From: Bacteroidota bacterium
Lineage (GTDB): Bacteria > Bacteroidota > Bacteroidia > Flavobacteriales_D > Sanyastnellaceae
Assembly (NCBI GenBank): GCA_027624855.1
Contig: JAQBTQ010000003.1
Coordinates: forward strand, 1-64,000
Reading direction: 5' to 3'
DNA length: 64,000 nt
Shown here: positions 1 through 64,000 of the stretch, piece after piece
Layout: each line of letters begins with the position of its first letter
How positions within the stretch are numbered: the stretch's first letter is position 1
Program-made: the position numbers and the translations under genes
Notes under the pieces: model-generated
What the model was told of the DNA's origin: nothing
Database searches by the model: none
What the model saw: the letters and a program-made list of their open reading frames with translations, nothing else

Positions 1-277
1 GATTTATCCCCCATCCGAAATCTGCTCCGAAGCTGCTTTGGTAAAAGCTCTCAGTAGAACTTATGCTCAAGGGAGCCGATATGTCACCAAAGACCGCTGA
101 GAGTTCATCATTGGCATTCGTAAACTCGACGTAAATGTGATAAGTTTTCATCCCTTCTAGTCCGGCTATGCCCGTTTCGTCATGATTGGCTATGAGCTCG
201 GCTTGTATTCCAGTTACTTGACCTAAGGTGGTCCCGCTCATGACAAGGATGGCGAGGAGAGGGGCAATACGTTTCAT
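1..277 (-). CDS. Secreted protein, N-terminal fragment, paralogue of the repeat modules at 4737-10664
   Basis: The reading frame runs on the minus strand from an ATG at 277-275 off the left edge, so only the first 92 residues are visible. It begins with a signal peptide (MKRIAPLLAILVMSGTTLGQ). The following ~70 residues align by eye with the start of the globular modules in the 1975-residue protein encoded at 4737-10664: both have a TYxxYxxF segment, a block like GDxxAP, and a SFYQ...GADFGxxIN segment. The gene is therefore a paralogue or dispersed relative of that protein. Function is unknown; secretion is inferred from the signal peptide. The C-terminus, and so any sorting signal, lies outside the window. 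Confidence 0.7.
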   Translation of the reverse strand, partial: MKRIAPLLAILVMSGTTLGQVTGIQAELIANHDETGIAGLEGMKTYHIYVEFTNANDELSAVFGDISAPLSISSTESFYQSSFGADFGWGIN

Positions 278-435
278 CAGAAGTTAATCGTGTTCTTCCT
301 TGAAGATAGTATAATTTTTTCATATAAAAAAATATTAGATTTGTCGAAATTATATTATAGAGCACGTAGCACGTGGCTGATTGACTGCGATGAGATTTCG
401 ACTAACTTTCACTCGAATTTTTTTAAGAACGCACT

Positions 436-1539
436 ATGATTCACAACACGTACAACACCAACGTATTGTTCTTTTTCGCTCTGATGACCCTAACGCTTTC
501 AGCTTGTTCGGAAAGTTCAAATTCTTCAGATCAATCTGTCCCTGCTTATGATGAAGCTGAATCTGTCGAACATTCCACGGTTGGTGAAGCGGGGAACTAT
601 GCAATGAAATTCACACCTGAACAACAGGCAATCCGAGAGGCCAAATGGGCTGAAGAGGGGGTGCGCATGGTGGAGCTTTCCAATGGGTACAGGGTGTTTA
701 CCAAAACATTTGGGGATGATCCAGATGTGTGTATTTTGACTTTGCATGGGGGTCCAGCTGCTACCCATGAATATTTACTTTCTGTAGCCTATGATTTGCC
801 CGTGCAGAGTGGATTTGAGGTGGTTATGTATGATCAGCTCGGGAGTTTTTTCAGTGACCAGCCAACGGAAGACATATGGAACATTGATCGTTGGGTTGAG
901 GAGGTTGAAGAAGTAAGGACAGCTTTGGGTTATGACGCTTCAAATTTCTTTTTGCTTGGCAATAGTTGGGGCGGGATTTTGGCGATGGAATATGCGTTGA
1001 AATATCAGGAGAACTTGAAGGGATTGATTGTTTGCAACATGGTCACTTCCATACCGGAATACGCAGCATACAACAAGGAAGTCCTTAGACCTCAAATGCG
1101 GCCTGGGTTGCTCGACACACTGGATGCATATGAGGCTGCAGGAGATTTTCAAAACGAAGAATATGTAGCGTTAGTCGAGAAAGAATTCTACAATAAGCAC
1201 ATCTGCAGGTTGGATACTTGGCCAAACGAAGTGGTCGAATCTTTTGGACGATTGAATTATCCTTTATACGATTTAATGCAAGGCCCCAGTGAATTTAAAG
1301 TAGGAGGGAGGCTCATTGATTGGGACATCACCAGTCGTCTAGGTGAAATCAGTGTTCCTACCCTCATGGTCGGAGCTACACATGACACCATGGATCCTGA
1401 TGCCATGAAAAAACAATCGGAACTCGTTCAAAATGGCCAATTCTTGCTGTGCCCGAACGGTTCGCATTTGTGCATGTGGGACGATCGTGAAACTTTTATG
1501 GCTGGCGTTACCCAGTTCATCAATTCAGTCACTCCTTAA
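436..1539 (+). CDS. Proline iminopeptidase-like alpha/beta hydrolase lipoprotein (peptidase family S33)
   Basis: The 367-residue protein has a lipoprotein signal with lipobox LSAC (Cys24), then a Ser/Asp-rich linker and an alpha/beta-hydrolase domain from about residue 60. Family S33 marks are visible: HGGP oxyanion loop (104-107), a DQLGS strand (133-137, where family members usually have DQRGS), nucleophile elbow GNSWGG (Ser177), acid in GATHD (Asp317) and His344 in NGSH. Proline iminopeptidases remove N-terminal proline from peptides. Most are cytoplasmic; the lipobox suggests this one is anchored in the envelope and scavenges peptides. It is convergent with the next gene, 24 bases away. 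The substrate is inferred from family only. Confidence 0.85.
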   Translation: MIHNTYNTNVLFFFALMTLTLSACSESSNSSDQSVPAYDEAESVEHSTVGEAGNYAMKFTPEQQAIREAKWAEEGVRMVELSNGYRVFTKTFGDDPDVCILTLHGGPAATHEYLLSVAYDLPVQSGFEVVMYDQLGSFFSDQPTEDIWNIDRWVEEVEEVRTALGYDASNFFLLGNSWGGILAMEYALKYQENLKGLIVCNMVTSIPEYAAYNKEVLRPQMRPGLLDTLDAYEAAGDFQNEEYVALVEKEFYNKHICRLDTWPNEVVESFGRLNYPLYDLMQGPSEFKVGGRLIDWDITSRLGEISVPTLMVGATHDTMDPDAMKKQSELVQNGQFLLCPNGSHLCMWDDRETFMAGVTQFINSVTP

Positions 1540-1563
1540 TTTCCTGAGGCAAACAGCAAGGTT

Positions 1564-2034
1564 TCAATTCGTCGGCTTCACTTCAAAGGCGGGTTCTTTC
1601 GTTGTCCCGTGGCACATCACAGACCGAGAAGCTGAATCTGCCATGAGCGCGTATTGTCTGTATGCTCCGGTTGATGTAGCGGATAAATCACATAAAATCG
1701 CGACCAAACGGCCAGTCTCCGGCTCAAGTTGACCTTTCCAGGTACCACTAAATTCAGCCAGCCGTCCGTCTTCATGGGCCTGGGTCATGGCAACGCGGCC
1801 TTCGGCATCGATGTTAAAAGTAAAATGGCTTCCACTAACTTTTGCCTCCTGCCCTCGGATCACAACCACTTCTCCCAATGGATTGGTCAATGGATAGTCT
1901 GGCTGATCTCCTTCCCATGTCGTAAACCAATTTTCAACCTGAAAATCAGATGCAGCCGGTTCTGCCTTCTCGCTGCCGCAAGAGGTCATGACCAGGAAAA
2001 TCCAGGTGAAACCATAAAGACTAAGACGCATCAT
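1564..2034 (-). CDS. Small lipoprotein of unknown function, coupled to the M12B-like peptidase
   Basis: I chose the ATG at 2034 because its A overlaps the TGA stop of the upstream peptidase gene (ATGA overlap at 2031-2034); a TTG nine bases further up is also open. The ~156-residue product starts with a hydrophobic segment ending in MTSC, a plausible lipobox, followed by a charged Glu/Lys/Ala linker. The rest is predicted to be mainly beta-strand (alternating hydrophobic residues, several Gly/Thr turns), but I recognise no family. Tight coupling to a secreted metallopeptidase hints at a linked role, for example as an inhibitor, anchor or folding helper. That is inference from gene order alone. 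Confidence 0.7.
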   Translation of the reverse strand: MMRLSLYGFTWIFLVMTSCGSEKAEPAASDFQVENWFTTWEGDQPDYPLTNPLGEVVVIRGQEAKVSGSHFTFNIDAEGRVAMTQAHEDGRLAEFSGTWKGQLEPETGRLVAILCDLSATSTGAYRQYALMADSASRSVMCHGTTKEPAFEVKPTN

Positions 2035-4508
2035 GGTTCGCAACTTTCTGAAAACTGACTGAGCAACAACAACAAATCGCTGACCGTGGTGATATCGTCA
2101 CCATTCACGTCTCCAATGCAAACGGGAATTATACAGCCATAGTCCGAAAGGAACATTAAGACATCTGAGACTGCCACGATTCCGTCTCCATCCAAATCTG
2201 CAGGACATTCACTGCAATCGTAAGTACAAGATCCGTTTTCTATGGTCGAGGCGGGGTCGTAATTGCAAGCAGTCAAATCGGTGCATCCAGCGCAAGTGAA
2301 GTATTCACAGGAACCATCATCGATGAACGCAGTCAAATCGAAATTACATGCCTGCGGATTGGTGCAGCCCAAACAGGTGATGTATTCACAACTTCCATCT
2401 TCTTCCGTGGCGCCGGAGGTGTAATTGCATGCCGATGCATCGGTGCAACCATAACATGATTCGAAATCGCAAGATCCATTGTCCACGGTTGCTGCAGGGT
2501 TGTAATTGCATCCAGCAGGATCTGTGCATCCAGGAGGATCCACGTCAATGCAGAGATCATAAATGGAAATATCTGCAGAGAAGAAGGCGCCGGCAGAGCC
2601 GCTCCACCCATTGCCTATCCGGATAAACCAAGTCCCAATTCCTTCTGGAGCTCCCGGTATGGTTGCGGCACCGACATAATCTCCGGACGCGGTTGATTGC
2701 CAAGCACTTGGCCAAAACCCGGTGCTCGCACACCCAAAATCAACATCAAATCCTCCTATTTGTCGGCATTCTCCGTTAGGCGCCTCAATGATGACGGTCA
2801 AGTCGCTCGCTCGCGTTTCGTCTGCTTCGATGTTTTCAAAATGAAGGTAGACCGTCACCGCCGCAACATAACCAAATCCGCTGACGGCTGTCGAGGCTGT
2901 CTCTCCTGGTCCCAAGGTACCTTCTAAAGAGATGAGTGCCTCACAGTCACAAGCTCCACCAGTAGGAGAGTAGAAACAACTTCCGTCATCAATGATGAAA
3001 GCCTCGTCATAATTGCATGCTACAGGATCCGTGCAGCCTAGGCATGAAGTTCCATCCCCACCGCATTCCCCGCAAACATCGTTCGTTGCGCAAGATCCAT
3101 CATTCACAACCGCCTCGGGATCATAATTGCAAGCCGTTGGGAAGGTGCACCCGTAATAAGCACAGCTGGTTGAGAACTCATCGCATGTGGTGTAACATGA
3201 TCCTTGACCATTGATGGATGGAATCAATGCGACGCTTTCTACGGTAGGGTGAAATTCCAAGTTTACAGATCCACCAGCAACGGCGTGGCAGTAACTCATG
3301 ATGGTTCCTACTTGTGGAGCGGGGGTGTTGCTGCATCCACCTTCAGCGGTATAGCAATCGTCAATGGGACCGCCCGGCCAGCCGCACCAATGGGTATGAT
3401 TTGAACCGAAATTGTGCCCCAATTCATGAGCAACCACATTGAGATTCCAACTGTAATTGTTCAGGTTGTACGTCATGGATGGGCTCAAGTATGCGCTGAA
3501 CCCTGCGGCATAGGCATTGTTGCAAATGACATTGAGATAGGCGATGCCTCCTGTTCCGGTGTCACCGCGTCGAGTTAATAAGTGTACCAAGTCTCTAGGG
3601 CGGTTTGCCAAGTCGGGATTGTTGAGCCATTCCAATCGAAATGCATCGAGCATGGCGCCAGCATTGCCTGTATATGAAGCATACGGATCCGTGACTTCCC
3701 AAACATTCACATAAGAGGCTGCGAGGTAAATCAAATCATTGAGTTCAGTTTGATAGATTTCCGTAACACCCGTGAGCAGGGCGAGTGCCCATTCGACCGA
3801 GTTGCCACAATCGCTCCCGAACGTAGTGTAGGTGTAATGGTCAATGTCCAAGGCTACTTCAACGCAAGTCGTCATGGAGTTTTGTGGATTTGGTTCCAAA
3901 GGTTGCGTCCCTTGCAGCGCATGAACATGTGAATCAATGGTCTCTAATCCACAACTAAACTCGGGTGTTTGGATTGCATCTGATATTTCATAGAGTACAA
4001 GTGATTCGCCAGTGGCCTCGGGGCAGTCCAAGGCTCCAAGTTCATATTGAATACCATTGTGTCGAATGGCTCCAACAATTTGATCTTGAGTGAAAATGAT
4101 TGTGCCAAAAAAATCCGTTTCAGTAATCCGGTAGCTCAATAATTTCGGGTTGTAACGTTCAACTTTTAATCCGCTTGCTGTCATTCGGCCGATTTCAAAA
4201 TCATCGGTGTAGGCGCGAAATTTCTGCAATTCAATTCGAACATGCTCACCTCCAGGTAAAGTCAATGGCAACTCCCAATGGTCAGGTCGCTCATCCTTCA
4301 AGGCCCCAAGTGCTGTCGCGTTAACAGCAAAAACCACGGACGATTCGCTTCGATGCGTGGGTAAACAAGAAGTCGGACTTTGATCGACAGCGAACAATGC
4401 TGTTGGTTCATTCCAAGCATTGCAACCGGAAGTTCCTCCCACCTGTCCCAACAGAGTTATGGGAAGTAAAAATCCACAGAGTAGACTGATCTGAAAAATT
4501 CGAAGCAT
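2031..4508 (-). CDS. Secreted reprolysin-like (M12B) zinc metallopeptidase with Cys-rich repeats and a dockerin-like tail
   Basis: The start is set at the ATG at 4508 because it opens a clean signal peptide (MLRIFQISLLCGFLLPITLLGQ); the frame stays open further up from a TTG at 4649. The ~825-residue protein has a propeptide-like region, then a reprolysin catalytic domain with HELGHNFGSNH (residues 361-371), the HExxHxxGxxH zinc motif. After it come GCTxxxACNYDxxAxxxDGSC repeats, a beta-sandwich resembling a proprotein-convertase P-domain (about 555-665), and more such repeats. The end carries two calcium-loop segments (DLDGDGIVAVSD and DVNGDDITTVSD) like a dockerin. There is no canonical T9SS tail. 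It is divergent from the 1975-residue repeat protein across a 228-base gap. Confidence 0.88.
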   Translation of the reverse strand: MLRIFQISLLCGFLLPITLLGQVGGTSGCNAWNEPTALFAVDQSPTSCLPTHRSESSVVFAVNATALGALKDERPDHWELPLTLPGGEHVRIELQKFRAYTDDFEIGRMTASGLKVERYNPKLLSYRITETDFFGTIIFTQDQIVGAIRHNGIQYELGALDCPEATGESLVLYEISDAIQTPEFSCGLETIDSHVHALQGTQPLEPNPQNSMTTCVEVALDIDHYTYTTFGSDCGNSVEWALALLTGVTEIYQTELNDLIYLAASYVNVWEVTDPYASYTGNAGAMLDAFRLEWLNNPDLANRPRDLVHLLTRRGDTGTGGIAYLNVICNNAYAAGFSAYLSPSMTYNLNNYSWNLNVVAHELGHNFGSNHTHWCGWPGGPIDDCYTAEGGCSNTPAPQVGTIMSYCHAVAGGSVNLEFHPTVESVALIPSINGQGSCYTTCDEFSTSCAYYGCTFPTACNYDPEAVVNDGSCATNDVCGECGGDGTSCLGCTDPVACNYDEAFIIDDGSCFYSPTGGACDCEALISLEGTLGPGETASTAVSGFGYVAAVTVYLHFENIEADETRASDLTVIIEAPNGECRQIGGFDVDFGCASTGFWPSAWQSTASGDYVGAATIPGAPEGIGTWFIRIGNGWSGSAGAFFSADISIYDLCIDVDPPGCTDPAGCNYNPAATVDNGSCDFESCYGCTDASACNYTSGATEEDGSCEYITCLGCTNPQACNFDLTAFIDDGSCEYFTCAGCTDLTACNYDPASTIENGSCTYDCSECPADLDGDGIVAVSDVLMFLSDYGCIIPVCIGDVNGDDITTVSDLLLLLSQFSESCEP

Positions 4509-4736
4509 CAGAGCGAATTGGTCTTCCAATTTAAGTATTTCTGATTGAGTTGATTCTTTTTCCATGCAAAGCGTAACTCTAGGAGTCTGCTTCCCGTATG
4601 AATCCAAAGTATTCGACCCCCCAAAACCGGAAAAATGGTTCAAAATCAATGGTCTAAAAGCGAAAAAAAATCGACGTATCTAGTTTTTGCGTTGATTAAT
4701 TTGCTATATTTAAGTAGGAATTGGATTATATCCGCG

Positions 4737-7700
4737 ATGAATTACTTAAAAATCACAACTGGATGGAAGCGGTTTTCGCTGCTTTCTTTCTCCGCTTTGT
4801 TGGTCTACTCAGCAGGGTTTGCTCAATTTATTGGGTTGGAGAGTGAGGTTTATGCCACCTCTGAATTTGGCACGACCTACCGCATCTATGCGGAGTTCGG
4901 TTCGCCAACGGACGAGTGCATTGCTATTTACTCTATCGGCTCTGCTGAAGACAACCCGGTCACACTGGAGCTCGGAGCAACAACGACTATTTACCAAAAC
5001 GGTCTTGGTGGAAACATGGGTTCGAGTATCAATCCCCTGATTTTGGGGATGATTCCGGATGTTGCTTATGATAGCTGGCTCACGATTGGATCAACGTCAA
5101 CTGATGATCCAGTCGTTGCGTCAATCGGTATGAGTGCTGCATTTAATGCATTTAATGCGGGTAATGGATTCATTCTTGACGGTGAAGTTGGAGGCAGTTG
5201 GTACGTTACTCCTGGAGCCAATCCATTGGCTTTGGCCGGTGACGACGGATTGGTCTTGCTTGCTCAAATAACCGTTGCTGATACGGAAGGAGGTAATCCT
5301 GGTCACGTCACGTGTAATTGGAACCTTCAGTGGAAGGACGCTTCAAACGTCTCTCACAATGAATTGTCTATCCTTTTAGATACGGCAGATAACCTGCCGG
5401 ATGTTTTGGGTTGCACGGATGCAACGGCTTGTAATTATGATGCAGCTGCTACAGAGGATGATGGTTCGTGTGAATACGCTGATGCTTTGGGTGTTTGTGG
5501 TGGTGATTGTTTGGCTGATGCTGATGCTGATGAAATTTGCGATGATGTCGACGATTGCATCGGAGCGTTAGACGCTTGCGGAATTTGCAATGGCCCAGGA
5601 GCCATTTACGATTGTGGTTGTACGGATATCCCAGAGGGTGATTGTGACTGCGAAGGAAATGGACCTGCATTGGGAGCTGATTGCGATGGCAACTGTTTGT
5701 CTGATATTGATGGCGATGGGGTTTGTGATGCGGCTGAGGTAGCCGGTTGTACGGATGAAAGTGCATGCAACTACAATGCCGCTGCTACGGACGATGATGG
5801 CAGCTGTGCCTCACTCGATGAATGCGGCGTCTGCGGAGGAGCAGGTATTCCGGAAGGGGCTTGTGATTGTGATGGGAATACGCTCGATGAGTGCGGCGTT
5901 TGTGGTGGAGCTGGTATTCCGGAAGGAGCTTGTGATTGTGACGGCAATGTTCTTGATGAATGTGGGGAATGTGGTGGAGCTGGTATCGCTGAAGGTGCTT
6001 GCGACTGCGATGGTAATTTGCCTGTCGCTGGATACGATTGCGACGGAAATTGCATCAATGACGCTGATTCAGATGGGGTGTGTGATGAATTTGAATCTTC
6101 GGGGTGCACCGATGAGACCGCTTGTAACTACAATGCGAGTGCCACCGACGACGATGGATCTTGCCTTCAATTGGATGAATGTGGGATTTGTGGTGGAGAC
6201 GGTATCGCCGAAGGCGCTTGTGATTGCGATGGTAACGTATTGGATGAATGCGGAACGTGCGGAGGCAATGGTATTGCTGAAGGCGCATGCGATTGCGAAG
6301 GAACGCTTCCAGAGCCGGGCTTAGATTGCAATGGAGACTGTTTGACAGACGCCGATGGTGATGGGGTTTGCGACGAATTGGATGATTGCGTTGGAACGAT
6401 TGATGCTTGTGGTGTTTGCAATGGTCCTGGAGCCATTTACGATTGTGGTTGTGAATCCTTGCCCGAAGGAGACTGTGACTGTGAAGGATCTACTCCAGAA
6501 GCGGGATATGATTGCGATGGTAATTGTTTGAACGACTCAGATTCCGATGGAGTCTGCGATGAGTTTGAAATTGCTGGATGCACCAATCCATCAGCTTTCA
6601 ACTACGACGAAACGGCTACCGATGACGACGGTTCATGTGAGCTTCCAGAATTCCCATTCTTGAATGCTGAGGTTCATGCCGAAACAGATTTAGGTACGAC
6701 GTACCGTTTGTATGCCAATTTTGCGAGTGCTGGTGATGAGTGCATTGCCATCTTCGCAGTCGGTTCGAGTGAGTTGAATCCAGTTGATTTGGAATTGGAT
6801 GTAACCACTTCTTTCTGGCATCACCCCGCTGGTGCAGACTTAGGAGACGGAATCAATGCGGCCTTCTTCGCATTGGATTCTACCCTGCAATACGACAGTT
6901 GGTTGACCATCGGTTCGGAAACGAGTGCGGACGGGCCGGTCAGTTCAATAGGAATGACTGCGGCGTTTGCATCGTTCAACAATGGTGAAGGATTTGTTTT
7001 GAGTGGTGCTACAGGCGGAAGCTGGTATGTGACTCCGAACTCAAATCCAGAAGCCATGGCGGGTGAAGATTTGAAAGTGTTGGTCGGTCAGTTTACCGTA
7101 TTGGATGACATAAATGGTGATCCAGGTCATATTTCTGGCCTTTGGAATATGCAATGGCGCCAAGCTGGTGGTTCGACGGTTGAGAACCGAGAATTGTACT
7201 TCTCTACTGGTGTATACATGCCACCGTTGGACGGTTGCACGGATGAAACGGCATGCAACTACGATCCCATGGCCACAGATGATGACGGTTCATGTTTGCA
7301 AAACGATGAATGCGGCGTTTGCGGTGGAGATGGAATTGCTGCGGGCGCATGTGATTGTGAAGGCAATGGTCCGCTTGAAGGATACGATTGCGATGGAAAT
7401 TGCTTAGTCGATAGCGACGGTGACGGAACATGCGATGAGTTCGAAGTGAACGGTTGCACGGACCCAACTGCTTGTAATTATGATTCAAGTGCCACCGAAG
7501 AAGATGGCTCATGCCTCGAGCTTGATGAATGTGGTGTATGTGGTGGAACTGGCATCGCAATTGGCGCCTGTGACTGCGATGGCAACATCCCAGATCCCGG
7601 GTACACTTGCGAAGGAGACTGCATAGCAGATACAGATGGAGATGGCATTTGCAATCCATTTGAAATTCCAGGGTGTATGGATGCAAGTGCATGTAACTAC

Positions 7701-10664
7701 AGTTCAGAAGCTACCGATGATGATGGAACATGCACTTACCCAGCACCAGGAGAAAACTGTGGTGGTGATTGCCTTTCGGATCATGATGGAGATGGCGTTT
7801 GCAATGATGCCGAGGTCGCTGGATGTACCTCTTCATCGGCTTCCAATTATGATGCAGCAGCAACGGATGATGATGGTTCATGCATCTGGCCAGAGGAATT
7901 ATTCTTGGGCTTGAGCTATGAATTGGTAGGGCATGACCTTGTCGAAGGAACCTCGACTTATCGATTGTATGCCAATTTCAACCCTGATACGACCATTCAG
8001 GTGGTCGCATCTTACGGTACCGATTCTGATCCATGGATCTTGTCTTCTACAGAATTGTTCCATCAAGATCCAAATGGTGAGTTGCTGGCGCATTCAATCA
8101 ACCCAGCTTTTTACGCTTTCTTCCCTGACCTCGAATTCGATACGTGGTTGGCGTTGGGCGGAGGACCGGGTTCACCAATTGACTTGCAGACGATTGGATT
8201 GGCTAATTTCTTTACGGATTTTGAGCAATCTGGAGCTAACGTGAATGTGAATACGACGGTTGGGGCGAGCTTGTATTACATTCCTGGACCTGGTGGAAGT
8301 CCGCTGTCATTTGTTCAGGACGGACAAATGCTGTTGGGCCAGTTTACGACAGCGGGTATCGTTTCGGTCAAGTACAACTTGCAATACCGAGATGCCACAA
8401 ACGCCACGCATTATGCTACGGATCTGAACCTCGTCTTCCCAACCTTCGGGGTCGGATGTACAGACGGTACGGCTTGTAACTACGACGAAGAGGCTACCGA
8501 CGATGATGGCACATGCTACTACAGCACCGAGCACGTCGATTGCAATGGCGACTGTTATTCAGATGCCGACATGGATGGTATTTGCGATGGGCAGGAAATC
8601 GCTGGTTGCACCGACGAGTCGGCCTACAACTACAATGAAAATGCCACGGATGAGGATGGATCATGTGTTTGGGCGGGCTGTTTTGATGAGTTGGCTTGTA
8701 ACTACAATCCAGAGGCAGATGTAGACGTTCCTGAGACGTGCGTGTATGCGGGACCTTACTCTGATTGCAATGGAAACTGCAATGGTGACTATGAAGGTGA
8801 TGGGGTGGATGAATGCGATGAGGTCTGGGGATGTGCTTCGTATTCTGCCAACAACTTCAATCCTGAAGCGACCAATGACGATGGCTCATGTGTATGGGGG
8901 GATGGGGTATTCCAAGGATTGACTTGGGAGCTTGTCGCAGAAAACACCATCGAAGGAGATAATACTTATCGGGTGTATGCTCAATTTGAGCCCGGAGCTG
9001 CTGTGGACATGACGGCACTTTATGGCGATGCGACGGCACCGTGGTGGACGACCACAACTGGTTCGTTCTATCAGCATCCGTTGGGTGCAGATTTTGGAGG
9101 TAACATCAACCCAGGTTTCTTTGCTTTCTTCCCTGAATTGGAATTCGATTCTTGGTTGACCATCGGCGCAGGACCTGGTGATTACAATGCGTTGGCTCAA
9201 GAAAATATGTACCTGTATTTGCCCGATTTCAATGCTGGAGGCGATATGATTATTGATTCACCTGAAGGGGCTCAAATCTTCTTGAATCCCGGAGCGTCGG
9301 ATACACAAGGTGTGCCTGATGCAGAAGGTCGATTGCTTGTAGGTCAGTTCACGACGAGCGGTGTTGTTTTCTTGCGATACAATATCCAATTCGAAGGTGC
9401 GGATGATGTGCTTTACCAATATCCAGATGTCGAATTGACCTTCCCAGAAATTGCTGGAGGTTGCACCGATCCGGGTGCGTCGAACTACGATCCTTCTGCA
9501 AATTTTGATGATCTAGCTTGTATCTACGACGGTTGTACTGATCCCGATGCGGATAACTACAATCCTGCATCCAACTTGAATGATGGTTCATGCCTCTACA
9601 CAGGTTGTATGGACCCAGACGCGGATAACTATGACGCACAAGCCAACACTGGTGATCAAGCTGCAGAATGTTTGTACACGGGTTGTATGGACCCAGAAGC
9701 AGATAACTATGACGCGCAAGCGAATACCGGTGATCAAGCTGCTGAATGTTTGTATACAGGATGTTACGATGCAGAAGCGGATAACTATGATGCTCAAGCC
9801 AACACGGGTGATCAAGAAGCTTTGTGTGAATACTTCGGCTGCATGGATCCAGACGCGGACAACTACGATGCAGGTGCGAACGTAGAGGACGGTTCTTGTT
9901 TGTACACGGGATGTTATGATGCTGAAGCTGACAACTATGACGCTCAAGCCAATACTGGTGACCAAGAAGCGCTCTGTGAATACTTCGGCTGCATGGATCC
10001 AGACGCGGACAACTATGATGCAGGAGCAAACGTAGAGGACGGTTCTTGTTTGTACACGGGATGTATGGATGAGATGGCTTCAAACTATGATGCTCAAGCC
10101 AACACAGGTGATCAAGAAGCATTGTGTGAGTACAATGGATGTACCAATCCAGATGCAGACAACTTCGACCCAGGCGCCAATGTTGATGATGGTTCGTGTG
10201 TGGTAGCTGGTTGCATGTATGCAGCGGCTTTGAACTACAATTCGAATGCCACCTATGATGATGGTTCTTGCGAATTTGCTGCTCAGGGTTGTACTGATCC
10301 AATGGCGTCTAATTATGACGAGAACGCGGCCAATGAAAACGGATCTTGTCTATACCCTGGATGCACCAGCGCAGACGCAACGAACTACAATCCTAATGCC
10401 TTAGGAGATGATGGCTCTTGTGAATTTGCTGGATGCATGGATGAATTTGCCTGCAACTACGATCCAGAAGCAACATCGGATGATGGATCATGCTTGGTCG
10501 TGGGCTGCATGGATCCTACCGGATTGAACTATGATGAAAATGCCAACTATCCGGGCGGATGTGACTATCCAGATCCTTGCCCAGGAGACATCAATGGTGA
10601 CGAATTCATCGACGTAAGCGATTTGTTGACCTTCTTCCAATACTACGGAACTGCATGTGAATGA
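4737..10664 (+). CDS. Giant secreted mosaic protein: four copies of an unnamed module plus Cys-rich repeats and a dockerin-like tail
   Basis: I set the start at the ATG at 4737, which opens a signal peptide ending in AGFAQ; the frame is open further up. The 1975-residue product holds four related ~185-residue modules (about nt 4827-5405, 6650-7225, 7890-8450, 8900-9460). Each has TYRxYAxF, a FWHxPxGADxG-like block, INPxFFA, DSWLTIG and a closing LxGQFT strand. Between them lie GCTDxxACNYDxxATxDDGSC repeats, [21 protein letters not shown] repeats and Asp-rich calcium-loop segments like thrombospondin type 3. From 9460 on it is only GCxDPxADNYDxxAN repeats, ending in a dockerin-like segment ([14 protein letters not shown]). 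Function is unknown; an extracellular or surface structural or adhesive role is inferred. Confidence 0.85.
5814..6020 (+). repeat. Three tandem 69-base units encoding [21 protein letters not shown]
   Basis: Units start at 5814, 5883 and 5952 and are each 69 bases (23 residues). Each encodes six cysteines in fixed spacing. Related units recur at about 6171-6300, 7306-7365 and 7515-7585 in the same gene. The DNA of the units differs mostly at third codon positions. Confidence 0.85.
9759..10058 (+). repeat. Two tandem 150-base units with identical 50-residue translation
   Basis: Copies at 9759-9908 and 9909-10058 encode the same 50 residues (from [13 protein letters not shown] to EDGSCLYT). In the first half of the unit the DNA differs at many synonymous positions; in the second half it is nearly identical. 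Shorter relatives of the unit fill 9595-9760 and 10059-10210. Confidence 0.9.
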
Positions 10665-10718
10665 TGCGGAAGTCAACGAAATAATTGGACCAACCTTCCA
10701 ATTTCACTTGAACCAAAG

Positions 10719-10747
10719 AGAGAGCTGCCCATAATGGGTGGCTCTTT
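10719..10747 (+). terminator. Rho-independent terminator after the mosaic repeat gene
   Basis: A 10-base-pair stem (GAGCTGCCCA paired with TGGGTGGCTC, two G-U pairs) closes a three-base loop at 10722-10744 and is followed by TTTCTATTT. It lies 55 bases after the stop of the upstream gene and before the start chosen for the next gene at 10782, supporting that later start. Confidence 0.75.
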
Positions 10748-10781
10748 CTATTTATGCAGTTTGCAGCGCGTACCTTTGGGT

Positions 10782-13700
10782 ATGAACCAACGCAATCTGA
10801 ACTTTTTGTTTTTGCTTGCCATCGGCATGTCATGTGCATCGGCCATGGCCCAGTTTGTGCCACAGACAACGTACGCGGTCGACGCAGAATCACCGGAGTG
10901 GATTCGGCTCATGTATGACGGCGCAGTGGAGCCAGCTATCGTGCGTGCGGAGTATGAAGCGTATTACAAGTCCCATCCATTTGAAAAGAATCAGCACACC
11001 CAATTTTACAAGCGCTGGCTGCGAAATTTGGAGTTGCCTTCCCCTTTGGTGACTGAAGTGCAGCGAATGAAACATTTGGAAGTCCAACAACGGCAAACTG
11101 GAATTTGGGAGGAGATGGGGCCTTGGAGTTATGATCCTGAAGTAGCCATGCAGTTTCAAGTGCAGAGCCCTGGAGCTTGCCATGTTTACACCGTGGAGCA
11201 AGCGCCATCTAATCATGAAAGGGTTTGGTGTGGAACTGCAACGGCAGGTGCCTGGAAAAGTGAAGATCATGGATTGCATTGGGAATTGATGACACGAGAT
11301 CTTCCTTTAACCAGTGTGTACAGCATCGCCATTCATCCGTCAAATCCTGATGTTGTTTTTGTTGGTGCGGGATCTGGTCAACTATGGAGGACTGAGGACG
11401 GCGGAGACACCTGGGAAGTTTGCGGAAATTCAATTTTTCAGGGCGCAGATCGATGGTATCGGGATTTGGTTTTTTCTCCAATGATGGAAGGGGCAGAACC
11501 CCAGTTATTTGCCGCCACCAATTTTGGATTATTCCGCACGGAAGACCTCGGATTGACGATGGTTCAGGTCATGTCGGGAGAGTATATGGAGCTCGCCTTT
11601 CATCCTGCGAACCCTTCAATATGTTACACCATACAGCTTTTGGGAGAGAGCACAGTGTTCAAAAAATCAACAGATGCAGGGCTTTCTTTTGTCTCGGGAG
11701 CAAGCGGATGGCCAACTGTGGGAACAGGAGATGCCCAAAAGCGATGCGAACTGGCTGTGACGCCTGCTGACCCGGATCGGATTGTTGTGTTGGCATCGGG
11801 ATCTACCGAGTCAGGAGGAGGGTTGTACGGGATCTACCAAAGTTTTGATGCAGGGGAGTCTTTCGAGTTTGCATGCTGTGGGGATAACCCCGGAGGCCCA
11901 TGGGAGCCAAACTCAAACCCCAATATTTTGGGTTGGAGTGAAGATGGTTCAGGAGACGGTGGCCAATATTATTACGATTTGGCATTGGACATCAGCCCAA
12001 CGGATCCGGATCGTCAGTTTGCGGCTGGTATTTGCGTTTGGCGAACTGAAAATGGAGGAGCTGACTGGACCCTAAACGGTCACTGGGTGACATGGGCAGG
12101 GCAGTTTACCCATGAACGTTACACGCATGCGGATGTTCACGACGTTAAGTTTTTCAAGCGAACGGACGGTACCGTAGATATGTGGATTGCCTCCGATGGA
12201 GGTTTGTATCATTCAGCTGACCAAGGAGATCACATTGAGCCACGGATGTATGGATTGCACGGCACCGATTTTTGGGGATGGCAATCTGGATGGAGAGGAC
12301 CGGACGTAATGGTTGGTGGGACGTATCACAATGGCACACTTATCCGTAATTCGGACTTGTATCATTGGGGTGCTGAGGATGACAGTTCTGGCGGTTGGTT
12401 GGCTGAATTGGCTGGAGATAACTTTCGAGGTTTTATCAATCCTGGAGATGCAACCCGCGGCTATCACGACGGAGGAGCATTTCGTTTTACGACAGACAGA
12501 TTTGATCGGATTGATCCCATGCCGTTTGATGGTTCCAAAAAACCCAACACCGCCTATTGGTTCGGAGAATATGGCAATCTCGAGTGGGATCCGACCTGCT
12601 ACAATTGCATGTATTCACCGGTTGGATCCGAACTGTGGTACTCCGAAGACGGCGGGGCATCATGGGTGTTGATCCATGATTTTGGAGGGGACAAAATCAT
12701 TTCAGTCAAAGTCAGTCCGAGGGATCGAAACCGCATCTATGTTTCTCACAAGCAAAGCGGTTCGGTATGGCGCGTGCATCGTTCAATTGACCGTGGCGCA
12801 ACGTGGGAATTGGCATCACCGACGCCAGGAGAAAATGGAAACAACAGCAATCAACCCATTTACTTGGATGTAGATGGAACGAATCCAGACAAACTATGGT
12901 GTGTGCTGACGGGTAACCAAACCGGGTTCAAAGTACTGAAGTCGGAGGATGGCGGAGAATCATGGCAAAATTGGTCGACAGAAGCTATAAATGGTGAGCG
13001 AGTCGTGAGTTTGGCGCATCAAAGAGGGACAAACGGTGGTGTTTACATTGGAACGACCAAGGCGGTCTACTATCGAGATGCCACCATGGACGACTGGGAG
13101 CTATACAATGCGGGGCTGCCTTTGATTAATGTGAGCACTTTCGTACAAGCTGATTACTGCGGCGGACACATCCGCACTGCAGGAACACGTGGAGTTCACC
13201 AGGCGGATTTTTATCAACCCTCTGAGGTGTTGGCTGGTTTCATGGCAAATCGCACCCGGATAAATTTATCCTCCCCCTGCCAAGTGGAACCCATCCATTT
13301 TTCGGCGACGTCTGTAGTGCTCTGTGATGGAGCTTTGTATTCCTGGGATTTTCCAGGAGGAGAAACCCTTGAAATCAATGGTGAGGAGGCTTGGGTGGCT
13401 TATGATTCCGTGGGCAACTACCCTGTAACCTTGACAGTAACGGATACCGAGGGAAATTCGGATACCTGGACTTGGGAAGGGATGATCGAGGTGGTCAATG
13501 AACCGGTGGTCCCAGAAGGTGGGTTTGCTGAAGATTTTAATGGAAGTCAATTTCCTCCAGAACATTGGCGCATGGAAGTGAATGGTCATGCCTGGGAGCA
13601 TGCCTGGGATTTGGTGGAAATCGAAAATGGTGTGGCTCAGTTTCCGAATTATTGGGTGGACACGCAAGGAGCCAACGATTTACTCATTACACCAGCATTT

Positions 13701-14273
13701 GACCCCACCAATTTGACAGAAGTTTCATTCGATGTAGCCCATCAAACGTATGCTTCCTATGTGGATGGATTGGAAGTTTGGGGTCGGCCAGGAAATGAAG
13801 AGGAATGGACGTCTTTGTGGTCGGCATATGGTTCTGATTTGGCCGTCGATGGCTGTTACACATGGTTTTGGTATGACACCGGCGGAACCATTCAATGGGA
13901 AAATCACGCTGTGACCTTGCCCGTGGATTGGACCAACGGCAACGTCACTTGTTTGGAATTGGCTTTTGTCAATGTCGGGGGCTATGGAAATCACACGTGG
14001 ATAGATAATGTGAATATCCAAGGAATCAATTCAGTCCCTGATTTGCCCAATTTTACGTTACAACTTTTTCCAAATCCGAACAATGGTCATTGTTTTTTGG
14101 TGATACCAATTGATGCCATTGGCGAATCATTTTCCGTGCATGATGGCGCTGGAAGAATTGTTTCAGAAGGGGTGTTGATGAGTGAGCGCACGGAACTGAA
14201 TTTGGATTTGCCTTCAGGAATTTATCATGTGCATGTGCAGGGAATGAAAGGAGCGAAATGGGTGATCCGTTGA
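10782..14273 (+). CDS. Secreted beta-propeller (sortilin/BNR-like) protein with PKD domain and T9SS sorting tail
   Basis: The start is the ATG at 10782, which opens a signal peptide ending in SASAMAQ; an upstream in-frame ATG at 10734 would lie inside the preceding terminator hairpin. The 1163-residue protein has a long propeller region (about 100-800) with BNR/Asp-box signatures such as TEDGGDTW, SEDGGASW, SEDGGESW and DRGATW, as in sortilin/VPS10-type or glycosidase-like propellers. A PKD-like domain follows (about 825-905), then a jelly-roll segment (about 915-1085). The last ~75 residues (FPNPNNG ... LPSGIYHVHV) are a type A T9SS sorting domain, so the protein should be exported to the surface or released. 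Its ligand or substrate is unknown. Confidence 0.87.
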   Translation: MNQRNLNFLFLLAIGMSCASAMAQFVPQTTYAVDAESPEWIRLMYDGAVEPAIVRAEYEAYYKSHPFEKNQHTQFYKRWLRNLELPSPLVTEVQRMKHLEVQQRQTGIWEEMGPWSYDPEVAMQFQVQSPGACHVYTVEQAPSNHERVWCGTATAGAWKSEDHGLHWELMTRDLPLTSVYSIAIHPSNPDVVFVGAGSGQLWRTEDGGDTWEVCGNSIFQGADRWYRDLVFSPMMEGAEPQLFAATNFGLFRTEDLGLTMVQVMSGEYMELAFHPANPSICYTIQLLGESTVFKKSTDAGLSFVSGASGWPTVGTGDAQKRCELAVTPADPDRIVVLASGSTESGGGLYGIYQSFDAGESFEFACCGDNPGGPWEPNSNPNILGWSEDGSGDGGQYYYDLALDISPTDPDRQFAAGICVWRTENGGADWTLNGHWVTWAGQFTHERYTHADVHDVKFFKRTDGTVDMWIASDGGLYHSADQGDHIEPRMYGLHGTDFWGWQSGWRGPDVMVGGTYHNGTLIRNSDLYHWGAEDDSSGGWLAELAGDNFRGFINPGDATRGYHDGGAFRFTTDRFDRIDPMPFDGSKKPNTAYWFGEYGNLEWDPTCYNCMYSPVGSELWYSEDGGASWVLIHDFGGDKIISVKVSPRDRNRIYVSHKQSGSVWRVHRSIDRGATWELASPTPGENGNNSNQPIYLDVDGTNPDKLWCVLTGNQTGFKVLKSEDGGESWQNWSTEAINGERVVSLAHQRGTNGGVYIGTTKAVYYRDATMDDWELYNAGLPLINVSTFVQADYCGGHIRTAGTRGVHQADFYQPSEVLAGFMANRTRINLSSPCQVEPIHFSATSVVLCDGALYSWDFPGGETLEINGEEAWVAYDSVGNYPVTLTVTDTEGNSDTWTWEGMIEVVNEPVVPEGGFAEDFNGSQFPPEHWRMEVNGHAWEHAWDLVEIENGVAQFPNYWVDTQGANDLLITPAFDPTNLTEVSFDVAHQTYASYVDGLEVWGRPGNEEEWTSLWSAYGSDLAVDGCYTWFWYDTGGTIQWENHAVTLPVDWTNGNVTCLELAFVNVGGYGNHTWIDNVNIQGINSVPDLPNFTLQLFPNPNNGHCFLVIPIDAIGESFSVHDGAGRIVSEGVLMSERTELNLDLPSGIYHVHVQGMKGAKWVIR

Positions 14274-14277
14274 TGGA

Positions 14278-15321
14278 ATGGAGGAGGCTGCACACCTGAA
14301 GAAACCTGGTCCGTGGCTATTCCATGACCACCATGTGATTTTGGATACTCGGTCTCCAGCTGAATTTGAAAAAGGGCATATCACGGGTGCGATCTCATTT
14401 CCACTATTCGAGAATGATGAGCGTGCGACCATTGGGACATTGTACAAACAACAAGGCAAGCAAGCGGCTGTCTCGCTGGGCCTCGAGTTTGTTGGTCCTA
14501 AAATGGCTCAATTGGTAGAGCAAGCCCGAAAGTTGTTTGAGGACCAACAAGTTCGCAGACCGCTCGTGATTCATTGCTGGCGAGGAGGGATGCGTTCTGG
14601 GTCTGTGGCTTGGTTACTAGAAACCGCGGGCATTGATGTTATCAAGTTGGAAGGAGGCTACAAGGCATACCGCGAGTGGGCAAGAACGGATTTTGCGTCA
14701 ATTCTAGATTTACGGATTTTGGGGGGAATGACTGGGGTAGGGAAAACCAAAATTCTAAAAGCCATGCGCAATCTGGGTGCTCAGACCATTGACTTGGAGG
14801 GCCTTGCTGGTCATTTGGGTTCGGCGTTCGGTAATTTGGAACGCACACCTCAGCCGACTTCAGAGCAATTTGGAAATGATTGCCATCGCCAATTGGCCGC
14901 ATTGAATGGCAAGCAACCCATCTGGATGGAAAATGAAAGCCGCACCATAGGAAAGGTGCATCAACCAGAAAGTTTATTCAATGCTTTGCGCATTGCGCCC
15001 GTATGGGCTGTGGGAAGGACGATAGAGGAACGTGTAGAAGAATTATGCCAGGTATATGGAGAAGCGGATTTGAATGCATTGAAGGCGGCTTTCGGACGGA
15101 TACGCGAAAAATTAGGCGGATTGAAATGGCAAGAAGCGATGGATGCACTCGAGCGATCGGATTTGCAGACTGCTGCGGCCATTGGACTCTTGTACTATGA
15201 CAAGCTTTATCGCCACACAAAAAAACGTTACCCTCGAGCGAAATACATTGAAGTGGACTGTGCAGGGTTAGATTTTGAAGATGCAGCTAAGTTGGTATTG
15301 AAGTCATCATCAAGGCATTAA
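14278..15321 (+). CDS. mnmH: tRNA 2-selenouridine synthase
   Basis: MnmH (SelU, YbbB) replaces sulfur by selenium in 2-thiouridine at the wobble position of Lys, Glu and Gln tRNAs, using selenophosphate. The 347-residue product matches the family in length. The N-terminal rhodanese domain has DTRSPAEFEKGHITGA and the catalytic loop CWRGGMRS (Cys100). The C-terminal P-loop domain has GGMTGVGKT (149-157). The start lies four bases after the stop of the propeller gene. selD follows 54 bases downstream in the same direction and supplies the selenium donor, which strongly supports the call. Confidence 0.95.
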   Translation: MEEAAHLKKPGPWLFHDHHVILDTRSPAEFEKGHITGAISFPLFENDERATIGTLYKQQGKQAAVSLGLEFVGPKMAQLVEQARKLFEDQQVRRPLVIHCWRGGMRSGSVAWLLETAGIDVIKLEGGYKAYREWARTDFASILDLRILGGMTGVGKTKILKAMRNLGAQTIDLEGLAGHLGSAFGNLERTPQPTSEQFGNDCHRQLAALNGKQPIWMENESRTIGKVHQPESLFNALRIAPVWAVGRTIEERVEELCQVYGEADLNALKAAFGRIREKLGGLKWQEAMDALERSDLQTAAAIGLLYYDKLYRHTKKRYPRAKYIEVDCAGLDFEDAAKLVLKSSSRH

Positions 15322-15375
15322 TCGGGCAGAAATGGCTTGATGTACCTTGCGCACTCAACTCATGCATTGTAAAAA

Positions 15376-16416
15376 ATGGAACCGATACGCTTGACTCAAT
15401 TTTCTCATGGAGCGGGTTGCGGTTGCAAATTGTCTCCAGCCGTGTTACACGAAATTTTAGGAGGGGTAGATCGAACAGAGCTATTTCCTGACCTCATCAT
15501 TGGAAATGACACCAAAGACGACGCGGCCGTTGTCGACTTAGGAGATGGAACGGGTATCATTTCGACGACGGATTTCTTTATGCCCATCGTGGATGATCCT
15601 CGCACCTTTGGCCGAATTGCTGCTGCCAATGCAATCAGTGACATTTATGCGATGGGAGGAACCCCGCTTATGGCCATTGCTATATTGGGATGGCCTTTGG
15701 GTAAAATTCCTGAGCATGCGGCAAGTGAAGTGGTCGATGGGGGACGCTCAATTTGTTCTAAAGCGGGTATTCCTTTGGCTGGCGGTCATAGCATCGACAG
15801 CCCTGAGCCCATTTTTGGCTTGGCTGTCACAGGAAGGGTTAAGCTTGATTGCCTGAAAGCAAATGCAGCAGCAAAAGCCGGCGATCAACTTTATTTGACC
15901 AAGCCGCTCGGCGTTGGCATGCTTACCACTGCTCAAAAGAAGGGATTGGTTGAGGACTCAGATTTGCAACTAGCAGTCAATTCCATGCAGCAATTGAACT
16001 CCATTGGACAGGCGCTTGCCGGACTTGAAGGCGTTCACGCCATGACCGATGTGACTGGATTCGGTTTGCTCGGTCACCTCATTGAAATCTGTGAAGGATC
16101 TGGCTTGGAGGCCCAATTGGATCTCTCGAAGGTGCCGTTGCTTACAGATCGTCTCAAGCATTACCACTCACTGGGCTCAGTGCCAGGGGGGGCTGTCCGC
16201 AATTGGAAAAGCTATGGACACCAAGTGACCCCTTTGGAGGAGGGGTTTGAGCGGGATCTACTTACAGATCCTCAAACGAGTGGGGGTCTATTGATTGCAG
16301 TTGGAGCTGAACAAGCAGAGAAGGTTGAGTCCATGCTGAAGCATGCTGGATTGCCTCACCATTGTATTGGTGAATTAAGCCCAAAGGTGGGCAATGGAGC
16401 ATTGGTAAATTTTTAA
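15376..16416 (+). CDS. selD: Selenide, water dikinase (selenophosphate synthase)
   Basis: SelD makes selenophosphate from selenide and ATP. The 346-residue protein carries the N-terminal motif HGAGCGCK with Cys15 and Lys18, corresponding to the catalytic Cys17 and Lys20 of the E. coli enzyme; the active residue is cysteine, not selenocysteine. Later family marks include the Asp-rich ATP/Mg site (GNDTKDDAAV), TDFFMPIVDDP and the DPQTSGGLL segment. Its only selenium-using neighbour here is mnmH, so the product is probably used for tRNA selenouridine. No selA, selB or selenocysteine tRNA is seen in this window. Confidence 0.96.
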   Translation: MEPIRLTQFSHGAGCGCKLSPAVLHEILGGVDRTELFPDLIIGNDTKDDAAVVDLGDGTGIISTTDFFMPIVDDPRTFGRIAAANAISDIYAMGGTPLMAIAILGWPLGKIPEHAASEVVDGGRSICSKAGIPLAGGHSIDSPEPIFGLAVTGRVKLDCLKANAAAKAGDQLYLTKPLGVGMLTTAQKKGLVEDSDLQLAVNSMQQLNSIGQALAGLEGVHAMTDVTGFGLLGHLIEICEGSGLEAQLDLSKVPLLTDRLKHYHSLGSVPGGAVRNWKSYGHQVTPLEEGFERDLLTDPQTSGGLLIAVGAEQAEKVESMLKHAGLPHHCIGELSPKVGNGALVNF

Positions 16417-16438
16417 TTTATTGATCGAAGCATTAGGC

Positions 16439-16472
16439 AAAAAAAGAGCCGCCGACTGGATGGTCGGCGGCT
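16439..16472 (-). terminator. Strong Rho-independent terminator of the rhodopsin gene
   Basis: A perfect 10-base-pair stem (16447-16456 with 16463-16472, AGCCGCCGAC/GTCGGCGGCT) encloses a six-base loop. On the minus strand it is followed by seven consecutive U residues, just past the rhodopsin stop at 16501. On the plus strand there is no T-run after the stem, so it serves mainly the minus strand. Confidence 0.9.
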
Positions 16473-16500
16473 AAGCGTTCAGGACGACGTAACGATTTTT

Positions 16501-17304
16501 TTAGTCCTTGCTAACAGCCAAGCTGTAGATGACCAATCCGAATCCGATTTTGTTGATGGCGTCACCGATGTTGTAAACCACATCCATGTTGATTCCATCA
16601 AATCCAAAGATTTCTCCTACTTCACCGTACCATCCTCCAGTTCCAATCATGTATCCAAGGGGATAAATTGCCCATCCGATCAAGACGAACTTGCAAAGGA
16701 TTCCGTGGGCTTTTTGTACGGATGCGGATGATTTGTCGGCAAGTGCTTTTGCCTCACCGAACATGATCAAGTATACGATGTAGAAATAAGCGATACCCGA
16801 GATCAATCCCCAAAGTGCTGGACCGTTAGCCCATTCTACTGACCCATCTTCAAGGGTAGTTGGAGTGAATACAGCTTCTCCGAAGTAGCCTGTTACGAGC
16901 ATCACTACTGAAGCCCAAATAAGCTTCCAGAGCAATCCTGTTTTCGCTCCGGCTGCCTTAAGGATGAGGTAAAATTCAACGCACATCAACGGAACGGTCA
17001 AAGTCCAGTCAACATAACGGAAGAACGTTGGAGAGCGGAGGGATTCATCACCAATTAAACCGGATTCGAGCCATCCAGCAGATGCTGCCCAATAATCCCG
17101 CATGTAGTAATAGTGTACGGCGGCAATGAAGGTAATCAAGCCACTGACCAATAGAGAAGTTTTCCATTTTCCTTCAACCATATTAATGGAAAAGAAAAAG
17201 AATGCTGAGGCTGCCATCATGGCCATGCATCCTACGAAGAAAGTGAAGCCAACATAGTCAGTTTGCCCCATCGGCATTATGGTGCCTAGAATAAAAGAAG
17301 TCAT
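16501..17304 (-). CDS. Proteorhodopsin, light-driven proton pump
   Basis: The 267-residue seven-helix protein has the proteorhodopsin helix C motif RYVDWTLTVPLMCVEFYL: Asp99 (proton acceptor), Thr103 and Glu110 (proton donor), the D-T-E triad of outward proton pumps. His64 in AAVHYYYMRDYW matches the counter-ion histidine. Lys252 in GDAINKIGFG is the retinal Schiff-base lysine. The spectral tuning position (105 in the SAR86 protein) is Met107, the residue usual in green-absorbing flavobacterial forms. It is a single-gene unit with its own strong terminator; neither a carotene oxygenase (blh) nor crt genes are in the window. Sodium- and chloride-pump motifs are absent. Confidence 0.96.
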   Translation of the reverse strand: MTSFILGTIMPMGQTDYVGFTFFVGCMAMMAASAFFFFSINMVEGKWKTSLLVSGLITFIAAVHYYYMRDYWAASAGWLESGLIGDESLRSPTFFRYVDWTLTVPLMCVEFYLILKAAGAKTGLLWKLIWASVVMLVTGYFGEAVFTPTTLEDGSVEWANGPALWGLISGIAYFYIVYLIMFGEAKALADKSSASVQKAHGILCKFVLIGWAIYPLGYMIGTGGWYGEVGEIFGFDGINMDVVYNIGDAINKIGFGLVIYSLAVSKD

Positions 17305-17427
17305 GTGTTTGGGTTTTGGTTACAAAAAATATCGTGTCCTAAGAACGTCATTTTAACATCTGCTAACAGATTTTGTTCAAGGCAAGCTAGAAAATGTTAA
17401 ACAGAACCAAAGAAAAACCCGTTAAAC

Positions 17428-18018
17428 TTATGATTTTAAGCTGTTTATAAGTTGAAAAAGTTTGTGTGTCGGCAGTCCCATTACCGTAAAATATGACCCG
17501 TTCATGTGCTCGACACCTGAAAATCCAATCAAATCTTGTACTCCATACGCACCTGCTTTGTCGTATGGTTCATACTGGTCGATGTAGTGTTCGATCCAAT
17601 CTGTTTCCAATTTTCTGAAGGTAACGTCACAGGTGTCGACCATGGATCGGATACCAGTTCCGGAGGTCGTAACAGCGACACCCGAAGCGACGGTGTGCGT
17701 CTTGCCGCTCAATTCAGAAAGCATTTGGAATGCCTCATCACGATCTTGAGGTTTTTGAAGCACTTTCTCACCTAAAAGCACGACGGTGTCCCCCGTAATC
17801 AATACGTCATGAGCACTCAATTCAGCGAGGTATGCTTGAGCCTTAATCCGAGTGACATACTCAGCAATCGCTGGCCCTTTAATTTCCGCTGGAAACGATT
17901 CATCGACTTCCTTGAGCCAAATGACCGGTTCCAATTCCAATCCTCGGACCAATTCCAATCGCCGAGGTGATTGGCTAGCAAGGATTACGCGTTTTCCGTT
18001 CAAATGTGGGTAGAGCAT
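17428..18018 (-). CDS. maf: Maf-family nucleoside triphosphate pyrophosphatase
   Basis: Maf proteins hydrolyse non-canonical or pyrimidine nucleoside triphosphates (dTTP/UTP type) to monophosphates. I start at the ATG at 18018 (196 residues, the usual family length) because the extension up to 18057 adds an unrelated N-terminus. The family motif SQSPRR is at residues 15-20 after the first strand (VILA), followed by GDTVV, the KPQDRDEA helix with LSGKTHTVASGVAV, and YDKAGAYGVQ. The gene is divergent from guaA across 76 bases. Confidence 0.92.
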   Translation of the reverse strand: MLYPHLNGKRVILASQSPRRLELVRGLELEPVIWLKEVDESFPAEIKGPAIAEYVTRIKAQAYLAELSAHDVLITGDTVVLLGEKVLQKPQDRDEAFQMLSELSGKTHTVASGVAVTTSGTGIRSMVDTCDVTFRKLETDWIEHYIDQYEPYDKAGAYGVQDLIGFSGVEHMNGSYFTVMGLPTHKLFQLINSLKS

Positions 18019-18067
18019 GGTGCAAAAATACCGTTTGACAACCGCCCTTCCTCCCAACTGACCGAAT

Positions 18068-18075
18068 TACCTTTG
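18068..18075 (+). promoter_or_regulatory. Bacteroidota -7 promoter box upstream of guaA
   Basis: TACCTTTG matches the TAnnTTTG consensus exactly and lies 19 bases before the guaA ATG. I see no good -33 TTG at the expected spacing, so the promoter is only partly supported. Confidence 0.45.
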
Positions 18076-18094
18076 CGCCTTCACAACCAAATCC

Positions 18095-19630
18095 ATGCAG
18101 CACCAACGCATCCTCATTCTCGATTTCGGATCTCAATACACCCAATTGATTGCTCGAAGAGTGCGAGAGTTGAACGTGTATTCCGATATCATTCCCTGGC
18201 ATCAATTCGACCAGGTGCCCGAGGATGTCAAAGGAGTTATTCTGAGCGGTTCCCCACATAGCGTTCGGGATGAAGACGCACCGAGGCCAGAACTACATGA
18301 ATTACTCGGAAGCGTTCCTGTCCTGGGTGTTTGTTATGGTGCACAGTATTTGGCTCATACGCATGGGGGTGCTGTTGAAGCATCAAATTCGCGTGAATAC
18401 GGACGAGCCCACCTTTCGCAAGTGGATCAATCGGATGCTTTGCTGGAGGGAATTCCACGAGAATCTCAAGTATGGATGAGTCATGGAGATACCATTCTGT
18501 CAATTGGCGAACAATTTGAACCGATTTGTAGCACGCATGATGTGAAGTTTGCAGGATTTAGGGATGTCGACCGTCCTGTCTGGGGCATCCAATTTCATCC
18601 TGAGGTTTGGCACAGCACAGATGGTCCAACGCTTCTAAAGAATTTTGTCATAAAGATTTGCGGATGCAATGGGGATTGGACGCCGGCCAGTTTTGCAGAT
18701 GAGACCATTGCCAAATTGCAAGAACAAATTGGCGATGATCAAGTGATTTTGGGACTGAGTGGGGGAGTTGATTCAAGCGTCGCAGCCGCCTTATTGCACC
18801 GAGCTATAGGCAAGCAATTGCATTGCATTTTCGTGGATAACGGACTCTTGCGAAAGAATGAATTTGCGGAAGTGCTGTCCAGCTATGAAGACATGGGATT
18901 GCAGGTCAAAGGTGTGCAAGCATCCGATCGCTTTCTGCAAGCTTTGGCTGGAGAAGCAGACCCAGAAACCAAGCGCAAAATCATTGGCAAGGTCTTTATT
19001 GATGTCTTCGATGATGCCTCGAAGGAAGTGCCGAACGCGCATTGGTTGGCTCAAGGTACCATCTATCCTGATGTCATTGAAAGCGTCAGTGCCACGGGTG
19101 GGCCGTCTGCTACAATCAAGAGTCATCATAATGTTGGAGGCTTGCCCGATTATATGAAACTGAAGGTGGTCGAACCTTTGCGCCTGTTGTTCAAAGACGA
19201 AGTGCGCAGGGTGGGCAAAGAAGTCGGTGTGAAAGATGAAATCCTACGACGACATCCTTTTCCGGGACCAGGATTGGCGATTAGAATTTTGGGCGATATC
19301 ACCACCGATAAGGTGAGGATTTTACAGGATGTTGATCGCATATGGATTGATGGGTTGAAAGAAGCGGGTTTGTACGATGAGGTTTGGCAAGCAGGAGCAA
19401 TTTTATTGCCGGTTCAAAGCGTCGGAGTCATGGGGGATGAGCGAACGTATGAGCAAGCGGTGGCACTCAGGGCAGTGACTTCTACTGACGGAATGACTGC
19501 TGATTGGTGCCACTTACCGTATTCTTTCTTGTCAAAGATTTCCAATGATATCATCAATAAGGTGCGAGGGGTGAATCGCGTTGTATATGATATCAGTTCA
19601 AAACCTCCAGCCACCATCGAGTGGGAATGA
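18095..19630 (+). CDS. guaA: GMP synthase (glutamine-hydrolysing)
   Basis: GuaA converts XMP to GMP using glutamine nitrogen and ATP. The 511-residue protein has the class I glutamine amidotransferase domain first (nucleophile Cys80 in [17 protein letters not shown] with His and Glu), then the ATP pyrophosphatase domain with the P-loop [10 protein letters not shown], and the GMP synthase C-terminal dimerisation domain ending KPPATIEWE, the conserved terminus. Length and order are typical for the bacterial one-chain enzyme. A LysM protein follows after 104 bases. Confidence 0.98.
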
Positions 19631-19734
19631 TCACATTTGCTTTCTGAATAATTTACTTGAATCTTGCGTTTTATTCAATTTCATAGAAAAGCAATGTCAT
19701 TAAATGGCTCGAAATTTGGATTGAGGTGAGGTGT

Positions 19735-21297
19735 ATGATAGCCATGGGATTGAATAGTCAACGGATGATGAACCAACGATCAACACGGAGTCTCCCACTT
19801 CAATCGGGTATGATTCTGATGGTGATGTTGACTTTCGTTTTGGGGTTGCATGCTCAACAGGTGCCCAATGCATCATTGGATAGCCCTCAATTACATGGTG
19901 TCCAGTCAGGTGAGACGCTTTATTCCATCGCTAGGCAATACAATTTATCTGTTCAAGATTTATTGAAGTTGAACCCAAATTGCCGTGAAACATTGTCCAT
20001 TGGCCAATTACTCAATGTACCAGCGGATGTGAGATCAGCGGGATTGTCGATTGAGCAGGTAGATTCTGATTCTGTGATAATTGATTCAATTGTGCCGATA
20101 GATTCCATAGATATTCCATTGGAAATAGAATTGACTATAGCGGATTCGACTTCAGTAAATCTTAACCTTCAGGATTCAATTGCATTGCATTGGGATTCTA
20201 TATACTTCGAAGTGGGTGATGCGCCGATTCTTTCGCCCGATACCTTGCGAGCATTGGTAGTTCTCCCATTTATGTTATCCTCGAGTAGAAGTGAATCAAC
20301 GAATGCAAGAACCAAGGCGATGAAACTTCGCACCTATGCGGAGGATTATCTTCACGGTATTCAATGGGGAGCTCAAATGCTGAGTGATTCTGGATATGCG
20401 ATTTCCTTACGCGTGAGGGATTCTGAAGTTTGGTGCGAAAAGGATTCAGTTTCGATGATTTCAGATTTGATCTGGTCTAACGTGGTTCTTGGTCCATTGA
20501 GAAAATCTGAGCTCAATGAAGTCAGTTCAATCCTACAGCATCACCCCAAGCCCCAGTGGACATTGATCAATCAAGAGTTAAAGGATGATGAATTGAATCC
20601 GGCGTTGTTTTGTCTTGATTTTTCGGAACAGCAGGCCATGCATGTGATGGCAACCTATGCTGCGGATTCAGCTAAAACCGGTTCGTCCAGACCTGTCATA
20701 CTCGTCCGGACTGGTGGGGAAGATGCCAAGTTGGAAAAAGAATTCAAGAAGGAGTTTTTGAAGCAATCGGCAGACTCATCAAGGCTGGTTATCTTGGATG
20801 GGGACATCCAATTTGCTGAAGGATTGGCTTCAAAGGTGAAACGACTTGATAACCCATTGGTCGTCATCGCAGCAGGAGAATCGGCTCGGTCTTTGTATTC
20901 GTACGTGCAAACAGAACTGGGGCAGTTGGAGGATACGGTTCGGTATCAAGTGTTGGCTCATCCCAAGACCATCAACTTTGATTTGGATTGGAATTTCCTG
21001 AATCATGCTCATTGGTCAATTCCCTCGGTAACATCGAATGATCCCTGGAAATCGACAGAATCATTCGCTGAGATCAAGACTTATCGAAAGCTTTTTGGAA
21101 TTGACCCTTCTGACGTGGCCATAAAAGGGTGTGATGCCATCATCGAATCGGCTAAATGGCAACGTCTACCTTGGCCTCTGCCGCAACAAATCATGCACGT
21201 TCCTAAATGGAATTGGAATCCTGATTTACGACAGTACGTCAATGAAAATTGTTTCATCCTTGGCTACGAGGATGGTGCGTGGTTGCCCGTGGATTGA
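19735..21297 (+). CDS. LysM-domain envelope protein with a periplasmic binding-protein-like region
   Basis: I use the ATG at 19735, five bases after an AGGTGAGG ribosome-binding-like stretch; GTG at 19726 and later ATGs are possible. After an N-terminal hydrophobic signal (ending GLHAQ) comes a single LysM domain (about residues 54-96: HGVQSGETLYSIARQYNL ... IGQLLNVP), which binds peptidoglycan. The remaining ~370 residues alternate beta strands and helices like a type I periplasmic binding fold, as in other Bacteroidota proteins that pair LysM with such a domain. It would sit in the periplasm bound to the wall. No ligand can be named. It is convergent with lolA. Confidence 0.78.
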   Translation: MIAMGLNSQRMMNQRSTRSLPLQSGMILMVMLTFVLGLHAQQVPNASLDSPQLHGVQSGETLYSIARQYNLSVQDLLKLNPNCRETLSIGQLLNVPADVRSAGLSIEQVDSDSVIIDSIVPIDSIDIPLEIELTIADSTSVNLNLQDSIALHWDSIYFEVGDAPILSPDTLRALVVLPFMLSSSRSESTNARTKAMKLRTYAEDYLHGIQWGAQMLSDSGYAISLRVRDSEVWCEKDSVSMISDLIWSNVVLGPLRKSELNEVSSILQHHPKPQWTLINQELKDDELNPALFCLDFSEQQAMHVMATYAADSAKTGSSRPVILVRTGGEDAKLEKEFKKEFLKQSADSSRLVILDGDIQFAEGLASKVKRLDNPLVVIAAGESARSLYSYVQTELGQLEDTVRYQVLAHPKTINFDLDWNFLNHAHWSIPSVTSNDPWKSTESFAEIKTYRKLFGIDPSDVAIKGCDAIIESAKWQRLPWPLPQQIMHVPKWNWNPDLRQYVNENCFILGYEDGAWLPVD

Positions 21298-21314
21298 TTG
21301 CCGCTGGGATTGGA

Positions 21315-21974
21315 TTAGATTCGGTTATCGACCAAGTTCACACCCGGATAATCCGAAGGCTTGAATGTAAATTTTGAGGCAGCCACTTTTGCTTGTGGGT
21401 TGAATGTCTCCACATCGTAAGTCATGTCGGTTCCATCACGACCCTTCACAATTGCTCGTTTCAATTCCAAAGCATTTTCGTCGATAAAAAGTTGAATGGT
21501 ATGAAACGGTTTTTCGTCAGCGGATAGCGGATAGAGATTGATTTGAATGAGTGATTGCCCTTTCACTTTTGATGGGCCTTTCCACTCCGTCTTGAAATCA
21601 TCTTCCCAAATGGTAAAGAGCTTTGCAGGATCTAGGCCTTCCTCTGCCATCACCTCGGCGTCGTCGATGTAGCAATCGTTTACACCGGGCTCGTAGGTCC
21701 AAATGGTGATGCCATCAGAAACGATGATGTATTCTCCAATGTCCAGATGATACTTGGATCCATCGACATAAATTTTGCCCGATTGTGTCGATTCGAAGTC
21801 GCTTGCGCGATCGACCATTTTTGAAGTGTAGGTCGCTTCAATCGATCCATATGACTTTGCCTGGTTGCTCAACTTATTGAGCAACGCATCAGCGTCTTGG
21901 CCCCAAACATTTGATGCAGTAAAAAGGCCTAAGGCGAAAAACAGAGGTAATTTCATAATGCGAAGATGCTTCAT
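21315..21974 (-). CDS. lolA: Outer-membrane lipoprotein carrier protein LolA-like
   Basis: LolA carries lipoproteins across the periplasm from LolCDE to the outer membrane. The 219-residue product has a signal peptide ending in VWGQ, then the LolA half-barrel pattern: an amphipathic helix (DADALLNKLSNQAKSYGSIEATY), a strand series including GKIYVDGSKYHLDIGEYIIVSDGITIWTY-type repeats, and a C-terminal strand. Its ATG overlaps the ftsK stop (ATGA at 21971-21974), an arrangement I also associate with other Bacteroidota. Lipoproteins are abundant in this window, in line with need for the pathway. Confidence 0.88.
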   Translation of the reverse strand: MKHLRIMKLPLFFALGLFTASNVWGQDADALLNKLSNQAKSYGSIEATYTSKMVDRASDFESTQSGKIYVDGSKYHLDIGEYIIVSDGITIWTYEPGVNDCYIDDAEVMAEEGLDPAKLFTIWEDDFKTEWKGPSKVKGQSLIQINLYPLSADEKPFHTIQLFIDENALELKRAIVKGRDGTDMTYDVETFNPQAKVAASKFTFKPSDYPGVNLVDNRI

Positions 21975-24553
21975 GCATCTCCCTTCTGCAACATCTGTTC
22001 CAAACTCATTTCATCTGGAACCAAAACTTTTCTTGCCTTCGACCCTTCAAATGGCCCAATGATCCCGGCGTCTTCTAACTGGTCAATGATTCTTCCGGCT
22101 CGATTATACCCAATTTTCATTTTTCGCTGCAGCAATGAAGTCGACCCTTGTTGATGGATAACAATCACGCGTGCAGCTTCTTCGAACATGTCATCTCGCT
22201 CTTCGTCGCTGATGTGCCCCGATTCGCCAGCCCCGCCTTCTTCTGTGTATTCCGGAAGCATGAATGCGTCAGGATAACCCTGTTGGCTTCCAATGAATTC
22301 GCAAATTGCTTCGACTTCTGGGGTGTCGACAAATCCACATTGTATACGAATCAAATCGTTTCCTGTGCTCATAAGCATGTCGCCTCGACCAATCAATTGA
22401 TCCGCGCCTCCAGCGTCAAGGATGGTGCGAGAGTCAATTTTTGAAGTAACCCGGAAAGCGATCCGCGCGGGGAAATTTGCTTTGATTGTTCCCGTGATGA
22501 TGTTTACCGATGGACGCTGTGTTGCAATAATGAGGTGGATGCCGATTGCTCGTGCCAATTGAGCCAACCGTGCAATAGGAGTTTCCACCTCTTTCCCGGC
22601 TGTCATAATCAAATCGGCAAATTCATCCACAACAAGCACGATGTAAGGAAGGTAGCGGTGTCCTTCTTCAGGGTTTAACCTTCTTCGAATGAATTTAGCG
22701 TTGTACTCGGCTAGGTTTCGACACTGTGCGTCTTTCAACAAATCATACCGTTGGTCCATTTCAATGCACAACGAATTCAATGTCGCGACAACTTTCGAGG
22801 TATCAGTAATGATTGCCTCTTCAGAATCGGGCAGTTTGGCCAAGTAATGACGTTCGATGTGATTGAACAAGGTCAATTCTACCTTTTTCGGGTCGACCAA
22901 AACAAATTTTAATTGGGCTGGATGCTTACGGTAAAGCAAGCTGACGAGAATCGCATTCAACCCGACAGACTTTCCCTGACCGGTAGCACCAGCCATGAGC
23001 AAGTGAGGCATTTTAGCGAGGTCGAAAACAAAAGTTTCGTTCGAAATGGTTTTACCCATTGCTATAGGAAGCGCGGCCTTAGAATTGTTGAATTTGTCTG
23101 AAGCAATCAATGATCGCATGGAGACAATGTCAGGGTTGGAGTTGGGGACTTCAATTCCAATGGTACCTCTTCCTGGAATCGGAGCAATGATTCGAATTCC
23201 GAGCGCTGCGAGACTCAAAGCGATGTCGTCTTCTAGGTTTTTAATTTTAGAAATCCGAATGCCCGGCGCGGGAACAATCTCATACAAGGTAACTGTTGGA
23301 CCAACTTCAGCAGAAATGCTTGAAACTTCAATGCTAAAATTTCGAAGGGTTTCAATGATCCGCGTTTTGTTCGCTCCCAACTCCTCTTCAGAGACTTGAA
23401 CTTTTCCATCTCCATGACGAACGAGTAAGTCGAGGTTGGGCAATTCAAATCGACTCAAGTCCAAGGTTGGGTCGTACTCACCGAAATCTTGCACTTTTTG
23501 ATCAATCTCATCTTCAGAAAGCTGGGCTTCATCGGATATGATTTTCACCTCCAACGCTAAATCATCCTCTTCAGAATTCACCATCGCTTGCGAAGATGCT
23601 GGATGGGAGGCGGGAGTGGGAGATTCGGCTATGGGCTCAGGGTCAAATTCATCTTCTGAATCATCGAGCAGTTCATTTAAGGCAGCTTCGGATGCGTCAT
23701 TCCAATCGCTGTTTTCCTCTTCCTCTTCAGAAAGAGGATATTCTTCAAGATCCGGATCGAATGGGGGGTCGTCATCATCGTAAGAATCATCATCATCCAT
23801 TCCTTCTTCCCATGTGCTGGTTTCTCGATCTTCTGAAACAAACCAATTCTTGATGGATTCGAATGAAAAACGAGGCAGTGATTCCAATCGAGGTTGGAAA
23901 TAAAACATGGCGATTGCGATGATGACGGTAAATATGACCAATCCACTTCCTAGATTTCCTAGATAGACCAATCCCAAATCAGTCGTGAATCGTCCTGTGG
24001 CGCCGACCCAATGATCCCAACCGCTGTTGCCCCAGTTGCCAGTGAGGGTGGCGAGAAAACCGCCTACCCATGGAATGAAAATCATCCAAAAGAAAGCAAA
24101 CCGAAGAAGTTTCCATCTGGATTCCAGCTTTTTACGAGAAATCAATGGCCATGCGATGACTGCTAAAATGATGGGCCAGGCTAATGCGCCGACACCAAAT
24201 CCTTGTCGGCCTACCCAAAAAGCAAAATAGGCTCCAATTCCCCCGAGCCAGTTATGGAAAGGCTCGCGTTGGGATGCGTCCATTGCATTGCCCAATCCTT
24301 CGAAAACGAGCGCATAATCTTGTGCCCCAGTAAATAGCCCTGAAACCAAAGCAAGGCATAAAAAAAGCGCTCCCGCCATGAGTAATGTGCCAGCTGCCGC
24401 TTGAATCCGGGGGTCTTCCAATTTCGTTTTTAACCGTTGGAATCGTTGTGCGATTTTGCTCGGTTCGGCGTTTTTAGACGAAGCATCGTCTTGCTTATTC
24501 GCTTTTTTTGGAATGGAGTTTTTGGCCTTTTTGGCTGGTTTGGATCGGAACAT
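21971..24553 (-). CDS. ftsK: DNA translocase FtsK/SpoIIIE
   Basis: FtsK pumps chromosomal DNA through the closing septum and aligns dimer-resolution sites. The 860-residue protein has a Lys-rich N-terminus, four membrane helices (about 55-235), an acidic Asp/Glu/Ser-rich linker (about 245-345), and the RecA-like motor with Walker A GATGQGKS (about residue 520), VLVDPKKVELTLF and the Walker B segment LVVDEFADL. The C-terminal winged-helix gamma domain (GSTSLLQRKMKIGYNRAGRIIDQLE region) that reads KOPS-type DNA is present. The linker is shorter than in E. coli, as usual for Bacteroidota. lolA follows with an ATGA overlap. Confidence 0.97.
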   Translation of the reverse strand: MFRSKPAKKAKNSIPKKANKQDDASSKNAEPSKIAQRFQRLKTKLEDPRIQAAAGTLLMAGALFLCLALVSGLFTGAQDYALVFEGLGNAMDASQREPFHNWLGGIGAYFAFWVGRQGFGVGALAWPIILAVIAWPLISRKKLESRWKLLRFAFFWMIFIPWVGGFLATLTGNWGNSGWDHWVGATGRFTTDLGLVYLGNLGSGLVIFTVIIAIAMFYFQPRLESLPRFSFESIKNWFVSEDRETSTWEEGMDDDDSYDDDDPPFDPDLEEYPLSEEEEENSDWNDASEAALNELLDDSEDEFDPEPIAESPTPASHPASSQAMVNSEEDDLALEVKIISDEAQLSEDEIDQKVQDFGEYDPTLDLSRFELPNLDLLVRHGDGKVQVSEEELGANKTRIIETLRNFSIEVSSISAEVGPTVTLYEIVPAPGIRISKIKNLEDDIALSLAALGIRIIAPIPGRGTIGIEVPNSNPDIVSMRSLIASDKFNNSKAALPIAMGKTISNETFVFDLAKMPHLLMAGATGQGKSVGLNAILVSLLYRKHPAQLKFVLVDPKKVELTLFNHIERHYLAKLPDSEEAIITDTSKVVATLNSLCIEMDQRYDLLKDAQCRNLAEYNAKFIRRRLNPEEGHRYLPYIVLVVDEFADLIMTAGKEVETPIARLAQLARAIGIHLIIATQRPSVNIITGTIKANFPARIAFRVTSKIDSRTILDAGGADQLIGRGDMLMSTGNDLIRIQCGFVDTPEVEAICEFIGSQQGYPDAFMLPEYTEEGGAGESGHISDEERDDMFEEAARVIVIHQQGSTSLLQRKMKIGYNRAGRIIDQLEDAGIIGPFEGSKARKVLVPDEMSLEQMLQKGDA

Positions 24554-24659
24554 AGCAGGTGTGGCCTAATCAGGTTTAAATCTAAAACGACAGAACGCCT
24601 GCATTACTTGTGTTTAGCGTAGCTTTTCCACTGTAAATTGTTGGGTTTGCAAAAAGCCC

Positions 24660-24689
24660 TTGTCAGCTCAGCAGGATTGGTTATATTTG
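24660..24689 (+). promoter_or_regulatory. Bacteroidota-type promoter of rpmG
   Basis: A TTG at 24660-24662 is separated by 19 bases from TATATTTG at 24682-24689, an exact match to the TTG/TAnnTTTG consensus of Bacteroidota housekeeping sigma factor. The rpmG start follows 18 bases downstream. Confidence 0.7.
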
Positions 24690-24707
24690 CACCCCAATTC
24701 TTCAAAG

Positions 24708-24890
24708 ATGGCCAAGAAAGGCAACCGTATACAAGTGATTTTGGAGTGCACAGAGCACAAGGAGTCTGGCATGCCAGGAACTTCTCGTTACATCACAACA
24801 AAGAACCGGAAGAATACTCCGGATCGAATCGAAATGAAGAAGTATAACCCGGTGTTGCGCAAGTACACCCTCCATAAAGAGATTAAATAA
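24708..24890 (+). CDS. rpmG: 50S ribosomal protein L33
   Basis: The 60-residue product beginning [18 protein letters not shown], with [24 protein letters not shown], is L33 of the large ribosomal subunit. I set the start at 24708 because the family begins with MAKKxNR; the frame is open upstream but would run through the promoter. The cysteine pairs of the zinc-binding C+ form are missing (only one Cys), so this is a C- type. DUF4295 follows eight bases after the stop, then ftsY. Confidence 0.96.
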
Positions 24891-24898
24891 TCTGAGTC

Positions 24899-25054
24899 AT
24901 GGCAAAGAAAACAGTCGCTTCGCTTCAGACTGGAGGCGGAAAACAACATACCAAAGTCATCAAAATGGTGCGCAGCGCCAAAACGGGTGCATACACATTT
25001 CGAGAAGAAGTCGTGCACAATGACGAGGTGAAGGATTGGTTGGCTCGCGACTAA
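24899..25054 (+). CDS. DUF4295 small basic protein, probably ribosome-associated
   Basis: This 51-residue frame (MAKKTVASLQTGGGKQHTKV ... DEVKDWLARD) starts eight bases after rpmG. It matches the DUF4295 family, a Bacteroidota-restricted protein found directly after rpmG. It is rich in Lys/Arg and lacks a signal peptide. Co-transcription with L33 and its composition suggest a ribosomal or translation-linked role; that is inference. It is followed by a strong terminator. Confidence 0.9.
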   Translation: MAKKTVASLQTGGGKQHTKVIKMVRSAKTGAYTFREEVVHNDEVKDWLARD

Positions 25055-25082
25055 TCGCGCTGGAACCGCTGCAATGATTTTC

Positions 25083-25117
25083 GGGCCGAACTCCAGCGGA
25101 GGCGGCCCTTTTTTTTT
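25083..25117 (+). terminator. Rho-independent terminator after rpmG-DUF4295
   Basis: GGGCCG (25083-25088) pairs with CGGCCC (25103-25108), with a nested CTCC/GGAG hairpin inside the loop, followed by nine consecutive T residues. It ends 20 bases before the ftsY start, so ftsY probably has its own promoter or depends on readthrough. Confidence 0.85.
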
Positions 25118-25137
25118 CTTTGATTCCCACCCATCCA

Positions 25138-26112
25138 ATGAGTTTTTTCAAACGCATTTTTGGTCAAAAGCAGAAAGAAAGCCTCGATAGTGGCCTTGAA
25201 AAGTCGCGCAAGAACGTTTTCCAAAAGTTGGCGAAGGTTTTCACGGGCAGGCGGAGGGTAGACGAGGATCTTATGGATGATTTGGAAGAGGCACTAATTA
25301 CTGCGGATGTAGGGGTTGAAACTACAATGAAAATCTTGGATCGTCTGCGGAAAAGGGCTCGCTTTGAGGCATACGCAGAGGTGCAAGAGCTGTATGAAAT
25401 GCTCCGAGAGGAGATAGCAGGATTGTTCCAACATGTCCGTACTGAAGACCAAGTCGATGTTCAGTCTACAAAGCCCCGTGTCATTATGGTCGTCGGAGTC
25501 AATGGCGTAGGAAAAACGACGTCCATTGGAAAACTCGCTTATCGATACCATTCCGAGGGCCAACGTGTCTTGTTGGGCGCGGCAGATACTTTTCGAGCTG
25601 CCGCAATTGACCAATTAAAAATTTGGTCGGAACGTGCCGAAGTTGAGATGATTTCGCAACACATGGGCGCGGATCCTGCAGCAGTTGCATATGACACCTT
25701 AGAAGCCGCAGTAGCCAGAAATGCAGATGTTGTGATCATTGACACAGCGGGTCGATTGCACAATAAGCGTGGGTTAATGGATGAGCTTTCTAAAATCAGA
25801 AATGTGATGGATCGCATTGTCCCAGGGGCTCCGCATGAGGTGTTGTTGGTTTTGGATGGTTCTACAGGACAAAATGCAGTCGAGCAGGCGAAGCAGTTTA
25901 CATCGGCAACAGAAGTGACTGGATTGGTTTTGACTAAACTGGACGGCACAGCAAAGGGAGGAGTGGTGCTTGCAATTTCTGATCAACTGAATATTCCTGT
26001 ACGATTCATTGGCATAGGAGAGAAAATGGAAGATTTGCAAGATTTTGAAATGATTGAATTCATCGACAGCTTGCTTCCATCGAATTGGGAGGAAGAGTCC
26101 TATCCAGATTGA
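25138..26112 (+). CDS. ftsY: Signal recognition particle receptor FtsY
   Basis: FtsY is the GTPase that docks SRP-ribosome complexes at the inner membrane. The start is the ATG at 25138 (324 residues); the frame is open 18 bases further up from a TTG. A short basic N-terminus (SFFKRIFGQKQKES) replaces the long acidic A domain of E. coli. The NG domain shows G1 GVNGVGKTTS (about 120-129), GAADTFRAAA, DTAGR (about 203-207), TKLDGTAKGG (about 267-276) and the C-terminal GIGEKMEDLQ. rimO follows 21 bases downstream. Confidence 0.97.
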   Translation: MSFFKRIFGQKQKESLDSGLEKSRKNVFQKLAKVFTGRRRVDEDLMDDLEEALITADVGVETTMKILDRLRKRARFEAYAEVQELYEMLREEIAGLFQHVRTEDQVDVQSTKPRVIMVVGVNGVGKTTSIGKLAYRYHSEGQRVLLGAADTFRAAAIDQLKIWSERAEVEMISQHMGADPAAVAYDTLEAAVARNADVVIIDTAGRLHNKRGLMDELSKIRNVMDRIVPGAPHEVLLVLDGSTGQNAVEQAKQFTSATEVTGLVLTKLDGTAKGGVVLAISDQLNIPVRFIGIGEKMEDLQDFEMIEFIDSLLPSNWEEESYPD

Positions 26113-26133
26113 AAGAATTAAGGCCATCAACTC

Positions 26134-27447
26134 ATGAGAACCCGAAGCGCCCGATCGAGAAAAGTCAATGTTGTCACATTGGGTTGTGCGAAGAATATTT
26201 TTGATTCAGAGGTTCTCATGGGCCAGTTGCGTGCCAATGATTTTGAAGTCGAGCACGAGAGTCAAAAAGATGATTCAGGAATCGTCATTGTGAATACGTG
26301 CGGGTTCATTGAGAGCGCCAAGCAAGAAAGCATCGATACCATCATTCAATTCTCAGAAGCAAAAAAGGCAGGGATTGTAGATCGCGTGTATGTTACTGGA
26401 TGCCTATCAGAGCGTTATAAAGATGAACTTCAAGAGGGTATACCTGAGGTCGATGCCTGGTTCGGCACGCGTGACTTACCCCGGCTTCTTAAAACGTTAA
26501 AGGCGGATTATAAAAAAGAGTTGGTTGGCGAAAGGTTGTTGACTACTCCAGCTCATTATGCTTACCTGAAAATAGCAGAAGGATGCGATCGGCCGTGCGC
26601 GTTCTGTGCCATTCCGCTCATGCGCGGGCGCCATGTTTCTACTCCAATGGAAGAGCTGGTAAAGCAGGCAGAGGCGCTGGTTACCAATGGGACGAGAGAA
26701 ATCATCCTCATCGCCCAAGATTTGACCTATTATGGTTTGGATTTGTACAAGAAGCGTAAGCTTGCTGAATTGGTAGATCGCTTGAGTGATGTGCAAGGAT
26801 TGGATTGGATTCGACTGCATTATGCCTTTCCTACAGGATTTCCAATGGATGTATTGGACATCATGGCACAGAAGTCCAATGTGTGCAATTATTTGGACAT
26901 GCCGCTGCAACATGCTTCGGATGACATACTCAAATCCATGCGCAGGGGCATCACGCAGGAAAAAATGGAGCGGTTAATTGGTGAAATCAGAAACCGCATT
27001 CCTGAAATCGCTCTACGAACAACCCTGATAAGTGGTTTCCCGGGAGAAACGGAAGCCCATCACCAGGATTTGTTGCGTTGGATGGAGCGCATGCGGTTTG
27101 AACGTGCTGGTTGCTTTACTTATTCTCATGAAGAGAACACCCATGCTTATACCATGGAGGATTCGGTTTCTGAGGATGAAAAGAAACGCCGTGTTGATGA
27201 GATCATGTCCCAGCAAGCGGGCATTTCGTTTGAATTGAATCAAAAATTCATTGGTTCGGAACAACGCGTTTTGGTGGATCGATTAGAAGAGGGAATTTGG
27301 GTCGGTCGCACAGAATGGGATTCGCCAGATGTGGATAATGAGGTCAGAATTTCCACGCCAGACGACGTGCATCTGCGATTGGGGGATTTTGTGAAAGTAC
27401 ACGTAGAAAGTGCAACCGAATTTGATTTGCATGGAAGATTGGCTTGA
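26134..27447 (+). CDS. rimO: Ribosomal protein S12 methylthiotransferase RimO
   Basis: RimO, a radical-SAM enzyme, adds a methylthio group to Asp of ribosomal protein S12. The 437-residue product has the N-terminal UPF0004 domain with cluster cysteines (LGCAKN Cys18, NTCGF, TGCLSERY), the radical-SAM motif CDRPCAFC (Cys151, Cys155, Cys158) and a C-terminal TRAM domain (about 375-437). VDAWFGTRDL and MPLQHASDDILKSMRRG are family-typical and separate it from MiaB. Its end overlaps the queE start by 17 bases. Confidence 0.96.
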   Translation: MRTRSARSRKVNVVTLGCAKNIFDSEVLMGQLRANDFEVEHESQKDDSGIVIVNTCGFIESAKQESIDTIIQFSEAKKAGIVDRVYVTGCLSERYKDELQEGIPEVDAWFGTRDLPRLLKTLKADYKKELVGERLLTTPAHYAYLKIAEGCDRPCAFCAIPLMRGRHVSTPMEELVKQAEALVTNGTREIILIAQDLTYYGLDLYKKRKLAELVDRLSDVQGLDWIRLHYAFPTGFPMDVLDIMAQKSNVCNYLDMPLQHASDDILKSMRRGITQEKMERLIGEIRNRIPEIALRTTLISGFPGETEAHHQDLLRWMERMRFERAGCFTYSHEENTHAYTMEDSVSEDEKKRRVDEIMSQQAGISFELNQKFIGSEQRVLVDRLEEGIWVGRTEWDSPDVDNEVRISTPDDVHLRLGDFVKVHVESATEFDLHGRLA

Positions 27448-28045
27448 GGTTCAGTATCCGGTCATGGAGCATTTTCTGACCGTTCAGGGAGAAGGAGCCT
27501 ATACCGGAGTATCAGCGTTCTTCATTCGACTCGGTGGGTGTGATGTTGGCTGCTCATGGTGCGACGTTAAGGAAAGTTGGGACGTAAACGCTCATCCCAA
27601 ATTGACCGTTAGAGCATTGTTGGAAGAGGCGAAATCATCAAATGCTCCCATTTGCGTTGTGACCGGGGGCGAACCGGCGATGCATGACTTAAATGCACTT
27701 ACGACGGGACTTCATTCCATTGGAATGCGAACGCACATTGAGACTTCTGGCACACACCAATTGACCGGGAAATGGGACTGGGTTACTTTTTCTCCCAAGC
27801 GATTCAAAGAAGCCGTTCAGGGCATTCACCAGGTGGCCCAGGAGTTAAAGGTCATCGTAGTCAATCGACAAGACATCGGTTGGGGAGAAGAGCACGCCGA
27901 GTTAATGACGGAAGAGGCGAAATTGTATTTTCAACCCGAATGGGATCGACAGTCCAAGGTGTTGCCCTACATCATGAACCACTTGAAAACCAATCCCCGT
28001 TGGAGATTGAGCTTACAAAGTCATAAGTACTTGGGATTGCCTTAA
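27431..28045 (+). CDS. queE: 7-carboxy-7-deazaguanine synthase QueE
   Basis: QueE, a radical-SAM enzyme, contracts the ring of carboxy-tetrahydropterin to 7-carboxy-7-deazaguanine in queuosine biosynthesis. I choose the ATG at 27431 (204 residues), inside the end of rimO. The family start EHFLTVQGEGAYTG is followed by CDVGCSWCD (Cys37, Cys41, Cys44), the CX3CX2C cluster motif, and by VTGGEPAMH and HIETSGTH. No other que gene is in the window. Overlap with rimO suggests co-translation; both enzymes act in the translation machinery. Confidence 0.93.
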   Translation: MEDWLEVQYPVMEHFLTVQGEGAYTGVSAFFIRLGGCDVGCSWCDVKESWDVNAHPKLTVRALLEEAKSSNAPICVVTGGEPAMHDLNALTTGLHSIGMRTHIETSGTHQLTGKWDWVTFSPKRFKEAVQGIHQVAQELKVIVVNRQDIGWGEEHAELMTEEAKLYFQPEWDRQSKVLPYIMNHLKTNPRWRLSLQSHKYLGLP

Positions 28046-28055
28046 TCGACCCGAT

Positions 28056-29135
28056 TCAATGGGTCAAACGCAATCGAAGGGTAGCTGATTTGGGTTGTGC
28101 GCGACAGCATAACATCATTCCTTTTGAGCGCTCTTCTTCGGTTAAGCCACTGATGCCTAAAGGTTGAATTTCTCCATCCAACACTTCCGCTTGACAAGAC
28201 AGGCAGATTCCTCCACTGCATCCACTTGGCACATTAATTCCGGCTTGGGCTGCAGCTTGAAGTATGGATGTGCCCTCTCCGTGCATTACGAAGGATTTGG
28301 TTCCCAAATCTTGTTCAATGATGACTTCGCAATTGGGACGTTGAGCTTGCCGAGCTGTTTCTGACGGAACTTGATTTTGATGCGATAAAGGCCTGGAAGT
28401 GAAATGCTCTGTGAAACGCTGATCCATTGGGATATCCAGTGCATCTAAGCCACGGTGGATTTCTTCCATCATTCCAAAGGGACCGCAAATCAAAAAGGTG
28501 GCAGATTCGAAGCCGGGTTGCTGAGCCACCCATCTTTGGATTTTATCGCGATTGAATCGATTCGTCGAATGGGTCAACCCGGCAGATCCTTCGGTGTGCC
28601 ATTGATAAGCTGCAACGTATGGTTCACTGGTCAATTGCCGGATTTCATTCTTCAAAAGTGTCCTTCGCTCGGAACGGCTGGATTGATACAATGTCACCCG
28701 ATGAGGCAAAGGGCTTTTAACAGCATGATAGAGGCAGCTGTATATGGGGGAAATCCCTATTCCTCCAGCAAAAGCGATGAAGTTTTGGGCTTTTGAATCC
28801 CAGGAATCGTCCCACAAATCGGTGCCAATTCCTACCATTCGAAGCATGTCTCCCGCCTGAGCCTCCGAATGGAAAAATCGACTGGCTCTTCCTCCACGGA
28901 CGTTTTTGACCAAAAATGAGAATTGCGCAGCGGAATCATCCTTAAGCAAAGAATACGTTCTTCTAATTTCGGGTTGGATGGGAAGCATAAACGTCGCATG
29001 AACTCCGGGTTTTTTCAACTCCTCCCTTACGCTGGAGGGTAAGTCATCAGCTGACAATTGAACGCGCACAGTATCGGGCGCTTCGTGTTCAATGTGCTCA
29101 ATTCTCACCACCATGTCCGATTGAAGTGTACCCAT
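28056..29135 (-). CDS. FNR-type flavin reductase with C-terminal 2Fe-2S ferredoxin domain (PaaE/Hcr-like)
   Basis: The 359-residue product has a FAD-binding beta-barrel with RRTYSLLKDD (the RxYS flavin motif), a nucleotide-binding domain with GGIGISPIYS and ICGPFGMMEEI, and a plant-type ferredoxin domain at the end (CSGGICLSC, Cys306, Cys311, Cys314, with a fourth cysteine near 344). This order matches PaaE of the phenylacetyl-CoA epoxidase and related reductases, which pass electrons from NAD(P)H to an oxygenase. No paaABC genes are nearby, so the partner is unknown and a general ferredoxin-NADP reductase role is equally possible. Confidence 0.88.
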   Translation of the reverse strand: MGTLQSDMVVRIEHIEHEAPDTVRVQLSADDLPSSVREELKKPGVHATFMLPIQPEIRRTYSLLKDDSAAQFSFLVKNVRGGRASRFFHSEAQAGDMLRMVGIGTDLWDDSWDSKAQNFIAFAGGIGISPIYSCLYHAVKSPLPHRVTLYQSSRSERRTLLKNEIRQLTSEPYVAAYQWHTEGSAGLTHSTNRFNRDKIQRWVAQQPGFESATFLICGPFGMMEEIHRGLDALDIPMDQRFTEHFTSRPLSHQNQVPSETARQAQRPNCEVIIEQDLGTKSFVMHGEGTSILQAAAQAGINVPSGCSGGICLSCQAEVLDGEIQPLGISGLTEEERSKGMMLCCRAQPKSATLRLRLTH

Positions 29136-29244
29136 TGTTCACACTAATCCAAGATTTGGCTCAAATGTTCATCAAAGCCTAGTGGGATAAGATGATGAGG
29201 TGCCTGAACTGCTTGAAAATCAGTTTAAAACGACAACTATCGCA

Positions 29245-29817
29245 TTATTCTGATGTCATCGAAATGCGATAAAGCAAGGCGGCTAGGTCTTCACGCTCCA
29301 TGGGTTCATAGCCATCAGGAAATACGAAATGGTTTTCTGGCCATTTGTTCGGTCGAATCGCTTGATGACGGGTCAAATTGATGGTGTACCGCGCCGGACC
29401 ATCTTGGAGTTTAATCTCCACTGGCAATTGCGCAATGCCCCAGCAGCAAGGAGCGCGTCCGAGATCTTCAGGATGGATAACAGAATCATTCGACTCATTT
29501 TGACATGGCTCCAAAAGCTCCACGGCGTGCCCTAAAAAGTGGAAGAAAACGCGATAATTTTCTGAATCAAATCGGCCATGCCAAATACGCTCAAAACTGG
29601 TTCCACGTTCACTGATTCTCCATTCGCTGCCGTTCGTTTCAAAATCCAATTCCAAGGGTAAGTAATCCCATTCTGTGGAATCTTGCACCAATGGTGTAAC
29701 AGCATAGTGGGCACTGCCGCTCCAGGATGTATTGGACTGGGCGCTCACTGAGATGTCCCATGAAATGAGCAATAGCGCGATCGTTAATTTTAATAGTTGA
29801 GCGTAGTCAGTAAGCAT
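29245..29817 (-). CDS. Hypothetical secreted protein
   Basis: The ATG at 29817 opens a signal peptide (hydrophobic stretch LLKLTIALLLISW, cleavage likely after SVSAQ). The 190-residue product is otherwise strand-rich (WSGSAHYAV, LELDFETNGSEWRISERGTSF, ARYTINLTRH) with a Cys pair region APCCWG. I recognise no family. It overlaps the end of the E1 dehydrogenase gene by 28 bases and so is likely translated from the same transcript. Function unknown. Confidence 0.72.
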   Translation of the reverse strand: MLTDYAQLLKLTIALLLISWDISVSAQSNTSWSGSAHYAVTPLVQDSTEWDYLPLELDFETNGSEWRISERGTSFERIWHGRFDSENYRVFFHFLGHAVELLEPCQNESNDSVIHPEDLGRAPCCWGIAQLPVEIKLQDGPARYTINLTRHQAIRPNKWPENHFVFPDGYEPMEREDLAALLYRISMTSE

Positions 29818-31865
29818 GAGCGCACTTTTTCGGCATTCACTAGCACAAATTGTTCCAATCCTTCGTTGAGCGGAATGGCAGGGGTTTCCATCGAGCCAAC
29901 CACTTTTACTGGGGCATCCAGTGATTCGAATAAATGTGAGCCAATTCTTCCAGCAATGGACTGAGCAAATCCGGAAAACTCGGGTTCTTCTGTAACAATC
30001 AATGCTCTGTGTGTCCTCTTGATTCGCTCGCTGATCAATTCAAAATCCAATGGACTAATGGACCTCAAGTCCAAAATTTCGACTCGATCTTCGAATCCCA
30101 GACTTGCTTCTTGAGCCCAATACACACCGCGACCATAGGTGATGATGGTGCAGCAACTTTCTTTCCCTACTTCACGGACGGTTCTCACCATACGTCCCTT
30201 CCCCAAAGGCACGAGATAGTTGGCATCTGGTTCAATGACTTTTGCCTCTTCCGTCCCTGGAATTTTGGACCAATACAAACCTTTATGCTCTAAGACTACG
30301 ACAGGATTTGGGTCGTAAAATGCGGCCTTCAAAAGACCCTTCAAATCCGCACCATTCGAGGGGTAAGCAATTTTGATTCCCCTGATGTTTGCCAATACCG
30401 ATTCGATGCTGGAACTGTGATAGGGCCCACCAGATCCGTAGGCTCCAATGGGTACGCGAATCACACTGTGAATGGGCCATTGACCATTGGATAAGAAGTA
30501 ACTCCGACTTAGTTCTGTGAACAGTTGGTTCAATCCCGGCCATAAATAATCCGCGAATTGCACTTCAACAATTGGCTTTAATCCAGCCGCTGACATCCCT
30601 GCTGTCGAGCCAATGATGAATGCTTCTTGGATCGGCGTATTGAAAACCCGATTGTCTCCAAATTTTTGGGCGAGTGTGGCAGCTTCACGAAAGACTCCAC
30701 CCAAGCGGCCTCCAACGTCTTGTCCGTACAGCAGCGCTTCCGGGTGTTCATGGAGCAATTCCTGCATAGCATGCAATGCACAATCGACCATGAGGGTTGG
30801 TTCAGCATCCTTTCCTATTCGGTTTCCAGATTCTGAAATCACATCAGTCGGGGCGAATACATGCTTTTCGAGCATATGGGGGTCAGGCTCTGGAGCGGAT
30901 TGAGCCTCAGCGAATGCTTCGCTGACCTCAGTCGCACATTTGACGCGGATTTGACTCAATTCTTGCGCATCAAAACCTAGCTTCAGAAGCCTTTTCTCCA
31001 ACAGCAAAAGGGGATCTCGTTTTTCGTGCTCGTCGAGGTCGTCTCGATACCATTCTTTTCGCACTCCGCTGGTGTGATGACCCAATAATGGAACATGGGC
31101 GTGCACCAGGACAGGCTTGCGTTTCGAACGAATGTATTGAAAAGCGAGTGCCATGGTTTCCATACTCGCCTCCGTATCCGATCCATTGACTTCAAATGCC
31201 TTGATGTTTGGAAATGCTTGGACGAGCGTGGAAGCATCATGCGACCGAATTTCCGAACGATGGGCAGAGATGTCCCACTCATTGTCCTGAACAAGCCAAA
31301 GAATTGGTAATTCCCTCAAATCACTCATGTGCAAAGCCTCACTCACTTCACCTTCTGTCATGGCCGCATCGCCAATGGAACAGACTGTTACCGGCGGGCC
31401 GCCTTCACGATCTTGAGGCAATCCCAGAAGCTCACGGTATTGAATGCCCATCGCGACCCCTGCTGCTGGAATGGCTTGCATTCCAGTCGCGCTGCTTTGA
31501 TGAGGTATGCGCGGAAAGTCTGGGTGGTTCAACGATGGATGGCTGTAATAGGTTCGGCCACCGCTAAAGGGATCACTTCCCTTGGCTAACAGCTGTAGCA
31601 TCAGCTCTTTTGGGGTCATTCCTAGCGTAAGGAGCAAGCAATCATCACGATAATAGGCACTCAGAAAATCTTGTTTTTCCATGAGCCGTCCCGTGGCCCA
31701 TTGAATGGCTTCATGACCGCGCGCGCAAGCGTGAACATATTTAGATGTCAAGCGCGCATGGGACTCATACAAATCGCTCATGGCCCTTGCGGTGCTCATT
31801 GTTCGATATGCCTGAATCAGAGCTTCCGCTTTTGATTGGATGCTGACGGCTTCCCTTTTTTTCAT
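29790..31865 (-). CDS. 2-oxoacid dehydrogenase E1, alpha and beta subunits fused
   Basis: This 691-residue protein decarboxylates a 2-oxoacid with thiamine diphosphate and passes the acyl group to lipoyl E2. The N-terminal half is E1 alpha (RGHEAIQWATG, YYRDD, ThDP motif beginning GDAAMTEGE); the C-terminal half is E1 beta (LYGQDVGGRLGGVFREA, FNTPIQEAFIIG, EVQFADYLWPG, a C-terminal transketolase domain). Fused alpha-beta E1 chains are common in Bacteroidota and are usually assigned to branched-chain 2-oxoacid (BCKDH-type) rather than pyruvate. Neither E2 nor E3 is adjacent. The start is the ATG at 31865; upstream codons would run into the divergent dapF region. Confidence 0.9.
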   Translation of the reverse strand: MKKREAVSIQSKAEALIQAYRTMSTARAMSDLYESHARLTSKYVHACARGHEAIQWATGRLMEKQDFLSAYYRDDCLLLTLGMTPKELMLQLLAKGSDPFSGGRTYYSHPSLNHPDFPRIPHQSSATGMQAIPAAGVAMGIQYRELLGLPQDREGGPPVTVCSIGDAAMTEGEVSEALHMSDLRELPILWLVQDNEWDISAHRSEIRSHDASTLVQAFPNIKAFEVNGSDTEASMETMALAFQYIRSKRKPVLVHAHVPLLGHHTSGVRKEWYRDDLDEHEKRDPLLLLEKRLLKLGFDAQELSQIRVKCATEVSEAFAEAQSAPEPDPHMLEKHVFAPTDVISESGNRIGKDAEPTLMVDCALHAMQELLHEHPEALLYGQDVGGRLGGVFREAATLAQKFGDNRVFNTPIQEAFIIGSTAGMSAAGLKPIVEVQFADYLWPGLNQLFTELSRSYFLSNGQWPIHSVIRVPIGAYGSGGPYHSSSIESVLANIRGIKIAYPSNGADLKGLLKAAFYDPNPVVVLEHKGLYWSKIPGTEEAKVIEPDANYLVPLGKGRMVRTVREVGKESCCTIITYGRGVYWAQEASLGFEDRVEILDLRSISPLDFELISERIKRTHRALIVTEEPEFSGFAQSIAGRIGSHLFESLDAPVKVVGSMETPAIPLNEGLEQFVLVNAEKVRSCLLTTLNY

Positions 31866-31911
31866 GAATGAGGTAAAGATAGAGCAGTCAGGATGGGCTA
31901 CCTTCGTCGCG

Positions 31912-33966
31912 ATGCACAGGAATTTTTGGAAATGGGAAGGGACAGGCAATGATTTCATTTTGCTTGATCGCAGAGAATGGCCAGAAATGCCCGCTATTGA
32001 GGTCATTGGTCAGATGTGTGATCGCGTGAATTCGGTGGGTGCAGATGGGGTGATTTTCTTTCAGCCATTGACCAAATTGGATCATGAGGGGCGAGCTCAA
32101 GAGTGGGAAATGGATTATTTGAATGCCGACGGTTCGCGTTCATTTTGTGGAAATGGCAGCCGTGCACTTTTCACCTTTTTATTGGAACAAGGTTGGATTG
32201 GAAATCAGGGAGTGCTTCGAGCTTTTGATGGTGAGCATCGTGTCCAGTGGGATGAATCATTGGAATTACCCGGGGTGGAAATGCGTCCTATTGCGATCCC
32301 TCAAATGGTTCCAAGTCAGATGGGGTTGAGAGAAGCCGAATTTCTGGACACCGGTTCCCCGCATCATTTGGAATGGGTCGAGGAACTGAACGGATTCGAT
32401 GTTGATCATTGGGGAAAGCAAATCCGAAATTCCCAGGCTTATGCGCCTGCGGGCACCAACGTGGATTTCTTGAAAAAAATTTCAGAGAACGAGCTGGAAA
32501 TGCGGACCTACGAGCGGGGTGTAGAAGCTGAAACAAGGGCTTGCGGTACAGGTGCTGTTGCGGCGGCAGTTTCGGATTTTCATAAGCATGGAGGATCACT
32601 AACACGGCAAGTCGATATGCGAGGAGGGCGCCTCACTGTTCGAATGAATGAATTGCAAGGGGAAAGTGATCGATACGCAGGGATTTGGCTCTTTGGGGCG
32701 GCGAAGCAACACAAGAAAGGATTTTGGAATGGTAGTCAATTGATAACATCGATTGCGCTGTTGTTGCTGTTGATGGGTGTTTGTCGCGATGACCTGATGG
32801 CGGCTTCTGCTTCTACTAATTGGTCGGATCAACTTGAAATTTCCATCTTGACGGGTTCGCCAGGATCAGATTTATACAGTGCCTGGGGACATTCGGCGAT
32901 TCGGGTGAAAGATTTCGGGCAATTTCCTGCGGTGGATTGGACCTACAATTATGGGACGTTTGAATTCGGTGAAGGGTTTTATTTGAATTTTTTGAAGGGG
33001 GATTTAAACTATCGTTTGGCACGTTCCACCTTTGGGTCATTTCAGCAGGAATATTTAATCACTGGGAGGGCGATTTTGGAACAGCCTTTGGAACTGTCTG
33101 CAGAAGACGCGCGAACGTTTGTGGAATACCTTGAATGGAATCATTTGCCCGAGAATCGAACGTATGCTTACTTGTTTTTTGAGGATAATTGCTCTTCCCG
33201 GGTTTTGGCATTGCTCAGCACCATTTTCGGAGAAAGGTGGAATAGCGGATGCGAGCACGATGCGGTCAATGGGATGACGTATCGATCGGCCCTAAGGCCA
33301 TACATGGAGGGAGATGAATGGATTGAGTCTGGGATCGATTTTTTGCTCGGCCCGCGCTCAGACCGTGAAATGCCGCCTTGTGCTTCGAGTTTCTTGCCCG
33401 ATTACTTGATGCATCAAATCCAACAGGGAAGATTGGACGGTAAACCAATCGCTGGAGTGCCCATAGAACTGCTTCCACCCGAAGGAACTTGGTTTCGATC
33501 TGTCCAAAATCCGTTGGGTGTAGGCCCCTTGTTGGTAAGCTGGCTCGTCCTGCTATGGAGCGTTTTTTGGAGTCTCCGAAGGATGTTGCAAAGAAGAAGA
33601 GGCGTCGCGGTACCCAATGTGGAGCAATTATTCGGTAAGTCGGTTCAGTTTCTGGCGTTCACATTGGGGATTTTGCTCTTGCTCATGTGGTTCCTGACCA
33701 ATCACAAGGACACGTGGGCCAATTGGAATTTGATTTGGGCTTCACCGTTGTTAGGGTTGGTGTTTTCCGTAAAAAAGGAGAGCGCGAATTGGAGGGTTTG
33801 GTTTCGATTTGGACTGTCGACGTCTATCCTGTTGTTTTTATTGAGTTTACCGATTGCGCCACAATTCGTATCTTTAAGTAGCGTGCTTTTGGCTTGGGCG
33901 GTTTGGATTAGCCTCGATCCATGGGACCTGCCTCAGTCGCTATTAAACGCTTTGCAAAGGAGATGA
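31912..33966 (+). CDS. dapF: Diaminopimelate epimerase fused to a DUF4105 membrane protein
   Basis: One uninterrupted frame encodes 684 residues from the ATG at 31912; the frame is open to 31840, but DapF proteins begin close to the GTGNDF motif, here residues 10-15. Residues 1-265 are a complete DapF with both catalytic cysteines: Cys79 in DGSRSFCGNGSR and Cys211 in ETRACGTGA. It interconverts LL- and meso-diaminopimelate for lysine and wall synthesis. A hydrophobic segment (278-290) follows, then a DUF4105 domain (about 305-500: GSDLYSAWGHSAIRV, YNYGTFEFGEGF, EDNCSSR) and four C-terminal membrane helices. No ATG or GTG precedes the internal hydrophobic segment; an in-frame TTG near 32740 could be a second start. 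Confidence 0.85.
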   Translation: MHRNFWKWEGTGNDFILLDRREWPEMPAIEVIGQMCDRVNSVGADGVIFFQPLTKLDHEGRAQEWEMDYLNADGSRSFCGNGSRALFTFLLEQGWIGNQGVLRAFDGEHRVQWDESLELPGVEMRPIAIPQMVPSQMGLREAEFLDTGSPHHLEWVEELNGFDVDHWGKQIRNSQAYAPAGTNVDFLKKISENELEMRTYERGVEAETRACGTGAVAAAVSDFHKHGGSLTRQVDMRGGRLTVRMNELQGESDRYAGIWLFGAAKQHKKGFWNGSQLITSIALLLLLMGVCRDDLMAASASTNWSDQLEISILTGSPGSDLYSAWGHSAIRVKDFGQFPAVDWTYNYGTFEFGEGFYLNFLKGDLNYRLARSTFGSFQQEYLITGRAILEQPLELSAEDARTFVEYLEWNHLPENRTYAYLFFEDNCSSRVLALLSTIFGERWNSGCEHDAVNGMTYRSALRPYMEGDEWIESGIDFLLGPRSDREMPPCASSFLPDYLMHQIQQGRLDGKPIAGVPIELLPPEGTWFRSVQNPLGVGPLLVSWLVLLWSVFWSLRRMLQRRRGVAVPNVEQLFGKSVQFLAFTLGILLLLMWFLTNHKDTWANWNLIWASPLLGLVFSVKKESANWRVWFRFGLSTSILLFLLSLPIAPQFVSLSSVLLAWAVWISLDPWDLPQSLLNALQRR

Positions 33967-35504
33967 ATACCAGGGTTGATTTACAAAGGATGGTGATGGG
34001 CTTCGTCATGGCGATGGTGATGATCATTGGGTGCAAACGGGAACCTACATCTTGGCAAATCGAAGTTGCATTGCCCGTTTTGGATGATGTGGTGATCTGG
34101 TCCGATTTATTGCAGGAAACGTTCGAAGAATCTGAGGTCAACATCGAGCCAGGCACACCGGCTGTCATAGCATTTCATGGTCCCATCGTTGAATGGGACA
34201 TCGCTTCTTTGACCCAACTTCCAGATACAACTGTTCAAGAAGTTTTAACACCAGAATTCGTAGGAGGGCCTTTTCCTGTTCCTCCCGGCGCTGTGCTGTT
34301 GGATTCGGAGGAAGACATCGTCTTTCAAGGCATCGAGCAGGCGTTTACTGAAATAGTGTTGGAATCTGGACGAATCGTGTATTCAGTCGAAAGTTCCACG
34401 AATGGATATGTAGACCTGAATTACATTTTCCCGAGCGTCACGATCTCGGATCAAGCTGTTGAGCTGAAGGTGATACTTCCTCCAAGCGATGGAGTGGCCT
34501 TTCAGACAGAAGAAGGCATCATCGATTTGTCTGGAGCCCGAATTGACTTGACCGGAATCTCAGGAAATGAAGTGAACCGGATTGCGAGCCAATTGATCAT
34601 TGGAACGCCCCCAGATATCGCAGACACGGCTCAGGTATATGGTTCAGATAGCATCCGCGTAACCATGCATTTTCAAGACCTTATGGTACAAGAAGTAGCG
34701 GGTTATTTTGGTCAAGAGAGTATTGATTTTGAAGTCAATCAACAACTAGCGGATTCCATGAACCTCCCCACCGGTTTCTTGGAAATTAACCCATCACGAG
34801 CCACATTGGAATTTCACAATACCATCGCTGCGGATTTGCGTTTGCAACTCAATTCCATGCTAATTGACGGCGTTTCATTGAATCACCCAGAATTTGGAGT
34901 ACCGCAATTGGTGGGGAGAGCAGATTGGAGTTCAGGGGAAGTTGAGCCATCCATATGGCAAATGGATTTGTTGGATACGTCTCCTGCGCTCTTTGACTTG
35001 TTGAGCTATTTCCCGGATGAAGTAGGAGTCGATGGTGAAGGATTGTTGAATCCACTTGGGGACGTCTCTGGAGGGAACGATTATTTCGACACCCGTGTGC
35101 CCCCGGCCTTGTATTTGGATTTTGAATGGCCATTGACTGGCGCGGTGGAACAATTCAAATTGATTCGAACGTTGGATTTTGAAGGAACGGATTTACCGGG
35201 ATTTGAGGGGAATTTGATCATAAGATTAACCAATGGATTCCCAATAAATTGGGATTTCGCTGGGGTTTGGACGTATGATGAGTTTGAATTGGAGCCGGAT
35301 GCATTTGAAGGAAGTCTGCAGGCGTTTCCAGGCAGTGAAATCATGGAAATTCGAATTCCTGTCGATGAGCTGAGGGTTGCGTCCGCTGGGAGTTTGACGA
35401 TAGAAGCAGCAATGAATTCGGAAGGGCCAGTTTCATTCACAGGAATGGAACGAATGAGAATTCAGGTGGCGTTTGAAGGATCCTATGACGTCGTGGTGCA
35501 ATGA
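33963..35504 (+). CDS. Lipoprotein of unknown function
   Basis: The ATG at 33963 overlaps the stop of the dapF-DUF4105 gene (ATGA) and has AAAGGAG directly upstream. The 513-residue product begins with a lipoprotein signal (lipobox IIGC, Cys24). The rest is strand-rich and acidic, with long stretches of alternating hydrophobic residues and paired Asp/Gly turns; the pattern suggests repeated beta-sandwich domains in the periplasm or at the cell surface. I recognise no family. Overlap with both neighbours suggests it works with the DUF4105 membrane protein and the following predicted barrel. Confidence 0.78.
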   Translation: MNTRVDLQRMVMGFVMAMVMIIGCKREPTSWQIEVALPVLDDVVIWSDLLQETFEESEVNIEPGTPAVIAFHGPIVEWDIASLTQLPDTTVQEVLTPEFVGGPFPVPPGAVLLDSEEDIVFQGIEQAFTEIVLESGRIVYSVESSTNGYVDLNYIFPSVTISDQAVELKVILPPSDGVAFQTEEGIIDLSGARIDLTGISGNEVNRIASQLIIGTPPDIADTAQVYGSDSIRVTMHFQDLMVQEVAGYFGQESIDFEVNQQLADSMNLPTGFLEINPSRATLEFHNTIAADLRLQLNSMLIDGVSLNHPEFGVPQLVGRADWSSGEVEPSIWQMDLLDTSPALFDLLSYFPDEVGVDGEGLLNPLGDVSGGNDYFDTRVPPALYLDFEWPLTGAVEQFKLIRTLDFEGTDLPGFEGNLIIRLTNGFPINWDFAGVWTYDEFELEPDAFEGSLQAFPGSEIMEIRIPVDELRVASAGSLTIEAAMNSEGPVSFTGMERMRIQVAFEGSYDVVVQ

Positions 35505-36664
35505 AGAAAGTTGTCCAACTCTTCTGTGCTGTGCTGTTGTTTTCGACCGCTGCTGAAGCTCAATTGGATTCGCTGCCATGGAAATTGACGATTTGGGGTC
35601 AACATCGTTCGAACACCTTAGATCATGAATTAGGGAAACTTTTCATTCAAGGAGGTCACATCGATCGAACATTGGTAGAGGAGGCACGGACGGCGCAAGG
35701 AGCTGATCGAGGCGCTTTTGGATTTGTTGCGGGTGCGGATTGGAAATGGTCGTCCTATCGGCAATGGAAAGACACTGACTTGAGGCTTTGTGGCTCAGTT
35801 CAAGGAAAGTGGTTAGGCGATATTCGCTGGACTCCTGAGTTGTTTGACCTACTTTTTATGGGCAATGGAGGTCACTTGGGCAGGTGGGATGTCTTGGACG
35901 GATCGAGGATTCGAACAACGGGATGGGTCAACGCATCCATAGGCTTGGAGGGGAAAAATCAGAATCGAATTGAGTGGGGCGTGGTATGCAATCCTCGTCA
36001 CTTTGATGCTCAAATACGAAATGGTCAGTTTTATGTAGATGAATCCATTGATTCACTCATTGGATACATTCGTGCAGATGTCGATGTCGCTCAAAAAATG
36101 GGCTGGGGGACAGCGATCAATGCTGAATGGCATTTCTTGCGCGCAGAGGCTCCATTCGCATTCCATGTCAGGTTGCAAAATTTAGGCGTTGTATTATCGC
36201 CTGAATTGGCAACGGTCAGTGTAGATACGTTGGTCGAGACTTCGGGGTTGACTTTTACTGGCAATGACTTGTCGTTGGAAGCGATACAATCCGATGCTTT
36301 CGGTGAAGGCATCGTCCATTCCGATACCGCTCGATGGCGACCTCGTGGTCTGCCTGCTCGTTTAGATGCATCCATGGAATATCCTTTGGGCCCCCGATCA
36401 GGATGGGATTTTCAAGTGCAATTGGGGGAATGGATGCCATTGCCTCAGGCGATTACCGGATACCGCAGGGCGATTGGAAAGAACTGGCAGACGGGGGTCC
36501 AATTGATTGCGGGAGGATGGGGGCGATTGAGACCAGCGGCCTGGGCGCGCTGGCGAAAACCCGGCCATCATGGATGGGTCTTTTACATCGAAGATCCATT
36601 TGGTTGGGGATCAAATTCAGCCTACGGTCGGGGATTGACAGTTCAATTTCAAAATCTGAAATGA
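35501..36664 (+). CDS. Predicted outer-membrane beta-barrel protein (DUF5723-like)
   Basis: The 387-residue product has a signal peptide ending in AAEAQ, then many aromatic-rich amphipathic strands (for example KLTIWGQHRSN, FHVRLQNLGV, GWDFQVQLGEW, WQTGVQLIAGGW) and a C-terminal strand LTVQFQNL, which resemble Bacteroidota outer-membrane barrels of the DUF5723 type. The family assignment is from overall pattern, not a decisive motif. Its ATG overlaps the upstream lipoprotein stop (35501-35504, ATGA). It closes a coupled three-gene set: membrane protein, lipoprotein, barrel. Confidence 0.65.
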   Translation: MKKVVQLFCAVLLFSTAAEAQLDSLPWKLTIWGQHRSNTLDHELGKLFIQGGHIDRTLVEEARTAQGADRGAFGFVAGADWKWSSYRQWKDTDLRLCGSVQGKWLGDIRWTPELFDLLFMGNGGHLGRWDVLDGSRIRTTGWVNASIGLEGKNQNRIEWGVVCNPRHFDAQIRNGQFYVDESIDSLIGYIRADVDVAQKMGWGTAINAEWHFLRAEAPFAFHVRLQNLGVVLSPELATVSVDTLVETSGLTFTGNDLSLEAIQSDAFGEGIVHSDTARWRPRGLPARLDASMEYPLGPRSGWDFQVQLGEWMPLPQAITGYRRAIGKNWQTGVQLIAGGWGRLRPAAWARWRKPGHHGWVFYIEDPFGWGSNSAYGRGLTVQFQNLK

Positions 36665-36732
36665 TCAATCTGGAATGATTTTCACTGGAAGTAACGACCT
36701 TTGAGGCTTAGGATCAATGCCAAATCAAAAGA

Positions 36733-37554
36733 ATGGATCGAGAATTTGAGTTGAATCAATCTGGATGGACCGCAGATGGACGGCTTCAAGTCATTGCTGG
36801 TCCATGCGCTATCGAAGGGCGTGAAATCGTCATGCAAATAGCCGAGCAAGTGGTCCAGGTGTGCCATGATTTAAGCCTCCCAATCATTTTCAAAGGGTCT
36901 TATCGAAAGGCCAATCGATCTCGGTTGGATAGTTTTTCGGGTATCGGAGATGAACGGGCATTAGAAATTCTCGCGGAAGTCGGACAAAGGTTTGGTGTTG
37001 CCACCACGACGGACATTCATTCGGCGCAGGAAGCCGCATTGGCTGCGAGCTATGTGGATGTCCTCCAAATCCCAGCATTTCTGTGCCGTCAAACCGATTT
37101 GCTGGTTGCAGCAGCTGAAACAGGCAAAGTGGTCAATGTAAAAAAAGGGCAATTCCTCTCACCTGAGGCCATGCGTCATGCCGTGCAGAAGATAAAAGAT
37201 TCGGGTAACCATAAGGTGTGGTTGACTGAACGAGGGACGATGATGGGGTACCAAGATTTGGTGGTAGATATGCGTGGTTTTCCTGTTATGAAGCAATGGG
37301 CACCAACGATTGCGGATATCACCCACAGTCTCCAACAACCGAATCAGCAAGCTGGTGTCACGGGAGGCCGACCAGAAATGATTGAAACCATTGGAAAGGC
37401 TGCTGTAGCTGCTGGAGCGGATGGGATTTTCGTAGAAACACATCCCAAGCCTTCGGAAGCCCTTTCAGACGGAGCCAACATGTTGCCATTGGTCAAACTA
37501 CCCGGGTTACTATCAAAGTTGAAGCGTGTGCATGAAGCGGTCCATGCTGAATAA
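36733..37554 (+). CDS. kdsA: 3-deoxy-8-phosphooctulonate synthase
   Basis: KdsA condenses phosphoenolpyruvate with arabinose 5-phosphate to Kdo 8-phosphate, the first step of Kdo for lipopolysaccharide. The 273-residue product shows VIAGPCAIEGRE, FKGSYRKANRSR (where E. coli has a Lys-Ala-Asn-Arg-Ser loop), FSGIGDERALEIL, VLQIPAFLCRQTDL, KKGQFLSPEAM and ETHPKPSEALSDG, all core TIM-barrel motifs. The last residues overlap the start of the next gene. A Gram-negative envelope with Kdo is thereby implied. Confidence 0.97.
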   Translation: MDREFELNQSGWTADGRLQVIAGPCAIEGREIVMQIAEQVVQVCHDLSLPIIFKGSYRKANRSRLDSFSGIGDERALEILAEVGQRFGVATTTDIHSAQEAALAASYVDVLQIPAFLCRQTDLLVAAAETGKVVNVKKGQFLSPEAMRHAVQKIKDSGNHKVWLTERGTMMGYQDLVVDMRGFPVMKQWAPTIADITHSLQQPNQQAGVTGGRPEMIETIGKAAVAAGADGIFVETHPKPSEALSDGANMLPLVKLPGLLSKLKRVHEAVHAE

Positions 37555-38998
37555 AGTTGCGCTATTTGCTGCCCTCATGCTATCGATGGGCATCAAATTA
37601 GGACAGGCTCAAAGTGACACCGTTTTGGTCAAGATCATTGGCGGCCAACAGGATGACCGAGGTGTGAAATTGATTCCTTTATCAAATGGTGATGTATTGA
37701 TGTTGAGCTCAACAAATAGCACCAGTTCAGGAATGCCCCACGCGTGGGTTCATCGATTGGACTCGACGTTTGATGTGGTTTGGCAAACGACGATTGCCGA
37801 TGATCCCTTGATCCAACCTGTTGACGCAGTAGAACACAGCAATGGAAACCTGTCGGTTTTGGGGTTGCGATACGGTGGAGTGGAAAATGCTTACGACTGG
37901 GGAGGTTATACGTTGGATGCTGCTGGGAACTTGCTGACGGAATGGCACTGGGGAACTGAAGCCTGGGATATTCCGACGCGGATTACAGAGCGAAATGACA
38001 CGTTATGGTCCATTGGGAAAACTTATGCGTCGGGGGTTAGTGATGTGGCAATTTTAGGACATGTTTGGTTGGAAAATCAATGGTCACTGGTCTCGGAGGC
38101 AGTGATTTCCTCTTCAGCAGAGGAAGATGTGGTGGATGCTTTATTCTTAGGAAATACATTGCTGGTCTTCTGTACTATCAATGGCGATGAGCATGCTCAA
38201 CTTTTTGCTTTGAATCCTCCATTCAATGTTGTTGAATGGTCCTATGAAAGCTCATGGGAAGAACCCACTCAGGCTGTTGCACTGGACGAGCGAAATGGTC
38301 GCGTCGTAGCGTTGATGAACCTTGAGATGGATGGAAACAGCCGTCTGGCTTTTTCATGTTTTGATGAAGGCATGCAGGAACCGTATTTGCAAACCATTCC
38401 CGGGTCAGGATTTGATATTCATGCCGTTGATGCTACATGGTTTAATGATAGCACTTTTGCAACGGTAGCTCAAACGAATGAGTTGGGGCTTGGCGGTGAA
38501 GAATTATTGTTTTCTCGTTGGTCAGGAACTACTGGGGCATGGCAGGGTGGGCCATCATTTGGAACAGCAGAAGATGATGAGCCGAAAGCCATGTTGAACG
38601 ATGAGAGCAATCGCATTTGGATTGTAGGAGCTTCTGATGCATTCTCCAATGGAAGGGAGGATATTTATCTCTTGCAAATTCCCAATGCGGGTATTTCCGG
38701 ATACATCGAGGAAGTTGAACTTCTCATTGAAGATGACGTGGTTTCGGTTCCTTTGCTTGCTGAATCGGTCGGTAGCCGAGTTTATCCAAACCCCACGAAA
38801 GGAGCATTTTGGATTGAATCGTCCCCGGCGATAGAAGGCTGGACGGTATTCAATGGACTGGGTATACCGGTCTTAAGTGGAAATGGCACATCTGGCAATC
38901 TTGAAAACCTGCCTTCAGGTTGCTATTGGATACAGTTAAATTCAATTGAATCAAAACCGAAAAGTGACATCACCCGTATCGTCAAATTGGAGGATTGA
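37532..38998 (+). CDS. Secreted protein with T9SS type A sorting domain
   Basis: The start is the ATG at 37532 (a GTG at 37526 and an ATG at 37544 are alternatives); it lies inside the end of kdsA. The 488-residue product has a signal peptide ending in GQAQ and a strand-rich body with repeated units of the kind found in Bacteroidota delta-60 or beta-propeller proteins (for example KIIGGQQDDRGVKLIPLSNGDVLML, WVHRLDSTFDVVWQTTI). The C-terminus from VYPNPTKGAFWIES to the final IVKLED is a type A sorting domain, so export by the T9SS is expected. No enzymatic motif is visible. Confidence 0.82.
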   Translation: MKRSMLNKVALFAALMLSMGIKLGQAQSDTVLVKIIGGQQDDRGVKLIPLSNGDVLMLSSTNSTSSGMPHAWVHRLDSTFDVVWQTTIADDPLIQPVDAVEHSNGNLSVLGLRYGGVENAYDWGGYTLDAAGNLLTEWHWGTEAWDIPTRITERNDTLWSIGKTYASGVSDVAILGHVWLENQWSLVSEAVISSSAEEDVVDALFLGNTLLVFCTINGDEHAQLFALNPPFNVVEWSYESSWEEPTQAVALDERNGRVVALMNLEMDGNSRLAFSCFDEGMQEPYLQTIPGSGFDIHAVDATWFNDSTFATVAQTNELGLGGEELLFSRWSGTTGAWQGGPSFGTAEDDEPKAMLNDESNRIWIVGASDAFSNGREDIYLLQIPNAGISGYIEEVELLIEDDVVSVPLLAESVGSRVYPNPTKGAFWIESSPAIEGWTVFNGLGIPVLSGNGTSGNLENLPSGCYWIQLNSIESKPKSDITRIVKLED

Positions 38999-39066
38999 TG
39001 CGCAGAAAACGGATGCATTAAAAATAGATGGCTAGAATTTGGAATGCTTATTGCTTTCACATTGAA

Positions 39067-39573
39067 ATGAAAACTCAGATTCAACTTCTTGCATTGATGA
39101 TTGCGTTGCTGATTGCGTTGCTGATTGCATTGAATGGATGCAATTCAACCCGATACCAAATAGGGGAGTACTCCTGCATTTCCATTGATTCGAAGGCGGA
39201 GAGGGTCTCAATTTTTACGTACCAAGATGTTTTGCCAGGTGTGGAAAGCAATTTGCGAAAACAGCGACTGTATCACATTGAGTCAGATCGATTGGTCAAT
39301 GAGGAGCACTATGAGGAGTGGTTCTTGGCAACGGATTCTGTTCTCATTCCGCTCGGTCTAGTGTCTACAACAGTGGGAGAAAGTGCTTGGGCTGGTAGAC
39401 GGAATTTCTATGAGGAAACGAGGGAAGGAGTACCGCAACTTGAAGTGGAGGTGCTGAATCAATCGGGAATGTATTATAAAAATGAATATTGGCTGGTGGG
39501 TGTTGGAAAAAATGGATGCAAAGCATTTCGCTTGCCTAAAATCGAGCAATTACCCGTTATTGCTGCACCGTAA
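39067..39573 (+). CDS. Small lipoprotein of unknown function
   Basis: The ATG at 39067 opens a lipoprotein signal whose hydrophobic core is the repeat LIALLIALLIAL, ending in NGC, a plausible lipobox. The core is encoded by a 12-base tandem repeat (39099-39134). The remaining ~130 residues contain no motif I recognise; they are rich in Glu, Tyr and Ser and predicted mainly beta. It lies between a T9SS protein and tRNA-Ala, with no operon partner visible. The frame is open further upstream to 39028, but the extra residues would not form a signal. Confidence 0.65.
   Translation: MKTQIQLLALMIALLIALLIALNGCNSTRYQIGEYSCISIDSKAERVSIFTYQDVLPGVESNLRKQRLYHIESDRLVNEEHYEEWFLATDSVLIPLGLVSTTVGESAWAGRRNFYEETREGVPQLEVEVLNQSGMYYKNEYWLVGVGKNGCKAFRLPKIEQLPVIAAP
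39099..39134 (+). repeat. 12-base tandem repeat within a lipoprotein signal peptide
   Basis: GATTGCGTTGCT occurs at 39099-39110 and 39111-39122, followed by a degenerate third copy (GATTGCATTGAA, 39123-39134). Each unit adds four hydrophobic residues (LIAL) in frame, so copy-number change would lengthen or shorten the signal peptide without a frameshift. Confidence 0.85.
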
Positions 39574-39601
39574 ATCAGTGGCCCGATGAAAAGAAATCTT
39601 G

Positions 39602-39609
39602 TATATTTG
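39602..39609 (+). promoter_or_regulatory. Bacteroidota -7 promoter box of tRNA-Ala
   Basis: TATATTTG matches TAnnTTTG exactly and lies 26 bases before the tRNA 5' end. No clear -33 TTG is present at the usual spacing. Confidence 0.5.
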
Positions 39610-39632
39610 TTTACACTTGGCAACCAAGTTCT

Positions 39633-39709
<77 letters not shown>

Positions 39710-39723
39710 CCCACGACGCAACG

Positions 39724-39752
39724 ACGGCGTTCCGAAAGGGGCGCCGTTTTTT
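39724..39752 (+). terminator. Rho-independent terminator of tRNA-Ala
   Basis: ACGGCGTTCC (39724-39733) pairs with GGGGCGCCGT (39738-39747) around a GAAA tetraloop, followed by a run of six T residues (39747-39752). It ends 34 bases before the stop of the convergent sulfotransferase-DinB gene. Confidence 0.9.
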
Positions 39753-39786
39753 GTTGGTCTTCGTTCTTTCTCCGCTTATTCTCCCC

Positions 39787-41277
39787 TCAATCCCCCAAAA
39801 TCCGCCGCAAATAATCGAGTTGGCCGCGGTGCCGCTGAAAGTGGCTGACCATCTGTAACATGAAAAAACGCACGGTGCGGCCTTGGTGATGAGGCGGGGG
39901 ATTGGGCATCTCTTCATTGAGGCGGTTGGGGTCGAGGCCGGTGAGGGCGGCTTCGACAGCGGCGGCAGTGGCTTTAATCTCGGCGACGAGTTCGTCGTGG
40001 GTGAGCCCGCGGGTGCTGAATTCGGCTTCGCGTTGCCGAACGTAGCCGTCGCCACCGAGGACGGCGCCGAAGAAGTGCCGCAAATTGCCACAGAGGTGCC
40101 ACGCCAAGGTGCCCACAGAATTGTTGATGCCTGGCACGGTTTCCCACAGTTTGTCGGCCGGTGTTTTACGCACTTCATCGGCCATGACGTGCAGGTCACG
40201 AACCAGGATTTCCGAAACGTCCAACGGAAATTGGTTCGAAGTGGTGGTCGAGTCTTCTGCGTTGAGGCGGTTTATTTCCGAACTCAGGCTCGGAAAATCG
40301 TTCCAATTGGGTCCTCCGGCGTACCTGTCGCCCCACAGCCGCTGGGATTTTTCGTTGATGGCTTCTTGAACAGATTCCGACAGCACTTCTTGCCATTCGT
40401 CGGTTCTGCCCTTGCGGAAGAAGACATTGGGATTGAAATGAAAGCTCTGGGGGTTCTCCACGATGCTTTGTTTCATGGTGTTGAACTCGGTGGCTGCGAT
40501 GACCTGCTCGAGGACTTCATCCGGGACGTGTTTGTGCGGAGCTAGGAAGCGGGCGAGGAGCCGCGCGGCGTTGAGTTTGTCCTCGACCAACTCTTCGTAG
40601 CGTAAGAAAATGGCCTGCTCGATTTTAATCTCCGAGCGCGCCTTGTTCATCCAGCTCAACGCATGCTCATGGTAACCTCCGAAGTAAAGCTTGCCTTGGA
40701 CAAAGTACTCGGCCAAAGCTTCTATCGTCATGTCCTGGTTCGCTCCCAGCAGCGGGTGCTTTTTGTAGAAGTGGAACTGGCTCACGATGGCCGCGCGCGG
40801 GTCACGCACGACGATGATGAAGCGCGTTTTGGGGTGGATTCGGTGAACCGGCAGGTCCTCCCGGCAGCAATGGGTGTACCAAACGCGGGGGTGGCCCTTG
40901 GTTTCTTCGATCCAATCAAAAATCGATTCGACGCCGTGCTGAGACGCCGTGACTTCGGGCCAACGCACCGTGCCGTGTCCGATGTCGCCGTTGGCGAGGC
41001 CCGAACCTTCAGGGAAATCGTGCGTCGCACGCAACAGCTCGACCACGAATTTTTTGGTGAGGTGCGTGCCCACTTTTTGGTGGGTGCAGATGATGATGTC
41101 GTGCTCGTCGGTATGCCACTCGTTCATCAGCCGCTTCGTCGCATCGATGCTGATGAACGGCGGGTAGCGCTTGCCCCGGAACTTTTGGTAAATCAAGCCC
41201 AATTCCGGAATGCGCTCCGTGGGCCCAAATACGTCGAGCGACGGCTTGTCGCCGGAATAGGCCGTCTCCTGGCTCAT
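39787..41277 (-). CDS. Sulfotransferase fused to a C-terminal DinB-like domain
   Basis: The start is the ATG at 41277, whose ATGA overlaps the stop of the upstream methyltransferase. The 496-residue protein has a PAPS-dependent sulfotransferase domain (about 1-330): 5'-phosphosulfate loop ICTHQKVGTH (63-72), 3'-phosphate motif VVRDPRAAIVSQ (156-167) and the RKGRTDEW segment (288-295) matching the conserved RKGxxGDWK. A hydrophilic linker (about 335-352) leads to a four-helix DinB/DUF664-type domain (about 353-496) with candidate metal-ligand histidines His394, His479 and His483. The substrate is unknown. The DinB-like superfamily includes thiol-S-transferases. The DNA is visibly richer in G+C than its surroundings. 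Confidence 0.85.
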   Translation of the reverse strand: MSQETAYSGDKPSLDVFGPTERIPELGLIYQKFRGKRYPPFISIDATKRLMNEWHTDEHDIIICTHQKVGTHLTKKFVVELLRATHDFPEGSGLANGDIGHGTVRWPEVTASQHGVESIFDWIEETKGHPRVWYTHCCREDLPVHRIHPKTRFIIVVRDPRAAIVSQFHFYKKHPLLGANQDMTIEALAEYFVQGKLYFGGYHEHALSWMNKARSEIKIEQAIFLRYEELVEDKLNAARLLARFLAPHKHVPDEVLEQVIAATEFNTMKQSIVENPQSFHFNPNVFFRKGRTDEWQEVLSESVQEAINEKSQRLWGDRYAGGPNWNDFPSLSSEINRLNAEDSTTTSNQFPLDVSEILVRDLHVMADEVRKTPADKLWETVPGINNSVGTLAWHLCGNLRHFFGAVLGGDGYVRQREAEFSTRGLTHDELVAEIKATAAAVEAALTGLDPNRLNEEMPNPPPHHQGRTVRFFMLQMVSHFQRHRGQLDYLRRILGD

Positions 41278-41894
41278 GCTGAGAAGTCTTTGGGCAGCCG
41301 GCACACCAGCAAGCCGCACTCTGTGGGCACTATGCGGTGCAGCAATCCGTGTTCAACAAACCAGTCCAAAAACGATTGGCACTCCGCCTGCCGGTCCGTG
41401 ACGTTATCCGCCAACAATACCGTCCCGGGCCCGATGAGTCCGCGGTCAATCAACGCGAGCAGTTGCTCGTGGTACAGGCTCTTCTGTGCATCGAAAAAGA
41501 CCATGTCGTAAGGCGTGTCGAGCAGCTCCCGGATCACGGCGCCGGCCTCGCCGCAAAGCACCTTCATCGGCACGCCGAGTTTGTCCATGCGCTCCTGTGT
41601 TGCCGACGCGACTTCTTCGTGGAATTCGATGGTGTCCATGTGGACCGCATTCCAATCCTCCGAGCCAGCGATGAAGTAGAGCGACGACAGTCCGTGAGCC
41701 GTGCCGATTTCGAGGATGCGCTTCGGACTGTTCGCCATCACAATGGCCTCGATGATGGGGCCGGTATCGGACCGGATGGGGTTGCGCCAACCGTGGCGTC
41801 CGTCGGCGTTGGCGTAGCTCTCGCCGTGCTTCTCAAACGTCTCGAGGTTGTCGATTTCGGTTTGGACGGCTTGTCGTTGAGAGGATTGGTTCAT
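41274..41894 (-). CDS. Class I SAM-dependent O-methyltransferase-like protein
   Basis: The 206-residue product has a Rossmann-type SAM-binding fold: motif I ILEIGTAHGLSSL (about 60-72), an acidic residue after strand 2 (MDTIE), and DMVFFDAQKSLY (about 130-141), close to the FIDAxKxxY pattern of catechol O-methyltransferase-like enzymes. LLADNV follows as a motif III. It would methylate a small molecule, perhaps an aromatic hydroxyl; the substrate is not known. It sits between a membrane methyltransferase and the sulfotransferase fusion, overlapping the latter by ATGA, so the three probably modify one product. Confidence 0.82.
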   Translation of the reverse strand: MNQSSQRQAVQTEIDNLETFEKHGESYANADGRHGWRNPIRSDTGPIIEAIVMANSPKRILEIGTAHGLSSLYFIAGSEDWNAVHMDTIEFHEEVASATQERMDKLGVPMKVLCGEAGAVIRELLDTPYDMVFFDAQKSLYHEQLLALIDRGLIGPGTVLLADNVTDRQAECQSFLDWFVEHGLLHRIVPTECGLLVCRLPKDFSA

Positions 41895-41956
41895 TCTACT
41901 TCCATTTCAGCAGGAAGTTAATAGAATTCAAACCAAATAACGCATCCAAATTACTC

Positions 41957-42706
41957 TCACCGCCCCTCGACATGCAGCACGCGGGTGAACCGCTTGAGAC
42001 TGCGTAGCGTGAAGAATATAATGAACGTGGCGAGCAGCGTGTATTGCCAAAACGGCACGAGGATGTCCACCCACGCGTCGGCACCGCGCACCGCGTTTTT
42101 TGCAGCTGAGATGACGGCGAGGCTCACGAAAATGGCGAAGAAGCCGTTGTATTCGCGCTTCAGGACGTTGCGCAGGGAAAACGCGACATCCGGCGCGGTC
42201 CAACGCAGGTTGCGCGGCCAAAATGATGGTACGTCCACCGACCAATCCAGGTAGGCTTGGCCGAATTTGCCGCGCAGGAAAGCTTCTTCAGCGAACATGA
42301 TGCGCTCGTAGTACAGCCAATAAATAAGGCTGCACACCACCGTGAACCACACGTTGCCCACGTAGATCATGATACCCAGCCACATGAAGTAGTTGCCGAG
42401 GTAGAGGGGGTGGCGTACGAGGCTGTACATGCCCCTCGTGTTCAGGACTTCGGCGATTTGGCCGTCCTTGGTGTTGCGGCCCGAGGTGCCGCGCGGCGTG
42501 TAGCCGATGGTGAGGGCGCGGATGAGTTGGCCGAATAAGGAAATCGCAATGCAGGCGACCGCTGAAACCGGGTCAAAGGTTTGGAAAAAGGGGTCGAGTT
42601 GAAAGCCAATAATGGCCGCCATGAAGACGTACAACAAAAGGGGGAAGAAGGATCGGCCTTTGAAGAGCCAATTGCCAGTTTTCTCAAATTCTTCTATCAG
42701 CGCCAT
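41957..42706 (-). CDS. Membrane-bound methyltransferase of the ICMT/PEMT superfamily
   Basis: The 249-residue product has several membrane helices and the family signature RGMYSLVRHPLYLGNY, followed about 25 residues later by YYERIMFAEEAFLRGKFGQAYLDW, the ExxxL..(F/Y)G..Y..Y segment typical of isoprenylcysteine carboxyl methyltransferase-like and phospholipid methyltransferase proteins. Bacterial members methylate lipids or membrane-bound small molecules with SAM. It is the first gene of the GC-rich trio; a loose TTTG / TATCTTGC pair on the minus strand just upstream could be its promoter. The substrate is unknown. Confidence 0.82.
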   Translation of the reverse strand: MALIEEFEKTGNWLFKGRSFFPLLLYVFMAAIIGFQLDPFFQTFDPVSAVACIAISLFGQLIRALTIGYTPRGTSGRNTKDGQIAEVLNTRGMYSLVRHPLYLGNYFMWLGIMIYVGNVWFTVVCSLIYWLYYERIMFAEEAFLRGKFGQAYLDWSVDVPSFWPRNLRWTAPDVAFSLRNVLKREYNGFFAIFVSLAVISAAKNAVRGADAWVDILVPFWQYTLLATFIIFFTLRSLKRFTRVLHVEGR

Positions 42707-42751
42707 GTGCGAACCAAAACGTTGGAATTGGGCCGCAAGATAGCGACCGAA

Positions 42752-44710
42752 TCAGTACCGAAGGATCAAACGTGAGCTGGTGCTATTTTCCAATTCGTCT
42801 GTGCTCAAAACAGTCATCCATGCGACTGTCGTACTCAAAGTGCCATTTTCACCTGGATCACCATTGAAGCAGCCATCCCCTTGGCAACCTATGCAGGCGC
42901 CAGAGCCTCCAATACCTCCGGTAATTTCAGCCAATACTTCGCCATTCAAAAGCAGTTGGGTGGTTCCTCCATCAGCTCCGTTTGATGCTGGCCCGCAGTC
43001 CCAATTGGTCCAACCTGTGAGCCCGGGATTGCACGTGATCAATTCCCCAGAATCTGAACCTGCAGCTGCATGATTTAATTCAATTACATCGCCTTGCGCC
43101 AAGTTGTAAATCATGCTTACAACTTTTAGCGCCCGACCACCCTGGCCTCCAGTAGCATCACACAAATTACAGGAGCTCGCACCCAATGTTTGCCCACAGA
43201 TATCTCCTCCTTTTCCACCTGATGCTCCCCACAGTTCAACTGAAAGGGTAGAAATTGCATTTTCAACAGTGAATACATTGCCGTCATTGTTTGAGTCAAA
43301 GACTCCATGAACGGATGGAGAAAAGGCCGACCCACCAGACAATGCTTCAATAAATTCTTGCTCCGTCCCTTCGTTTCCTAGATTCAGCCAGACTTGATAA
43401 GCGCTAATCCCTTCAGGTCCTTGTTCACCCTGAGGTCCTTGTTCACCCTGAGGTCCTTGTTCACCCTGAGGTCCTTGTTCACCTTGTGGTCCTTGCGGTC
43501 CCTCAGGTCCGGTTGTTCCATCCGCTCCGTCTATACCGGGTAATCCTTGTTCACCCTGAGGTCCCTGAGGTCCCTGAGGTCCCTGAGGTCCTTGCGGTCC
43601 CTCAGGTCCGGTTGCTCCATCCGCACCATTTAAACCGGGTAATCCTTGTTCGCCCTGCAGTCCCTGTGGTCCTTGTGGTCCCTCAGGTCCGATGGCTCCC
43701 TCAGCTCCGTCTAAACCGGGCAATCCTTGTTCGCCTTGCGGTCCTTGCGGTCCCTCAGGTCCGATGGCTCCATCCGCTCCGTCTAAACCTGGCAATCCTT
43801 GTTCGCCCTGAGGTCCCTGCGGTCCTTGTTCACCCTGCGGCCCTTGCGGTCCATCCGCTCCGTCTAAACCGGGTAATCCTTGTTCGCCCTGTGGTCCCTG
43901 CGGCCCTTGTTCACCTTGTGGTCCAATCAGGCTCGCCAAAAATTCGGCTTCAGTTCCCACATTGCCATGAGCCACCCAGATTTCATAAGAACTGAATCCA
44001 TTTTCCCCTTGTGGTCCCTCCGGTCCAGTTGCTCCCTCCGCTCCGTCTAAACCGGGCAATCCTTGTTCACCTTGTGGTCCTTGTGGTCCTTGCGGTCCTT
44101 GTGGTCCTTGTGGTCCTTGCGGTCCCTCAGGTCCGGTGGCTCCCTCCGCTCCGTCAAAACCGGGCAATCCTTGTTCGCCCTGCGGTCCTTGCGGTCCCTC
44201 CGGTCCGGTGGCTCCAACCGCGCCATCAATACCTGGTAATCCTTGTTCGCCTTGTGGTCCAATCAGGCTTGCCAAAAAATCAGCAACGGTTCCCTCAAAT
44301 CCTTCTTCTATCCAGAGTTCATAAGCGCTCATCCCATCAGCGCCATCCATGCCATTTGCGCCCGCACTTCCTCCGATGTAAACCGAACTGAAAATGGAAT
44401 TGTCAGGCAACATTAATCGCAACGTGTCACCATCGAGTGCCAACCATTGCAATTCATTTGTTGGGTCTGGATCTAAATCTTGAGGTAAAATCAATAAGCT
44501 GTCCTCCGGTAAGAATTCTGCAGACCACAGCGCCAAAACGGCCGTGAAATCCTCAAAGTTGATCAGGGAATCACAATTCACATCCGGGTTATATGGAATG
44601 CTATCGCACAAATAGGGAATGTCAATCGTTTCTTGCGCTTCCATATCATGGATGGGAACGAACACGAATGCGGTAATCAAAGCAACGATGGCGAAGATGG
44701 AAATGCGCAC
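42752..44710 (-). CDS. Collagen-like secreted protein with Gly-X-Y repeats
   Basis: The start is a GTG at 44710; it opens a signal peptide ([16 protein letters not shown] ... MEAQ) and no in-frame ATG precedes that signal. The 652-residue protein has a dockerin-like calcium loop near the start ([13 protein letters not shown], 43-55), a long Gly-X-Y region (about 150-435, [14 protein letters not shown] units), and a Gly- and Cys-rich C-terminal domain (about 470-652). The Gly-X-Y tract is framed and interrupted by three ~24-residue modules of the pattern SxYxxWxxxGxxGTxxxFxxxLxG (about 128, 239, 436). It is probably a surface fibre or adhesive stalk. It has no T9SS tail. Confidence 0.85.
43400..44260 (-). 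repeat. Collagen-type coding repeat
   Basis: Short units of 9 and 18 bases encoding GPQ, GEQ, GPE and LPG triplets fill this stretch, most uniform at 43425-43510 and 44075-44130, where nearly identical units stand in tandem. The tract is broken once (about 43925-44000) by a 24-residue module. Confidence 0.88.
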
Positions 44711-44778
44711 TAGTCAGGATTTGGTTAATCTAAGTGCAATATAAGTGATTTTCCGCTTGAGTCGATATTTCCGAGCGT

Positions 44779-45816
44779 TCAATTGCTATTTGAAGAGTTT
44801 GGTCGAAATTCTACTGCACGCAAACGTGCGTTGGTTCGGATGTTAGACCAGAACAAATTGATGTCGCCGATATGCCAGTTTTGGCGCTGGAGCACCTTTC
44901 CAAAAGGGACATTTGGCTCGTGAATTTGAAGGACTCCACGTTCAATGTGGGCTTCGATTGATTGAGGATGTGCAAACCGCATTTGAGATAAAACCACGCC
45001 AGAATGCGACTGAAAATCATTAGCGCCATGAGTTTGCCAGGTTACCGGATGAACACACATGGGCGTTTGACCATTGTGCTCTAGCCAAGCTGGAAAGTAC
45101 CCCTCGCCGTATGACATCCAAGAACACACGCATCCGGTCTGATTCGCTGATTTGCAATAAGGCAGTTCCTCGAAGTCAGATTCGTAAAAATCGAATCCTG
45201 GTGCATACGCTACGACCAGTTGATTTTGAAGAGGCTTACCATCGAAAAACTCTTGGAGTAACCAACGCACATGCCAACTTCCTTGACTATGACCCGCGAG
45301 GATGATTCCCCTTCCGTCATTCCAATTTTCTAAATAATGAATGAACGCGGATCGCACATCATCGTATGCAAGCTCCAATGCTCGCCATGAAGTGTCGTCT
45401 TGCCAGGTAAAAACACCGATATGCGCCTGACGATAACGAGGAGCATATAATTTACCTCCAATGTTGAAGGCACTTGCTTGAAGTCGAACGGGAGTTTCTT
45501 CGTTCGCTTTGTTCAGTTTTTGGTCGTCCAAATCCCCATTCCAATGGTCACCTTTGAAATACATGGTCGGATGAACGAAAAAAACGTCTACTTCCAATTC
45601 GCTCTGTTTGTCGAAGTTCAATGAATCTGGCAAACCCTTAGGGACTTCATCTGAAGGATCCATTCGGTTTGGCAAGGATATCCAAGCATCTGCTAATTTG
45701 TAATCTGGAGATTCCCCAGGATTCCAGGTCAATTGATTGGGGTTTTGGAGACGGCTGCATCCAACCGAAGAAAGGGCAAAAAGAACGATTAGACCAGATG
45801 AAAAAATGTGATTCAT
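44779..45816 (-). CDS. DUF3089 alpha/beta-hydrolase lipoprotein
   Basis: I start at the ATG at 45816, which opens a lipoprotein signal with lipobox SVGC (Cys20); the frame is open another 264 bases but the extra part overlaps the divergent gene region and lacks a signal. The 345-residue product matches DUF3089: VDVFFVHPTMYF, the nucleophile elbow GHSQGSWH, and AYAPGFDFYESDF. DUF3089 proteins are serine hydrolases/esterases of unknown substrate. It is divergent from the M36-like peptidase across 80 bases. Confidence 0.85.
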   Translation of the reverse strand: MNHIFSSGLIVLFALSSVGCSRLQNPNQLTWNPGESPDYKLADAWISLPNRMDPSDEVPKGLPDSLNFDKQSELEVDVFFVHPTMYFKGDHWNGDLDDQKLNKANEETPVRLQASAFNIGGKLYAPRYRQAHIGVFTWQDDTSWRALELAYDDVRSAFIHYLENWNDGRGIILAGHSQGSWHVRWLLQEFFDGKPLQNQLVVAYAPGFDFYESDFEELPYCKSANQTGCVCSWMSYGEGYFPAWLEHNGQTPMCVHPVTWQTHGANDFQSHSGVVLSQMRFAHPQSIEAHIERGVLQIHEPNVPFGKVLQRQNWHIGDINLFWSNIRTNARLRAVEFRPNSSNSN

Positions 45817-45896
45817 TGTTCGAAGTGAGGGAGGGCCTACGATGTGCAACTTTTGCTGGGACTTTGGGGTTAAATTACCACACCAAACCTGTTGTG

Positions 45897-48800
45897 ATGA
45901 AAACCCCATTGTCCTTTTTGGCATTTTTAGCGATAAGCTGCTTGATAGTCCCTTTGTCCTGGTCCCAAACTCCGGCATCATACACCATTGATGCAATCCA
46001 TGATCCGGCAGAAGTTCGCATGGTGCCGCTACAAGATGATCCGACTGAAGATGAACAACGAGCATTGCGCGAGCAGTCATATTGGAATGAGTGGGGGCAG
46101 GAGCATCCCCGCTGGCGTTGCATCATGGGGTCTACTTCAGGGCTACCTCATCGAGCTTTTGGACCCGGTATAGAGATGGCGGGTTCGACGGTTGTTGAGC
46201 GCGCACAAAATTTCGTGGATTCGGAGCTTTCGAATTTCGGAATCGAGTTTGATGGAACATGGATGCAAGAGTCCAAAATGGGAAAGCACCAATGGGCCTT
46301 TGCTCAACAAAAATGGAATGGCATCCCAGTAAAAGGAGGACGAATCGTAACCAAGTGGTTGGATGATAAGTTGGTGATGTGGGGTGCAGATTGGTATCTA
46401 AACATTCCTGCGTCTGATCAAGTAGAGCTTTCAAATCTGGCCCAAATTGAGGCAGCAATGAATGGCGTTGAATTGGATGAATGGTCCGATCCCTTGGAGG
46501 GTGACTTGATGTGGGTTCCAACACGAGATGAAGCATCGGATTTGGATTGGCACAAGGTAAAAATTTGGTACATATCCGGGCGAGTCGGTGCCATCCCGCG
46601 CAGGTATGAAACAGGGGTGGATGTTCATACAGGCGAAGTCATTTGGAGGCAAAACCGTGTTTTGCATATTGATGGAAAGTCAGGAATGGCAGCTGGAAAT
46701 GGTAAACCAGAACGCACCGTGCATCGCATGGGGTTTGATCGTCCAAGCCAGGCGATGGTGATCAGCGGAACCATTTCGGCCGATGTTCATGAATTGTATC
46801 CTTACATAGAGTCCGCTTCCTTTCCTTTGCCGGCTCTGAATTTGCCCATTGCAGGTGGGCAGGTGTATACTGATGCAGATGGTGGATTCATTAGTGAGGG
46901 AAGTGGACCACAATTTGTTGACGTTTCTTTGGAAGGGCTTTGGAGCACGGTCTACACTAATGGCACCACCCCAAATCTTGGCGTCCAATTCGAGGATGGT
47001 TACAATGATTTGGACTTGTCCAGTCTAGGGAACAAAAAAGAACGATCGGCATACCGTTCGGTTTCGTTGATTCACGACCACATGAAAGTCTACATGTCAG
47101 ATTTTACAGATCTTGACTGGTCGCTTCCGACTAACATTGATGTTCAGGGAGAGTGCAATGCGTTTTACGATGGCCAAAGCGTCAATTTTTATGACGAAGG
47201 CGGAGGGTGCAACCCAACTTCATTGATTGCCGATGTCGTTTGGCATGAATACGGACACGGTATCAACGATTATTATTACAGTAGCTTGGGAAGCAATTTC
47301 AATAACGGGGCAATGGGGGAAGGCTATGCTGATTTATGGGCCATGTCTTTGGGCGATATTGCTGAGATAGGCAAGGGTTTTTATTCGGATAATGAGGATG
47401 GTATTCGGAGATATGACATTGATCCGAAGGTGTATCCTGAGGATTTAGTGGGCGAGGTTCACGCGGATGGTGAAATCATTTGTGGCGCATGGTATGATAC
47501 CCATTTGCTGATGGGAGGAGATTGGGCGGCAACCATGGAATTATTTGTTGACGCCTATGCTGGATTGCAGGCCACGGCACCAAATGGCAGCGAAGGACAG
47601 GCGTTTACCGATGTTTTGATTGATGTATTGCAAGCTGACGATGACGATGGGGATTTGTCAAATGGTACGCCTAACGCCGCTGCCATAGTAGAAGGATTTG
47701 ACATCCACGGAATCTCCGTGTTTAGCTATGCAGAAATTGACCACAATCCCGAAGAGTTTGCAGAAGCAGAGTCGACAATTCTTGTTGAGGCGGAAACCTT
47801 TATTGTGTTCCCTTATAGCCTTTATTTCGATGCGGTGAACCTTTGGTATCAGACCGAAATAGGAGGAGAATGGAATCAAGTAGCCATGGAAAATCCTCTG
47901 GGAAATGGGGAATTTATTGCTGAGATTCCTGCGCAGCCGGCGGGATCTGTCATTGCCTATTACATGGGAATCACAGATGATTTTGGGGGCCTGTCTGCGG
48001 TCAACCCATTTGCTGCGTCCAATGAAGTTTATCCCAATTTGCCCCATTATTTGCTGGTTGGTGTTGAACCTGTGCTGATAAACGATTCGGACGAATACTC
48101 TGATTTCGGAGCTTGGACCACGGGCATCCCAGGTCAAGATAATGCCACCACAGGCATTTGGGAAGAGGCCATTCCCGTTGGTTCATATGCAGAGTTTAAT
48201 GACCCCAGCACCATAGTGGCGCCTACACAAGATCATACGCTTGGTTTAGCGGGATATGCTTTTGTTACGGGACTTAATCCTGGGGTCAACGATGGGATAG
48301 GGGTGAATGATGTCGATGGAGGAAAGACCACGCTTCTCTCACCAATCATCGATTTGACCGGTTTTGAGAATCCCATCATGACGTATTGGCGATGGTACGT
48401 CAATGCACCTCCCTCTGGTGCCAATCCCGGTACGGATTGGTGGCAAGTGGAGTTGTCCAATGATGGTGGAGCGACTTGGCAATATTTGGAAAACACCTTG
48501 CAACAGGATGTCTCTTGGCGCAGAAATGCATTTCGTGTTGCTGATGTCATCGAGCCGACCGATGAATTCAGAATGCGATTTATTGCTTCTGACAGCACGA
48601 CCATTGGAGAATACCTCGATGGAGGATCACTAATCGAAGCGGCAGTCGATGATATCATTTTGTATGATTTGGCTTCTGGAGAGGACATTGGACAATCCGC
48701 TGAACAACTCGCTACGGGCTACCCAAATCCAGCGCGTGATATTGTGACTTTGGAGGGCTGGATGGTCGGTTCTACAGCTCGTTTGTATGAGGTCGCATCC

Positions 48801-48944
48801 GGAAAAATCGTGGGTGAATTCAGGATTGAATCCAACGTTCATTTGATGCGGTTCGATGGATTTTCCTCAGGCTTCTACGAATTAGTCGGAACCGATCGGA
48901 ATGGTAGAGCTACGCAATGGAAGCTCGAATTGATAAAACAGTAG
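45897..48944 (+). CDS. Secreted M36/M4-like (fungalysin-type) zinc metallopeptidase with T9SS tail
   Basis: The start is the ATG at 45897, opening a signal peptide ending in SWSQ; the frame is open upstream to 45669, overlapping the divergent gene. The 1015-residue protein has an FTP/PepSY-like propeptide (about 80-230), then a catalytic domain with HEYGH (His450, His454) and Glu475 in GEGYADLW, giving the HExxH...E zinc site. A beta-sandwich region follows, including a MAM/jelly-roll-like segment (about 730-910, YSDFGAWTTG ... FRMRFIASDS). The last ~75 residues (GYPNPARDIVTLEG onward) are a type A T9SS sorting domain. It likely degrades external protein. Confidence 0.88.
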   Translation: MKTPLSFLAFLAISCLIVPLSWSQTPASYTIDAIHDPAEVRMVPLQDDPTEDEQRALREQSYWNEWGQEHPRWRCIMGSTSGLPHRAFGPGIEMAGSTVVERAQNFVDSELSNFGIEFDGTWMQESKMGKHQWAFAQQKWNGIPVKGGRIVTKWLDDKLVMWGADWYLNIPASDQVELSNLAQIEAAMNGVELDEWSDPLEGDLMWVPTRDEASDLDWHKVKIWYISGRVGAIPRRYETGVDVHTGEVIWRQNRVLHIDGKSGMAAGNGKPERTVHRMGFDRPSQAMVISGTISADVHELYPYIESASFPLPALNLPIAGGQVYTDADGGFISEGSGPQFVDVSLEGLWSTVYTNGTTPNLGVQFEDGYNDLDLSSLGNKKERSAYRSVSLIHDHMKVYMSDFTDLDWSLPTNIDVQGECNAFYDGQSVNFYDEGGGCNPTSLIADVVWHEYGHGINDYYYSSLGSNFNNGAMGEGYADLWAMSLGDIAEIGKGFYSDNEDGIRRYDIDPKVYPEDLVGEVHADGEIICGAWYDTHLLMGGDWAATMELFVDAYAGLQATAPNGSEGQAFTDVLIDVLQADDDDGDLSNGTPNAAAIVEGFDIHGISVFSYAEIDHNPEEFAEAESTILVEAETFIVFPYSLYFDAVNLWYQTEIGGEWNQVAMENPLGNGEFIAEIPAQPAGSVIAYYMGITDDFGGLSAVNPFAASNEVYPNLPHYLLVGVEPVLINDSDEYSDFGAWTTGIPGQDNATTGIWEEAIPVGSYAEFNDPSTIVAPTQDHTLGLAGYAFVTGLNPGVNDGIGVNDVDGGKTTLLSPIIDLTGFENPIMTYWRWYVNAPPSGANPGTDWWQVELSNDGGATWQYLENTLQQDVSWRRNAFRVADVIEPTDEFRMRFIASDSTTIGEYLDGGSLIEAAVDDIILYDLASGEDIGQSAEQLATGYPNPARDIVTLEGWMVGSTARLYEVASGKIVGEFRIESNVHLMRFDGFSSGFYELVGTDRNGRATQWKLELIKQ

Positions 48945-48957
48945 CCCTAAAGTTGGT

Positions 48958-49716
48958 CTAAATTTCTTCTAAATCTCCGGCGGTCATCCAGCCTGTATTT
49001 CCATTGGATAGCTGAACTTTCCAAAAATCAGCTTCGCGCTGGAGAACGGTGACTTTTGTTCCTTCGTGTAACATGAATAGGACAAGGCTTTCCTGTCCTG
49101 GCTCATTGTGAACCGATGTTTCGGTGGCCATGACAATTGCGGCTTGGCTGCATTGTATTCGTTGAGCCGTGGAATAGGTGAGGAAAAAAGTCAGAAATCC
49201 CATTGTAAGCATGATGGTAGCGAAAGATCCGAGTACCCTTCTATTCTCTGTCTTTTTGACCCAAATCCTCCAAGCAAATGAAGCAAATGCTGCGTTCCAC
49301 GAAATGATCAGGAGGATCATCCAAAACTGAAATCGACCAGGTGCAGTGATACGCTCCCAGATGTCAATGAGTCCATTCGAAGGAATGGATTCAATTCGAT
49401 CTTTCGTTTTTGAATTGGCAAGGGTGAGATTCGTTTTGATGTCCGGGTCATTCGGGGACAAAAGAGCGGCCCTTTCATAATGCAGAATGGCTTTGGCCCA
49501 AGATTGCATTTTGTAGTGGGCATTTCCCAAATTGAATTCGCTTTCGGCATGCATATGGTCCGTCAAAATGGAATCATAAGTAGCAATAGCCAATTCATAG
49601 TTTCCGGCAGAATAAGCTTCATTGGCCCGATTAAAGAGGGATTCAACGTCCTGGGCTTTCGCAAAAAGAGCTGCGCAGCTCATCAAAAAAATGATGGAGA
49701 GCGCTTTTAAGTTCAT
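48958..49716 (-). CDS. batE: BatE: TPR and SH3-like membrane protein
   Basis: The start is the ATG at 49716, whose ATGA overlaps the batD stop; an ATG nine bases upstream is also in frame. The 252-residue product has a signal peptide, two or three TPR units (SLFNRANEAYSAGNYELAIATYDSIL; EFNLGNAHYKMQSWAKAILHYERAALLSPNDPDI), two membrane helices (about 128-190) and a C-terminal SH3-like domain (about 195-250). This is the BatE layout. Last gene of the bat operon; it ends 13 bases from the convergent peptidase gene. Confidence 0.88.
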   Translation of the reverse strand: MNLKALSIIFLMSCAALFAKAQDVESLFNRANEAYSAGNYELAIATYDSILTDHMHAESEFNLGNAHYKMQSWAKAILHYERAALLSPNDPDIKTNLTLANSKTKDRIESIPSNGLIDIWERITAPGRFQFWMILLIISWNAAFASFAWRIWVKKTENRRVLGSFATIMLTMGFLTFFLTYSTAQRIQCSQAAIVMATETSVHNEPGQESLVLFMLHEGTKVTVLQREADFWKVQLSNGNTGWMTAGDLEEI

Positions 49717-51443
49717 GCGTTCCATGATTTTTCAGTTTCATTGACCAATTGCTCGGCCTTTTTAAATAATTCCTGAGGAGATAAGGCACTGGCAGGTGCA
49801 TAGCGTGCCAGGTCCAATTCTTCCAAAAGTTCTTTCCATGCACTTGTCCATTGAGGTGCGTGACTTTTCAGTTTACTCAACACTGCTTCACGCTTGAGTT
49901 GGCTCGCGTTCCATTCAAATTTTGCCAAGAGGTATTGTTCCAATCCAGCTCCAAGCGCAGGATAAAATTCTGCTGGTGAGTTGATGCGTTTTTTGGCTTC
50001 GCGCAATTCGCTGCGGACTTGCTGGCGAGCGCGTCGCTTGCGTGCCTTCAGCGGATTGAGTTCATCTTGGTCGCGTCTCCGGCGCATCCAAATGGATAGG
50101 CCAAAAAACATCGGTCCAAGGGAAAGTAATAAACCCATTATGGGTTTTCGATTGTCCCATTTAGATTTCGGGAGGCAGGGGCCATTCCATTCCGTATGGA
50201 TGTAATTGATGTCTTGATTTAAAACTTGAATGTCAGATTTCGAGTTGAATGTTGCTTGGCCAGATCCAGCTTGCTCATTTTTCCCGACTACCAAGGGAAT
50301 GGGTTCATTGGTCAGTGATTGGTATTCGTCCGATTTCCAATTGAACCAATCACCTTCAGGTATTGGCAGTTCATAATTGCCAGGTGCACGAGGAATGACC
50401 ACATAGCGGAAAGTACGTCGGCCAGATTCTCCCTTATTGGTGATTTTAATACGGTCGATTACCTCGGCATCAAATACCTCAAACTCACCAGGCCATTCCA
50501 ATGTTGGTTCTTGAATAAATTTCAAATTTCCATCCCCGCTGTACGTTAATTCCAGGGTCAATGCTTCATTTGTCAAACATTTATTGGATGAAAGGGTTGA
50601 ATTCAATTCCAAGTTGCGAAATGCTCCAAGAAAGTTTGCTGGAATGGGTTCAGGCAAGGGGTTGACATGAATTTTCACAGGATCTGCCGATGCCTTGATG
50701 CTTTTGCCATCAAAGAAACTGGTTCGAACGTATCCATCAAGGTCAAATCCGTCTATGGTTAATGTTCCGGTTTGTTGCGGGAAGAGAATCATGGTTCGGA
50801 CATTGGCCACATTGTAACGTTGACCAGAGATGATTTGGGTCTCCCAGCGAGGCTCACTGGTATCTACAGTCTCCTTCCAAAATCCGGGAGTTTCAGCAAT
50901 GTTGTAATTGCGGACGTCGAGGTTATTGGTTCGATTGAGAATCTTAAAAGACACAACGATGGGTTCCCCGATGTGCACGTGACGCTTAGACGTTTCGATC
51001 ACGCAAGCGACCGCATCTAAAGTTTGAGTACTTAGGTTGTTGCTCTCAGGAGCATTCCCGGCTTGCACTTTTAGAGTAAAGGTTTTGCTTCTGAGTTTGC
51101 CTTTCGATCCGGATACTTCATAGGCTGGAACGACGATGTCTTTGTCAGAAACAACCAAGTAGGTGTAGGTAAAAGATTTTTCACTTGTTCTCGCACCATT
51201 CACCCACGACGTGCTGTTCGATGTGCTTGGACCGTACAAAAACTTGAGCCCCTCAATCTTTGGGGATTGCATGTTTTGGTTGAGATTCTTGAAGCTAAAA
51301 GTTAGCGCTACCTGTTCACCTTGGCGCACAGGATTGCGATTGACGCTCACGTTGAACGCCTCCTGGGCTGTTACGATGGTGAAAAGTAACAGCATTATTA
51401 AAACACTAACTGTGCGTCTCATGGATAGGATGGTTGTTAGCAT
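49713..51443 (-). CDS. batD: BatD: oxygen-tolerance/aerotolerance envelope protein
   Basis: The start is the ATG at 51443, overlapping the batC stop by one base (TGATG); an ATG at 51422 is an alternative. The 576-residue product has a signal peptide ending in VTAQ, Ig-like beta-sandwich domains (NPVRQGEQVALTFSF; GEPIVVSFKILNRT; ALTLELTYSGDGNLKF, the last two typical of BatD/DUF4381-type proteins), one membrane helix near residue 440 (IMGLLLSLGPMFFGLSIW) and a basic cytoplasmic tail. BatD is thought to bind other Bat proteins in the periplasm. Its exact role is not established. Confidence 0.9.
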   Translation of the reverse strand: MLTTILSMRRTVSVLIMLLLFTIVTAQEAFNVSVNRNPVRQGEQVALTFSFKNLNQNMQSPKIEGLKFLYGPSTSNSTSWVNGARTSEKSFTYTYLVVSDKDIVVPAYEVSGSKGKLRSKTFTLKVQAGNAPESNNLSTQTLDAVACVIETSKRHVHIGEPIVVSFKILNRTNNLDVRNYNIAETPGFWKETVDTSEPRWETQIISGQRYNVANVRTMILFPQQTGTLTIDGFDLDGYVRTSFFDGKSIKASADPVKIHVNPLPEPIPANFLGAFRNLELNSTLSSNKCLTNEALTLELTYSGDGNLKFIQEPTLEWPGEFEVFDAEVIDRIKITNKGESGRRTFRYVVIPRAPGNYELPIPEGDWFNWKSDEYQSLTNEPIPLVVGKNEQAGSGQATFNSKSDIQVLNQDINYIHTEWNGPCLPKSKWDNRKPIMGLLLSLGPMFFGLSIWMRRRRDQDELNPLKARKRRARQQVRSELREAKKRINSPAEFYPALGAGLEQYLLAKFEWNASQLKREAVLSKLKSHAPQWTSAWKELLEELDLARYAPASALSPQELFKKAEQLVNETEKSWNA

Positions 51444-52354
51444 CACCAATCTTTCTCAATATTCTTTTTTTTGCCTTGACTTTTTGCCTTCATCAATTTC
51501 GATTGAACTTCCTCCTCGCTTCGTTCAAGACTTTCAAGGATGCGTTCCATGTCCTCCGGCGAGATTTGGCCTTCTACCTGCTGTGAGCGCGAATCCTGGT
51601 TTTGCTCCTGGTCCTGGTCCTGGTTTTGGTCCTGATTCTGGTCCTGATTCTGGTCTTGGTTCTGGTTCTGGTCCTGGTTCTGGTCCTGGTTCTGGTTCTG
51701 GTTCTGGTCCTGGTTCTGGTCCTGGTCCTGGTTTTGTTCCTGTTCCTGGTTTTGGTCTTGGTCCTGTTCCTGGTTTTGGTCTTGGTCTTGGTCCTGGTTC
51801 TGGTCCTGGTTCTGGTTCTGGTCCTGGTTTTGGTCCTGTTCCTGGTTTTGGTCCTGGTTCTGGTCCTGTTCCTGGTTTTGGTCTTGCTCCTGCTTTAGTT
51901 GACGCATTGCGTAAGACAAATTTCGACGTGCATTCTCATTGGCCGGATTGGCGCGCAATGCTGCTTTGTAGGACTCAATTCCTCGATTCAGGTCGTTTGC
52001 ATTTAAGAATGAATTACCTATGTTGTACCAAGCGTCAGAAATGATTTGCTTGTCTTCACTCGATTGAATGGCCTTTTGAAACGCCTGCCGCGCTTCTGCA
52101 GAATTTGCTTGGTCATTGATCAAAGACCGTCCGCGATTGTAGGCTGAAAGCCCCGATAATTCGGTGTGTCGCTCACCTTCAGCGAAAAGTTGAGCAGCGT
52201 CTTTTTCGCCAGTGTCGTACCGCTCAATTCCGTTCATTATCGCCTGTTTCGCTTGAAAATCGTTATTTTGACCCCAAGCGAATCGGGCTGGAATTACCAC
52301 GGTTAGTATGATCAGTAGTGGATAGAGATGGCGCTTTCTGCTCATGATGTTCAT
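51443..52354 (-). CDS. batC: BatC: TPR protein with a long Gln/Asp/Asn/Glu low-complexity tail
   Basis: The ATG at 52354 overlaps the batB stop (ATGA). The 303-residue product has a signal peptide ending in FAWGQ, TPR units (about 35-145, with [10 protein letters not shown] and [38 protein letters not shown]) as in BatC, then about 100 residues consisting almost only of Q, D, N and E (154-256). The end has a short charged helix ([22 protein letters not shown]) and a Lys-rich tail. The acidic, Gln-rich stretch is unusually long and is encoded by tandem short repeats. Confidence 0.88.
51592..51895 (-). repeat. Microsatellite-like repeat encoding the BatC Gln/Asp/Asn/Glu tract
   Basis: Units of 6 bases, often combined to 12 or 18, encoding QD, QN and QE pairs cover about 300 bases (minus-strand reading of CAGGACCAGAACCAG-type repeats). 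The unit boundaries drift, with several perfect local tandem copies. The plus-strand reading LVLVLV is only a shadow. Confidence 0.88.
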
Positions 52355-53496
52355 GCGATTTTAGACTTTGGAGACCAATGCAAAAAACTTTCAATCATCA
52401 CAAGAATGATTGCGAAAACGAAAAACCAATGAAACAGGTGATCATATTCGGTATATGCAACTGTCGATAATTCGGTTTGCTCCATGTTATTGATGGCACT
52501 CAATAATCCACTGATGTTTACAATGCTAATGCCCGCCTGTGTATAGCTCCCATTTCCGGCTTCCGCAATTTGGATTAGGCTTGCTTCATCCAATGCGGTC
52601 ACAATGGGATTGCCTTCTTGATCCGATTTGAACCCCTTCGTTCTTCCATATCGATCATACAATGGAATGGGGGCCCCTGATGTAGTACCCATGCCAATGG
52701 TGTGAACTTCAATTCCTTTCTCAAGAACTCGCTGAGCCACCGCTGCGGCATCGTCTTCATGGTTTTCACCATCGGTAAAGACGACTACCATTTTTGAAGC
52801 GTTTGATTCTGGATCAAATCCTTCAGCGCAAACCTCAATTGCCCGGCCTACGGCCGTGCCTTGTACGGGTACTAATTCGGTTGTAACACCATCTAGAAAC
52901 AACTTGAATGCGCCATAGTCAGTGGTGATGGGGCATTGCACATAAGCTTCTCCAGCGAACACCACCAATCCAACCCGATCCCCACCTAATTCATTCAAAA
53001 ACCTTTGAATGCTTTGCTTCGCAAGTTTGAGTCGACTCGCTCCTGTATCCTCTGCGTCCATGCTTTTCGAGACATCCAATGCAATCATCACATCAACGCC
53101 TTCGCTTTCGACCTCTTTCAATTTTGCCCCAACTTTTAAATCGAGCATACCGATTATGATGCTGGCCATGGCCAGACGCCAAAGGAAAAATCTCCAACCA
53201 TGCAATTGGGGTCGCCAAAAGGGCAATATTGATGGCCACAACGATTCGTCAGAAATGGTTTCAGCCCATCGCTTTTTCCTACTCAGGGAGAATAAAAAGA
53301 TGACAAGAGACGCGGGCAAAATCAGAAGGACGTAGGTCCAGGTTGGGCGCTCCAGTTGCACGTTTGGCGCGATCTGCTGAATGCTATACCAAGTCGCAAT
53401 CAAAACTCCCCAAAAAGCAACTTCCGCCAATGTTAGCGCTACCGCATTGGCGAAAATGCGAAACTTATTTTTGGACGTGGCGCGTTTCACTGACAT
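52351..53496 (-). CDS. batB: BatB: von Willebrand factor A membrane protein
   Basis: The 381-residue product has two N-terminal membrane helices (about 18-38 and 54-72), a further hydrophobic stretch (about 105-120), a VWA domain (about 133-325) with the metal-binding MIDAS motif DVSKS (141-145), and a C-terminal membrane helix (HLFHWFFVFAIILVMIESFL). The VWA domain is thought to bind partner proteins on the periplasmic side. It begins three bases after batA and ends overlapping batC (ATGA). Confidence 0.92.
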   Translation of the reverse strand: MSVKRATSKNKFRIFANAVALTLAEVAFWGVLIATWYSIQQIAPNVQLERPTWTYVLLILPASLVIFLFSLSRKKRWAETISDESLWPSILPFWRPQLHGWRFFLWRLAMASIIIGMLDLKVGAKLKEVESEGVDVMIALDVSKSMDAEDTGASRLKLAKQSIQRFLNELGGDRVGLVVFAGEAYVQCPITTDYGAFKLFLDGVTTELVPVQGTAVGRAIEVCAEGFDPESNASKMVVVFTDGENHEDDAAAVAQRVLEKGIEVHTIGMGTTSGAPIPLYDRYGRTKGFKSDQEGNPIVTALDEASLIQIAEAGNGSYTQAGISIVNISGLLSAINNMEQTELSTVAYTEYDHLFHWFFVFAIILVMIESFLHWSPKSKIA

Positions 53497-53499
53497 AGG

Positions 53500-54579
53500 T
53501 TATAGGATCGTTGGAATCATCAAATGACGCAATAGGAATTCTATGAGTAGAGCCACAGCCGCAATCAGAGCAAATGGTAAGAATTCTTCCGTCTTTTGAT
53601 TGTAGCGCAGAACATTGAACTTGGTTTTTTCAAGCTCATCAATTTCCATGTAGATGCTTTGGAGCTTTTCTTCATTGGTCGCCCGAAAATATTTACCTCC
53701 AGTAGCGTTGGAAATTTGACGCAAGATTTTTTCATCGATTTCAACTTCCACCCAATCATACTGATAACGGTTGCCCACCTTTGCTACCGGGCTTCTCGCT
53801 TTGCCAATGGTTCCCACTCCAATGGTATAGACGCGAATATCATTCAAGGCTGCGAGCTGCGCCGCATCCATGGGGTCAATCTTGCCCGCATTGTTTACTC
53901 CATCCGTGAGTAAGATGATTACTTTGCTCTGGGCATCGGAGTTTTTTAGCCGATTGACAGCCGTTGCAAGTCCCATTCCAATGGCCGTTCCCCCTTCAAG
54001 CAAACCGGTCTCGAGTTCTTGAATTCCATTCATGACAATGCGCTGATCTGTCGTCAATGGTATCTGAGTGAAAGCTTCGCCTTCGTAGGCAACGACTCCG
54101 ATCCGGTCGTTCGGTCGTTCATCGACAAATTTGGTTGCAACGGCTTTCGACGATTCGAGGCGGTTCGGAGAAAAATCTTTACTGAGCATCGAGGCGGATA
54201 CGTCCATGCTGAGCACTATATCAATTCCTTCTCTGGTCAAATCCTCAATAGAAGAGGATGATTGCGGTTGCGCTGCGGCGATGGCCAAAAATCCTAAACT
54301 CATCGTGCGCAGAGCATAGGGGATTTCGGGAATGGCCTGAAATGCCATGGTTTTCCATGTCAACTGGCTATCTGGGGATTCCCAGCTCCAAATCAACCCT
54401 ACAAATCCGGCATTGGATTGTAAATAAATCCGATAGAAGACATGAACGATTCCGCTGCACACCAACCAAAGAAGCCAGGGTTCGGCAAATTCAAAATGCT
54501 GCACCGTATACATGAGACCTAGGCCAACCAAAGCAAGCGCAAGAACATGAATGAATAGGGTAGGAAGAATCCGCTTCAT
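53500..54579 (-). CDS. batA: BatA: von Willebrand factor A membrane protein
   Basis: The 359-residue protein has two N-terminal membrane helices, another near 90-105, a VWA domain (about 119-315) with MIDAS motif DVSAS (126-130) and threonine/aspartate loops (TTDQR, LLTDGVNNAG), and a C-terminal membrane helix. It pairs with batB as the usual Bacteroidota BatA-BatB duo. Its ATG overlaps the stop of the upstream gene (ATGA at 54576-54579). Confidence 0.92.
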   Translation of the reverse strand: MKRILPTLFIHVLALALVGLGLMYTVQHFEFAEPWLLWLVCSGIVHVFYRIYLQSNAGFVGLIWSWESPDSQLTWKTMAFQAIPEIPYALRTMSLGFLAIAAAQPQSSSSIEDLTREGIDIVLSMDVSASMLSKDFSPNRLESSKAVATKFVDERPNDRIGVVAYEGEAFTQIPLTTDQRIVMNGIQELETGLLEGGTAIGMGLATAVNRLKNSDAQSKVIILLTDGVNNAGKIDPMDAAQLAALNDIRVYTIGVGTIGKARSPVAKVGNRYQYDWVEVEIDEKILRQISNATGGKYFRATNEEKLQSIYMEIDELEKTKFNVLRYNQKTEEFLPFALIAAVALLIEFLLRHLMIPTIL

Positions 54580-55544
54580 GCCTCAGTTGGATCAGTTGTA
54601 GTGGATTCAACGAATTGAATGCCGAGCTCTACGACTCGAATGTGATCAGCGCTGGTAGGGCTCCATTTTGCGAACTTCACCAGGTCAGTGGTGCGCAATA
54701 TTTCAATAAAATGTTCTTTCGCTGCTTCATTGAGGCTGAGCCGAGAACACTGATGAATGATTTCATCGGTCGATCGTTCCATCGCAGGAAATCCAAATCT
54801 ACGCTCGAAATAGGCCCTCAAGACTTCACTGACTCCAGCATGGTGTTCCTTTACGCGTCCCTGTTTCCATATCGCATCCTTTTGGATGATTTCCAAGGCG
54901 CGCAATGCGACAATATGCGCTGGTTCCAGGGGAATGCTCTGAGAAGGAGCTTCGATTGATTTCTTGGGTCGGTTGCGAAGCTTTTTAATGACAAAAAGAA
55001 CCAGACCAATGACCGCAGCAAATCCAATGATCCATGGGAGCCATTGTCGTAATCGCTCGCCCAAAGTCCATTCCACTCGTTTGATGTCTGCGTAATCGAT
55101 GATGCTTTGTGTCTCATCAATCGGGCTGAGGTTCACTTGAAGAAGCAGGGGGTTGGAGATGAGGGTGTCTTCATTCCAGATCAATTGAATTGGAGGGACT
55201 GCCTGGTAACCGCTATCCCAGCTGGTTACAATGAATTTTTGGGTGATTCGGATGAGGTTATCCCCGTTGTCATTTTCGACGGCAACCGTATCCATAGGGA
55301 GTTTTTCCAAGATTTCGAGTCCACCAGGCAATGTGTCCTGAAAAGTCGGCCATGTGAATTTCCCTTGCCCATCCATGACATTGCGTTCAGCGGAAACACT
55401 CAAGGTCGCGGGTGCTCCAATGAAGATTTCTGTTGTATCCAAAGCCATGGTGACTATCTGCGCGGAGAGCACTGACCAACCGCCACACCCCAAACACAGA
55501 ATGGAAAACCAGAACAATCGATTGAATACAGAAATTTTATCCAC
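54576..55544 (-). CDS. Bat-operon membrane protein of unknown function
   Basis: There is no in-frame ATG before the signal sequence; candidates are GTG at 55544 (used here) and TTG at 55553, both overlapping the end of the DUF58 gene. The ~322-residue product has a signal peptide ending in LSAQ, an Ig-like/BatD-type beta domain (EIFIGAPATLSVSAE ... AVPPIQLIW), a membrane helix (WLPWIIGFAAVIGLVLFVI), and a cytoplasmic helical region (AILEIIQKDAIWKQGRVKEHHAGVSEVLRAYFERRFGFPAMERST-type), which resembles the DUF4381 proteins of such operons. It is likely a partner of the VWA proteins. Confidence 0.75.
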   Translation of the reverse strand: MDKISVFNRLFWFSILCLGCGGWSVLSAQIVTMALDTTEIFIGAPATLSVSAERNVMDGQGKFTWPTFQDTLPGGLEILEKLPMDTVAVENDNGDNLIRITQKFIVTSWDSGYQAVPPIQLIWNEDTLISNPLLLQVNLSPIDETQSIIDYADIKRVEWTLGERLRQWLPWIIGFAAVIGLVLFVIKKLRNRPKKSIEAPSQSIPLEPAHIVALRALEIIQKDAIWKQGRVKEHHAGVSEVLRAYFERRFGFPAMERSTDEIIHQCSRLSLNEAAKEHFIEILRTTDLVKFAKWSPTSADHIRVVELGIQFVESTTTDPTEA

Positions 55545-56403
55545 GGCGATCAAATAATTGCATCAAGGGTTGCACATAAGGACGGTTTGTGAGAAGAACT
55601 GCTTGGTCTATGCCACATCGAGCAAAAAGTGCCTTAAGGTCAGATTCTCTATTTTTTTCGTGCATCGCATGGTTTTGGCGGGTTTTGGTCCGCCCTGTAT
55701 ACACCCACTTTGTTTGATTGGATTCGGGATCTTGAACAGGAATCCAACCGATGGAGGGAAGTTTTCGATCCAATGGATCGGAAACTCGCAGTGCAATTAA
55801 ATCATGTTTTTTGCCCGCCTGTCGTAAGATTTGTTCAAAGTCAGGACTCCTGAAATCCGAAATCAAAAATGCAATGGATCGTTTTTTTATGGCAGATAAA
55901 AAGTGTTCCAAAGCAAAGTCAATCGAAGTTCCTTTGCTCGCAGGTTCGACTTCAATGATTTCTCGAATGATTCGGAGGATATGGGAACGACCTTTTTTGG
56001 GAGGGATGAAGCGCTCGATGGTATCACTGAATAAGATAGCGCCCACTTTATCATTGTTTCCCATGGCACTGAACGCAATTACAGCGCTCAATTCCGTAAT
56101 CAATTCTTTCTTGGTTCGTTGTCGAGTGCCGGTGGTGTTGGAGCCGCTAACGTCAATCAGCAAGAATACGGTGAGTTCTCGCTCTTCCTCGAAAACCTTT
56201 ACGAATGGCTGCCCCATGCGAGCCGTCACGTTCCAATCGATTGTCCTGATTTCATCGCCGTGTTGATACGATCGGTTTTCACTGAATGCCATGCCCCTCC
56301 CTTTGAATGCGCTATGGTATTCGCCCGAAAAAATCCGGTCGCTCAACCCGCGGGTTTTGAGTTCAACCCTTCGAACGCGCTGAATGAGTTCTGCAGTTTC
56401 CAT
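55537..56403 (-). CDS. DUF58 protein of the moxR-bat operon
   Basis: The 288-residue product has the DUF58 signature: GMAFSENRSYQHGDEIRTIDWNVTARMGQPFVKVFEEERE-type residues at about 37-77, followed by a VWA-like core with LLIDVSGSN. It lacks a signal peptide or membrane segment and is cytoplasmic. DUF58 proteins occur next to moxR almost universally and are thought to be handled by the MoxR ATPase. It starts 29 bases after moxR. Confidence 0.92.
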   Translation of the reverse strand: METAELIQRVRRVELKTRGLSDRIFSGEYHSAFKGRGMAFSENRSYQHGDEIRTIDWNVTARMGQPFVKVFEEERELTVFLLIDVSGSNTTGTRQRTKKELITELSAVIAFSAMGNNDKVGAILFSDTIERFIPPKKGRSHILRIIREIIEVEPASKGTSIDFALEHFLSAIKKRSIAFLISDFRSPDFEQILRQAGKKHDLIALRVSDPLDRKLPSIGWIPVQDPESNQTKWVYTGRTKTRQNHAMHEKNRESDLKALFARCGIDQAVLLTNRPYVQPLMQLFDRRG

Positions 56404-56432
56404 TCAGTATTGCCGGTCTTCATTCGACGCCT

Positions 56433-57521
56433 TTAAGGCACCTGAACGTTATCCATGATTTCAGTAATGATTTGCTCGGAGCTGATGTTTTCAGCTTCGG
56501 CTTCGAACGTGAGCCCAACCCTATGGCGCAACACATCCATGGCCACAGCTCGAATATCCTCTGGCGTTACGTAGCCTCGGTGATTCAAAAATGCTTGCGC
56601 CTTCGATGCAATACCCAGACCAATGCTAGCCCTTGGAGAAGCTCCGAAGCTGATGAGCTGTGTAAGATGCCCCATTCCATATTCTCCCGGGTTTCGCGTT
56701 GCAAATACCAAGTCGACGATGTAACGCTCTATTTTTTCATCCAAATAGATTTCACGAACGAGTTGTCTGGCTTGTAGAATATCCTTTGGCTGGATGATGA
56801 CTTTCGGCTTTGCCATCCCTTCAGAAGCGAGGTTTGCTCGAACGATTTGCTGCTCTTCAGTTTTTGTTGGATAGCCAATGACGACTTTCAAAAGGAAGCG
56901 GTCCACTTGCGCTTCTGGCAACGGATAGGTTCCTTCTTGTTCGACGGGATTTTGGGTAGCAAGCACCAAGAACGGTTCCGGAAGGGGGTACGATTCTGGA
57001 CCGATGGTTACCTGCCGTTCTTGCATGGCTTCTAACAGGGCGCTCTGCACTTTTGCCGGAGCCCGGTTGATCTCATCCGCAAGAACAAAGTTGGCAAAAA
57101 TGGGTCCCTTCTTGACACTAAATGATTCAGACTTCTGATTGTAAATCATCGTCCCAATCAAGTCAGCTGGCAGCAAATCAGGTGTAAACTGCAGTCTGCT
57201 AAAGTCGCCATCGATGGTTTCTGCCAAGCTTTTAATGGCTAGGGTCTTCGCCAATCCGGGTACACCTTCAAGCAAAACATGACCATTTCCCAACAACCCA
57301 ATCAGCAACCGGTCCACCATGGTTTGCTGTCCGATGATGACTTTACCCAATTCCATTCTTAGCAAATCGACAAATTGACTTGTTTTTCCAATTCGTTCAT
57401 TCAGTGCGCGAATGTCTGGCGCTTCATTTGAGTCATTTTTCTCAATAGCATCTTGCGTTGCAGACTCTGAGGTAAGGGTTTCACTCATCTCGGAAGTAAG
57501 TTGGTTTGATTCCTTTTCCAT
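56433..57521 (-). CDS. moxR: MoxR-family AAA+ ATPase
   Basis: MoxR ATPases act as chaperones that remodel partner VWA-domain proteins. The 362-residue product has an acidic Ser/Thr/Glu N-terminus (1-35), Walker A GVPGLAKT (86-93), Walker B VLADEINRA with Asp149-Glu150, a sensor LATQNPVEQEG, and a C-terminal helical lid (LGIASKAQAFLNHRGYVTPEDIRAV). It heads the operon that ends with batE. Upstream, TATATTCG at 57557-57564 on the minus strand is one base off the -7 consensus. Confidence 0.95.
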   Translation of the reverse strand: MEKESNQLTSEMSETLTSESATQDAIEKNDSNEAPDIRALNERIGKTSQFVDLLRMELGKVIIGQQTMVDRLLIGLLGNGHVLLEGVPGLAKTLAIKSLAETIDGDFSRLQFTPDLLPADLIGTMIYNQKSESFSVKKGPIFANFVLADEINRAPAKVQSALLEAMQERQVTIGPESYPLPEPFLVLATQNPVEQEGTYPLPEAQVDRFLLKVVIGYPTKTEEQQIVRANLASEGMAKPKVIIQPKDILQARQLVREIYLDEKIERYIVDLVFATRNPGEYGMGHLTQLISFGASPRASIGLGIASKAQAFLNHRGYVTPEDIRAVAMDVLRHRVGLTFEAEAENISSEQIITEIMDNVQVP

Positions 57522-57619
57522 TTCCTTTCAATCCAGAATTTGGCTTCGACGTTTTGCGAATATACCTTTCGGTTCTGAGCCTTGTTCTGCTCACTTCATA
57601 AAATCATGTTAAAGCCGAT

Positions 57620-58042
57620 ATGGATAATCAAAAACGCAGCTTTGCTGAAATAATAAATTGCGTCAGTCAATTCCACGATTCCTTTGGAATTGATTATGCT
57701 CAAGAGCCTTGTGGAGAATTGGACGAAAACACCATTCGTTTGCGCCATCGACTCATGGCAGAGGAAACAGAAGAGTACTTAGAAGCTGCGCTGGCTGGCG
57801 ATGCAGTTGAAATCGCTGATGCTTTGGGTGATCAATTGTACATCCTGTGCGGAACGATCTTGAGTCATGGGATGCAGCATGTCATTGAGGATGTATTCAT
57901 GGAAATTCAAGCCTCAAACATGTCAAAACTTGGAGCCAACGGCGAACCCATCTATCGGGAGGATGGTAAGGTGTTAAAAGGTCCGAATTACTTTCGACCC
58001 AATATCGCAAAGGTCTTAGATTCTGCGACTGTTTCTTCATGA
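57620..58042 (+). CDS. MazG/PRA-PH-like nucleoside triphosphate pyrophosphohydrolase
   Basis: The 140-residue all-helical product has the metal-binding pattern of the MazG superfamily: AEETEEYLEA (Glu48, Glu51) and EIADALGD (Glu64, Asp67, Asp71). The C-terminal segment (SNMSKLGANGEPIYREDGKVLKGPNYFRP) is typical of the phosphoribosyl-ATP pyrophosphohydrolase-like family that handles house-cleaning of nucleotides. It is not HisE by context, since no his genes are near. It overlaps the next gene by ATGA. Confidence 0.85.
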   Translation: MDNQKRSFAEIINCVSQFHDSFGIDYAQEPCGELDENTIRLRHRLMAEETEEYLEAALAGDAVEIADALGDQLYILCGTILSHGMQHVIEDVFMEIQASNMSKLGANGEPIYREDGKVLKGPNYFRPNIAKVLDSATVSS

Positions 58043-58560
58043 TGCAGAAATGGTTTGATTGGGCGTTGATCAAGGCAAAGGGGGGTCAAGTTTTCTGGCT
58101 GAATTTTATTTTTAAGCGAATACTGCCATTCAACGCTCCCCATGGAATTCGGATTTTAGAGCTAAACGAAGAAGGCGTCAAAGTGCGTTTGCCATCAAAG
58201 CGGGCCAATCGGAATCATTTGAAAGGCATGCATGCATGTGCGATTGCCACGGCCTGTGAATTTTGTTCGGGATTGGCGGTGCTTTCAAAATTTCAAATGA
58301 ACTCTTATCGACTGATTATGAATCGTCTGGAAGTTGATTATTTGCGAAGAGCGGCGCCTGGCGATTGCCTGGCACGAGCAGAAGTCTCGAATGATTTGAA
58401 AGACCAAATTCTGCGAATGATCGAGCAAGATGAGAAGGGGGCGGCCCGATTTCAAATGGTTTCGACCTTGTACGATTCGAATGGTGAGGCCGTCGCAATA
58501 GCAACAGTTCATTGGCACGTTAAGTCATGGGATCGGGTGCAGTTCAAACCAACGGCATAA
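58039..58560 (+). CDS. DUF4442 hotdog-fold protein (thioesterase-like)
   Basis: The 173-residue product matches DUF4442, a hotdog-fold group related to acyl-CoA thioesterases (PaaI/YiiD C-terminal domain). Family features are the N-terminal helix with NAPHGIRILELNEEGVKVRLP, NRNHLKGMHACAIATACEF, and the strand pair IMNRLEVDYLRRAAPGDCLARAEV. The ATG at 58039 overlaps the stop of the pyrophosphohydrolase. Activity and substrate are not established for this family. Confidence 0.85.
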   Translation: MMQKWFDWALIKAKGGQVFWLNFIFKRILPFNAPHGIRILELNEEGVKVRLPSKRANRNHLKGMHACAIATACEFCSGLAVLSKFQMNSYRLIMNRLEVDYLRRAAPGDCLARAEVSNDLKDQILRMIEQDEKGAARFQMVSTLYDSNGEAVAIATVHWHVKSWDRVQFKPTA

Positions 58561-58580
58561 GGTTGGAAACTCTTGATCCA

Positions 58581-58614
58581 TTGGTATTCGCAAGGAGCCT
58601 AAGCTGTATCTTTG
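58581..58614 (+). promoter_or_regulatory. Bacteroidota-type promoter of the thrS-infC-rpmI-rplT operon
   Basis: A TTG at 58581-58583 stands 23 bases before TATCTTTG (58607-58614), an exact TAnnTTTG match; this spacing is at the long end of the known range. The thrS ATG is 24 bases downstream. Confidence 0.6.
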
Positions 58615-58638
58615 TGAACCAAAATAGATTGAGGAAAA

Positions 58639-60573
58639 ATGATCAACATCACCTTGCCAGACGGCTCCAAGAGACAAGTTGACTCGGGTACGACCGCGTT
58701 GGATGTGGCCATGAGCATTAGCGAAGGGTTAGCACGAAATGTGCTTGCTGCTGAGGTGAATGGTGAGGTTTGGGATCCTCAAAGGCCTATCAGGGTGGAT
58801 GCTTCCGTTACCCTTTTGACATGGAATGATGATGAGGGAAAAAGAACCATGTGGCACAGTTCGGCCCACTTATTGGCTGAGGCCCTCGAAGCACTTTATC
58901 CGGGCGTGAAGTTTTGGGTGGGTCCCCCCATTGAAAATGGTTTTTACTACGATGTAGACTTTGGAGACCACACCATTTCTGATAAAGATTTTCCGGCAAT
59001 TGAGGCAAAGATGCTGGAGCTGGCAAAGCAGAAGAATCCATTTGTGAGAAGTGAGATGACCAAAGCCGATGCAGTCGCTTATTTCGAAGAGAAGGGAGAC
59101 GAATACAAATTGGATTTGCTAGAAGGACTGGAAGACGGGACAATCACATTTTACAACCAGGGAAATTTCACGGATTTGTGTCGGGGTCCACATATGCCAC
59201 ACACCGGTTTCGTAAAAGCTGCCAAAGTGATGGCCATTGCCGGCGCATATTGGAAAGGCGACGAAACGAAGAAGCAGCTTACGCGGGTGTACGGCATCAC
59301 CTTTCCAAAAAAACAGGAATTAAATGATTACCTCGAGCTTTTGGAAGAGGCGAAAGCCCGCGATCACCGCAAGCTTGGAAAAGAAATGGACCTCTTCCAT
59401 TTTTCTGAAAAAGTCGGACAAGGCTTGCCGCTCTGGTTGCCAAAAGGAGCAGATCTGCGTATGAGGCTTGAAGCGTTTTTGAAAGAAGCGCAGCGAAAAG
59501 CGGGATATCAAGGGGTCATTACTCCACACATAGGGAACAAGGAGCTCTACATCACCAGCGGACACTATGCAAAGTATGGAGAGGATAGCTTTCAGCCGAT
59601 TCACACCCCCGCCGATGGTGAAGAGTATCTGTTGAAGCCAATGAATTGCCCGCATCATTGCGAGATATTTAAATCTCGTCCGCGCAGTTACCGTGAATTA
59701 CCTGTCAGATTTGCTGAATTCGGAACCGTTTATCGGTACGAACAATCCGGTGAATTGCATGGTCTAACACGTGTTCGCGGCTTTACCCAAGACGACGCTC
59801 ATATTTTTTGCACGGTCGATCAGGTCAAAGAAGAAGTCGGTAAGGTCATCGATTTGGTGCTCTACATCTTTCGAACGTTGCAATTCGATGATTTCATTGC
59901 GCAAGTGAGTTTGAGGGACCCTGAGAATCCAGACAAGTACATTGGTGATAATGCAAATTGGGACAAGGCGGAACAATCGATACAAGAAGTAGCGGAAGAA
60001 AAGGGGTTGAAGACGGTTGTTGAGTTGGGTGAAGCGGCCTTTTACGGTCCAAAACTGGACTTTATGGTACGAGATGCCATTGGCCGAAAGTGGCAACTGG
60101 GAACGGTGCAGATTGACTACAATTTGCCTGAGCGTTTCGAGTTGGAATATGTCGGTGCTGATAATTCAAAACACCGCCCTGTCATGATTCATCGTGCACC
60201 ATTTGGATCAATGGAGCGGTTTGTGGCCATTTTGATTGAACATTGTGCTGGAAAATTCCCACTTTGGCTCACGCCGGAACAGGTGAAAATCCTGCCAATA
60301 TCAGATCGATTCAACGAATATGCAGAAAGGGTTTCAAAAGTCCTTGAAAATCACGATATTCGCGCCCTCGTTGACGACAGGTCAGAGAAAGTCGGTAAGA
60401 AGATTCGGGATGCTGAATTGGAAAAAGTGCCGTACATGCTCATTCTTGGCGAAAACGAGGCCAGCGAAGGCACAGTCTCCGTGCGCAGGCAAGGAGAAGG
60501 CGACTTGGGTGGTATGACTGTTGAAGCTTTTGTGAATCACGTGGATTCAGAGATAGCGGAGATGCTCAAATAA
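58639..60573 (+). CDS. thrS: Threonine-tRNA ligase
   Basis: ThrS charges tRNA-Thr. The 644-residue protein has the usual order: TGS domain (about 1-60), second additional editing domain (about 65-225, with [16 protein letters not shown]), class II catalytic core (about 270-535) with [10 protein letters not shown] (zinc Cys337) and [14 protein letters not shown], and the anticodon-binding domain (about 540-644). Length is typical. infC follows 28 bases after the stop, as in the widespread thrS-infC-rpmI-rplT cluster. Confidence 0.98.
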
Positions 60574-60601
60574 CTGGATGTGTCACTAAAAAACAAACGT
60601 T

Positions 60602-61156
60602 ATAGCGATTAGAAGAAAAAGGACTCCGTACAGGGGCCGTGTTCGAAGAGAGGATCTTCACCGCATCAATGACAATATTGAAGCGGTTGAGGTACGCATA
60701 GTTGGGGATAATGTTGAACCCGCCGTAATGCGCACTTCAGATGCCATCAGTTTGGCACAAGAGATGGAATTGGATTTGGTTGAAATTTCGCCAAAAGCTG
60801 ATCCCCCCGTTTGCCGAATCATTGAATACAAGAAGTTCCTCTACGACCAAAAGAAAAAGCAGAAAGAAATCAAAGCGAAGCAGCAGAAAGTTGTAGTGAA
60901 GGAAATCCGATTTGGACCCAACACAGATGATCACGATTTTCAATTCAAGCTGAAGCATGCGAAGAAGTTTCTGCAGGAAGGATCTAAGTTGAAAGCTTAC
61001 GTTTTTTTCCGTGGTCGAACCATTGTTTTCAAGGAACGAGGAGAAATTCTTTTATTGAAGTTTGCGCAAGAACTCGAAGAATTTGGAACTGTTGAGCAAC
61101 TTCCAAAGCTCGAAGGAAAGCGAATGACCGTCTTGTTTAATCCAAAGAAGAAATAA
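60602..61156 (+). CDS. infC: Translation initiation factor IF-3, apparently starting at AUA
   Basis: IF-3 binds the 30S subunit and proofreads start codons. The first in-frame ATG (60728) would delete most of the N-terminal domain. Homologous residues continue upstream: [18 protein letters not shown] starts near 60650 and is preceded by a basic arm. The only codons that give the family start (M)AIR are ATA at 60602 or ATT at 60608; an in-frame TAA at 60587 bounds the frame. From ATA the protein has 184 residues. C-terminal IF3 motifs [21 protein letters not shown] and [12 protein letters not shown] are present. A non-AUG start allows autoregulation as in E. coli (AUU). Confidence 0.9.
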
Positions 61157-61176
61157 ATAACCAAAAATCTAAGGCC

Positions 61177-61371
61177 ATGCCGAAGATGAAAACAAAAGCA
61201 AGCGCCAAGAAGCGCTTTAAGTTCACTGGGAGTGGAAAGATTAAGCGGAAGCACGCCTTCAAGAGTCACATTTTGACGAAAAAGGGCACCAAGCAGAAGC
61301 GTAATTTGACCCATGCGACAACCGTTGATAAAGCGGATGTAGCAGGAGTCAAGCGTCAGCTTTGTGCTTAA
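61177..61371 (+). CDS. rpmI: 50S ribosomal protein L35
   Basis: The 64-residue basic product ([20 protein letters not shown], then [16 protein letters not shown]) is L35, a small protein of the large subunit. It lies between infC and rplT, 20 bases after infC, the standard order. Length matches the family. Confidence 0.97.
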
Positions 61372-61468
61372 GCACCAATCCTCATTCTCCTAACCCGGTA
61401 AGTTTAACCCGGTATCCGGCTTCCAAGACTGAAAATTTCAGCGCCGACTACCAAAAAGAACATTTAAA

Positions 61469-61813
61469 ATGCCAAGAGCAACAAATTCAGTGGCGTCGAG
61501 GGCCCGCCGTAAAAAAATCCTCAAAATGGCCAAAGGGTACTATGGTGCCCGAAAGAATGTCTGGACAGTAGCGAAAAATGCTGTCGAAAAGGGACTACTT
61601 TACGCCTATTCTGGTCGAAAGCAACGAAAGCGTCAGTTCCGTTCACTTTGGATTCAACGAATCAATGCTGGCGCTCGTCAGCACGGAATGTCTTACAGTG
61701 AATTCATGGGTAAATGCTCGAAGAAGGGCATTGAGCTGAACCGAAAGGTGTTAGCCGATTTGGCTATGAATCATCCAGATGCTTTCAAAGCGGTCGTTGA
61801 CCAAGTGAAGTGA
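61469..61813 (+). CDS. rplT: 50S ribosomal protein L20
   Basis: The 114-residue product ([19 protein letters not shown] ... [39 protein letters not shown]) is L20, an early assembly protein of the large subunit and, in E. coli, a repressor of its own operon. It closes the thrS operon and is followed by a terminator. The 97 bases before it contain no visible gene. Confidence 0.98.
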
Positions 61814-61847
61814 GAATAACGCGAGTTTAGCGTCTAAATACTTTAGG

Positions 61848-61874
61848 AAAAGCCGGCCGTGAGTCGGCTTTTTT
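61848..61874 (+). terminator. Rho-independent terminator after rplT
   Basis: AAAAGCCG (61848-61855) pairs with CGGCTTTT (61865-61872) around a nine-base loop, continuing into six T residues. It lies 34 bases after the rplT stop. Confidence 0.85.
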
Positions 61875-61947
61875 CGTGAAATGGTTTTCGAATTTTCATA
61901 TGTGATAGAAATCTCATAATATGCACCCTCAAAATTTTACTTCAATT

Positions 61948-63087
61948 ATGAAAAATTCGTTCCCTCTTATCTGTTCCATTGCTTTATTGATGGGTAGTTG
62001 CTCTCAAAACGATTCCAATGGTCTAAATGAAGCTGATGTTGTAGCTTTTGTGACAACCCACATCGAGTCCCAAGTTGGTTATGAAGCGGCTTTAGAGCCA
62101 TATAAATCAGGATTATCCGAAGAAACCAAGGTTTTTGTTGCGGGTCGAAATGCTGTCAATAATGTTTCGATGGAATCAATAGATCCAGAATGGTTCTACG
62201 AGGATTCAGTAAGGGTTGAAATATTGGATACGCGTGTCTATGGAAGTTCAGCGAGCATTATGGGTAAAGTCCATTTTTACAATTTTGGTTTTCACTCAGA
62301 GAGGAGCTTCCATGGCACAGTCGTGGAAGAAGAAGGGCGCTTGCGATGGGACCGTTGGTTTCATGCCGAGAATGGGAATCTTGCCCGCAACGTGATGAAG
62401 TTTGATTCGGACGTTGAAGGAGCGAAAGACCTTGCTAATCAAATGCTTTACCGTTCGCTTCAAGGGGATTTCAATGGGGCTGGCGCGCTGTCAGATTCCC
62501 TATTGCTTATGGATCCTGAGATGGCTATGGCACATTCCGGGTCCATGTGGCGTGCTTGGGCCAACGGAGATCAAGAAGCTTGGGATGCGAACGTAGATCA
62601 AGCGGTAGCCAAAAGTGAAAAAGAATCTGCTGCTTTGAATTATTATTTCAAATCGCATTCAGGTCGTTATGGCGACCGCTTGGAAAATGCCCTCAAGGCG
62701 CACATGCTGGCATCTGATTCGCCATTAACCCAAACCAATTTGGCATGGGTGCTAATGGGCTCCGAAGATTTTGAATCTGCGCGCACCATTCTAGAGCAGG
62801 CTTCGGAGCGTTGGAGTGCCATCGGTGGTATTTATAACATGATGGGATATTTGAATATGAGGCAGGATAAAATGGAGGAGGCTAAAACGTGTTTCTCAAT
62901 GTACTTAAGGCTGGCGGGTGACGTGGCCAATGCACACGATAGCATGGGAGATTTTTATCGCGCACAAGGGCAAAAAGACGAGGCCATTGCTTGTTATCAA
63001 AAAGCACTGGAATTGGATGCCACTTTTACCGCGTCACAGCGAAAAATTGATGAGTTGAATAACCCGGCACCCGAAGAAGGCGCCTAA
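61948..63087 (+). CDS. TPR lipoprotein
   Basis: The start used is the ATG at 61948, which opens a compact lipoprotein signal with lipobox MGSC (Cys18); an ATG at 61921 adds nine residues and is possible. The 379-residue product has a ~130-residue strand-rich domain (VRVEILDTRVYGSSASIMGKVHFYNFG, similar in outline to NTF2/SnoaL-like folds), then helical TPR-like units (about 150-375), the last two clear: IYNMMGYLNMRQDKMEEAKTCFSMYLRL and AHDSMGDFYRAQGQKDEAIACYQKALELD. It is probably a protein-interaction lipoprotein; function unknown. Confidence 0.8.
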   Translation: MKNSFPLICSIALLMGSCSQNDSNGLNEADVVAFVTTHIESQVGYEAALEPYKSGLSEETKVFVAGRNAVNNVSMESIDPEWFYEDSVRVEILDTRVYGSSASIMGKVHFYNFGFHSERSFHGTVVEEEGRLRWDRWFHAENGNLARNVMKFDSDVEGAKDLANQMLYRSLQGDFNGAGALSDSLLLMDPEMAMAHSGSMWRAWANGDQEAWDANVDQAVAKSEKESAALNYYFKSHSGRYGDRLENALKAHMLASDSPLTQTNLAWVLMGSEDFESARTILEQASERWSAIGGIYNMMGYLNMRQDKMEEAKTCFSMYLRLAGDVANAHDSMGDFYRAQGQKDEAIACYQKALELDATFTASQRKIDELNNPAPEEGA

Positions 63088-63099
63088 AGGTCAGGAAGG

Positions 63100-64000
63100 T
63101 CAGGGGCGGTTATAGAACGACTTCAGTGCCCTTTCTTTTGCCAGTGCTGCCGAAGTGTAATCTGGTTTTAAACGGAGTGCCTCGCTGTAATCGGATAGCG
63201 CGGCCTCCGTTTCACCCATGCTTTCAAGAGCCAATCCCCGATTGAAAAAGGCTTGGTGATAATAGGGCAAATGTTCGATTGCCTCGCTGAACCAAAAAAC
63301 TGCACTATCGTATTGAGCATAGTATTCAAGGTGAATGAAGCCTTGGTTAAAAGACGCCGTTGCGTTTGTTGAATCAATTGCTAATATTTCGCGGTACAAT
63401 CCAAGGGCGTCTCTGTATTGTTCTGAATTTTGATAGAAAATGGCCAGGTTGTATTTCGCCTCGATTGAGCTAGGTCGCAACTCAATCGCGGAGCGATAAA
63501 ATTCCTCTGCTAAAGGGTTTTGTTGACCTGCCAAGTAAATTCCGAGCGAAATGTACCCATCAAAGAATTCAGGATTGACCTCAATCGCCGTTTGATAGGA
63601 ACTGATGGCCTTATCTTGGTCATTCTGCGAAGCATAAATTTTGCCTTTCATCCAATATGCCTCATGAAGTTGGTTGTCGATTCGGAGGGCTGAATTGAGG
63701 TCTTCAAATGCCCGCTCAAATTGATTGAGATGGACATAGAATTCTGCGCGAAGAAGCCGGCATTCAGTGCTTTGAGGAGCGAGTCTGATGCATGAATTGA
63801 GTTCATCCATGCAACCATCGAAGTTTTGCATTCGGTACAACATGTCCACTCGTTGTTCCCAAGCGGGTGCAAATGCAGAATCTGCTTTGAGGGCGAGTCC
63901 CCAATCTTCAAAAGCCCTCTGAGGCTGACCATAATTTGAATAGTACAATGCACGATCATGGTAGGCTTGCGGATCGTTGGGCGAATCGATGATTCGCGCG
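63100..64000 (-). CDS. TPR-repeat protein, 5' end outside the window
   Basis: The frame stays open to the right edge (residues read upstream as IIDSPNDPQAYHDRALYYSN), so the apparent start at 63948 (a TTG) is not the true one. The visible ~300 residues consist of eight or nine consecutive 34-residue TPR units, for example AYWMKGKIYASQNDQDKAISSYQTAIEVNPEFFDGY-type and AFFNRGLALESMGETEAALSDYSEALRLKPDY. Such tandem arrays form a superhelix for protein binding. The N-terminus, and so any signal peptide, is not visible. It is convergent with the preceding TPR lipoprotein, 12 bases apart. Confidence 0.85.
   Translation of the reverse strand, partial: ARIIDSPNDPQAYHDRALYYSNYGQPQRAFEDWGLALKADSAFAPAWEQRVDMLYRMQNFDGCMDELNSCIRLAPQSTECRLLRAEFYVHLNQFERAFEDLNSALRIDNQLHEAYWMKGKIYASQNDQDKAISSYQTAIEVNPEFFDGYISLGIYLAGQQNPLAEEFYRSAIELRPSSIEAKYNLAIFYQNSEQYRDALGLYREILAIDSTNATASFNQGFIHLEYYAQYDSAVFWFSEAIEHLPYYHQAFFNRGLALESMGETEAALSDYSEALRLKPDYTSAALAKERALKSFYNRP

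Follow-up and report, generated by a model that had tools for sequence, protein, structure and literature searches.

A sulfotransferase-DinB fusion protein in a few Bacteroidota joins two genes that form a conserved pair in relatives

The window analysed here, a stretch of 64,000 nucleotides of contig JAQBTQ010000003.1 from a Bacteroidota bacterium of the Sanyastnellaceae, carries a gene in which a sulfotransferase (ST) and a DinB-like domain are fused; such merging is seen in a few Bacteroidota, and it unites two genes that form a conserved pair in relatives. The fusion is rare and derived; the conserved unit is the ST-DinB pair, often led by a gene for a catechol-type O-methyltransferase (OMT). 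The folds are known and their combination is new and functionally suggestive; a literature search, judged by titles and the starts of abstracts, returned no published description of the pair. Since the two enzymes are merged here and lie side by side in relatives, they are suggested to act on the same small molecule. The features of the region are as follows.

39635..39713, + strand: tRNA-Ala(ggc), bordering the insertion site that is empty in G013
39787..41277, - strand: fused ST-DinB gene, a single open frame from ATG 41277 to the stop at 39787, 496 aa
39796..40206, - strand: DinB/S-transferase-like domain, residues 358-494, from Pfam profiles and structure matches
39829..39843, - strand: candidate metal ligands H479 and H483 (HxxxH), within HxxxHxGQ in 19/19 paired DinBs
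39880..39900, - strand: PPPHHQG, including H464 and the subfamily motif P-x-x-H-x-G, the latter in 19/19 paired DinBs
40096..40098, - strand: candidate metal ligand H394, kept in 19/19 paired DinBs
40207..40341, - strand: linker, residues 313-357, with pLDDT <50 at 326-346
40342..41103, - strand: sulfotransferase domain, residues 59-312, Pfam Sulfotransfer_1, E 4.8e-32
41059..41085, - strand: PAPS-loop position THQKVGTHL, residues 65-73
41274..41894, - strand: catechol-type OMT (Methyltransf_3 and Methyltransf_24), upstream of the ST start and overlapping it by 4 bases
41957..42706, - strand: LmtA/ICMT-like methyltransferase, a native neighbour outside the cassette, 87.6% identical to the gene beside the same tRNA in G013

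The fused gene and its two halves

The initial annotation, made from the sequence alone, had described an ST-DinB fusion, and the fusion proved to be real: one frame of 496 aa carries Pfam matches on both halves, and the same fused frame recurs in a second species, G221, with 62% identity over query residues 168-495 (the G221 contig stops inside the frame, its first 167 residues lying outside the view). The linkers of the two proteins resemble each other. A frameshift, of which the initial annotation had warned, or an assembly slip in the fused gene is ruled out, because the second species has the fused frame too. An upstream GTG at 41319 would give a protein of 510 aa; the ATG at 41277 is favoured as the start by its 4-base overlap with the stop of the OMT gene.

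The matches to Sulfotransfer_1 (111.8 bits against a curated cut-off of 22) in the N-terminal half and to DinB_2 (residues 369-487, 1.4e-9), MST (PF04978; residues 358-493, 3.3e-9; 37.8 bits against 27) and DUF1572 (residues 359-494, 2.1e-7) in the C-terminal half all exceed their curated cut-offs. Those to MDMPI_N and DinB (PF05163) fall below theirs, and the match to TIGR03083, a profile of mycothiol-dependent enzymes, is short of its cut-off of 50 at 16.9 bits. The AlphaFold2 model of the full protein has a mean pLDDT of 83 and a pTM of 0.65, and the DinB half modelled alone reaches a pLDDT of 92. Structure prediction, which had been proposed as a check, points to a SULT fold for the ST half and to a four-helix fold for the DinB half.

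In the Foldseek search with the full predicted model the best match was SULT7A1 (5x2b_E, TMt 0.81), the matches being SULT enzymes. With the cytosolic SULTs (SULT1C2, SULT7A1, SULT1E1) the ST half shares the predicted fold (~300 alignment columns) and the Y-x-H, RDP and FFRxG positions; it differs from them in its ~16-25% identity in the structure matches, in its THQKVGT loop and in being paired with or fused to a DinB protein. Y-x-H, presumably the position of the catalytic histidine, and RDP[RK] are present in 18/18 aligned ST rows covering those positions, a count that rests on the alignment, the Y-x-H pattern by itself not being specific; FFRxG, which together with RDP we take to be the 3'-phosphate motifs, is present in 19/19 rows. 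HQKVGTHL is kept in 17/17 rows spanning the loop position, which G221 and G253 do not reach. The initial annotation was right about conserved sulfotransferase motifs; at the 5'-phosphosulfate (PAPS) loop the protein has THQKVGT where the usual consensus is TYPKSGT, a departure that counts against the function proposed below.

In the case of the DinB half, only the DUF664 protein 2ou6 passed E 0.001 in Foldseek, followed by a mycothiol S-transferase at 0.002. VIA-align placed the mycothiol S-transferase of M. tuberculosis (8f5v_A, with mycothiol and Zn) first, with Z 16.1 and an rmsd of 2.5 over 146 residues; for BstA it gave Z 12.6 and an rmsd of 3.0 over 137 residues, a Z that, according to VIA-align, is within the range that helical bundles can reach through a common arrangement alone. 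The DinB half is thus predicted to have the four-helix fold of the DinB/S-transferase-like superfamily. The initial annotation was right to link this half to thiol transferases, and the three histidines it had picked as candidate metal ligands, H394, H479 and H483, are present in 19/19 paired rows. The three histidines and the four-helix fold are common to the mycothiol S-transferase (8f5v), S. aureus BstA (5wk0) and the D. radiodurans DUF664 protein (2ou6), to which identity is ~12-26%; the paired DinBs differ from them in the motif P-x-x-H-x-G and in having a sulfotransferase partner. BstA of B. subtilis has the three histidines as well, according to a passage of PMC5815605.

The stand-alone DinB set comprised 27 loci, and P-x-x-H-x-G occurs in 19/19 paired DinBs against 0/27 stand-alone ones (26 counted and L049 read by eye, the latter with HMAGSL in place of a GNL-type motif). 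The first tree took the 24 stand-alone DinBs that show one of five HxGQ spellings, so that an HxGQ count among these 24 is circular. The three loci outside this set (L040, L046 and L049) likewise have no P-x-x-H-x-G, and a second tree that took in L040 and L046 gave an unchanged result: one branch separates the 19 paired DinBs, with a support of 99/98 against 24 stand-alone rows and 100/99 against 26. Because this branch and the motif set them apart, the paired DinBs form a subfamily of their own and are not just any DinB proteins.

Conservation of the pair and its neighbours

A contig scan identified five relatives (L002-L006), in each of which ST and DinB are encoded by two adjacent genes. 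In an order sample of 399 genomes, 35 matched at E 1e-20, 19 of them with the ST half and 16 with a DinB-half match only, and in all 19 ST-bearing genomes a DinB gene lies beside the ST gene or is fused to it. A family search of 114 genomes detected the ST half in 14, the window's genome included, and the fused form in two. In the phylum sample (395 genomes, E 1e-25) the 15 matching genomes were the window's genome and 14 with the DinB half alone. The initial annotation had left room for a widely occurring fusion; among the 19 loci whose junctions were read, two are fused (the window and G221) and 17 are split. These loci represent L002 and 18 of the 19 pair-bearing genomes, G175 being omitted (its contig ends in DinB, with unread bases) and L003-L006 being counted once, as the loci of G030, G113, G267 and G253. 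The split genes overlap or sit at most ~35 bases apart, with a 4-base ATGA overlap in nine of the 17.

The ST tree joins the window to G221 (100/98) and has G029 as their nearest relative (99/96); the DinB tree conflicts with this, placing G221 and G029 together (98/82) and the window outside. A single fusion event for the window and G221 is the simplest reading, and the conflict could be explained by a later split in G029 or by plain error.

Homologues of the OMT were detected in 12 of the 399 genomes, 10 of them pair-bearing (hypergeometric 2.3e-13, relatedness ignored). The gene directly precedes ST in eight of the 12, and also in L002, with gaps of -4 to 40 bases; it stands at the contig edge in G206 and G271, the next gene being outside the view, and elsewhere in the assembly in G221 and G253. 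As no OMT homologue was found at E 1e-20 in nine of the 19 pair-bearing genomes, the OMT is a frequent and not an essential partner. The aligned OMTs (9/9) have FFDAQK and ADNV, presumably the metal positions, and share an N-terminal stretch that starts with GES/GET-Y and contains GWRNP. The solved-structure relatives of the OMT include catechol O-methyltransferases, with PaMTH1 and COMT among the matches; the aligned OMTs resemble these two in FFDAQK and ADNV and differ from them in the GWRNP stretch, the GES/GET-Y start and the operon with ST-DinB.

In the mapped loci, with families defined by blastp clustering and not all named, the OMT is the only neighbour of the pair shared between genera. 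The loci of genus g10 share neighbours of the pair, which looks like plain synteny. In G113, genes of the TauD type and others (named by eye) adjoin the pair and are absent beside it in the close relative G257; the stretch concerned (L056, 3114-6469), divergent from the pair, has TenA/haem-oxygenase-like, methyltransferase, TauD-like and sterol-desaturase-like genes, also read by eye, and is possibly a biosynthetic cluster. In G177 the OMT-ST-DinB trio is followed by cysD, cysC and cysN (read by eye), of which the first two lie on the other strand and match PF01507 and PF01583, respectively.

The insertion site and the origin of the cassette

The initial annotation had thus recognised the fusion as such and missed the conserved two-gene pair, the frequent upstream OMT and the inserted cassette. 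The LmtA-like gene has a full-length NCBIfam match to the Leptospira lipid A 1-phosphate O-methyltransferase LmtA (2.2e-66), which at 224 bits is below the cut-off of 325. On the same strand and GC-rich, it was considered as an operon member, which is ruled out by its position next to the same tRNA in the cassette-free congener G013; the gene is native, and therefore the cassette consists of OMT and ST-DinB. In G013 the tRNA-Ala, a terminator-like stretch and the LmtA-like gene lie ~0.12 kb apart, with neither OMT nor ST-DinB, and represent the empty site.

Seven congener stretches were compared, of which three, those of G013, G006 and G002, reach the LmtA-like gene and four stop earlier at contig edges. 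The interval between tRNA-Ala(ggc) and this gene (39714-41956 in the window; counterparts L134 in G013, L133 in G006 and L138 in G002) holds a 1307-aa frame in G006 and other small frames in G002, and looks like an insertion hotspot in the genus. The neighbourhood also includes, at 42752-44710, a gene for a protein of 652 aa that has Gly-x-y repeats of the collagen type (PF01391, 9.7e-42).

The GC content of the inserted stretch is 57.4%, against 44.5-49.8% in 2-kb steps outside 40-44 kb (~47% around), and the corresponding regions of G221 and G029 have 60% and 62%. No match was found in any of 21 congeners at E 1e-10. We infer that the cassette came by transfer from another lineage. Phage origin was rejected, with no relative confirmed in viral contigs and none in phage records, and so was plasmid origin, the five plasmid records that matched doing so to the DinB half only. 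The repeat list shows no direct repetition of the tRNA beside the cassette.

Proposed function and alternatives

The reading which we consider probable is that of a rare fusion of a conserved ST-DinB pair, both halves of which modify one small acceptor, the ST half with PAPS and the DinB half with a metal and probably a thiol of the bacillithiol type. The ST half, with its predicted SULT fold, would most likely sulfonate a hydroxyl of the acceptor, with PAPS as the donor. The DinB half would most likely bind a divalent metal via H394, H479 and H483 and use a low-molecular-weight thiol, in all likelihood bacillithiol or N-methyl-bacillithiol if any, in a step on that acceptor. Where the trio is present, the upstream OMT is probably part of the same pathway. 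The suggestion of the initial annotation, that sulfation is joined to a thiol- or metal-dependent step on one substrate, is a reasonable idea.

With regard to the thiol, BshC was detected in 29 of 30 genomes, that of the window included (8.3e-41), and is equally common without the pair (11/11 genomes), so that a bacillithiol-type thiol is likely and not specific to the pair. According to a passage of PMC6282198, N-methyl-bacillithiol is present in a strain of the Bacteroidetes, the phylum has bsh genes, and mycothiol genes are reported from Actinobacteria only.

As for PAPS, APS kinase was detected in 16/19 pair-bearing and 6/11 other genomes (Fisher p 0.10; 17/19 and p 0.07 if the marginal match of G257 is counted), and does not discriminate the pair-bearing genomes. 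In the window's genome G000 (96.6% complete, 40 contigs) neither APS kinase nor CysD was detected, the single PF01507 match, a 229-aa frame, being read as CysH-like; this counts against PAPS-dependent work there, unless the assembly misses genes. ATP sulfurylase (PF01747) matched 0/10 genomes, some of these with cysD, and its absence from G000 consequently says little. Short, divergent APS-kinase-like proteins (PF01583, E ~1e-19 to 1e-23) are encoded near cysD in L078 (G029), L079 (G221), L081 (G009) and L083 (G113), cysD being recognised by PF01507 in the first three genomes and by eye in G113.

The missing genes raise the possibility, to which we give a low probability, that the gene is a recent and cryptic arrival in a genome where PAPS cannot be made. 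The GC content of 57% against ~47% around and the lack of a match in 21 congeners agree with such an arrival; however, the frame, the motifs and the 4-base overlap are intact, an APS kinase match is present in five of the eight congeners tested, and a small sulfate cluster may be absent from the assembly only. Unlikely, yet deserving somewhat more weight, is a detoxification cassette in which OMT, ST and DinB conjugate catechols or phenols in parallel with methyl, sulfate and thiol, as in phase II metabolism. SULT enzymes have a role in detoxification, and catechol O-methyltransferases are among the solved-structure relatives of the OMT. The location of the cassette in an insertion hotspot would fit as well. 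Thiol transferases, too, are usually linked to detoxification, according to a passage of PMC5815605. Parallel conjugators, however, have no need of fusion or gene overlap, and the OMT is the sole gene to recur beside the pair across genera among the mapped neighbours.

It is also doubtful that the DinB half works without thiol transfer, be it as a metal-dependent enzyme of another kind or as a domain that docks to or regulates the ST. The superfamily is described in a passage of PMC5815605 as united by fold rather than sequence, with one common activity unclear, and the motif with H464 is peculiar to paired DinBs; against this, all three metal-type histidines are kept in 19/19 paired DinBs, and the eight S-transferase-like proteins of B. 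subtilis tested in the same source were all metal-dependent bacillithiol transferases. The likelihoods attached to the preferred reading and to its rivals overlap and are not exclusive shares.

EgtB/OvoA-type sulfoxide synthases and LmbV likewise combine a DinB domain with another domain. The latter is, to our knowledge, not a sulfotransferase. The structures of EgtB and OvsA are among the VIA-align matches of the DinB half, and a passage of PMC5815605 names EgtB and LmbV; in two-domain members, according to the same source, the choice of the non-thiol co-substrate most likely lies with the second domain.

A more specific form of the shared-acceptor reading, which we regard as improbable, is that the ST makes a sulfate ester from the acceptor hydroxyl and the DinB half then puts a bacillithiol-type thiolate, bound to the metal, in the place of the sulfate. 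The departure of the sulfate would be helped by H464 of P-x-x-H-x-G, and the fusion would channel a labile sulfate ester. The sorghum sulfotransferase LGS1 (structure 22ga, among the matches) has the SULT fold predicted for the ST half, and for it the sulfate has been proposed to make the next step possible by acting as a leaving group (PMC8713700); LGS1 differs in being a plant enzyme and in the reaction, a ring closure, and the passages of that paper on it mention no DinB partner.

The fusion and the conserved adjacency link the two enzymes and provide a handle on the role of a whole DinB subfamily in Bacteroidota. If the sulfation and the thiol transfer follow one another, the pair would represent a new way to put sulfur into a molecule, and if the sulfate is indeed displaced by the thiolate, one polypeptide would convert C-OH to C-S by a route driven by PAPS.
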